Notes under the pieces: model-generated
What the model was told of the DNA's origin: nothing
Database searches by the model: none
The model's input: the letters and a program-made list of their open reading frames with translations, nothing else
Position numbers and translations under genes: made by a program
Shown: positions 1 to 30,792 of the stretch, piece after piece
How the letters are laid out: every line of letters starts with the position of its first letter
Position numbering within the stretch: the stretch's first letter is position 1
IMG/VR virus record: IMGVR_UViG_3300033571_002405
Span: 1 to 30,792 of that record
DNA length: 30,792 bases
Direction: 5' to 3' (one strand)
Origin: a virus

Positions 1-165
1 CGGTGTGAAACCCTCTTGTATGGTAAACGACTCTGATTCATAGCCGTAGTCGATACCTTCTTCACTGAGTCTTTTGGCGCAGTACGCTTCGAGGGCACTT
101 TTGTAGATGCCGAGGTCTTTTTTCTTGGTTCTTTTTCCATTTGATTTGTTTCGTTTTAGTGGCAT
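1..165 (-). CDS. DUF1064-like nuclease, C-terminus outside window
   Basis: The first 55 codons are present, starting at ATG 165-163; the rest lies beyond the left edge. After a very basic start (PLKRNKSNGKRTKKK) comes the stretch YKSALEAYCAKRL followed by GIDYGYE. This resembles the opening of DUF1064 proteins, phage nuclease-like proteins with a PD-(D/E)XK-type fold, in which the conserved Glu of (S)xLE and a later (Y)E pair are typical. The gene starts 11 nt after the primase-helicase stop, so it is probably co-transcribed with it. A role in processing replication or recombination intermediates is inferred from family and neighbours. The catalytic half cannot be seen. Confidence 0.6.
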   Translation of the reverse strand, partial: MPLKRNKSNGKRTKKKDLGIYKSALEAYCAKRLSEEGIDYGYESESFTIQEGFTP

Positions 166-176
166 ATGCAAAGCTA

Positions 177-1988
177 TTAAAAGATATCGGCTCCTGCAAT
201 ACCTGGTTCAACATTTAGATTAAAAGTTTCTTGTACATATTCGTAGGCCAATGGCTTGAACAGCTTTGATCCTATGATGGGATTGAAGCCCGTATTCGAG
301 GAGTTCATCTCAAAGTAGATAGGTGAGTCGTATGGAGTCTGTTCTCCCCCTGTCTCTACCTCACGTACCTTTCTGACGTGTACCTCAGTGGTCCTGCGGA
401 TGTGCGCTTCAGGGTGGCCAATCTTCCGATGGATCGTAATAAATCCATCAGCACGGTTGACAAACTTGCCCCCTCCTTCAGTATCCTCAGCCATAGGTGC
501 TACAGGCTGTCCTGACTCGTCTCGTCTACGCTGTGCTTCTGTCACTGCGTGGGTGTTAAGCCACACTGCGATGTTGTTCTTCTTGGCGTAGGTGAGAAAC
601 TCAGACGCTGCTTCGTAGTGGTACTCGTGGGTAGAGATACCGTTGTTGCCAGACATCTGAATCTTCAGGCTGTTGTACGGGTCGATAAAGAACCCATCAA
701 ACTTCCTATTGCGCTGCAACTTGTCTGCAAACAGAATCAAGTCTGTATAGGAGTATACGTCTGAGTTGTTGATGATGATAAAGTGTTCCTTCACCCAGTT
801 GTATGCACGTACACGTTCCTTGTAGTCCATCTGTGCCACTGGACGCTCCACGTAGAACTGCATCAGCTTCATCTTGATAGATGCTGTCTTGTTCTCGGAG
901 GAGTAAATTACCCACTTCCAGTTGTGTCTAATTACGCTGTTTGCGATCAGGAACATAATGAATGTAGTCTTACCCACGTTACTATGTCCGTTTACGATCA
1001 TAAACTCACGCTTGTACCGGAAGTACTTGTCTAGGTTTTCGTTGCCCGTGTCTAGGCCAACTTCAATCTTACCCTGTGCGTAGTCATCAATCCAACGGAA
1101 GTCCTCATCGTCAGAAGATATGAAAGACATATCTCCATCGTTGATAAGCATCTCACGTTGGTAGGAAGACTCCTCCTCGATGATCTCCCGGATGGGCATA
1201 GACTTACCCTTCTCAATGCCATCACGGATGGTTCTGATAGCAAGTTCCTCTGAGTCTATGTCACGCTTTAGAATCTCACGTGTCAGAACTCGGATGACTT
1301 CCTCTTCCTCCATACGTCCTGCAGAGATGTATCCACCGCATAGGACAGACGCACGTAATAACATACTGTGCTTCTCTCCATCTTCAGCGAAGCGTATCAT
1401 ACGTGCTGCAATGTTGAGCTTTAGGTAGTCCGTGTAGGAATCCCTCTTCTCAACCTTCTGCTCTAGAGCCTCTTCAGACAACATACCACCGAACTTCTGT
1501 GAGTATTCGTTGATAACGATGTCTGGGTCATAGGACTCAAAGCAGGCACGTGCTTCGTTGACTCCACTGCTATCCAACTCCAGTCCATACTGGTTTTGGA
1601 AATAACGCTCAAGTGAGCGGAAGTGGTCTCGGTGTCTCTCTGGGTTTGTGATCCGCACGAGTGCCTTTAGTCCGTCTCCTGACGGTGACACCCAGCACGA
1701 ATACACGTATGGGTCTGTACCTACTACAGACTTGACGCTTTCAACATCAATGTGGTCAAAGTCTAGTACGATGTACCCTGAGTGGTTCTGTAAGTCGTCA
1801 TCATTACGTCCTAAGAACTCACCGGAAAACAATACAATCGGTAGGGTCGTCTTCGCCTTTTTGTCTCCACCCCTCACTTGCTCGATAAGTGTAGCCTGTT
1901 TGCCAGAGGCTATCCGAGAGAGTGCTGTTTCCAGGCTTATGTAGTTCGGGCTCTTGTCGTACAGGCTCCGAAAGATTGTTACGTTCAT
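177..1988 (-). CDS. Bifunctional primase-helicase (VirE/BT4734-like N-terminus, DnaB/RecA-fold C-terminus)
   Basis: A 603-residue replication protein. The N-terminal third resembles the VirE N-terminal/BT4734 primase-polymerase domain: LDFDHID near residues 75-81 (acidic metal site) and SPSGDGLKAL near 101-110. The middle (about 185-265) looks like a primase C-terminal helical linker. The C-terminal half is a RecA-fold helicase with Walker A GHSNVGKTT (about 334-342) and Walker B FDGFFIDP (Asp about 436). It should prime and unwind DNA at the phage fork. I chose ATG 1988 because the reading frame extends upstream only to a TTG. The start lies 170 nt inside the preceding DUF1599 gene, yet residues right after it already match the primase domain, so the overlap looks real. 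Confidence 0.85.
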   Translation of the reverse strand: MNVTIFRSLYDKSPNYISLETALSRIASGKQATLIEQVRGGDKKAKTTLPIVLFSGEFLGRNDDDLQNHSGYIVLDFDHIDVESVKSVVGTDPYVYSCWVSPSGDGLKALVRITNPERHRDHFRSLERYFQNQYGLELDSSGVNEARACFESYDPDIVINEYSQKFGGMLSEEALEQKVEKRDSYTDYLKLNIAARMIRFAEDGEKHSMLLRASVLCGGYISAGRMEEEEVIRVLTREILKRDIDSEELAIRTIRDGIEKGKSMPIREIIEEESSYQREMLINDGDMSFISSDDEDFRWIDDYAQGKIEVGLDTGNENLDKYFRYKREFMIVNGHSNVGKTTFIMFLIANSVIRHNWKWVIYSSENKTASIKMKLMQFYVERPVAQMDYKERVRAYNWVKEHFIIINNSDVYSYTDLILFADKLQRNRKFDGFFIDPYNSLKIQMSGNNGISTHEYHYEAASEFLTYAKKNNIAVWLNTHAVTEAQRRRDESGQPVAPMAEDTEGGGKFVNRADGFITIHRKIGHPEAHIRRTTEVHVRKVREVETGGEQTPYDSPIYFEMNSSNTGFNPIIGSKLFKPLAYEYVQETFNLNVEPGIAGADIF

Positions 1989-2241
1989 CTTGTAATGCAA
2001 TTTTAAGTAAGATTAAATATCCGATTAGGTCTTGTATCGTATCTTCTGTCAGGTCGTTCAGTCCCTTGTTCTTGATACGGAACAGCTTGTCGTCAATACG
2101 GGCGCAGATGTTTTCGACTGCAGTACCCTTGGCAAAGATATTACCGGGCTTCAATGCGCTGTCACCATACGCACGATTTTTTTCAATTAAAAGGTCACGA
2201 ACTCCATTTGTAACCTCAATGATCTTATCCTCTGTATTCAT
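1819..2241 (-). CDS. DUF1599 / nucleotide-modification-associated domain 1-like protein
   Basis: A 140-residue protein whose first ~85 residues match the DUF1599 pattern: an EKNRAYGDSAL segment, then ICARIDDKLFRI and a helix EDTIQDLIGYLILL near residues 67-80. The family recurs in phages near nucleotide metabolism genes and is thought to act on nucleotides or DNA base modification; the reaction is not established. ThyX lies two small genes upstream, which fits thymidylate or modified-base supply. The last ~57 residues lie over the start of the primase-helicase in another frame, look non-conserved (TLSDSLWQTGYTYRASEGW), and may be a tail imposed by the overlap. The start overlaps the preceding stop as ATGA. 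Confidence 0.7.
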   Translation of the reverse strand: MNTEDKIIEVTNGVRDLLIEKNRAYGDSALKPGNIFAKGTAVENICARIDDKLFRIKNKGLNDLTEDTIQDLIGYLILLKIALQDERNNLSEPVRQEPELHKPGNSTLSDSLWQTGYTYRASEGWRQKGEDDPTDCIVFR

Positions 2242-2384
2242 TTGTTGTCTTCTTCTATATGTTCTACTTCATCACCTGGGTCTGATACGATAGATGCTCC
2301 ATAGTTTCCTGGCTCATCCCATCTGCCATATCGGAAGTCGGATCCTAGACCCTTATCCGTTCCAGCTTTTGTCTTTGGAATCAT
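2238..2384 (-). CDS. Small hypothetical protein (48 aa)
   Basis: A short ORF reading MIPKTKAGTDKGLGSDFRYG and ending in an acidic tail (DEVEHIEEDNK). It starts 32 nt inside the 3' end of the upstream 60-aa gene and its TGA overlaps the DUF1599 ATG by 4 nt, which is the coupling seen throughout this operon. A purine-rich leader (AAAAGAAAAA) precedes the ATG. No family is recognised; there are no membrane segments or cysteines. Support is positional only. Confidence 0.5.
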   Translation of the reverse strand: MIPKTKAGTDKGLGSDFRYGRWDEPGNYGASIVSDPGDEVEHIEEDNK

Positions 2385-2535
2385 TGTGTTTTTCTTTTAG
2401 TTTATTAATTCTGTTGTATACTTCTAGGTAGATAGCAAATGACAGCCTTGATCTATCCTGCTGCATCATCTCCGAATGAGACAACACATCATCCACTGCT
2501 GATTTTACTATCGGCATAAGGTCACGCACTTTCAT
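2353..2535 (-). CDS. Small hypothetical protein (60 aa)
   Basis: A 60-residue, probably all-helical protein (MKVRDLMPIVKSAVDDVLSH) with a lysine-rich C-terminus. Its ATG overlaps the ThyX stop by 4 nt and its own 3' end overlaps the next small gene, so it belongs to the ThyX transcription unit. No family recognised. Confidence 0.6.
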   Translation of the reverse strand: MKVRDLMPIVKSAVDDVLSHSEMMQQDRSRLSFAIYLEVYNRINKLKEKHNDSKDKSWNG

Positions 2536-3176
2536 AACTTAAATGCCTTGATGGTTAACTCGAATGGGTTTCCTTCAATGTGTTTTACTTGGTGCAGCAT
2601 CTGCTGCGCTAACTCCCGTACTTCTTTTTGGGCGTGTTCCGAATCCCGCAGACGCAGGAAGTGAACGAACGAACGGAAGTTGAACGAGATGTCCATCGTA
2701 ATCTGCGAGTTAAACGTCTTAAAGAAACGTGCTGACTCCTTTGCTCTCTTGCGTCCGAGGATGGGTGTTAATTCCTCAAGGCATTGGTGATATAGTATGT
2801 TTGCTTCAAGCGCAAAGTCCTCAAGAATCCCCGCCCAGTTCCGTCCTGGGTGCGGTAGTTCCACACCTTCCCAATCGCTTGGGATATACGCCTTATCCTC
2901 TTTTAATTCCTTGTATCTTGCTGACTCACCATTGATGCTTACCCCGATGCGATGCTTCAGAAGGTGGATGTGCGTGGCTTGGTCAACTGTTACCAGAAAG
3001 TGCAGGGTAGATTTTTCAAAAGGAGTCTCGTGTCCCTCGGTGGCCAGCATCTCAAGAAGTGATCCGACTCGTTCAAGTTTACTATCAGTCAACTCACGAC
3101 TCGTAGATGTCCACGCTGACTGGGCGTGTGTTAAGTCTGAGCCATAGTGGCCCATAAGTTCTACCTGGTTTCTCAT
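2532..3176 (-). CDS. thyX: Flavin-dependent thymidylate synthase ThyX
   Basis: A 214-residue protein, normal length for ThyX, which makes dTMP from dUMP using FAD, NADPH and methylene-tetrahydrofolate. The conserved early motif GHETPFEKSTLHF is at about 48-60. The ThyX signature is at 74-88: KHR, then INGESARY. Two departures are visible: Lys replaces the usual first Arg, and eight rather than seven residues separate the second Arg from the signature Ser. C-terminal helices with FNFRSFVHFLRLR also fit the family, which acts as a tetramer with shared active sites. It supplies thymidylate for phage replication. Three imperfect 23-bp tandem repeats lie directly upstream of the start. Confidence 0.92.
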   Translation of the reverse strand: MRNQVELMGHYGSDLTHAQSAWTSTSRELTDSKLERVGSLLEMLATEGHETPFEKSTLHFLVTVDQATHIHLLKHRIGVSINGESARYKELKEDKAYIPSDWEGVELPHPGRNWAGILEDFALEANILYHQCLEELTPILGRKRAKESARFFKTFNSQITMDISFNFRSFVHFLRLRDSEHAQKEVRELAQQMLHQVKHIEGNPFELTIKAFKL

Positions 3177-3239
3177 AAAGTGTAAAGTGAAATGGTCACA
3201 AAGTGTAAAGTGAAATGCTCACATTTTGTAAAGTGATGG
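3173..3239. repeat. Three imperfect ~23-bp tandem repeats upstream of thyX
   Basis: Units at 3173-3195, 3196-3218 and 3219-3239 (the last 21 nt). Units 1 and 2 differ at only two or three positions and share AAAGTGTAAAGTGAAATG; unit 3 keeps the TAAAGTGA core. The array fills the gap between the upstream 74-aa gene and the thyX ATG, and unit 1 includes the start codon. It could be an operator or a translational control element; the sequence does not decide. Confidence 0.8.
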
Positions 3240-3244
3240 ATATA

Positions 3245-3469
3245 TCAATCAAAATTAAAGTTATGGTCACCCATAAACTCGTGCAACTGAGCCCTTGCTT
3301 TCTCGTAGGTCTTGTATTCGTCATCGCTAATCTTCTCGGACGGATACTTAATCTGAGATCTGAGCCATTGATCCATCTCCCATAACACCGAGTGCATCTT
3401 CGAGGCATCGTTGAACAACTCGTATTCTATCTTCTCGTCTGGGAGATTAAACTCAACCGTAACTTTCAT
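3245..3469 (-). CDS. Conserved phage hypothetical protein (74 aa)
   Basis: MKVTVEFNLPDE at the start, then VLWEMDQWLRSQIKY, resembles a small acidic protein found in many unrelated tailed phages; its function is unknown to me. It has a beta strand, then helices, and no membrane segment. Its ATG overlaps the upstream stop by 4 nt. The 70-aa frame at 3196-3408 is an out-of-frame shadow of this gene. Confidence 0.7.
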   Translation of the reverse strand: MKVTVEFNLPDEKIEYELFNDASKMHSVLWEMDQWLRSQIKYPSEKISDDEYKTYEKARAQLHEFMGDHNFNFD

Positions 3470-3690
3470 TTCTCGTTCTTGTATTCATTGTCAAAAGCAT
3501 CTGAAATCTGACGAATGGTCAGGTCCCCGTACTTGTAGGCAAAGTCAACCATTCGGTCTTTTTCCTCTTGCTCAAAGGTCATAACCTCTTTTGCTGCCAT
3601 CATTAATGCCTCGCATTGTGGGGTGTGTTTAGACCATTCTCCAGCTAATTCGTCCAGTCGGTCTGCAATTACAAATGTTAGTGTTTTCAT
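3466..3690 (-). CDS. Small hypothetical protein (74 aa)
   Basis: A mixed helical protein with an acidic middle (TFEQEEKDRMVDFAYKYGD) and a C-terminal stretch, DLTIRQISDAFDNEYKN, that could be a short helix-turn-helix, though I would not call it one. It overlaps the next gene by ATGA. No family recognised. Confidence 0.6.
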   Translation of the reverse strand: MKTLTFVIADRLDELAGEWSKHTPQCEALMMAAKEVMTFEQEEKDRMVDFAYKYGDLTIRQISDAFDNEYKNEK

Positions 3691-3715
3691 TTCTCGTTGG
3701 TTTTAATTGTGTTAT

Positions 3716-3988
3716 TTATGCAGTTTTAAAATTCACATCGCAGGTAATCCATACAACATCATCCTCCATATTCAATGCCGATACGGTCAGCCCTTTAAAC
3801 TCTGGAGATATTGTGTCCATCTCAGTTCCTAAATCAATGTACGGCCCTCCGCTTGGGTCTATCATTGTAACCCTTTTATCATCCGACATTGAGAATCTGT
3901 AATGCTTGAACTCTCCCTCCCACTTGATTAGGTTGATGCTCTGTAACGTAAACGTGTACATATCACCGTATCTGTTCTTGTATTTCAT
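3716..3988 (-). CDS. Hypothetical protein (90 aa)
   Basis: A predominantly beta protein, beginning MKYKNRYGDMYTFTLQ, with alternating hydrophobic strands and a GGPYIDLG turn. No catalytic motif or family recognised. It sits between two similarly sized unknown genes on the same strand, with A-rich leaders. Confidence 0.6.
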   Translation of the reverse strand: MKYKNRYGDMYTFTLQSINLIKWEGEFKHYRFSMSDDKRVTMIDPSGGPYIDLGTEMDTISPEFKGLTVSALNMEDDVVWITCDVNFKTA

Positions 3989-3997
3989 TTTGTATAT

Positions 3998-4237
3998 TTA
4001 ATACGTTACTCTTTTACCTAGGTTAACAGATTTAGTTACGGCAAGTATAACAATGTCCGTAGACTTCTGTAAATCGTACCTGTACACTAGTTGCTCCATA
4101 AGAGCCTTATCGTTTCTTATGCAACGCAACTCCATCCAGTCTGTAATTCCCCAAGCCTTCTTCACGACCTTCTTCCTGGCCTTGGTGTATGATATCTTCA
4201 ACTCTAGATACCATATGTCGTTGGTCTGTTCACACAT
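3998..4237 (-). CDS. Hypothetical basic protein (79 aa)
   Basis: A lysine-rich 79-residue protein (KISYTKARKKVVKKAWGI, then ELRCIRNDKALMEQLVYRY). Net positive charge suggests nucleic acid contact, but no family is recognised. It is the first gene downstream of the tRNA-like element, with 16 nt between them. Confidence 0.55.
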   Translation of the reverse strand: MCEQTNDIWYLELKISYTKARKKVVKKAWGITDWMELRCIRNDKALMEQLVYRYDLQKSTDIVILAVTKSVNLGKRVTY

Positions 4238-4253
4238 AGTATTTTAATTTTGA

Positions 4254-4385
4254 GAAGCAGGTGAGAATCGAACTCACATTTGCACTTTGGACTGTCGTGC
4301 AATCTGATATGCCTTCCAATCAGGTGTCGGTCCTGACTACCCGATCCAGCATACCAAGCGTCTACCATTTCCGCCAATCTGCTTC
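4254..4385 (-). tRNA. Aberrant class II tRNA-like element with enlarged anticodon arm
   Basis: The ends are tRNA-like: acceptor arms GAAGCAG (4385-4379) and CTGCTTC (4260-4254) pair over 7 bp. The D-arm GCG/CGC encloses GAAATGGTAGA, as in bacterial tRNA-Leu. The T-arm is perfect (GTGAG, loop TTCGATT, CTCAC; 4277-4261). The middle is too long: total 132 nt against 85-95 for class II tRNAs. Arms GGTATGC/GCATATC (4355-4349, 4312-4306) and TTGCAC/GTGCAA give an anticodon-like and a variable arm, but the first encloses 36 nt. If 4348-4320 were absent, a 7-nt loop TTGGAAG with U33 and anticodon GGA (Ser) would remain. It could be an interrupted tRNA, a decayed tRNA or a tRNA mimic. No encoded CCA is seen. 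Confidence 0.45.
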
Positions 4386-4412
4386 ATTCCAATATGTCAA
4401 AGAACTCTAATC

Positions 4413-4748
4413 TTACTTTTCGATCCCGATGTCTGCCTTCAACTTGACGTGTTTAGCTATACTGTCAATTGATGCCCTTCCATCTTTAAATTCATTCAAG
4501 CATTCCTTTGATACAAGAATCGTGTTGTCACCCTCTTTGTTTACGATCATAATGACGGGCCACCTGTCGTAGTCCTCGTCTTGTATGGGTTTGTTCAACA
4601 CTACATCCCTGCCCTCAAGTTTGGCGGAGAACAGCTTAAAGTACACAACCTTGCTGTTCTTGTCTAGTCCCCTGAATTGGGGGCCATCAGCTCCTATAAA
4701 GCTGAGGCCCCATTCAAAACAGAGAAACACACCAATCGCCTTTGTCAT
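4413..4748 (-). CDS. Hypothetical protein (111 aa)
   Basis: Starts MTKAIGVFLCFEWGLSFIGAD and continues with beta-rich sequence and a helical C-terminus (ASIDSIAKHVKLKADIG). The N-terminal hydrophobic stretch is short and followed by polar residues, so a secreted form is doubtful. Its ATG shares a base with the stop of the SSB-tail gene (TAATG), so the two are translationally coupled. No family recognised. Confidence 0.6.
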   Translation of the reverse strand: MTKAIGVFLCFEWGLSFIGADGPQFRGLDKNSKVVYFKLFSAKLEGRDVVLNKPIQDEDYDRWPVIMIVNKEGDNTILVSKECLNEFKDGRASIDSIAKHVKLKADIGIEK

Positions 4749-5035
4749 TAGAACGGCAGGTCGTCATTGCTCAACTGAGGCTGTTCAGGACGGCCTTGTG
4801 GAGCTGCTGCACGAGGAGTCTGTCCCTGTGCTGCTGACTTGGCACGTGGGTTGAACACCGTGCAGAGAGGCTTACCAGACTTGGTATCCTTAACGTCCAA
4901 ATTGACGTAGCCTTTCTGGTTGGCGTACTTCTTCAGCTCATCAAGCTGTTCTACTTTGAAGCTGATCCGGTATCCACCGAACTTACCTGCCTCTGCGAAC
5001 CCGATGATATCGGAGCTATAGGTCTTCTGTTCCAT
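4748..5035 (-). CDS. Small protein with SSB-like acidic C-terminal tail
   Basis: A 95-residue protein. Residues 1-65 form a compact, probably beta-rich domain (GKFGGYRISFKVEQLDELKKY). A disordered Ala/Pro/Gln/Arg-rich linker follows, then the tail SNDDLPF. This ordering and the terminal DDLPF closely resemble the tip of bacterial SSB proteins (DDDIPF), which recruits repair and replication proteins. The domain is shorter than a standard OB fold (about 105 residues), so I call it SSB-like rather than SSB. It follows the ERF and exonuclease genes, which suits a role at single-stranded DNA during recombination or replication. Confidence 0.6.
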   Translation of the reverse strand: MEQKTYSSDIIGFAEAGKFGGYRISFKVEQLDELKKYANQKGYVNLDVKDTKSGKPLCTVFNPRAKSAAQGQTPRAAAPQGRPEQPQLSNDDLPF

Positions 5036-5058
5036 TTGTTTTTGATTTAATTATTACA

Positions 5059-5066
5059 CAAAGTTA
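5059..5066 (-). promoter_or_regulatory. Bacteroidota-type -7 box upstream of SSB-like gene
   Basis: The minus strand reads TAACTTTG, matching TAnnTTTG, 24 nt before the ATG at 5035 in an AT-rich 64-nt gap. No clear TTG is seen at the -33 position, so the call is moderate. Confidence 0.45.
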
Positions 5067-5099
5067 AGTTAATCAGTCAGTTACTATGTTAAGAAATTG

Positions 5100-5855
5100 T
5101 TAAACTAATTCCACATCGTAGAACCTGTAGGCTTCCTTTGGACTGAAAACAAAGTTCCTTACATTCTCTACAGCCTTTTCAAACTTCAATCGCCCACCTT
5201 CCAGAGTACGCTCTGATGCCTGAAATATCTTGGGCGTGTATGGATAGCTAGTATCCTGTGCCACCCAGTAATACTCATCCGTGCCAGCCAACTGCGTATA
5301 GATATACGCTTGGATGTCGTAACCGAAAGAGTATATGTCACGCTTGAACCCAGAGATAGCACGTGTAGACTTGGAGTCAGACACGTAGCCAGTTCCCTTG
5401 CAATCCAAGAAACCACGTACAGGTGCATCTCCAATGAATCCAGCCAACTCAACTTGGTACTGACCCTTTAGGTATGCCTCTACGATACCGGATTCCTCAA
5501 GTCTGTTGATCATCTCAATAGCCTTGCTGTAGTCCTCCATTCCAACGAGTGTATTGCTAGTAGATGCTAGCTCTGTCTTCCACTCCTTGTAAGCCTTGGT
5601 GGCACGTGGTGATGCGCCTCCAATCTTTGCGACAATCTCAGAGTCATCCATCACCGTAAAGCTGTTCTCAAACTGCTCTGGAGTAAACAGGAGCGTGTCG
5701 TACAGCCTACCGAACGTGAGTGCATCTGAATCTTTATGAAGTTTACCCTGAACATACAACTCGAACAGACGAACGTCCTGTGTTGCGTACTTCAGAGAGG
5801 TGTAGGTAAGGTAGTCCTTACCCGTAACCTCCTGTAGTTTTAGTGCAAACTCCAT
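5100..5855 (-). CDS. PD-(D/E)XK exonuclease (RecE/YqaJ/DUF3799-like)
   Basis: A 251-residue nuclease. FGRLYDTLLFTPEQF (about 49-63) is the N-terminal signature of phage exonuclease VIII-like proteins. The PD-(D/E)XK core is visible as VELAGF (Glu 136), VRGFLDC (Asp 151), DSK (160-162) and the helix GYDIQAYIY with the Q-x3-Y signature (182-186). Such enzymes resect double-strand ends to leave 3' tails. The start overlaps the stop of the ERF annealing protein by 1 nt, so the pair forms a standard exonuclease/annealase recombination module used for replication, end repair or anti-restriction repair. Identity as a nuclease is strong; subfamily is less certain. Confidence 0.85.
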   Translation of the reverse strand: MEFALKLQEVTGKDYLTYTSLKYATQDVRLFELYVQGKLHKDSDALTFGRLYDTLLFTPEQFENSFTVMDDSEIVAKIGGASPRATKAYKEWKTELASTSNTLVGMEDYSKAIEMINRLEESGIVEAYLKGQYQVELAGFIGDAPVRGFLDCKGTGYVSDSKSTRAISGFKRDIYSFGYDIQAYIYTQLAGTDEYYWVAQDTSYPYTPKIFQASERTLEGGRLKFEKAVENVRNFVFSPKEAYRFYDVELV

Positions 5856-6460
5856 TACTTTACAAACTTCTTCAGGGCGTTAACTTGTGCCTCGGAAAAT
5901 CCTGAACCATACTTTGCGATGATGGCATCGTAAGCCTTGGTCTTGTCGGAAGCGTTCTTCAGGAAGTCAATCGCCTGCTGAAACGTATCCTGTGCAGGTG
6001 CAGAAGTAACAGCCTTTGTAGTCTGTACATCCTTGCCGTGCGTATTTGTGGAGTCAGCGTCCTTGGTATCGTCAATCAAGAACATACCATTCAGGGCGTA
6101 CTTCCGAGCATAGGAGGATGAAGCACCGAAGCATTGAGCGATGTCCATACCCTTACGATTTGGATCGATTCCAGCCTGTGCGCCTACAGTTACCGAATCT
6201 GTACCATCCGTGAGATAGACGTTAGCATCTACATACACGATACCACAAACTTCCTCAATGCTATCCGAGATAGTCATAGACAAGCCATACTTCTTAAGAA
6301 GTGGTTTGACAGCCTCAAGGATGTCTTCTGCATTGCGGTAAGCGTACTTACCGAAGCTGTTGTACTGGCTCTTGGGAGCCTTTAACTCGCTCTGAATAGC
6401 GATCACTTTGTCGTTAAACGACTGAGCATCAGGTTGTGATGCGGGCTTTGTTGTAGCCAT
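5855..6460 (-). CDS. erf: ERF-family single-strand annealing protein
   Basis: A 201-residue protein with the ERF domain over residues 15-140. Hallmarks are FGKYAYRNAEDILEAVKPLL with KKYGL, followed by QCFGASSSYARKYALNGMF and the acidic LIDDTKDAD. ERF proteins form rings on single-stranded DNA and anneal complementary strands, here paired with the nuclease encoded directly downstream. A linker follows, then a small C-terminal helical segment (about 165-201), perhaps a partner-binding tail. The gene has its own well-formed promoter (6584-6614) and a ~115-nt structured leader. Confidence 0.9.
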   Translation of the reverse strand: MATTKPASQPDAQSFNDKVIAIQSELKAPKSQYNSFGKYAYRNAEDILEAVKPLLKKYGLSMTISDSIEEVCGIVYVDANVYLTDGTDSVTVGAQAGIDPNRKGMDIAQCFGASSSYARKYALNGMFLIDDTKDADSTNTHGKDVQTTKAVTSAPAQDTFQQAIDFLKNASDKTKAYDAIIAKYGSGFSEAQVNALKKFVK

Positions 6461-6522
6461 AATTGAATTGATTTTAGTTAATTGAATTGAGTTAAGAATA
6501 TAGTTGGCGCTACGTCCCCTCT

Positions 6523-6560
6523 TCGCTTGGGCTAGGGGGCTTTTAGGCCCTACGCCCTAC
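6523..6560. repeat. Hairpin sequence shared with the central noncoding region
   Basis: CGCTTGG then GCTAGGGGGCTT here is nearly repeated at 15578-15610. In each copy a G-rich arm is followed within a few bases by a C-rich arm (here AGGG/CCCT inside GGGC/GCCC). It falls inside the leader transcribed from the ERF promoter. No U-run follows on either strand, so a simple terminator is unlikely. Confidence 0.6.
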
Positions 6561-6583
6561 GCTTTAAACGTGCAAAGACTTTG

Positions 6584-6614
6584 CGAAGGTACAAGCCATC
6601 AGGGACATAATCAA
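6584..6614 (-). promoter_or_regulatory. Promoter of the ERF/exonuclease/SSB-like unit
   Basis: On the minus strand TTG (6614-6612) is followed 20 nt later by TACCTTCG (6591-6584), a near match to the Bacteroidota -33/-7 promoter with one change in the last four bases. It lies just past the stop of the preceding gene and points at erf. The predicted leader is about 115 nt. Confidence 0.6.
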
Positions 6615-6967
6615 GGATTCTGTGTTAAATTATTGTTAACATTGTTTAGGTATCTTACAGCAACACTTGAGAACTCGTAGCCTTTCTTATTGGATCCGAA
6701 CGTAGTATGGTAGTTTGAACACATAAACTCCAAGTCCTTATCTGCGTACATAGTTAGATACAACTTCCTTATTGGTGTCTCGGAGTCAAGATATCCATCA
6801 ATAGCCTCAAGGTCTCCGTCTAGTATGTACTCTACTCCCTTATGTGCAAAATCAAGAGTGCTGCTATAGTTGTCGTTGAAGATTAGCTCCTTCTTTACCA
6901 ACTCACCATCAACTAGGATATCCATCTTAACACGGATGATGTCTCCCTTTAGAACTTCTAAATTCAT
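6611..6967 (-). CDS. Hypothetical protein (118 aa)
   Basis: Mixed alpha/beta protein beginning MNLEVLKGDIIRVKMDILVD; includes KLYLTMYADKDLEFMCSNYH and an Asn-rich end. Its ATG overlaps the stop of the small membrane protein gene by 4 nt. No family recognised. Confidence 0.6.
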   Translation of the reverse strand: MNLEVLKGDIIRVKMDILVDGELVKKELIFNDNYSSTLDFAHKGVEYILDGDLEAIDGYLDSETPIRKLYLTMYADKDLEFMCSNYHTTFGSNKKGYEFSSVAVRYLNNVNNNLTQNP

Positions 6968-7095
6968 ACGATTAGGTTTATGATTTCTTTAATTAAACAT
7001 ACGCATAGGATAAGTATTAACAGGCTCTTTAGTGTCTTTCTCATTTCTATTACTCGCTTGTTATACGACTCGTTGTTATACTTTTCGTTGTTCAT
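6964..7095 (-). CDS. Small membrane protein (43 aa)
   Basis: MNNEKYNNESYNKRVIEMRK followed by one hydrophobic segment (LKSLLILILCVCLI, about residues 22-36) and a short tail. One transmembrane helix with a charged N-terminus suggests an inner-membrane miniprotein. It is coupled by 4-nt overlaps to genes on both sides, which is the main support for an ORF this short. Confidence 0.6.
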   Translation of the reverse strand: MNNEKYNNESYNKRVIEMRKTLKSLLILILCVCLIKEIINLIV

Positions 7096-7346
7096 ACTTC
7101 CCTGCTTGACTCCCAAGTGTTTTTAGTGTCCTCGTTTTTGGTAACGATGAAGGTCTCTGAATTAGACCAGTACTTTGGTTGGGTGTATACGACCAGACCG
7201 CTGTCGAACTTGGTCTCCCAAGCGTAATGCTTTCGGTTCTTGGCTCCGTAGCAGACCTTGCCTCCTGACACTACGTCAAGTACAGCCTCTACAGCAGCAG
7301 CGTGGTCTATGTCTTTCTCCTTGATGTTGATAAGGATCCGGTTCAT
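7092..7346 (-). CDS. Hypothetical protein (84 aa)
   Basis: MNRILINIKEKDIDHAAAVE, then a beta-rich region with HYAWETKFDSGLVVYTQPKYW. I chose ATG 7346 because AAGAGAAAC lies just upstream. The alternative ATG 7364 sits one base after the exonuclease stop with no ribosome-binding purines, and the frame further upstream offers only a TTG. No family recognised. The 3' end overlaps the membrane miniprotein gene. Confidence 0.6.
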   Translation of the reverse strand: MNRILINIKEKDIDHAAAVEAVLDVVSGGKVCYGAKNRKHYAWETKFDSGLVVYTQPKYWSNSETFIVTKNEDTKNTWESSREV

Positions 7347-7365
7347 TTTTGTTTCTCTTGGCATT

Positions 7366-8151
7366 TTATTGGATGTTATAGTTTTTGTTGTAGTATTCTT
7401 CAAAGGTCATCTGTCCTCCTGCTTTTATGGAGGCTTCTGCGCTTTCCCAAGCGTCCTGCGCCTGCGCCTTGTGCATAAGACGTGCAATAAACAAGGCTCC
7501 ACGTAGCATTTCAGGCTGTCCCATCTTTAGCAAGTCAAGAGAGGATAGGTAACGCATAATCCAAGTTGCTAATGTGCTGTCTCCATACTCGTCAAGTAGG
7601 TTTACGTCTACAATTTCGATTCTCTTATCTTCGTTTACAGGAGCAAGTTTGTTGACGTATCTCATCTGGAAACAGCAATCGACCATAGCGTTATGGGTAG
7701 ATTCCTGCAGTCCTTCCCGGAGTTTCATATAGTGCTTACCGATAGGATCGAACAGCCTTTCGATGGTTCTAATGTCCAAGCAGGAACGATAGTCAAAATA
7801 CAGGCTTACTCCATTCTTACGGGCAAAGTGGACAAGGATTGGGATATCGAAAGTGGCGTGGCTCCATATCTGACAGCCTTTGTGCTTGTGCAGGAAATTA
7901 GATAGTGAGTTTAATGTAGAAACCACGTCTGACGTTCCAGAGTGGACGTATGCACGTACCTTGTCGCTAACTGCAGTACTCCACCATTCGGTAGTGGAGT
8001 TGTCGTCCACGTATTCGACTGAATTGCGAACCATACGCTCGTCAAAGGTGTCAATGATTTCAGTTCCCTCCCATACTAAAGCGGCAATCTGGTAGATGAA
8101 ACATTCGGGGGTGACACCCGATGTCTCTATATCAATGGTCATTCGTTTCAT
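7366..8151 (-). CDS. DEDDh 3'-5' exonuclease (Rv2179c-like / RNase T-DnaQ fold)
   Basis: A 261-residue protein whose N-terminal ~170 residues form a DnaQ-type exonuclease: motif I TIDIETSG (Asp7, Glu9), motif II SHATFDIPIL (Asp102), motif III STHNAMVDC (His153, Asp158). The TTEWWS element near 53-58 and overall layout fit the Rv2179c-like 3'-5' exoribonuclease group often found in phages. The C-terminal ~90 residues are helical and unrecognised. Whether it works on RNA or DNA cannot be decided; proofreading, RNA turnover or nucleotide recycling are all possible. It has its own -7 box upstream. An RNA-directed role would be notable given the self-cleaving RNAs in the same arm. Confidence 0.85.
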   Translation of the reverse strand: MKRMTIDIETSGVTPECFIYQIAALVWEGTEIIDTFDERMVRNSVEYVDDNSTTEWWSTAVSDKVRAYVHSGTSDVVSTLNSLSNFLHKHKGCQIWSHATFDIPILVHFARKNGVSLYFDYRSCLDIRTIERLFDPIGKHYMKLREGLQESTHNAMVDCCFQMRYVNKLAPVNEDKRIEIVDVNLLDEYGDSTLATWIMRYLSSLDLLKMGQPEMLRGALFIARLMHKAQAQDAWESAEASIKAGGQMTFEEYYNKNYNIQ

Positions 8152-8181
8152 ATTGCTTTTAATTTAATTTATTTGATTATT

Positions 8182-8189
8182 CAAAGGTA
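8182..8189 (-). promoter_or_regulatory. -7 box upstream of the DEDDh exonuclease
   Basis: The minus strand reads TACCTTTG, an exact TAnnTTTG match, 30 nt before the exonuclease ATG in a 61-nt AT-rich gap. The -33 region has a T-run but no clean TTG. Confidence 0.55.
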
Positions 8190-8212
8190 CGCATAACTAA
8201 CGTAAAAACCTA

Positions 8213-8749
8213 TTAAAACTTATCTTTTAGGTTATTTTTTTCGATCATTTTTCGCAGGGCTTCCTCGTAGTGTTCGGCCTCTGCATAGGTGGATAGTAGG
8301 TTGTAAAACTCATCCTCGGTTCGGCACTTGTTAGCGTATGCGGAACACCACAGGGCGTAGTCCACAACGCAGTCCTCCCAAGTTTCGTAGTATGCGTGGC
8401 CTCGGTTTGTTCCCATCGCAGTCGTAGCACGTTGCCGTGCCTGTTTCATTCCGAACAGATTATTATTCTCCCGGAAGATACCCGACTTGAATCCTCCGCT
8501 CTCAATGCGGGCTTGCGCCAAGGCAATGTGTGGGAAGCGCAGGTTCAACTTCTTCAACTCCCGAATAAGACGTTCCTCCGTAAAGTTGTTCTGAGACACG
8601 TTAACGCTAACTACAGGCTCGTAGACGAGCGTATTACCACTGAAGGCCGCAAGTCCAATAGAGGCCATAAAAACGGCACCTACGGCCAAGTTTTTCTTCC
8701 TGTTTGATGTCTTCTCAAACGATAGGGTTTCTTTATTGTAGCGGTACAT
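8213..8749 (-). CDS. Membrane-anchored glucosaminidase-type peptidoglycan hydrolase
   Basis: A 178-residue protein. A cytoplasmic segment is followed by a hydrophobic stretch (about 21-38, LAVGAVFMASIGLAAF) that reads as a signal anchor. The catalytic domain (55-178) carries the glucosaminidase-superfamily pattern IALAQARIESGGFKSG (probable catalytic Glu83), NNLFGMK and YETWEDCVVDYALW. It would cleave host peptidoglycan from the outer face of the inner membrane. Start 8749 is preferred over an in-frame ATG at 8782 because AAAGGGAAAA lies immediately upstream of it. It is far from the lysis cassette at 26-27 kb and in the early arm, so it may act in wall remodelling or superinfection exclusion; that is inference. 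Confidence 0.8.
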   Translation of the reverse strand: MYRYNKETLSFEKTSNRKKNLAVGAVFMASIGLAAFSGNTLVYEPVVSVNVSQNNFTEERLIRELKKLNLRFPHIALAQARIESGGFKSGIFRENNNLFGMKQARQRATTAMGTNRGHAYYETWEDCVVDYALWCSAYANKCRTEDEFYNLLSTYAEAEHYEEALRKMIEKNNLKDKF

Positions 8750-9116
8750 ATTTTCCCTTTGAAATTTTATACCAAAAATCATATCCTTGACTTGACTTTT
8801 CCCACACGAACGAGCCTGTAATAAACCCCGAAAAGGTATCAGTCACTTTAAGTAGCCACTCAACATCTGCTTCTCCACGAAGTTTCACCACATCGTGCCT
8901 CCACATAACTTGGACTTCATCAGGCAGTTTGGTAAGCCAACTTGCGCCATTTCGTCTGGATGGGCCTCGTAGGTCAAGTACTTTATGGACAAAGTTCCTC
9001 TTGAACTCAAGCATAGCCTCAATAATCCATTCCCGATCCACAGCGTGGAAGTGGCGTTCGTTCTTGTCCTCGTACTTTTTGAGGATTTCGCTTGCAATTT
9101 CTTTTTTTGATTTCAT
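8733..9116 (-). CDS. Hypothetical protein (127 aa)
   Basis: Helical N-terminus (KKEIASEILKKYEDK), then WLTKLPDEVQVMWRHDV and a C-terminal Phe/Trp/Tyr-rich segment with FVWEKSSQGYDFWYKISKG. No family recognised. It overlaps the glucosaminidase start by 17 nt and the upstream gene by 4 nt. Confidence 0.6.
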   Translation of the reverse strand: MKSKKEIASEILKKYEDKNERHFHAVDREWIIEAMLEFKRNFVHKVLDLRGPSRRNGASWLTKLPDEVQVMWRHDVVKLRGEADVEWLLKVTDTFSGFITGSFVWEKSSQGYDFWYKISKGKYVPLQ

Positions 9117-9295
9117 TTTGTTAGTTGTTTTACTTCCCTTTCTTCTATGCGAAAGGAATGGTTTTTTGGATTTTCTTTTTGCTTGTGGTAGTCAAGGTGC
9201 AAAAGCCATTTAGAAGAGTGATTGTGATAAATTTCTCTCGTGCCTTCAACACCGAACCTGTCGGTTCTCTTAAAATGCAGGACGTATACTTTCAT
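9113..9295 (-). CDS. Small hypothetical protein (60 aa)
   Basis: MKVYVLHFKRTDRFGVEG and a basic, histidine-rich middle (YHNHSSKWLLHLDYHKQ). It is linked by ATGA overlaps to both neighbours. No family recognised. Confidence 0.6.
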   Translation of the reverse strand: MKVYVLHFKRTDRFGVEGTREIYHNHSSKWLLHLDYHKQKENPKNHSFRIEEREVKQLTK

Positions 9296-9687
9296 TGGAA
9301 TTGGATTTGCGTTCTGTTCTTCACGTCATAAGCATAAGTTGCGCCTGTGTAGATAGTGGCGAACATAGCATCTTCAAGCCTGTCGAACCGCTCGTACATA
9401 TTGAGGCTGTACTTCTGCCCATCCTGCACAAGTCCGTAGTAGTACCCACGGGGAGCCGCTCCGGCTTTCTCAACCCAGCCCCGTACCCAGTCCTCCTTCA
9501 TAATGTAGTGGTGTGCAGATAGGTGCGTGTCTCCGGTAGGAATGAGGTACCCATCCGTGGGCATATTCATAGCACTATCAATAAATACCAAGGATAGCAT
9601 CTCAATCCTGCCCGCCATAACGTGCGCTATTGTTTCAGGTGTTGGTCTTTTCATCTCCCTGTAATAGTTAAAGTTAAAGAAGTTCAT
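9292..9687 (-). CDS. Hypothetical protein (131 aa)
   Basis: An alpha/beta protein with TPETIAHVMAGRIEMLSLVF near the N-terminus and a Tyr/Gly-rich centre (GAAPRGYYYGLVQDGQKY). An in-frame ATG 11 codons in (9654) is an alternative start; neither has a clean ribosome-binding site. Overlaps the preceding gene by 14 nt. No family recognised. Confidence 0.55.
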   Translation of the reverse strand: MNFFNFNYYREMKRPTPETIAHVMAGRIEMLSLVFIDSAMNMPTDGYLIPTGDTHLSAHHYIMKEDWVRGWVEKAGAAPRGYYYGLVQDGQKYSLNMYERFDRLEDAMFATIYTGATYAYDVKNRTQIQFQ

Positions 9688-9991
9688 TGAAGTAATGGTT
9701 TAAGGTGTCTATTATTATTTCTTTGCCAAGTGCTGTACGTGCTTTGATTCCGTTCAGCGTGGTGTTCTGCAAGGTGATGCAGTCGTACATTTCCAAGATT
9801 TCAAAGTAGTCAACAGCGGCTACCATAGTCATATCGTAGTCATACTCAAAGTGTTTGTCGCAGAAGATTTCAAGGCCATCTGCCGTTTCCACTCCGTACT
9901 TGGACTTGTACTTATAGAAGTAGTCGTCAAGGTCTCCAAGGTCGCACTCAATGTATGCGGTCTTTGGCTGGCTGTAGGTTAACTTCGCCAT
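9674..9991 (-). CDS. Hypothetical acidic protein (105 aa)
   Basis: Begins MAKLTYSQPKTAYIECDLGD and is rich in Asp, Glu and Tyr (DLDDYFYKYKSKYGVE). I chose ATG 9991, which shares a base with the upstream stop (TAATG), over an ATG 11 codons earlier inside that gene. Strong negative charge is common in small phage proteins that mimic DNA or bind host enzymes, but no motif supports a specific role. Confidence 0.6.
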   Translation of the reverse strand: MAKLTYSQPKTAYIECDLGDLDDYFYKYKSKYGVETADGLEIFCDKHFEYDYDMTMVAAVDYFEILEMYDCITLQNTTLNGIKARTALGKEIIIDTLNHYFNELL

Positions 9992-10311
9992 TAGTTCCCA
10001 AGTGCGGCAGTTCGTGGTATGCACATATCGTGAACAGCATTGTACTCATCGTTGGAGAAGAACACTCCATCGTACATATAGCCGTCTCGGCTCCAATTAC
10101 GGGACGTGAATAGTTCCTGTGCGATGTGGTGTACGGCTCTGCGTTTCATATCCTCGCTCAATCCCTTTGTAACCTTTTCTACTTTCTCTTTTGTGGTAAG
10201 CATAACGTGAATTTTTAAGTTTAGTTTGTTTTCAATTAGTTCAAAGATTTCTTGATGCGTTAGGTGCTCAAGAATTTTATCCATCCGGTCAAGAGCCCAA
10301 TACCTGTTCAT
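9991..10311 (-). CDS. Hypothetical protein (106 aa)
   Basis: Helical N-terminal half (LEHLTHQEIFELIENKLNLK, then KVEKVTKGLSEDMKRRAVHH), followed by a short Tyr/Asp-rich segment. ATG 10311 has GGAGAAG seven bases upstream, one of the better ribosome-binding sites in this arm, inside the end of the preceding gene (23-nt overlap). No family recognised. Confidence 0.6.
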   Translation of the reverse strand: MNRYWALDRMDKILEHLTHQEIFELIENKLNLKIHVMLTTKEKVEKVTKGLSEDMKRRAVHHIAQELFTSRNWSRDGYMYDGVFFSNDEYNAVHDMCIPRTAALGN

Positions 10312-10705
10312 ATACCGCTTCTCCGTTACTGAAAGACCCTATCTTCTTCATCTGCGCCCAAGGTTTAACCGCACGGCTGAAGTGTTTATCAATCCATTCA
10401 ACAGCATCTTCTTCCAAGGCAAGTGTCTCCTTGCTTGACAGGTATGCTGTATCGGTCTCATCCATACGTGCAGACAGGGACACAACTCCGCAGTACTCTG
10501 CGATGGCGATTTCAACAACTCCATCCCGGAGGATTACGTTGTTCTCCCCGACCCATTCATCGGTGGTTTCAAACTTTGGATATAGGCCGATAACGTGCTC
10601 TTGTATGTCCTCAATTAGGTAGTCAAACAAGACGTGTTCTTCTTCATCAAATTGGAAGTAGACAACGGCCTGTGCGTTTGGTAGGTAACTTACTGAACGT
10701 CCCAT
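10289..10705 (-). CDS. Hypothetical acidic protein (138 aa)
   Basis: Beta/alpha protein rich in Glu and Asp (FQFDEEEHVLFDYLIEDI; later ETLALEEDAVEWIDKHF). No family or catalytic motif recognised. Preceded by an A-rich 35-nt gap. Confidence 0.6.
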   Translation of the reverse strand: MGRSVSYLPNAQAVVYFQFDEEEHVLFDYLIEDIQEHVIGLYPKFETTDEWVGENNVILRDGVVEIAIAEYCGVVSLSARMDETDTAYLSSKETLALEEDAVEWIDKHFSRAVKPWAQMKKIGSFSNGEAVYEQVLGS

Positions 10706-10740
10706 TTTTTTACTTGTTTTTGTGTTAGTTAAATTTTTGT

Positions 10741-10962
10741 TTACAACTGGTGCTCCGTGATGTATAGCCGGATGCTGTCCCCATCTGCCTGAACGTAGTA
10801 CTCATCGCCTTCGTTGCAGTATACTTCGGTAATTTGCTCCCTTGCCTCAACAGAATCCTTGGTCTCTTCAAACAATTTCTTTGCGGCCTCGTAGGTAGTG
10901 AACGCCTCGTGGTCGTTGTAGTCGCATAGTGAGTGCGTTTCGTGGAGGATATAGATTTTCAT
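10741..10962 (-). CDS. Small acidic hypothetical protein (73 aa)
   Basis: MKIYILHETHSLCDYNDHEA, then a helix (TYEAAKKLFEETKD) and beta strands (DEYYVQADGDSIRLYITEH). The layout resembles small phage proteins built of a strand, helix and strands that often read as unknown-function. Its leader (AATAAAAAATAAACT before ATG) is nearly copied in front of the next gene upstream. Confidence 0.6.
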   Translation of the reverse strand: MKIYILHETHSLCDYNDHEAFTTYEAAKKLFEETKDSVEAREQITEVYCNEGDEYYVQADGDSIRLYITEHQL

Positions 10963-10972
10963 AGTTTATTTT

Positions 10973-11218
10973 TTATTGCTTGTTATTTGCATAGTCCTTC
11001 ATCATACCTTCAGTGATGATGTCGTTTATCAATTCAATAATTTGGTCTTGATTATCTGCTATGTATGATTCAAGTTTGTCCGCCTTATCTTCGTCAGTCA
11101 TCTTAAAAAGTTTAAGGGACGCTTCCTCGGTAACTTCATTACGTCTAATTAGATTTCCCAAGATGTCATCAAAGTCATTTGCGTTCCAAATTAGTGCGGT
11201 GGTCGTTACGTTTTTCAT
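10973..11218 (-). CDS. Small acidic hypothetical protein (81 aa)
   Basis: MKNVTTTALIWNANDFDDIL, followed by helical acidic sequence (EDKADKLESYIADNQDQIIE). No family recognised. Spaced 10 nt from the downstream gene and 19 nt from the upstream gene. Confidence 0.6.
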   Translation of the reverse strand: MKNVTTTALIWNANDFDDILGNLIRRNEVTEEASLKLFKMTDEDKADKLESYIADNQDQIIELINDIITEGMMKDYANNKQ

Positions 11219-11237
11219 AGTTTATTTTTTATTTGAA

Positions 11238-11654
11238 TTATTTTACAAACCAATCTTCTTCAAGGTTTAATTCTTCAATTTGCGATTTAGTTACCTCGGC
11301 AGTAAAGTACCACGCTTCTTCTCCGAAGCCATTGCTCGTCAAACTACCTTCCGGCTCCGTTCCAAGTAGTTCATACCATTCCTCCAAGAAGTCAATAGCA
11401 CCGGCTTCGGTGCCGTGGTAGTAAGTCCAAATTGTAACCAACTCTTCCTCTTCTGCTTCGTGGTCTGGCACTAATTGGAAGCCAAACTCATTCAAGAAGT
11501 CGTTACTACCAAACTCTCCGTCCCATTCTTGTCGTAGGTTCTGCCCTTCTTCAACCCAAGATACGGATATGTTGTAGGACTTGCCTGTGTTCTGAATTTC
11601 AACCTGTACTTGCTTTGCATTAAACAGGTCTTGGTTAGTGATTTGTGCTTTCAT
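11238..11654 (-). CDS. Hypothetical highly acidic protein (138 aa)
   Basis: A Glu-rich protein: HEAEEEELVTIWTYYHGTEA and LEEWYELLGTEPEGS, ending LNLEEDWFVK. It has no cysteines or membrane segment. The acidity and early-operon position would suit a host-takeover or anti-defence protein, but no known family is recognised. Its stop is 19 nt before the next gene. Confidence 0.6.
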   Translation of the reverse strand: MKAQITNQDLFNAKQVQVEIQNTGKSYNISVSWVEEGQNLRQEWDGEFGSNDFLNEFGFQLVPDHEAEEEELVTIWTYYHGTEAGAIDFLEEWYELLGTEPEGSLTSNGFGEEAWYFTAEVTKSQIEELNLEEDWFVK

Positions 11655-11663
11655 TTTGTTTAC

Positions 11664-11897
11664 TTATTTAGTTGGCATTTCAATTTGTTCGGAGTTAAAG
11701 GAGTTTATACACCATCCGTAATGATTGCTCAAAATATCGGCAATATCGTCTTCATCTTGTCCTTCGTAAAGCATAATTGTCCTTTCCGTAGGTAGGTGGG
11801 AAATAAAGTTCCCATCAGTGTCCCAGTCAATTTCGGTAACTCTCCATAAAGTAACTTTATCGGCCTGAAACATTTGATTAAGTTTTTCGTTTTCCAT
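11664..11897 (-). CDS. Small hypothetical protein (77 aa)
   Basis: MENEKLNQMFQADKVTLWRV, then an acidic segment EGQDEDDIADILSNHYGWC. The opening (E-x2-LNQMFQA) resembles that of the adjacent 137-aa protein (KELNQMIQA), so the two 5' ends may share ancestry. The DNA at both of its borders belongs to the repeated boundary module described elsewhere. Confidence 0.6.
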   Translation of the reverse strand: MENEKLNQMFQADKVTLWRVTEIDWDTDGNFISHLPTERTIMLYEGQDEDDIADILSNHYGWCINSFNSEQIEMPTK

Positions 11898-11920
11898 TTT
11901 GTTTACTTATTTAATTTGTT
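11895..11920. repeat. Gene-boundary repeat, copy 1
   Basis: The last five codons of the upstream gene (NKLNK), TAA, then ACAAA before the next ATG. Near-identical DNA recurs at 12314-12339 and 12922-12939. Confidence 0.7.
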
Positions 11921-12316
11921 TTTGAATTTAAGGTAGTGCGAACCGGATAGTTCTGTCTCGTTACCATCTTTGTCAACAAGGATTGGCGTAAAGTTAGCAT
12001 CATCAAAACCAATCTCTCGTAGTTCATTTCCAGTTGTTGCAAGAGAATACCTGATATACATCGGCTTGCGAATGCTACAAGTTGTGATATTAAACTCCTT
12101 TGTAAAGTCAAACAACTTTAATTTGTTTTTCTCGTTGTACTGGCCGCAAACTACACAGCATTTGTCAAAGTGCGGGGTATCATCTTCGCAACCGGAACAA
12201 TGCGTTTCGTCAAGTCCCATAGCATAAGATATGTCAAACAACCCCTGCTTCCCGTTAACATCTCCAGCCCACTCAATAGCGGCCTGAATCATTTGATTAA
12301 GTTCTTTTGTTTTCAT
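11903..12316 (-). CDS. Hypothetical protein with putative zinc-binding cysteines (137 aa)
   Basis: MKTKELNQMIQAAIEWAGDV, then a cysteine cluster in the centre: HCSGCEDD, FDKCCVVCGQ. The CxxC ... CxxC spacing could bind one zinc ion. The C-terminal half is beta-rich (MYIRYSLATTGNEL). The protein ends NKLNK, a C-terminus shared with two neighbouring genes. No named family recognised. Confidence 0.6.
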   Translation of the reverse strand: MKTKELNQMIQAAIEWAGDVNGKQGLFDISYAMGLDETHCSGCEDDTPHFDKCCVVCGQYNEKNKLKLFDFTKEFNITTCSIRKPMYIRYSLATTGNELREIGFDDANFTPILVDKDGNETELSGSHYLKFKNKLNK

Positions 12317-12339
12317 TTTGTTTACTTGTTTAATTTGTT
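12314..12339. repeat. Gene-boundary repeat, copy 2
   Basis: Same module as at 11895-11920: codons for NKLNK, TAA, ACAAA, ATG. Only an AAT/AAC codon differs. Confidence 0.7.
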
Positions 12340-12540
12340 TAACTCTCTTCCCTCACAAATAATATCAATAGTTTCGTTGATAAATTCAATAGTGTTCGGG
12401 TTGGTAAGGGCTTCGTTCAAGATTTCTTTCGCTGTATCGTAATCGCAGTCAAACCGACCTTGAACGTCATAAATGTGCCATAGGTTGTCGGTGAAAAAGC
12501 CCTGTGATTTTAGAAATTTTCGTGCTTCTTGAGTGGTCAT
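12322..12540 (-). CDS. Small hypothetical protein (72 aa)
   Basis: MTTQEARKFLKSQGFFTDNL, then FDCDYDTAKEILNEALTN, ending RELNKLNK. The N-terminal half, ARKFLKSQGFFTDNLWHIYDV, resembles small phage proteins with a helix followed by an ‘FFxxNLW’ segment; function unknown. Confidence 0.6.
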   Translation of the reverse strand: MTTQEARKFLKSQGFFTDNLWHIYDVQGRFDCDYDTAKEILNEALTNPNTIEFINETIDIICEGRELNKLNK

Positions 12541-12570
12541 AGTGGTATGTGTTTTATTTGTTTAGGTTGT

Positions 12571-12909
12571 TTAGATTAGGTTAACATTTACTTCAACTGG
12601 ACTACCATCCCATTCGGAACCATTTAGATACCAACAGGAACTATTAACTTCCCGCAACTGGAACTCAAAATTCTTTTGCTTGATTGTAACGCCCGGAATT
12701 GCATTTAGACGCTCTTTTGTAGTGTTGCTGAACCATCCGCAATTTGTTATTACCAAAGTTCGCTTTGGGTCGTTGTATAGGTATGCGATTGCGTTTCCGT
12801 GTAGACGCATTATTGTAACATTGTCCAAAACTTCTACCTGCATATTGGACTTTTTGAACGGAGTAGCGTTCATAAACGCTTGTACTGACTCTTGTGTAAT
12901 GCTTCTCAT
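12571..12909 (-). CDS. Hypothetical protein (112 aa)
   Basis: A beta-rich protein (MQVEVLDNVTIMRLHGNAIA, TLVITNCGWFSNTTKERLNA). The GWFSNTTKERLN segment recalls a small family of phage proteins of unknown function in which a Trp/Ser/Thr turn precedes a helix; I cannot name it. Thirty bases separate it from the next gene downstream. Confidence 0.6.
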   Translation of the reverse strand: MRSITQESVQAFMNATPFKKSNMQVEVLDNVTIMRLHGNAIAYLYNDPKRTLVITNCGWFSNTTKERLNAIPGVTIKQKNFEFQLREVNSSCWYLNGSEWDGSPVEVNVNLI

Positions 12910-12921
12910 TGTGTTAATTGT

Positions 12922-12939
12922 TTACTTGTTTAATTTGTT
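12922..12939. repeat. Gene-boundary repeat, copy 3
   Basis: Codons for NKLNK and TAA match copies 1 and 2 base for base apart from silent AAT/AAC changes. The following leader (ACAATTAACACA) is longer than in the other copies. Confidence 0.65.
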
Positions 12940-13104
12940 TTTTTGTTCGTAAATGATTTCAATCTGCACGTTTGCCAAGCATAGTACGAATGTGATAAAG
13001 ATGCAGAGGATGGCCTGTCCGTACTCGTAGGCTTCCAAGAAGCGGGCAGTAAGCAACAGCATCAGGGCGATGGCTGTGCGGACTAAAATGATAGATGGTT
13101 TCAT
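12922..13104 (-). CDS. Small membrane protein (60 aa)
   Basis: Two hydrophobic stretches: IILVRTAIALMLLLTARFL (about 4-22) and ILCIFITFVLCLANV (about 32-46), then a basic tail ending KNKLNK. Likely a two-helix inner-membrane protein with both ends on the same side. It has the clearest promoter in this part of the arm (13127-13157). No family recognised; a membrane-acting early function such as exclusion is possible. Confidence 0.65.
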   Translation of the reverse strand: MKPSIILVRTAIALMLLLTARFLEAYEYGQAILCIFITFVLCLANVQIEIIYEQKNKLNK

Positions 13105-13126
13105 AGTTTGAATTATTTTGATTTGT

Positions 13127-13157
13127 CAAATGTAGTTAATAATTCTTACCTGTGCAA
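13127..13157 (-). promoter_or_regulatory. Promoter of the small membrane protein gene
   Basis: On the minus strand TTG (13157-13155) is followed after 20 nt by TACATTTG (13134-13127), an exact Bacteroidota-type match. It lies in the only sizeable gap of this stretch (13105-13163) and points at the 60-aa membrane protein gene and those beyond. Confidence 0.7.
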
Positions 13158-13163
13158 GTTTTT

Positions 13164-13595
13164 TTAATAAACTTCAAAAACTTTTTGGCCTACCTGAACA
13201 TACTGAAAGTCAGAGTCATCCTCCCATTGCGTCCAGTACATAAACTCATCGGCATAGGCGCATTCAAGGTCTGCGTAGGTATGTCCCTGAACAAAGTTCA
13301 AGGCATCGGCTTCGTGCTTGAAGTAGGTACCGAGGTCTTCGCAGTACCATCCCTCGTTCATACCTTGGCCTGTGATGGAGCATTTACGTGCCCACTTGGT
13401 TGCTTCACCGGCTTCCGCAAGTGAGATTGCCGCAGACAAAATAGTGCCCTGCAATTCCGTTGCTTCGTGCTTCATTTGGGCAAGGTCAATTACCTTCTCC
13501 GTGATGATGCTGTCCTCCTTTTCTTGATACTCAAGGATGGCGTAGTTCAATTCCTCCATCAGGTCTACAATGCGGTTAAATTCTTTTGTTTTCAT
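13164..13595 (-). CDS. Conserved phage protein with putative Zn site (143 aa)
   Basis: The N-terminal ~70 residues are helical (KEFNRIVDLMEELNYAILEY). The C-terminal half begins CSITGQGMNEGWYCED and continues through a Tyr/Asp/Glu-rich stretch to FMYWTQWEDDSDFQY. The C-x3-G-x-GMNEGW element followed by a Y-x-T-x-W segment is a recurring pattern I recognise from proteins of unrelated phages, function unknown; the cysteines may hold zinc. Its leader contains the CAAGTAAAC element of the boundary repeats. Confidence 0.65.
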   Translation of the reverse strand: MKTKEFNRIVDLMEELNYAILEYQEKEDSIITEKVIDLAQMKHEATELQGTILSAAISLAEAGEATKWARKCSITGQGMNEGWYCEDLGTYFKHEADALNFVQGHTYADLECAYADEFMYWTQWEDDSDFQYVQVGQKVFEVY

Positions 13596-13621
13596 TTTGT
13601 TTGAATTAGTAGTTTACTTGA

Positions 13622-13753
13622 TTAGTTCTCTAAATTGCTTAATTCGTTCTCAAAGAATTGGGTCATTTCCTCAATGTCAAAGTGAACTTCACCGGTATCG
13701 TCAATGTAATAGTATACCGGTACAATGATTTGTTGTGGGATGTGCTTTTTCAT
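13622..13753 (-). CDS. Small hypothetical protein (43 aa)
   Basis: Reads MKKHIPQQIIVPVYYYIDDT and ends in an acidic helix (EEMTQFFENELSNLEN). It starts 11 nt after the stop of the 59-aa gene, with an AAAAACAAA leader. Its tight placement, with no other frame available in the gap, supports it. No family recognised. Confidence 0.55.
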   Translation of the reverse strand: MKKHIPQQIIVPVYYYIDDTGEVHFDIEEMTQFFENELSNLEN

Positions 13754-13764
13754 TTTGTTTTTAA

Positions 13765-13944
13765 TTAGAAATTATTTTCAACGTGCTGAATTAGAGCGGT
13801 CTTGGTGCGGAAGTACAGCGTTGTGCTGTTGGTCTTTAGTTCCTCGTTGTCAAGTAGCGCCCAAGATTTCAGGTAACGGGCAGGCCAAAAGGCGTGAACA
13901 GCGTAGAAGGTCTTGCCGTTGTGGGTGATGGTGTGTGCTTTCAT
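13765..13944 (-). CDS. Small hypothetical protein (59 aa)
   Basis: MKAHTITHNGKTFYAVHAFW, then PARYLKSWALLDNEELK and a short C-terminal helix. It is the gene immediately downstream of the last hammerhead ribozyme. Predicted self-cleavage at 13965/13964 would give it a 20-nt leader (5' end UUAACC, then an A-run). No family recognised. Confidence 0.6.
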   Translation of the reverse strand: MKAHTITHNGKTFYAVHAFWPARYLKSWALLDNEELKTNSTTLYFRTKTALIQHVENNF

Positions 13945-13958
13945 TCTTTAACTTTTTT

Positions 13959-14010
13959 GGTTAAGACCTGCCGGAGCAGGTTTCGGATATTGAACCCTCG
14001 TCAGTTAACC
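13959..14010 (-). ncRNA. Type I hammerhead ribozyme, copy 1
   Basis: Minus strand, 52 nt. Stem I GGTTAA/TTAACC closes the motif. The core CTGACGA fits CUGANGA; stem II GGGT/ATCC has a 5-nt loop; GAAA follows; stem III is CCTGC/GCAGG with a TCCG tetraloop; then the cleavage triplet GTC. Every invariant core base is present. The open helix is stem I, so this is type I. Cleavage is expected between 13965 and 13964. The TAA stop of the 57-aa gene lies within stem I (14007-14005). Confidence 0.93.
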
Positions 14011-14178
14011 TTTTAGCATTTCGTCCCTAATTTGCTCAAGTGCCCAAAGTTTATAGCGCCATAGCACTTCAGGACTGAATTTATCGGATGGGTAAGGGCT
14101 GTCCTGCAGGTTTGTTATCTCACGGATAACCGCTTCCTTCTTTGCTTCGTATTCCATTTTTTCTTTGTAGGTTTCCAT
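14005..14178 (-). CDS. Small hypothetical protein (57 aa)
   Basis: A charged helical protein: METYKEKMEYEAKKEAVIRE at the start, then SDKFSPEVLWRYKLWALEQI, ending MLKG. It lies between ribozyme copies 2 and 1: predicted cleavage upstream gives it a 28-nt leader, and its stop overlaps the next ribozyme. The ending Lys-Gly-stop is shared by all three ribozyme-linked genes because the shared GGTTAA stem supplies the last codons. No family recognised. Confidence 0.7.
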   Translation of the reverse strand: METYKEKMEYEAKKEAVIREITNLQDSPYPSDKFSPEVLWRYKLWALEQIRDEMLKG

Positions 14179-14200
14179 TTTGATAGTTTTTTTTAGTTTT

Positions 14201-14250
14201 GGTTAAGACCCCCGAAGGGGTTTCGGGTAATAAACCCTCGTCAGTTAACC
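14201..14250 (-). ncRNA. Type I hammerhead ribozyme, copy 2
   Basis: Minus strand, 50 nt. Stem I GGTTAA/TTAACC; core CTGACGA; stem II GGGT/ACCC with a 5-nt loop; GAAA; stem III CCCC/GGGG with a TTCG tetraloop; cleavage triplet GTC. Relative to copy 1, stem III has changed on both sides while keeping pairing. Cleavage is expected between 14207 and 14206. The TAA stop of the 85-aa gene lies in stem I (14247-14245). Confidence 0.94.
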
Positions 14251-14502
14251 TTTTTTACCCAAGAAAGCAAGTTGTGGAATGTCAGTAAAGTCATAACTAT
14301 CATATCCGATAAGTTCAGCAATTACATCATCCGTTACATCTCGCTCATTGTTGAAAATCCTACCATTAAAAACTACTGGCTTTCTTTGTTCGTTAAAATA
14401 AGAAACGCAATAGTTTCTTTGGGTTGCAATAATGCAATCTCCTTTAACTGAATAACCCGTTGAGGTTCTCAAGTCCATCGGTCTAAATGATGAATGTGCC
14501 AT
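14245..14502 (-). CDS. Hypothetical protein (85 aa)
   Basis: MAHSSFRPMDLRTSTGYSVK, then strands (DCIIATQRNYCVSYFNEQRK, PVVFNGRIFNN) and an acidic end reaching LAFLGKKG. It is flanked by ribozyme copies 3 and 2. Predicted cleavage at 14532/14531 leaves a 29-nt leader with CAGAAAAA before the ATG. The beta-rich layout, with Cys/Tyr-rich strands, matches no family I know. Confidence 0.65.
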   Translation of the reverse strand: MAHSSFRPMDLRTSTGYSVKGDCIIATQRNYCVSYFNEQRKPVVFNGRIFNNERDVTDDVIAELIGYDSYDFTDIPQLAFLGKKG

Positions 14503-14525
14503 TTTTTCTGAATTTTAGTGTTTTT

Positions 14526-14577
14526 GGTTAAGACGGGCTTTCGCCCGTTTCGTCCAATTAGGACTCATCAGTTAACC
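14526..14577 (-). ncRNA. Type I hammerhead ribozyme, copy 3 (canonical core)
   Basis: Minus strand, 52 nt. Stem I GGTTAA/TTAACC; core CTGATGA; stem II GTCC/GGAC with a 5-nt loop; GAAA; stem III CGGGC/GCCCG with a GAAA tetraloop; cleavage triplet GTC. The core matches the textbook hammerhead exactly. Stem II differs from copies 1 and 2 on both strands yet still pairs. Cleavage is expected between 14532 and 14531. The TAA stop of the 87-aa gene lies in stem I (14574-14572). Confidence 0.96.
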
Positions 14578-14835
14578 TTTGGTGAACTTTTCAACAGCCT
14601 GCTCAATCTTCCAAGCGGAACGCCAAGCGGTTCGGACTCCTGCGCCTTGTGAACGTCCTGTGTTTTGTGAGTAACGCTCGGTGAACAGCGTGTAATCTAC
14701 TGCATCACGGAACCAGTACCAAACGTACTTGTTTTTCCATTCGATGCCGCCATACTGCACACCGAACTCATCGGTCATCAGTCCAAAGTTCATTCCCTTT
14801 GCGGTGGCGTAGTTCTGAAGGTCTTGAATTTTCAT
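14572..14835 (-). CDS. Hypothetical protein, first gene of the early operon (87 aa)
   Basis: MKIQDLQNYATAKGMNFGLM, then aromatic-rich sequence (WKNKYVWYWFRDAVDYTLF) and RTAWRSAWKIEQAVEKF, ending TKG. An in-frame ATG at 14877 lies only 3 nt from the -7 promoter box, upstream of or at the expected transcription start, so ATG 14835 (after ACTAAAACAAAACACGCT) is the more credible start; the longer form would be 101 aa. Ribozyme copy 3 begins in its last codons. No family recognised. Confidence 0.65.
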   Translation of the reverse strand: MKIQDLQNYATAKGMNFGLMTDEFGVQYGGIEWKNKYVWYWFRDAVDYTLFTERYSQNTGRSQGAGVRTAWRSAWKIEQAVEKFTKG

Positions 14836-14879
14836 AGCGTGTTTTGTTTTAGTGGGTTTGTTGTTGTTATTTGACATTG

Positions 14880-14911
14880 CAAATGTAGTGTTGTGGAAAT
14901 CAAACTTCCAA
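14880..14911 (-). promoter_or_regulatory. Main leftward early promoter
   Basis: On the minus strand TTTGG (TTG at 14911-14909) is followed after 21 nt by TACATTTG (14887-14880), an exact Bacteroidota-type match. It is the first promoter left of the divergent gap. Transcription would begin near 14874 and enter the 87-aa gene and the three-ribozyme block. Confidence 0.7.
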
Positions 14912-15101
14912 ATTTGATATGAAATTTAGAATCATTCTAAATAATACTTCCTCATTTTCAGCAAGTTAGGGTTTCCTCGCACGCACGCATACACGCATAG
15001 CGCACCCGCTGTCCCGTATAGAAATTAGGGCAGGCGTAGCATACTGATTGCAAGTTAATAGCAGGGCGATAACGGGGGTAGTGTTAGGTGCTGTGAACGC
15101 A

Positions 15102-15131
15102 GGGGAAAAGGGGTAGGAAAAGGGGAAGGGG
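15102..15131 (+). other. Potential G-quadruplex
   Basis: Four GGGG runs (15102-15105, 15110-15113, 15122-15125, 15128-15131) with loops of 4, 8 and 2 nt on the plus strand. The spacing allows a four-layer intramolecular quadruplex. A further G-run lies just upstream (15074-15078). Confidence 0.55.
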
Positions 15132-15577
15132 ATTGTCCCTCTCCTCCTCCTCCAAAAAACCAACACCAACTTAAAGCATTACTTCAACTAACTCTCCTAA
15201 CGAGCATATCAAAAACGCAAAAAACCACACGCATTTTGACGCTGTTCAAGGGGGGTTGGGTTCAGAATTTCGTTTCGGTGTTGTGGACCGAGCGTGTGAA
15301 ATATATATATTATCCCCTGGGTGTTTATTTCTCACCAGAATTAATCACGGAGCATTCGCTCCTGCCACCCTACTTTGAACTCTGCCCATTAAATCACCAG
15401 GTTATGCCCCCCCCCCTCATATGTTCCACAATTTGTACCTAAGTTGGTATATGAATCTGTCGACTTCTGGGAAGTAATTCGGGTATTCCTAGAATTGAGT
15501 AGGTAAATCTGACATAAAGCAGATCTCAGGGCGGAGTATACAGCATCCCCATAACCTCCTTAGTAGTATCGTCAGTA

Positions 15578-15610
15578 TCGCTTGGCTAGGGGGCTTGGGG
15601 GCCCCTGCGC
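15578..15610. repeat. Second copy of the 6.5-kb hairpin sequence
   Basis: TCGCTTGGCTAGGGGGCTT then GGGGGCCCCTGCGC; the first part matches 6523-6542 apart from one G. AGGGG/CCCCT can pair. The presence of both copies in otherwise noncoding gaps suggests a shared function. Confidence 0.6.
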
Positions 15611-15746
15611 TGTGCTCTATGCGTGTTTGCAGTGCGATGCAACTGTTAAGCGGGGAAGCGTGTGGACGTGTTCGGCATCTTACTTACGTCCTATGACGCT
15701 GCTAAGTTACAAGCTAGATTACAAAGAGTCAAATGTATTTTTTTTG

Positions 15747-15754
15747 TATATTTG
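15747..15754 (+). promoter_or_regulatory. Rightward promoter -7 box upstream of HNH gene
   Basis: TATATTTG, 25 nt before the ATG at 15779, after a T8 run. The extended context GTATATTTGCA recurs before the lysis-side gene at 25542, and GTATATTTG also before the small-gene operon at 16573. No TTG at -33. Confidence 0.55.
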
Positions 15755-15778
15755 CAATGAACCATTAAACAAATCAAT

Positions 15779-16522
15779 ATGGAACTCTATCACATCAACC
15801 ACCCACAACTGGAGAACAGATTCGTAATCAACGGGAACAAGACAGAAGTTTACTGCTATAGGGATAGGGCTGGTCTTCTTATATCACCAAGAAAGGTGCC
15901 AGCTGATGGTAAGTCTATGACTATTACCTACAATAAGAAGAGGGTAACTTTCAATATGAGTAAACTAGAGGTAGACTATAGTAATAAATTTGACTACGGA
16001 AAGGTTGACGGACACTTTGACAAGATGCCACATTGCGATTGGTATGCTGTACAGCAATGGCTAAAAGAGAATGACGCAATGCAGCTTCCTTTCCCTTTTA
16101 ACAGGTACGCTGTATCCAAGAAAGGTGTCGTGTACAAAATACTTACTAAGTACGGGTTGTTGCAACCAAAGAGTCTGTTGAGTAGTAAGAACTTGGAAGG
16201 ATATCACCAAGTTGCCTTAAGCGGAACTGGTAATGTCCGTAAATATGTACTTTTACATAGACTTGTCGCATACACATTCCTGGGTCTGGAGTGGAACTCT
16301 AAGCTTGATGTAGATCATATCGATATGAATAAAGACAACAACAGCCTAGAGAACGTTAGAGCCTGTACACGTACTGAGAACCTAAAGTACTTCCGAGAGC
16401 GTGTAGTTAAGTCTTACTTCAAGAACGCTAGAGACATTTCAAAGACTGCAAGAGCTATGAATATGACAAAGCACAAGGTCATTGAAAGCCTTAAGTACGA
16501 AGGGGTGCTTCCTCGCTCATAG
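15779..16522 (+). CDS. HNH homing-type endonuclease with NUMOD4-like domain
   Basis: A 247-residue protein. FNRYAVSKKGVVYKI (about 107-121) fits the NUMOD4 DNA-binding motif. The HNH_3-type nuclease follows: LLHRLVAYTFLG (His160), LDVDHIDMNKDNNSLENVR (Asp179-His180, Asn187). The last 40 residues (DISKTARAMNMTKHKVIESL) look like a helix-turn-helix. The N-terminal ~100 residues are unrecognised and unusual for the family. It cuts DNA at a specific site; such genes are common free-standing mobile endonucleases in phages. It is the first gene of the right arm and has its own -7 box. Confidence 0.88.
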   Translation: MELYHINHPQLENRFVINGNKTEVYCYRDRAGLLISPRKVPADGKSMTITYNKKRVTFNMSKLEVDYSNKFDYGKVDGHFDKMPHCDWYAVQQWLKENDAMQLPFPFNRYAVSKKGVVYKILTKYGLLQPKSLLSSKNLEGYHQVALSGTGNVRKYVLLHRLVAYTFLGLEWNSKLDVDHIDMNKDNNSLENVRACTRTENLKYFRERVVKSYFKNARDISKTARAMNMTKHKVIESLKYEGVLPRS

Positions 16523-16546
16523 TCCCTTACAAGTCTCAAAAGTATG

Positions 16547-16554
16547 TATATTTG
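16547..16554 (+). promoter_or_regulatory. Promoter -7 box of the small basic protein operon
   Basis: TATATTTG in the 50-nt gap after the HNH gene, 19 nt before the ATG at 16573. Shares the extended GTATATTTG context with other right-arm promoters. No clean TTG at -33. Confidence 0.6.
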
Positions 16555-16572
16555 TATCTCTAAAGACAAGTT

Positions 16573-16731
16573 ATGAAGACGAACAAGAAGATGTATATGG
16601 GTGGCGGGATGGCACCTAAATACGGTATGGGTGGTATGATGAAGAAATACCTCACAGGTGGTCAGATTAAACTGGACAAGGACCAGGATGGTAAGATCAC
16701 GGGTAAGGACTTTAAAATGATGAAGAAATGA
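16573..16731 (+). CDS. EF-hand-containing Gly/Met-rich miniprotein (52 aa)
   Basis: The first 30 residues are Met/Gly/Lys-rich (MYMGGGMAPKYGMGGMM). The C-terminal part contains a complete EF-hand loop at 35-46: DKDQDGKITGKD, followed by FKMMKK, with acidic ligands at loop positions 1, 3, 5 and 12 and the usual Gly6 and Ile8. It should bind calcium if the loop folds, although only one EF-hand is present and flanking helices are short. Its stop overlaps the next gene by 4 nt. Small proteins of this shape recur in phage late regions; I infer a minor virion or assembly role. Confidence 0.7.
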   Translation: MKTNKKMYMGGGMAPKYGMGGMMKKYLTGGQIKLDKDQDGKITGKDFKMMKK

Positions 16732-16901
16732 GAATCAAGAAGTACAACGAAGGAGGCTATATGGAGTCTGGCCGTATGGTAGAAGTAAAGGCTATGAGCC
16801 TGGATGAGGCTGTCAAGCAAGTGATGGCTGCAGTTAAGGTAAGCAAAGAACAGCCTACCCACTACAAGATCAAAGCCTGCTACTACTCTGAGGAGGAATG
16901 A
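16728..16901 (+). CDS. Small hypothetical protein (57 aa)
   Basis: MRIKKYNEGGYMESGRMVEV, then a helix (SLDEAVKQVMAAVKVSKEQ) and HYKIKACYYSEEE. The KKYNEGGY opening resembles the Gly-rich part of the preceding protein. It has 4-nt overlaps with both neighbours, which supports translation. No family recognised. Confidence 0.65.
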   Translation: MRIKKYNEGGYMESGRMVEVKAMSLDEAVKQVMAAVKVSKEQPTHYKIKACYYSEEE

Positions 16902-17065
16902 AGATCACCAAGAAGAATAACAAGATGATGGTAACGGCACCGGAAGGATACCACTGGATGTCCGAGAAGGGCCGTTACTTCCTAATGAAGCACGAGGGTA
17001 AGTTCGTCCCACACGAGGGAGCTAGCCTAGAGGCATCGTTCAGGATCAAAGAGAAGCACCAATGA
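16898..17065 (+). CDS. Small basic hypothetical protein (55 aa)
   Basis: MKITKKNNKMMVTAPEGYHW, then MSEKGRYFLMKHEGKFVPHE. Lys-rich with Gly turns and probable beta strands. Overlaps both neighbours as ATGA. No family recognised; the alternation of HW/GR/HEG resembles a short beta-hairpin protein. Confidence 0.65.
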   Translation: MKITKKNNKMMVTAPEGYHWMSEKGRYFLMKHEGKFVPHEGASLEASFRIKEKHQ

Positions 17066-17445
17066 AGGCAGTAAAGTCTAAGCCATCTTTATGGAAGAGT
17101 ATCGTCTCCAGCGTTAAGTCTGGCGGCAAGGGTGGAGACCCAGGGGAGTGGAGCGCAAGAAAGGCTCAGCTCGCTGTTGCCAGGTACAAGAAAGCAGGTG
17201 GTGGCTACAAGGGACCTAAGAAGGAAACTAGTCTGTCCAAGTGGACAAAGCAGGACTGGACCACATCCGATGGTAAGCCATCAGAGGGAAAGAAGAGATA
17301 TCTTCCAAGAGCTGCGTGGGCTAGCCTCAGCAGTGGAGAGAAGGCTGCGACCAACCGTGCCAAGTCCCAAGGCAACGCCCAGGGCAAGCAGTTCGTTGCA
17401 CAGCCAAAGAGTATCGCAAGTAAGGTAGTTAAGTTTAGAAAGTAA
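17062..17445 (+). CDS. DUF5872-like basic protein (127 aa)
   Basis: A Lys/Gly/Ser-rich protein matching the DUF5872 pattern: LWKSIVSSVKSGGKGGDPG, EWSARKAQLAVARYKKAGGG, SLSKWTKQDWTTSDGKPS, RYLPRAAWASLSSGEKAATN and GKQFVAQPKSIA. The family occurs in phages and large DNA viruses; its role is unknown. High positive charge suggests DNA or RNA binding, possibly packaged with the genome. It shares one base with the start of the next gene (TAATG). Confidence 0.75.
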   Translation: MKAVKSKPSLWKSIVSSVKSGGKGGDPGEWSARKAQLAVARYKKAGGGYKGPKKETSLSKWTKQDWTTSDGKPSEGKKRYLPRAAWASLSSGEKAATNRAKSQGNAQGKQFVAQPKSIASKVVKFRK

Positions 17446-17672
17446 TGAAAGTAAGCAAGACCTCCAAGTACTACAAGGAGAACCCAGAAGCTGCGGAGAA
17501 GCGCAGAGAGTACCAGCGTGAGTATAACAAGTCAGAGGAGCGTAAGAAGTACAGAGCGTTCCTGAATAAGATGAATAGAAAGGCAGGTACCTACGGCAAT
17601 GGTGACGGTTTAGACTACGACCACGATGAGGCTAAGTTTATATCTGCGAAGAGGAACCGGAGTAAGAAGTAG
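17445..17672 (+). CDS. Conserved small basic phage protein (75 aa)
   Basis: MKVSKTSKYYKENPEAAEKR, EYQREYNKSEERKKYRAFL, then NKMNRKAGTYGNGDGLDYDHDEA. The arrangement of a Lys/Arg-rich helix followed by N(R)KxGTYGNGDGxDxxH is one I recognise from proteins beside structural genes in other tailed phages, with no known function. The His/Asp cluster could bind metal. The gene ends 2 nt before the stop of the opposing minus-strand gene. Confidence 0.65.
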   Translation: MKVSKTSKYYKENPEAAEKRREYQREYNKSEERKKYRAFLNKMNRKAGTYGNGDGLDYDHDEAKFISAKRNRSKK

Positions 17673-17673
17673 G

Positions 17674-18159
17674 CTATCTCTGTGGGTCTACAATCTGCCC
17701 ACCTATCAGCCAGTACTTCTTCCTCTTGATGGCAGCCTTGCCCTCCAGCTTCTTATAGAAGTCCTGTACGTGTAACTTACCCTTCTGAGTCAAGGAGTAC
17801 CGATTGCTGTATACCTCATTCTCGATGTTACGCATAGCCAGCTGCTCCATAGTGATGCCCTCCTTGCTCCTGCTGTACATAATGTCTATAAGACCGTATG
17901 CACGTATGGTAGGCAGGACCTTTCCACGTATATAGCTCTCAGAGAACCCAGAACGCTTAGATGCGTAGGGAATAGTGAAGAACTCGTACTCATAGGCCCA
18001 CAACATAAAGGCTATGTGGGCAAAGGACAGCTTTCGATCATCACGGTAGTCACCAACAGCCGATGCAAGGTTACTGCAGTAGCTCACTCCAATCTTCTCA
18101 GGGTCTGCCTTAGAGAACTCTCGGAACTTCTTGGAAGGGTGTTTACGAAAACGCTTCAT
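17674..18159 (-). CDS. Putative winged-helix DNA-binding protein (161 aa)
   Basis: The only minus-strand gene in the right arm. Residues about 45-110 (LSFAHIAFMLWAYEYEFFTI, then YASKRSGFSESYIRGKVLPT) suggest a helix-turn-helix; RYSLTQKGKLHVQDFYKKLE near 128-147 resembles the wing and closing helix of MarR-like winged-helix proteins. It could regulate the divergent virion gene, whose promoter overlaps its own. ATG 18159 is chosen because the -7 box at 18181-18188 predicts transcription from about 18174; ATG 18171 is possible and would be nearly leaderless. Family assignment is tentative. Confidence 0.6.
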   Translation of the reverse strand: MKRFRKHPSKKFREFSKADPEKIGVSYCSNLASAVGDYRDDRKLSFAHIAFMLWAYEYEFFTIPYASKRSGFSESYIRGKVLPTIRAYGLIDIMYSRSKEGITMEQLAMRNIENEVYSNRYSLTQKGKLHVQDFYKKLEGKAAIKRKKYWLIGGQIVDPQR

Positions 18160-18170
18160 ACTTAATTTCA

Positions 18171-18178
18171 TATATTTG
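18171..18178 (+). promoter_or_regulatory. Promoter -7 box of the fibre-like virion gene
   Basis: TATATTTG, 17 nt before the ATG at 18196. It overlaps the 5' end of the divergent winged-helix-like gene, so the two transcription units share control DNA. Confidence 0.55.
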
Positions 18179-18180
18179 TA

Positions 18181-18188
18181 CAAAAATA
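18181..18188 (-). promoter_or_regulatory. Divergent -7 box for the winged-helix-like gene
   Basis: The minus strand reads TATTTTTG, an exact TAnnTTTG match, 3 nt from the plus-strand box. The two cannot easily be occupied at once. Confidence 0.45.
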
Positions 18189-18195
18189 CGAGATA

Positions 18196-19431
18196 ATGGC
18201 GAGCTTAACTTCAGTAAGGGTAAAAGACGGCTACACGAAGCTGTTGAAGACAGAGACATCTACCCTGTCATCTACCAGGCAGACAATCGAGGACGGACTT
18301 GGAAACGACTCCGCACTAAAGCTTGGTACAACCTCCATCGAGGTGAATGGTGACCAGTATTTTACCACAGCCCCATCTGTAGATAACGCAGAGCTTACTG
18401 GAATCTTTATTGACGGGACCAATAAACTCGTCACTAGAGAGCTTGGAGCTAACGCATTTTCTTCCAACGCTATCTTTACGGCCGCATCTCCAATCAACTA
18501 CACAGCTAACGTAGTAAGTTTGCTGTCTACTGGTGTTCTGTCGCAGCTAGCCTTTGACGAGATCAGCCAGAACGATGGCCTTCTTATCTACGATACCTCT
18601 GCCACGCAATACAAGGGCATCTCTATCGAGACACTACGCCAGTACTTCTCTGATGATCCCGTATTTACTGCAGTAACGCCTATCCTATACGACTCACTGA
18701 CCGGAACCTTCTCACTAGAGGGTATGAATAACTGGTCTGGTGGTGCGCTTGATCTCGACAACAACCCATATATCGGGTTGTATACAGATTCAACTGCTGA
18801 GTTTGGATACACTACCATCGCAGACCTTACAGCCCACATCGCAGATGAGGTGTCAACTCCTCCCGGTGGAGCTCAGGGCAACATCCAGTTCAATAATGCT
18901 GGAGTATTTGGAGGAAGTACAGACTTCTCACTGAGTGGAAACGCAGGAGCTCGCACCGTAAGATTCTCTGGTATCACAAGTGCCGTAAAAGAATCCTCTT
19001 CCTACTCTGCGACTATCTACAAGACAGCAGGTTCGCAGAACTTTAGCGGAGAGGCAGAGGTACAGAATATAGCCCTTTCATTTGGATCTGCAACTGGAGC
19101 TGGTATCCAGACAATGATCACCATTAACAACGCATCTGCATTCTATAAGGGCGCAATTATCGAGTATGTACTGTATAACGATTCAAATTCAAAGTTTAGA
19201 ATTGGAAGAGTTTCAACTTTCTTTGACGGAGTAGGTTTTGTAGCCTTACCAGGTGTAGATGATATCTATTATTCTCAGGGTGCTGGATGGAACCAACCAG
19301 CTGGCAGTGGTGGTTTTTCATTTAGATGGTATTCAAACGGAGCAGGTATAGTCAATTTTACCATCAACAATACATCTGGAGAAACAGCACATTTCAGAGC
19401 AGACGTTAAGCTAATTGCATCATACGTTTAA
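18196..19431 (+). CDS. Fibre-like virion protein (411 aa)
   Basis: Low-complexity, Ser/Thr/Gly/Asn-rich sequence typical of phage fibres and head decorations. The N-terminus (SVRVKDGYTKLLKTETS) may attach to the particle. Two similar segments near residues 95 and 157 (FTAASPINYTANVVSL and FTAVTPILYDSLTGTFSL) suggest repeats. GAQGNIQFNNAGVFGGSTDF (about 225-244) is a motif common in fibre-like proteins. The last ~140 residues look like a beta-sandwich. It sits ahead of the co-chaperonin and terminase genes. Host-surface contact is inferred; there is no enzymatic motif. Confidence 0.7.
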   Translation: MASLTSVRVKDGYTKLLKTETSTLSSTRQTIEDGLGNDSALKLGTTSIEVNGDQYFTTAPSVDNAELTGIFIDGTNKLVTRELGANAFSSNAIFTAASPINYTANVVSLLSTGVLSQLAFDEISQNDGLLIYDTSATQYKGISIETLRQYFSDDPVFTAVTPILYDSLTGTFSLEGMNNWSGGALDLDNNPYIGLYTDSTAEFGYTTIADLTAHIADEVSTPPGGAQGNIQFNNAGVFGGSTDFSLSGNAGARTVRFSGITSAVKESSSYSATIYKTAGSQNFSGEAEVQNIALSFGSATGAGIQTMITINNASAFYKGAIIEYVLYNDSNSKFRIGRVSTFFDGVGFVALPGVDDIYYSQGAGWNQPAGSGGFSFRWYSNGAGIVNFTINNTSGETAHFRADVKLIASYV

Positions 19432-19440
19432 TACATCAAT

Positions 19441-19722
19441 ATGAAATTTAAAGACTACACGGATCTGTTTATGTTTGTAAACGAGCAGAACCAGGAACTG
19501 AAGAACAGAATTGAAGAGTCAGGTATGGGAGATGAGGTAGAGATGCTCGTAGTTGTATCCTACCAAAAGACTGGTTCCGATAAGGGACAAGCCTATATCG
19601 AGCTGTCAAACAACAACGTAGAGGTAATTGCAGATATGCTTGACCTAGTTGTGGACGCTGTTGAGTCAAGCGAAGACAGCAGGATTGACTTTACAGATAT
19701 CGACAAGTTAGACATTAATTAA
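19441..19722 (+). CDS. Hypothetical acidic protein (93 aa)
   Basis: MKFKDYTDLFMFVNEQNQEL, a short strand (VEMLVVVSYQKTG) and a strongly acidic C-terminal half (DMLDLVVDAVESSEDSRIDF). Separated by 9 nt from the fibre-like gene and 10 nt from the next. No family recognised; small acidic proteins beside capsid or packaging genes can be scaffolds or chaperones, but nothing here proves it. Confidence 0.6.
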   Translation: MKFKDYTDLFMFVNEQNQELKNRIEESGMGDEVEMLVVVSYQKTGSDKGQAYIELSNNNVEVIADMLDLVVDAVESSEDSRIDFTDIDKLDIN

Positions 19723-19732
19723 AAACAACGTT

Positions 19733-19969
19733 ATGGAAATCATCAGAAAGATCGTCATCGGACCAGATCCGATGAAGGCGATGGCCTACTATATCGGCCA
19801 GAAAGCTGGGGCACATACCGTGTCCGCAATTGTACTCGATGACAAGTACCTACATCTGTACAACGAACGCAGATACGCCATCTACATCCAAGACGAGGAT
19901 GGTGCTCAGATGATCTGGAAGCGTATCGAAGGTATGCCTGTAGTAGTCGAGTTCGACTGCAACTTCTAA
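19733..19969 (+). CDS. Hypothetical protein (78 aa)
   Basis: MEIIRKIVIGPDPMKAMAYY, then beta strands (HTVSAIVLDDKYLHLYNERR, YAIYIQDEDG). Compact alpha/beta protein of unknown function in the packaging operon, preceding the GroES-like gene by 29 nt. Confidence 0.6.
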   Translation: MEIIRKIVIGPDPMKAMAYYIGQKAGAHTVSAIVLDDKYLHLYNERRYAIYIQDEDGAQMIWKRIEGMPVVVEFDCNF

Positions 19970-19998
19970 AGAAAACACAATTTAATTTACTTACTGGA

Positions 19999-20598
19999 AT
20001 GAAACCACTATATGACTTTATCGTATACCTACCTAAGCGTGTAAAAGACACGACAACAATCGGTGGGCAGGAAATCTACCTGGAGACCAAGTTCAACGAG
20101 TTTGAGCACCGCATTAACTACGCTGAAATCGTAGCAGTGCCACTAAAGTATCAGACTGGTGCCGAGGTTGGGGATATGCTGTTCATTCACCACCACGTGA
20201 TGGACTACAACGGAGCGCAGTGCATCGACAGAGAGAAGCACCTGTACAAGGTAGTGTACAACCCTGAAGGTGGATTTGGCACGCAGTGCTACGCATATAA
20301 GAAGAAAGACACAGGAACCATCCATATGATGACAGACTGGGTGTTTGTAGAGCCTGTAGAACAGCCTAAGAGAATCAAGAGCGATATCATTGAGATCATC
20401 GAGACAGAAGAGCAGGTAAATGAGTTTGGTCGAGTATGGTCAGACTCCCCATTCCTAAACGAAAACGGAGTGTACAAGGGAGACATCGTGCGCTTCGAGA
20501 AAAACGCTGACTACTCTATGGATGTAGACGGAAAGAAGGTGTGGCGTATGATGTTTAATCACCTGATGTTTGTCACAGATGAAAGCGCCATCAAGTAA
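19999..20598 (+). CDS. GroES-like co-chaperonin with two domain copies
   Basis: A 199-residue protein. The first half opens PLYDFIVYLPKRV, followed by an extended segment and YAEIVAVPLKYQTGAEVGDMLFIHHHV, reminiscent of the GroES beta-barrel with its mobile loop. TDWVFVEPVEQP (about 112-123) resembles the start of a second barrel, whose end reads GDIVRFEKNADYSMDVDGKK then MMFNHLMFV, close to the GroES GD-x-V-x-F and C-terminal strand pattern. It would cap the host GroEL ring to help fold virion proteins, as phage T4 gp31 does. Position just before the terminase genes suits a capsid-assembly role. The mobile-loop hydrophobic tripeptide is not obvious. Confidence 0.65.
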   Translation: MKPLYDFIVYLPKRVKDTTTIGGQEIYLETKFNEFEHRINYAEIVAVPLKYQTGAEVGDMLFIHHHVMDYNGAQCIDREKHLYKVVYNPEGGFGTQCYAYKKKDTGTIHMMTDWVFVEPVEQPKRIKSDIIEIIETEEQVNEFGRVWSDSPFLNENGVYKGDIVRFEKNADYSMDVDGKKVWRMMFNHLMFVTDESAIK

Positions 20599-20878
20599 CT
20601 TCACCACGGTAGATGCGGCACGTAGGCTGTTGTCTTCTATGGAGCAGGCAATCAATGGACTCATCGATGAGATCCGTAAGCCTGTAGACCCGGAACTTAC
20701 AGGTTCACCTAGAAAGGCTGAACTTAGCGCCATCAAGCAGTCTGTTATTGACGCACGTGAACTGATTCAGGAGAGGCAGCGACTTGAAGAGCTTATTCGA
20801 TCACTTGAAGACAATGATGAGGTATCCGAGGAGAGAGACTTTAAGGCCGGCTTTGCTGAGCGCAAAATAAAAGGATAA
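20579..20878 (+). CDS. Probable small terminase subunit or packaging accessory (99 aa)
   Basis: Starts MKAPSSNFTTVDAARRLLSS within the end of the co-chaperonin gene (20-nt overlap) and is almost fully helical, with a charged C-terminal coiled coil (ARELIQERQRLEELIRSL). Its TAA shares a base with the large terminase ATG. Small terminases are usually encoded just upstream of the large subunit and contain a helical DNA-binding part plus a coiled coil. Sequence similarity alone does not prove it; position and helical content are the support. Confidence 0.5.
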   Translation: MKAPSSNFTTVDAARRLLSSMEQAINGLIDEIRKPVDPELTGSPRKAELSAIKQSVIDARELIQERQRLEELIRSLEDNDEVSEERDFKAGFAERKIKG

Positions 20879-22998
20879 TGGCTGGACTAAAGGTCGTAGA
20901 CAAGGAGACGATAATAAACATATGTCCCGACAATACTGCCGGGGATATCATAGACTTGTTCGACCTAACCATACAGATTCCAAGACAACCAGACAAGAAA
21001 GACATCTTATTCAGCGACCTGAAGAAGACTGACCAGATGTGGAGGCGAATAGACCTCCCAAAAGAACTACTGGCAGTTAAGTCTATGGACGAGTGGTACG
21101 AAGCTCCTCGTGAGTTTCAGAATAAATACTCTCCTATAATTGACAGGGAGTTTGAGCGCAGGCGTAACGGTGTTTGGTTTATGAATAACGGAGAGCCTAC
21201 ATACATAACCGGACACCACTATATGTTCCTGCAGTGGTCAAGAATAGACATCGGATACCCATCTTATCTTGAGTTCCAGAGAAGACTGTTCCTGCACCAG
21301 ATGGCCTGCGAGGTTGATCCTAGGTGTATGGGACAGATTTACGTCAAGTGCAGACGCTCTGGCTATACCAATATGTGTAGCTCGATCATTACAGATGAGG
21401 CAACTCAGGTAAAAGAGAAGCTACTTGGTGTTATGTCCAAGACTGGAACTGACGCACAGGAGGCTGTATTTATGTCGAAAGTAGTTCCTATCTTTAGGTC
21501 CTATCCATTCTTCTTCAAGCCTATACAAGATGGTACCACAAATCCACGTGTGGAGTTGGCCTTCCGTGAGCCAGCAAAACGCATCACTAAGACAAACAAG
21601 ACCTCTCAGCGTGGAGAGGCACTCGACACTATAATTAACTGGAAGAATACAACCAACAACGCATATGACGGCTCTAAGACACATTTATTATTCTTCGATG
21701 AGGCTGGTAAGTGGCTCAAGCCCAGCGACATACGTGAGTCTTGGAGAATACATAGGACCTGCCTCCTTATTGGCCGCAAGATTATTGGAAAGGCTCTTGT
21801 CGGGTCTACAGTAAATCCACTGGACCAGGGGGGTCGCCAATACAGAGATCTGTACTACAACTCGGACCCCAAAGATAGAAACGATAACGATAGAACCAAG
21901 TCTGGACTCTATAAAGTATTCATTCCCGCATACGAGGCACTTGAAGGTTTCTTCGACAAGTATGGCAATCCTATTGTAGAAGATCCAAAGGAACCAGTCA
22001 TCGGTATGGATGGCGACATCGTAAAGATCGGAGCCAAGACTTTCTTGCGTAATGAGAGAAAGGCCCTGACAAATGACAGCTATGAGCTGAACGAAGTCAT
22101 CCGCCAGTTTCCATTTACAGAGGACGAGGCGTTCAGGGACTCAACCAAGTCAAGTCTGTTCAACATCGGAAAGATATACGAGCAGGTCCAGTATAACGAT
22201 GAACTGTATCCAGACCCAGTTGTGCGTGGGAACTTCTTCTGGGAGAATGGAGTTCAGGATACTAAGGTACAGTTTAAGCCAGACCCTGACGGTAGGTGGC
22301 ATATTACTTGGATGCCAGATCCTGATGATAGAAGTATTATGAAGATCGAGAACGGTAAGCGTGTGGCTCCTAACCATATGTACGGATGCGGAGGAGTTGA
22401 CTCCTATGACCTAGACGCTACTGTAGATGGCCGTTCATCTAAAGGTGCCTGCCATATGTACCTGAAGTTTAATATGAAGTACCCAAGCAATATGTTCGTT
22501 GCTGAGTACGCATCACGACCACCTCTGGCTAGAATCTTCTACGAGGATGTGCTGATGGCAGCTGTATTCTTTGGCTTCCCGCTACTTATAGAAAATAACA
22601 AGTACGGAATCGTTAGATACTTTGAATCTAGGGGGTACGATGGGTACGTTATGGACAGGCCCGAACACCTCGGAGGATCAACAAACCACGTCACGGTAAA
22701 GTCAAAGGGTATCCCATCAAACTCGCAGGATGTTATACAGGCTCACGCTCAGTCAATTGAGGCATTCATCCACGAGCACGTGGGCCTGAACAATGAGACG
22801 GGATCATACGGAAAGATGTACTTCAGTAGAACACTTGAGGATTGGATTAACTTCAAGATAGACGACAGAACCAAGTATGACTTGTCTATATCTTCCGGTC
22901 TCGCACTACTAGCAGCGCAGAAAGTTGTCAAGGAGAAAAAGACTACGAACTTCAATGATAAAGTGTTCTTCCGTAAGGTAAAACAAATAGTTCGATAA
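20878..22998 (+). CDS. terL: Terminase large subunit
   Basis: A 706-residue DNA-packaging motor. The P-loop region is YVKCRRSGYTNM (about 156-166), a deviant Walker A with Tyr where Lys is usual and basic residues upstream, as in other phage terminases. Walker B is HLLFFDEA (269-276). The C-terminal RNase H-like nuclease has GVDSYD (Asp508), followed by LLIENNKYG (Glu572), and a late acidic region. It cuts and pumps phage DNA through the portal encoded next. It is large for the family, similar in size to crAss-like phage terminases, but I do not claim that lineage. The start overlaps the preceding stop by one base. Confidence 0.9.
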   Translation: MAGLKVVDKETIINICPDNTAGDIIDLFDLTIQIPRQPDKKDILFSDLKKTDQMWRRIDLPKELLAVKSMDEWYEAPREFQNKYSPIIDREFERRRNGVWFMNNGEPTYITGHHYMFLQWSRIDIGYPSYLEFQRRLFLHQMACEVDPRCMGQIYVKCRRSGYTNMCSSIITDEATQVKEKLLGVMSKTGTDAQEAVFMSKVVPIFRSYPFFFKPIQDGTTNPRVELAFREPAKRITKTNKTSQRGEALDTIINWKNTTNNAYDGSKTHLLFFDEAGKWLKPSDIRESWRIHRTCLLIGRKIIGKALVGSTVNPLDQGGRQYRDLYYNSDPKDRNDNDRTKSGLYKVFIPAYEALEGFFDKYGNPIVEDPKEPVIGMDGDIVKIGAKTFLRNERKALTNDSYELNEVIRQFPFTEDEAFRDSTKSSLFNIGKIYEQVQYNDELYPDPVVRGNFFWENGVQDTKVQFKPDPDGRWHITWMPDPDDRSIMKIENGKRVAPNHMYGCGGVDSYDLDATVDGRSSKGACHMYLKFNMKYPSNMFVAEYASRPPLARIFYEDVLMAAVFFGFPLLIENNKYGIVRYFESRGYDGYVMDRPEHLGGSTNHVTVKSKGIPSNSQDVIQAHAQSIEAFIHEHVGLNNETGSYGKMYFSRTLEDWINFKIDDRTKYDLSISSGLALLAAQKVVKEKKTTNFNDKVFFRKVKQIVR

Positions 22999-23003
22999 TT
23001 CAA

Positions 23004-23011
23004 TACCTTTG
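23004..23011 (+). promoter_or_regulatory. -7 box upstream of portal gene
   Basis: TACCTTTG in the 55-nt gap between terL and portal, 42 nt before the ATG at 23054. Downstream in the leader, CCTTA and TAAGG can form a small hairpin (about 23025-23045). No -33 TTG. Confidence 0.5.
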
Positions 23012-23053
23012 TATGAAATATGCGACCTTACGTCGTAAAATAAGGCTTAACGT

Positions 23054-25495
23054 ATGATAGATGATGTAGGATTGAGCTCAGGACTCGGATTCCCTGACCC
23101 GCTAGCGCCACACGCTGTAAAGGTCACAAAGGAATACGGGCTCAAGTATGCGAAAGGCGTATATGCTCAGTGGGGTGGAACAGATACTACTGGTTCGCTA
23201 TACAATAGAAGATGGAAGGAGTTTCAGATAAACCGAGACTACGCAAATGGTACGCAAGATACCAACATCTATAAGCAGATCTTAACGTCATTAGACCCCA
23301 ACAATGGAGACGGTGCGCTTATGTCGCTAGATTGGACTCCGGTTCCAATCGTACCAAAGTTTGTAAAGGTTGTCGTTAATAAGATTCTGTCCACTGAGCC
23401 ATTCCCTAACGTAGACGCTATCGATCCTATTTCTCAGACGGAGAAAGATAAAGAGAAGGCTAAGATCAAGTTCCGCATCGAAAATAAGGCAGCTATCCTA
23501 CAGGCAAGAGATGCAGGTATCGATGTCAAGTTCAACCCTGATGACTTGCCTGACACCACAGAGGAGGCAGAGATCTTCCTGGAGTCTTCAGTAAAGACAA
23601 GTGCAGAGATTGCTGCACAGATTGCAACAAGGTTGACGCTATCTTGGAACGACTTTAACGAAAGAATCTACAGACGTAACGTAGAAGATATCGTAACACT
23701 GGGTATGGCTGTTGTCAAGAGAGACAATGACCCTAACTACGGCATCAAGACCAAGTATGTAGACCCAGCGTTCTTCATCCATAGCTTTACGGACGACCCT
23801 AACTTCACAGACTGTGTGTATATGGGCAGTATCCAGCGGATGACAATTCAGGAGCTGAAGCGTATTGCAGGAGACCAGTTTACGGAAGATGAGTACAAGA
23901 GAATTGCAAACAGCGTAGCCAATAGACTTGGCAACAACGCAGACAGGTTGATGGATATGCACTTTGATCCATCCCTCAGCTCATATAACTACGGATACGA
24001 TGAGTTCACCGTAGAGATTATGGACTTTGAGTTCGTGAGTGTAGACCAGATTATCTTCGAGAAAAAGACATCTAGATTTGGTAACGAAGGATTCTACTAC
24101 AAGGGATACACGTACAAGGCCCCAGCGCAGTCAGTTTACGACAGGGAGCCAGTTGCAATGAACAATGCCACGCTATACGGAGGTAAGTACATTGTAGGTA
24201 CAGATTACTTGTTCGATTACGGTCTGAAGAAGAATATCCCTAAAAACATCCACGACCTTTCTAGAACTAGGTTCTCTTACTCTGTTGTTGCGACAAACAT
24301 CAGACGTATGATCCCCAAGTCTATGGTCAGTGGTGTTATTGGATTCGCAGACCAACTCCAGCTTTCTCACCTAAAGATTCAGCAGTCTGTTGCTAAGGCT
24401 AAGCCTGACGGATTGCTTGTAGACATCGAAGGTCTTGAGAACGTACAGCTCGGACGTGGCGGAGAACTTCAGCCTCTGGATATCCAAGACATCTACGAAC
24501 AGACTGGTGTATTCTATTACCGCTCTAAGAATCCTGATGGATCATTCCAGAACCCACCTGTACGCTCACTAGACAACAGCATCAGAAATATCAACGAGCT
24601 GATTACGCTGTACAACCACTACCTGCGTATGATTCGTGATGCCACGGGTATCAACGAGGCTATGGACGCTTCTACTCCAAAGGGAGAGCAACTGGTAGGT
24701 GTACGCCAGCAGGCCATTGCGGCTGGAAATAATGCGATCTACGACATTACTAACGCATCTATGGTACTATACCGCAGAGTGTGCGAAGATGTCGTTAAAT
24801 GCCTTCAAATCATCCCTGTGAACTCTGTGCTATATAAGGCATATGAGAACGCTATCGGTAGAGAGAATATGACGGTGCTCAGTTCGTTTAAGGACTTACC
24901 TATGTACAACTTCGGTGTGCGTGTGGTAACTGAGATGAACGACCAGGACAAGGCATATCTAGAGGCCAACATTCAGGCAGCACTTAGCACTGGCGAGATT
25001 GACTTGGAAGATGCTATTGCCATCCGACAGCTTCGTGATGTAGACCAGGCGGAGAAGCTTCTTATCGTGCGTAGAAAGAAGCGTATCAAGCAGCGTCAGG
25101 AGATCGCATCTCAGAACTCTCAGATGCAGGCACAGGCAAACATTCAGACTGCACAGGCTAGCGCACAAGGCGAGGCTCAGCTGGAGCAACTGAAGTCTCA
25201 ACTAGAGGTGCAGAAAATGCAGATTGAGGCCCAAGTTAAGTCACAGCTTTTGCAAGTTGAGTACAGCCTGAAGATGCAACTGGAGCAGGTAAAGATGGGA
25301 GTCCAGCAGCAGCAAGATCAAGAGAAGACCCAGCAGATGCAGGCTATGGAAGAGATGAAGGAGGAGAAGAAAGATGAGCGAATCGACAAACAGGCTGTCG
25401 CTCAGTCCAAACTAATCTCCCAAAGACAGGGCAAAAGACCTGAACTTACTGACGAGCAGGAGGATGACATTATGAAAATCCTAGCTGGAGAATAA
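23054..25495 (+). CDS. Portal protein
   Basis: An 813-residue protein directly after terL, the usual portal position. Portal-like features are an N-terminal region with WKEFQINRDYANGTQDTNIY, VPKFVKVVVNKIL near 103-115, a long mixed core, and QSVAKAKPDGLLVDIEGLEN with ATGINEAMDAST further on. From about residue 670 the chain is a long Gln/Glu/Lys-rich coiled coil (QLEQLKSQLEVQKMQIEAQV and similar), and it ends in an acidic tail. Twelve copies should form the ring through which DNA enters the capsid. Length is at the upper end for portals. Identification rests on context and layout more than on a single motif. Confidence 0.8.
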   Translation: MIDDVGLSSGLGFPDPLAPHAVKVTKEYGLKYAKGVYAQWGGTDTTGSLYNRRWKEFQINRDYANGTQDTNIYKQILTSLDPNNGDGALMSLDWTPVPIVPKFVKVVVNKILSTEPFPNVDAIDPISQTEKDKEKAKIKFRIENKAAILQARDAGIDVKFNPDDLPDTTEEAEIFLESSVKTSAEIAAQIATRLTLSWNDFNERIYRRNVEDIVTLGMAVVKRDNDPNYGIKTKYVDPAFFIHSFTDDPNFTDCVYMGSIQRMTIQELKRIAGDQFTEDEYKRIANSVANRLGNNADRLMDMHFDPSLSSYNYGYDEFTVEIMDFEFVSVDQIIFEKKTSRFGNEGFYYKGYTYKAPAQSVYDREPVAMNNATLYGGKYIVGTDYLFDYGLKKNIPKNIHDLSRTRFSYSVVATNIRRMIPKSMVSGVIGFADQLQLSHLKIQQSVAKAKPDGLLVDIEGLENVQLGRGGELQPLDIQDIYEQTGVFYYRSKNPDGSFQNPPVRSLDNSIRNINELITLYNHYLRMIRDATGINEAMDASTPKGEQLVGVRQQAIAAGNNAIYDITNASMVLYRRVCEDVVKCLQIIPVNSVLYKAYENAIGRENMTVLSSFKDLPMYNFGVRVVTEMNDQDKAYLEANIQAALSTGEIDLEDAIAIRQLRDVDQAEKLLIVRRKKRIKQRQEIASQNSQMQAQANIQTAQASAQGEAQLEQLKSQLEVQKMQIEAQVKSQLLQVEYSLKMQLEQVKMGVQQQQDQEKTQQMQAMEEMKEEKKDERIDKQAVAQSKLISQRQGKRPELTDEQEDDIMKILAGE

Positions 25496-25497
25496 CG

Positions 25498-25505
25498 TAT
25501 ATTTG
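25498..25505 (+). promoter_or_regulatory. -7 box downstream of portal
   Basis: TATATTTG in context GTATATTTGCA, starting 3 nt after the portal stop and 36 nt before the ATG at 25542. It would serve the small virion gene and lysis cassette. Confidence 0.55.
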
Positions 25506-25541
25506 CATAACAGACTATTGACTTTTTAAAAATTTTTAAAT

Positions 25542-25814
25542 ATGGCTCACGAGAATATCCAAGCGGATACTAACTTTTACCGCCAGTCCTTTGGACAGGC
25601 TGGTTTCAGAGTTATTACATCTGCCTTCGTACCAGTTTCAGGTGAAGAATATAGAGTTATTTTGCCCCTAGAAACATCTACCGTTAGTGCTGTATCTCTT
25701 GATGCAGTTGGCGATAATCTGTCATCAGTATCTCTGCCAGCTAACCTTGCTGTGTATGGATTGTTTTCATCTGTAACCGTGGCTAGTGGTAAAGTGCTAG
25801 CCTACATTGCCTAA
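25542..25814 (+). CDS. Small probable virion protein (90 aa)
   Basis: MAHENIQADTNFYRQSFGQA, then Val/Ser/Thr-rich beta sequence (SAFVPVSGEEYRVILPLETS, LFSSVTVASGKVLAYIA). It resembles the small all-beta proteins that decorate capsids or fibres. It has its own -7 box, suggesting high expression. No named family. Confidence 0.55.
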   Translation: MAHENIQADTNFYRQSFGQAGFRVITSAFVPVSGEEYRVILPLETSTVSAVSLDAVGDNLSSVSLPANLAVYGLFSSVTVASGKVLAYIA

Positions 25815-25870
25815 GTTATGTTGGGTCTGGGTTTAGGTTTAAATAAGTAATCTAGTAAAGATTATTACTC

Positions 25871-26032
25871 GTGAAAAACGACAGCACAGAAGCGGTAGCC
25901 GCATCTTGGGGTTTGACTATAGGAGGTCTTACGCTAGCACAAGTTCATCAGATTGCTGGACTATTTGTTATGATCGCTTCTTTCTGCTATACCATATGGA
26001 GATGGCATAGAGATATCAAGAACGAAAAATGA
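25871..26032 (+). CDS. Small membrane protein with GTG start, possible holin partner (53 aa)
   Basis: Starts at GTG 25871 (no ATG available in frame): MKNDSTEAVAASWGLTIGGL, then a hydrophobic segment (IAGLFVMIASFCYTIW, about 28-43) and a basic tail RWHRDIKNEK. A weaker hydrophobic stretch lies at 11-24. The TGA overlaps the ATG of the holin-like gene by 4 nt. Size, topology and place make it a candidate second holin or antiholin; no family match is claimed. Confidence 0.55.
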   Translation: MKNDSTEAVAASWGLTIGGLTLAQVHQIAGLFVMIASFCYTIWRWHRDIKNEK

Positions 26033-26238
26033 ATTTGCTGATAGAGCGTATATTTAAAAATTGGAAAACAACACTTCTGGGCTTAGCTATGATAATTGCC
26101 TGTTTCGTGTTGGTATTCCTAGAGAAGGCCACCCTCACTGAAGCATCAGTCTTCATAGTAGGTGGCTTTACTATGTTATTTCTACGTGACTCGGCAGATA
26201 GTGTGAAGAAAAATCCAAGAAGATACGATGGAGAGTAG
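26029..26238 (+). CDS. Holin-like protein (69 aa)
   Basis: Two transmembrane segments: TTLLGLAMIIACFVLVFL (about 14-31) and ASVFIVGGFTMLFL (about 39-52), joined by a short EKATLTE turn, with a basic N-terminus (LIERIFKNWK) and a charged tail. The opening NWKTTLLGLAMI is a pattern I recognise from small phage holin-like proteins. It would permeabilise the inner membrane and is followed directly by the endolysin gene (11-nt overlap). Confidence 0.7.
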   Translation: MNLLIERIFKNWKTTLLGLAMIIACFVLVFLEKATLTEASVFIVGGFTMLFLRDSADSVKKNPRRYDGE

Positions 26239-26698
26239 ATATTTTAGACTGTCAGAAGTAGAGGCATCTCACGATGCTAAGCGGCTTGGCATAGATAACA
26301 GCGCCACCAAAGAGGTAAAGAAGAACGCTGAGTATCTGGCTAAGAATCTGCTTGACAAGGTGCGTGAACACTTTGGCGTACCTATCTACATATCTTCCTG
26401 GTACAGATCACCAGCATTAAACAAAAAGATTAAGGGATCATCCACCTCTTTGCACCTGACTGGTTGTGCTGTGGATATCGATATGGATGGTAGAAACTCT
26501 GTATCAAACAAGCAGGTATTTGAATACATCAAGGATAATATGCTGTTCACTGAGCTTATCTGTGAACACCCAGATTCCAAGGGTAATCCTGCGTGGGTAC
26601 ACGTTGGGTTAGTTAAGGGCAGAGAAGAAGAGATGGAAGTATTGATCGCTAAAAGAAATAAAAATGGCAAGACTACTTATTCTCATTATCCTGCTTAG
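26228..26698 (+). CDS. Endolysin, peptidase M15-like
   Basis: A 156-residue metallopeptidase. ISSWYRSPALNKKIKG (about 55-70) is followed by SSTSLHLTGCAVDID (His76, Asp83) and AWVHVG (His125): the zinc-binding H ... D ... H pattern of the M15 / D-Ala-D-Ala carboxypeptidase fold. It should cleave peptide cross-links of peptidoglycan. There is no signal peptide, so it needs the holin encoded before it. Its 3' end overlaps the spanin-like gene by 35 nt. Confidence 0.88.
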   Translation: MESRYFRLSEVEASHDAKRLGIDNSATKEVKKNAEYLAKNLLDKVREHFGVPIYISSWYRSPALNKKIKGSSTSLHLTGCAVDIDMDGRNSVSNKQVFEYIKDNMLFTELICEHPDSKGNPAWVHVGLVKGREEEMEVLIAKRNKNGKTTYSHYPA

Positions 26699-27071
26699 CT
26701 CTTGCTCCGCTGAATGGCATCTAAAAAAAGCTATCAAGAAGGATCCTGAAATTGTAAGCAACATACTTATCTATAAGTACGATACCCTGTGGACAAACTC
26801 TATCAGGCTAAAGGATTCTGTTAGCATTGACTTCAGAGACAGCGTACTGATAACCAATGATACCATCGTAATCAAGTTAAAGAAGACGGCTAATAACAAC
26901 ATAAGCGTAGATGCTAAGGTTGTGCCGTATCCTATATATAGAAAGGTCACTCAATACAAGACCGTAATAAAACAGAAGGAGAAGAAGCTTGAGTCTTTCT
27001 TCTGGCAGATTGTTTTAGCTACTATTGTAGTACTTGGTTCTCTGAGAATAATTAATAAAAGCATCGAGTAA
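26664..27071 (+). CDS. Probable unimolecular spanin (lipoprotein plus C-terminal membrane segment)
   Basis: A 135-residue protein with an N-terminal lipoprotein signal, ARLLILIILLSSC (lipobox with Cys14), a mainly beta periplasmic region with basic parts (WHLKKAIKKDPE, KTVIKQKEKKLE), and a C-terminal transmembrane segment FFWQIVLATIVVLGSL (about 111-126). Lipid in the outer membrane plus a helix in the inner membrane is the u-spanin arrangement, as in phage T1 gp11. This would fuse the two membranes in the last step of lysis. Location directly after the endolysin supports the call. A host-derived lipoprotein is a weaker alternative. Confidence 0.7.
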   Translation: MARLLILIILLSSCSAEWHLKKAIKKDPEIVSNILIYKYDTLWTNSIRLKDSVSIDFRDSVLITNDTIVIKLKKTANNNISVDAKVVPYPIYRKVTQYKTVIKQKEKKLESFFWQIVLATIVVLGSLRIINKSIE

Positions 27072-30000
27072 TGGGCCTTATAGACGTATATAGGATTAAT
27101 CCTGCTGACCAGTTTTCAGTATTTAGCCCGTCATTGAGGAAGACTCAGGAGATAACGTATTACACGTTATTGGCTAAGATCCGTGGTGATTTAAACATAA
27201 CCAGTACGTCAGGTAATGCTGCCCAGTGGGATGAAGCCTACAGGGAGACAATTGTATCAGGAGCTGTAACCGGATACCAGACAAAGACAATTACGCTCAC
27301 CAGAAGAGATGGTTCTGAGATATCATTTAGTTTTCAGGACTTGAATCCAATTCCAGAGGATACCCTGGATATGGTAACCACTCGTGGAAACACGACTGTA
27401 AATACTATATCTGTAGGCGGTGTATTAACTCCTTGGGTAGACCTTGACACATCGTACAGTAACGGCAACATTGTAGGACGTATATCTTGGGATCAGGATA
27501 ATGCCACTATGGATGTTGGCCTGAATGAGAATACCATCCTTAAAGTTGGACAGGACGACCTATGGTATGTAAAGAATCAAACTGGTTCTACGATTCCAAA
27601 GGGAACTGTCGTTATGGCTGTTGGCACTTTAGGAGCCTCTGGACGCATCTTAGTAGCTCCTATGGTGGCAGATGGTTCAGTGAGTCCGAAGTACATCTTA
27701 GGTATCGCCTCAGAGGCTATTGAAGATGGTTCTGATGGATATGTATTAGCTAAGGGTAAACTTAGACAGATTAACACAGCTGCATATGTCAACGGACAGG
27801 TATTGTGGTGCAACCCAGCATCTCCTGGTGGACTTACTGCAACAGAGCCGCAGGCACCTAACTTAAAGCTTCCAATTGCATTTGTAGTAAATGCTGCAAG
27901 TAACGGAACCTTGGCTGTTAGAATAAACACTGGGTCAACGCTGTCGGAAAATAACCAGGTCCAGTTTGGAACCCTGCTTAACAATGACGTTCTTACATAT
28001 GTCTCTGCTAATTCCAGATGGCAGAACGTTCCTATCTCAACGCTAGCTGCAACTGCTGCGTTTAGTACTATCGCTGTAACTGGACAGTCGAGCATCGTAG
28101 CTGACTCTGTGTCTGACACCTTGACCGTTGCTTCAGGAACTGCTATATCTATTACCACAAACGCATCAACTGATACGTTAACAATTACCAACACCGCTCC
28201 TGACCAGATTGTATCTCTTACAGGTGCTGGAACCACACTGATTACTGGAACGTATCCAAACTTTACGATAACCAGCAATGACCAGTATGTAGGCACTGTT
28301 ACTTCCGTTGGTCTAACTATGCCTTCTGCGTTTACAGTAACAAACAGCCCTATAACTAGCAGTGGTACTATCGCTGTAACTGGAGCTGGAACTGCTGCAC
28401 AATACGTTCGTGGTGATGGTCAGTTAGGAGACTTCCCCTCTACTAGCGGTGGAGGATCTAGTGTTAGTTACTACCTTAATGGCAGTGTGAACCAAGGAAC
28501 ATTTGGAGGTAATGTTTATCGTGAGTTTAGCAAGACACCTATTATTGGAGCTGGTACTGATTTCACAATTTCTTCTAATGGGTACATTGCACAGTTCATA
28601 ACAGATGCTAATGATCCATCTTTACTAGAAATCCCCGGTGGAAACTGGAACTTTGAATTTTACTTTAGCTCATCTTCAAGTGGAGGAACTCCATCTTTTT
28701 ATGTTGAGTTAAGCAAGTACGATGGAACAACCTTTACACCAATTGCAAATAATTCAGCATTTCCAGAATTTATAGCCTTTGGTACAACTGTATCTGCATA
28801 CTTTGGAGCTGTTGCTGTTCCACAGACTACACTTGCTGTAACAGACAGGTTGGCCATAAGAATTTATGTAATTAACAGCGGAAGGACAATAACTCTACAT
28901 ACTGAAAACGGACACTTGTGTCAAGTTATTACCACTTTCTCTACTGGGCTTAATGCACTTAATGGACTAACTAAACAAGTTCAGTATTTTGCTACCGGGA
29001 CCACTGGAACAGATTTCTCTATCAACTCTGTAACAGATACTCATACATTCAACCTTCCAACAGCATCTTCTGTAAACAGAGGTGCGCTATCGTCTGCGGA
29101 CTGGATTACGTTTAATGGCAAGGCTGATTTCTCATTCAAGACTATCGCTGTTGCTGGCCAGAGTAGCATTGTGGCAGACGCTGCTGACGACACGTTAACC
29201 GTAGCTTCAGGTACTGGCATAACGCTAACTACCAATGCGTCTACAGACACGCTTACAATTACCAATAATGCCCCTGACCAGACTGTTGTACTTACGGCCG
29301 GAACTGGCATTTCAACAAGCGGTACATATCCTAGCTTCACGATTACTAACACAGCTCCAGATCAGACTGTTGTATTAACTGCTGGAACTGGTATCACAAC
29401 TTCTGGTACCTATCCAAACTTTACCATAACAAACAATGATAGGGGATCGTCTCAGAACATATTTAAGAACTTTGCTGTTAGTGGCCAATCTACTATCGTT
29501 GCAGACAGTAATGACGACACTCTTACCGTAGCCTCCGGCACTGGAATCAGTCTAGCCACTAACGCTGTATCTGACACGTTAACTATTACGAATACTGCTC
29601 CAGACCAGACCGTAGTTCTTACTGCAGGTACTGGAATTTCTACCAGTGGAACATATCCTAGTTTCACTATAACCAATACTGCACCAGATCAAACGGTTGT
29701 ACTTACAGCAGGTACAGGAATTACCACATCTGGTACTTACCCAAGTTTTACCATTACCAATAACGATAGAGGTTCTTCACAAAACATATTCAAGAATATC
29801 GCTGTTCCAACCCAGTCCACCATAACTGCGGCAAATAATAACGACACGTTTACGCTGAAACCTGGGCCAGGCGTATCTATAACTACGCTTACTGCAAACA
29901 ATAATATAACGATAGCAAACACAGACCCAGGTTCTTCTCAGTACATATTCAAGAACATTGCGGTATCTGGGCAGTCTACTATTGTTGCTGATATAAATGA

Positions 30001-30792
30001 CGACACGCTTACTGTAGCGTCTGGAACTGGTATTTCTGTAACTACAGATGCTGTTACCGATACGTTGACATTTACTAACACGGCTCCTGACCAAACTGTA
30101 GCACTTACAGCAGGAACTGGAATCTCTGTAACTGGAACGTATCCAAACTTTACCATCACAAATTCTTCTCCGTCATCTGGTGGAACTGTAACATCTATTG
30201 CTACAACTGCACCAATTACTGGTGGTACTATAACTTCTACTGGAACGATAGGTATCACTCAGTCTGGAGCAAGTACAAGTGGATTTCTAAGCTCTACAGA
30301 TTGGAATACGTTTAATAACAAGCAGAACGCTTTAACGAATCCTATTACTGGAACAGGAACGACTAATTACGTTTCAAAGTTTACTGGAACTACCACTCTA
30401 GGCAATTCGCAGATCTTTGATAACGGAACTAACGTAGGCATTGGGACGGCAAGTCCAAGCGTATTGCTTGAAGCAAATGGCGTAATTCGCTCAACACGGA
30501 CAGGTGTTGCATCACAGTACGTTGAAATCAATGGTGGTGATGCTGTTGGGCCTTTCATTACTGCGGCTGGCGCAAATAAGGTTTTGACTATTCAAAACAA
30601 TTCTACAACAAGTTCGGTAATTCGTTTCAATCAAGCCGTTGCAAGTGAATATACTTGGCTTCAAGCTGGAACCGAACGTATGCGTATCAGTTCCACAGGA
30701 AACGTTGGTATCGGAGCAACAAATCCCGGTGCATTGCTTCAAGTTGGTGTTTCAAACGTTACAGCTGATGCTTTGTTACGCCTTGGCGTTGC
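27071..30792 (+). CDS. Long repetitive tail-fibre protein, C-terminus outside window
   Basis: An ORF of over 1240 codons open to the window end; its ATG overlaps the spanin stop (TAATG). The N-terminal ~330 residues are probably the particle-attachment part (GLIDVYRINPADQFSVF). Ser/Thr/Gly/Asn-rich modules follow, such as GQSTIVADSNDDTLTVASG and APDQTVVLTAGTGI, repeated several times. A non-repetitive insert at 28440-28960 (NWNFEFYFSSSSSGGTPSF, then IRIYVINSGRTITLH) looks like a beta-sandwich receptor domain. The far end has NVGIGTASPS and ERMRISSTGNVGIG, often found just before an S74-type intramolecular chaperone, which would lie outside. It determines host binding. Confidence 0.85.
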   Translation, partial: MGLIDVYRINPADQFSVFSPSLRKTQEITYYTLLAKIRGDLNITSTSGNAAQWDEAYRETIVSGAVTGYQTKTITLTRRDGSEISFSFQDLNPIPEDTLDMVTTRGNTTVNTISVGGVLTPWVDLDTSYSNGNIVGRISWDQDNATMDVGLNENTILKVGQDDLWYVKNQTGSTIPKGTVVMAVGTLGASGRILVAPMVADGSVSPKYILGIASEAIEDGSDGYVLAKGKLRQINTAAYVNGQVLWCNPASPGGLTATEPQAPNLKLPIAFVVNAASNGTLAVRINTGSTLSENNQVQFGTLLNNDVLTYVSANSRWQNVPISTLAATAAFSTIAVTGQSSIVADSVSDTLTVASGTAISITTNASTDTLTITNTAPDQIVSLTGAGTTLITGTYPNFTITSNDQYVGTVTSVGLTMPSAFTVTNSPITSSGTIAVTGAGTAAQYVRGDGQLGDFPSTSGGGSSVSYYLNGSVNQGTFGGNVYREFSKTPIIGAGTDFTISSNGYIAQFITDANDPSLLEIPGGNWNFEFYFSSSSSGGTPSFYVELSKYDGTTFTPIANNSAFPEFIAFGTTVSAYFGAVAVPQTTLAVTDRLAIRIYVINSGRTITLHTENGHLCQVITTFSTGLNALNGLTKQVQYFATGTTGTDFSINSVTDTHTFNLPTASSVNRGALSSADWITFNGKADFSFKTIAVAGQSSIVADAADDTLTVASGTGITLTTNASTDTLTITNNAPDQTVVLTAGTGISTSGTYPSFTITNTAPDQTVVLTAGTGITTSGTYPNFTITNNDRGSSQNIFKNFAVSGQSTIVADSNDDTLTVASGTGISLATNAVSDTLTITNTAPDQTVVLTAGTGISTSGTYPSFTITNTAPDQTVVLTAGTGITTSGTYPSFTITNNDRGSSQNIFKNIAVPTQSTITAANNNDTFTLKPGPGVSITTLTANNNITIANTDPGSSQYIFKNIAVSGQSTIVADINDDTLTVASGTGISVTTDAVTDTLTFTNTAPDQTVALTAGTGISVTGTYPNFTITNSSPSSGGTVTSIATTAPITGGTITSTGTIGITQSGASTSGFLSSTDWNTFNNKQNALTNPITGTGTTNYVSKFTGTTTLGNSQIFDNGTNVGIGTASPSVLLEANGVIRSTRTGVASQYVEINGGDAVGPFITAAGANKVLTIQNNSTTSSVIRFNQAVASEYTWLQAGTERMRISSTGNVGIGATNPGALLQVGVSNVTADALLRLGV
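28060..30170 (+). repeat. In-frame tail-fibre repeats
   Basis: A module of about 100 codons recurs starting near 28060, 29135, 29461, 29785 and 29945. Each begins with (F/K)xIAVxGQS(S/T)IVAD and passes through DTLTVASGTGI, DTLTITN and APDQTVVLTAGTGI to GTYPxFTITN. Some copies are shortened (29785 lacks the later half). DNA similarity is lower than protein similarity, so the repeats are not recent. Confidence 0.8.

Follow-up and report, generated by a model that had tools for sequence, protein, structure and literature searches.

The DNA analyzed here (the window) is a virus record from IMG/VR, 30,792 bases long, and its terminase is ~39-47% identical to those of Bacteroidota phages, such as the Flavobacterium elemo phages and Maribacter phage Panino. 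At the head of a leftward gene run lie four small genes with three hammerhead ribozymes (HH1, HH2, and HH3) between them. The run also encodes Erf, an exonuclease, an SSB-like protein, ThyX, and a primase/helicase. The features of the locus are listed below.

14880-14912, minus strand: putative Bacteroidota-type promoter, TTTG-N21-TACATTTG, assigned by inspection and alignment.
14572-14877, minus strand: first leftward gene, a 101-aa ORF from ATG 14877, with its stop codon UAA inside stem I of HH1.
14526-14577, minus strand: HH1, hammerhead type I; stem I 14572-14577/14526-14531, core CUGAUGA 14565-14571, stem-loop II 14552-14564, GAA 14549-14551, stem III 14533-14548, C17 14532, predicted cut between 14532 and 14531.
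14245-14502, minus strand: orphan ORF of 85 aa between HH1 and HH2, stop codon UAA in stem I of HH2.
14201-14250, minus strand: HH2, hammerhead type I; stem I GGUUAA 14245-14250/14201-14206, stem-loop II 14225-14237, stem III 14208-14221 (UUCG loop), predicted cut between 14207 and 14206.
14005-14178, minus strand: orphan ORF of 57 aa between HH2 and HH3, stop codon UAA in stem I of HH3.
13959-14010, minus strand: HH3, hammerhead type I; stem I 14005-14010/13959-13964, stem-loop II 13985-13997, stem III 13966-13981, predicted cut between 13965 and 13964.
13765-13944, minus strand: ORF of 59 aa downstream of HH3.
5855-6460, minus strand: Erf-like ssDNA annealing protein (phrog_155, E 3e-42).

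The initial annotation had placed three minus-strand type I hammerheads at 14526-14577, 14201-14250, and 13959-14010, following three successive small genes that open a leftward operon. All three were present at these coordinates, the cut positions that it gave matched our prediction, and the location was supported by the promoter motif and by the co-directional genes that continue leftward. The promoter contains a -7-like box at 14880-14887, and in the alignment the box and leader were kept in L268, a related locus. The true start of the first leftward gene is more likely ATG 14835 (87 aa) than ATG 14877, because the latter lies only ~3 nt past the -7-like box and the L268 protein starts with MKIQ. 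The window's genes at the hammerheads received no function from Pfam or PHROGs, and the 85-aa protein had no relative in viral_contigs, Pfam, or PHROGs. Further left, the Erf-like protein is a candidate recombinase for exchange between short repeats. An HNH endonuclease gene (15779-16522, plus strand) lies early in the divergent rightward set. Between 27577 and 30258, minus-strand ORFs carry a recurring peptide, roughly VIVKxGYVPxxxxPVPAVxxTVWSGA, which points to a long gene with repeats that may lie on the plus strand and continue beyond the end of the record.

The identity of HH1-HH3 as type I hammerheads was strongly supported. The elements are 50-52 nt long and share one plan: CUGAUGA or CUGACGA is followed by stem II (4 bp, 5-nt loop), GAAA, stem III, and the GUC. 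The core CUGANGA, the GAA, and the A15.1-U16.1 pair required of type I hammerheads were found in each element, as was an NUH cleavage triplet (GUC in all three), and the helices stand in the right order, stem I being open and stems II and III each capped by a loop. Stem I is the same 6-bp helix, GGUUAA/UUAACC, in each. When both strands of the window were searched with a structural descriptor for type I, HH1-HH3 were recovered with no further match, whereas 200 dinucleotide-shuffled whole windows gave 1 match altogether. A plain sequence pattern was rejected as evidence, as its 5 window matches against 2.6 expected were not significant; since this loose pattern alone did no better than chance, it is the pairing that carries the evidence. 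The minimum free energy folds of HH1 and HH3 were the hammerhead structure, and that of HH2 departed slightly near the core and stem III. In all three, stem I consists of the helix alone and lacks the internal loop that in fast type I hammerheads serves as a dock for loop II, which makes the speed of cleavage uncertain. The conserved A on each flank of stem I, together with a UNANU loop II, may stand in for the loop I-loop II contact.

To place the three elements among their relatives, IMG/VR was searched with two DNA patterns, which matched at least 120 stretches each, and 18 stretches were matched in GTDB genomes, about half of them from Bacteroidota. The resulting set held at least 293 non-redundant hammerheads from viral contigs and genomes. 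Because the search patterns fix parts of the core, conservation was tested only at pattern-free positions. When the search was anchored on the left half, CTGANGAGNNNTNANTNNNCGAAAC, alone, stems III and I completed the hammerhead in 118 of the 123 distinct matches listed. Among these 118, U16.1 was invariant, N17 was C (112) or A (6) to the exclusion of G and U, and 117 had a stem I of exactly 6 bp. This result points to selection for cleavage. Across the 293 relatives listed, stem I was 6 bp in 275 and was flanked by A on the 5' side in 280 and on the 3' side in 262, and loop II was mostly UNANU. Compensatory change was also evident: both sides had changed in 12 of 15 pairs, spanning all three helices, and the covariation score was 0.693 compared with 0.158 for shuffles and at most 0.084 for slid controls; the paired percentage itself was fixed by construction, since pairing was the criterion for choosing rows. 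L143 and L159 include hammerheads in which stem III carries a long, pyrimidine-rich loop, for example CTTTCTTCCCCCGAGAAAG, and these recur within an array.

A structure-first scan, in which pairing and a match to 8 or more of the 11 core letters were required, found the full core in 261 of 265 elements among the matches listed, a count that is only partly independent because many of the elements had been fetched with core-fixing patterns. Three of the exceptions were U4C. The remaining one, on contig L096, has the core UUGAUAA (C3U+G8A), and the same contig also has a consensus hammerhead. In the main text of Perreault et al. 2011 (PMC3088659), C3U+G8A is described as a natural covariation of the core pair, and the L096 element offers a natural test case for it.

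The initial annotation had proposed a search with the Rfam type I model, and this recovered the array only in part. HH1 matched Hammerhead_1 (RF00163, Rfam 15) over the full model length at 30.2 bits (E 2e-5 in a 751-base search), which is under the gathering score of 34 bits, a database cut-off rather than a mechanistic feature. HH2 and HH3 were not reported even at E<=10, and at gathering scores Rfam 15 found nothing in the window. Nor did any array in 20 related loci attain the cut-off, several scoring 25-30 bits. We therefore built a covariance model, R1, from 35 relatives, with HH2 in the seed and HH1 and HH3 outside it. R1 scored HH1 at 65.0, HH2 at 76.2, and HH3 at 61.9 bits, and the next window match reached 10.9 bits. 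The subfamily thus shares the fold, the core, and the open stem I of RF00163 but scores 25-30 bits against a cut-off of 34, so that no array tested gets annotated, indicating that phage ribozymes are undercounted by present annotation.

The elements are placed in a uniform way with respect to the neighboring genes. In the window, the stop codon UAA of the upstream gene lies within stem I in all three cases, and the start codons of the 85-, 57-, and 59-aa ORFs follow the cuts of HH1, HH2, and HH3 at 29, 28, and 20 nt, respectively. Among the relatives listed, the upstream stop codon was inside stem I (-3) in 64, in the core (+1) in 51, and touching stem I (-8, -9) in 72, and the next start codon was most often 19-30 nt past the cut, with a peak at 19-28 nt, although in compact phage genomes stop and start codons may abut any intergenic element. 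Gaps with a hammerhead were longer than those without one in the same regions (median, 71 nt versus 15 nt). Hammerheads on opposite strands of one locus were absent among the 293 relatives listed. Instead, co-directional tandem arrays were found, with up to nine elements: in whole records, G002 has nine in 4.3 kb, G001 seven in 5 kb, and G008 seven in 4.6 kb. A 5.8-kb contig in a MAG labelled Aliivibrio sp. (L233) contains eight R1 hammerheads and genes up to 100% identical to those of G002, and was likely binned into the MAG from a phage.

We consider it probable, at roughly 80%, that these are active type I hammerheads that cut the early transcript and insulate each gene with standard ends. 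The argument that the elements cut is drawn from the conserved catalytic nucleotides. The further claim of the initial annotation, that one early transcript is cut into single-gene RNAs, is well supported as an interpretation, because the cleavage nucleotides are conserved and the same geometry recurs in hundreds of relatives. During leftward early transcription, each hammerhead would fold and cut 3' of its GUC, and the first three genes would be freed as separate mRNAs, severed from the rest of the operon. The upstream RNA would end in stems II and III with a 2',3'-cyclic phosphate, whereas the downstream RNA would carry its 5'-OH on a short, A-rich leader of 29, 28, or 20 nt before the start codon. 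Bacteroidota initiate translation mostly without Shine-Dalgarno pairing, and such an A-rich leader would be a plausible initiation region in these hosts. The ribozyme would thereby act as an insulator, standardizing the 3' end and the 5' leader of every gene regardless of its neighbor, and this would allow genes to be gained, lost, or swapped between ribozymes. A ribosome terminating inside stem I would delay folding until its departure, and cutting might therefore be tied to translation. We infer cleavage in the cell, together with its effects on mRNA stability, translation, and gene exchange, from these features of the DNA.

Gene turnover between conserved ribozymes was evident when the window was compared with L267 and L268, its closest relatives among the matches listed. 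The first leftward gene encodes a 92% identical protein, and the 59-aa ORF after HH3 is 98% identical and in L268 too stands behind a hammerhead. Between these two genes, however, L267 and L268 have four hammerheads and four genes unlike those for the window's 85-aa and 57-aa proteins. The stems of HH1 are those of the second L268 hammerhead, HH3 resembles the fourth, and near HH2 the DNA similarity between the window and L268 stops around the start codon. Judged from this alignment, the genes between the hammerheads have been wholly replaced relative to L268, with the ribozymes and leaders retained. In L010 and L015, the gene order around two conserved hammerheads differs although the genes are the same. 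Among the hammerhead sites compared, 131 pairs had a homologous neighbor on one side or both; both neighbors were kept in 26 of these, and one had changed in 105. Isolation of each gene by a ribozyme fits such turnover, and the replacement, like the elements themselves, their conserved core, pairing, and cleavage nucleotides, and the stop and start geometry, can be read directly in the sequences compared.

The same turnover could be explained differently, with the hammerheads being mainly DNA recombination seams or small mobile repeats, in which self-cleavage is a relic or limits harm. Copies of 50-75 nt would be spread between genes, and an Erf-type annealing protein would swap the genes. The ribozymes and leaders common to the window and L268 around unrelated genes are as expected from such seams, as are the arrays whose copies are alike in all stems where the upstream gene ends are unlike, and an Erf gene does lie further left in the same direction. 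A mere repeat, however, would not keep U16.1, H17, the core, and the pairing through compensatory changes. Moreover, the junctions at hammerheads were not clearly more labile than others. Synteny was kept at 23% of hammerhead junctions versus 30% of other junctions in the same regions, a comparison based on small overlapping samples and a crude gene caller. Because other junctions were nearly as unstable, we make no claim for a special hammerhead role in gene exchange, and we regard recombination seams as an unlikely main function.

The likeness of the copies within an array also bears on the idea that successive hammerheads excise single-gene RNAs whose ends are then rejoined, giving circular or spliced RNAs, a possibility already raised in the main text of Perreault et al. 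(PMC3088659). An identical stem I would let the fragment ends re-pair, and all three window elements do have GGUUAA/UUAACC; end-to-end pairing was possible for 22 of 43 neighboring elements compared with 4.6% between contigs. Matching stems I were nevertheless discarded as evidence for circular RNA, as stems II and III were shared to a similar degree; the likeness extending to these stems fits duplication within a phage, which therefore explains the matching stems I. In about half of the neighbors (e.g., L001 and L008) the stems I are unable to pair, and the main text of PMC3088659 reports that no such products were found, so that religation appears highly improbable. We give least credence to uncleaved structural RNAs, such as 3'-end stabilizers or translation attenuators: stable stem-loops II and III do follow straight after the stop codon, but U16.1, C/A17, and an intact catalytic core would be needless in such RNAs, and a terminator-like U tract is absent.

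The proposed cleavage and insulation at this locus lead to a broader and more tentative proposal, somewhat less probable than not in our estimate: in many lytic phages, part of the early region may consist of ribozyme-insulated cassettes, whose genes can be exchanged without retuning expression. In such a cassette, a hammerhead would open at the stop codon of the ORF, and the start codon of the ORF would lie a set distance past the previous cut. If true, this would answer what phage hammerheads are for, and the arrays would represent a widespread natural equivalent of synthetic ribozyme insulators. In the RiboJ-type insulators of synthetic biology, a hammerhead is placed ahead of a gene so that its 5' leader is standard. 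These are engineered, with one per gene after the promoter, whereas the elements described here are natural, intercistronic, and in series.

The initial annotation had suggested that tandem intercistronic hammerheads could be undescribed. This suggestion fails, because clusters that flank phage genes had been reported by Perreault et al. 2011 (PMC3088659), who also demonstrated cleavage and proposed that the transcripts are processed into single-gene mRNAs. According to the main text of that study, prophage hammerheads are clustered around single genes or short blocks, the examples including an A. tumefaciens triple array around ardA, C. scindens, and A. caulinodans, and three tandem arrangements cleaved in vitro and one triple in E. 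coli. At least two hammerheads flanking the genes of a phage region are likewise found in the window, and the present arrangement is a widespread form of the clustering first described in 2011. The examples of Perreault et al. are in prophage regions and of types I, II, or III, whereas all elements here are type I with a 6-bp stem I. A text search of the main text of PMC3088659 found no mention of a stop codon in stem I, and neither a constant spacing to the following start codon nor arrays as long as seven to nine elements were seen in it. The main text also covers HHphage of the haloviruses HF1/HF2, a hammerhead that precedes the start codon of the early helicase gene by 13 nt. HHphage resembles the present elements in lying shortly before an early gene start in a lytic phage, but it is a single element, has a 2-nt core insertion, and is salt-tuned. 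Theta ribozymes, from gut phages apparently infecting Bacteroidota and Bacillota, are also self-cleaving phage ribozymes proposed to process phage RNA, but they have an HDV-like fold, lie beside tRNA genes, and are proposed to act on tRNA 3' ends (PMC10879173).

Relative to the open-access literature, what is new here is a compact subfamily invisible to Rfam, its prevalence in phages including cultured ones, the stop and start spacing, and the gene replacement. The biological role of prokaryotic hammerheads is regarded as an open question in a review (PMC6155905) and likewise in PMC10085705, and a uniform anatomy across hundreds of phages bears on it.

Hammerheads of this kind were found in cultured phages, namely the elemo phages (Flavobacterium sp. 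BAL314), pelagiphages including Eistla (HTCC1062), and OLIVR1 (Agrobacterium); no report of hammerheads in elemo phages or pelagiphages was found in the open-access literature. Since these carriers are cultured and the anatomy is uniform, the processing idea is testable in infected cells. Eistla has two tandem hammerheads (L273:1244-1308 and 2498-2567) with a common stem I, GUAACA. In its independent annotation, each opens at an annotated stop, with TAA in stem I, and the next annotated genes start 42 and 33 nt past the cuts. OLIVR1 has one hammerhead, 26 nt ahead of an annotated gene. The elemo phages have one, in the operon leading to Erf, and near-identical elemo phages differ by two compensatory swaps in stem II (GACU/AGUC versus GGUU/AACC). 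BLAST had indicated presence or absence of the ribozyme among elemo isolates, which alignment and model search contradicted: the two examined isolates without a BLAST match do contain this ribozyme, in which stem II differs by a compensatory change. In elemoA, the hypothetical gene gp68 (L259:4276-4383; NC_055852.1 17275-17382) is annotated antisense over the hammerhead and is probably spurious as a gene.
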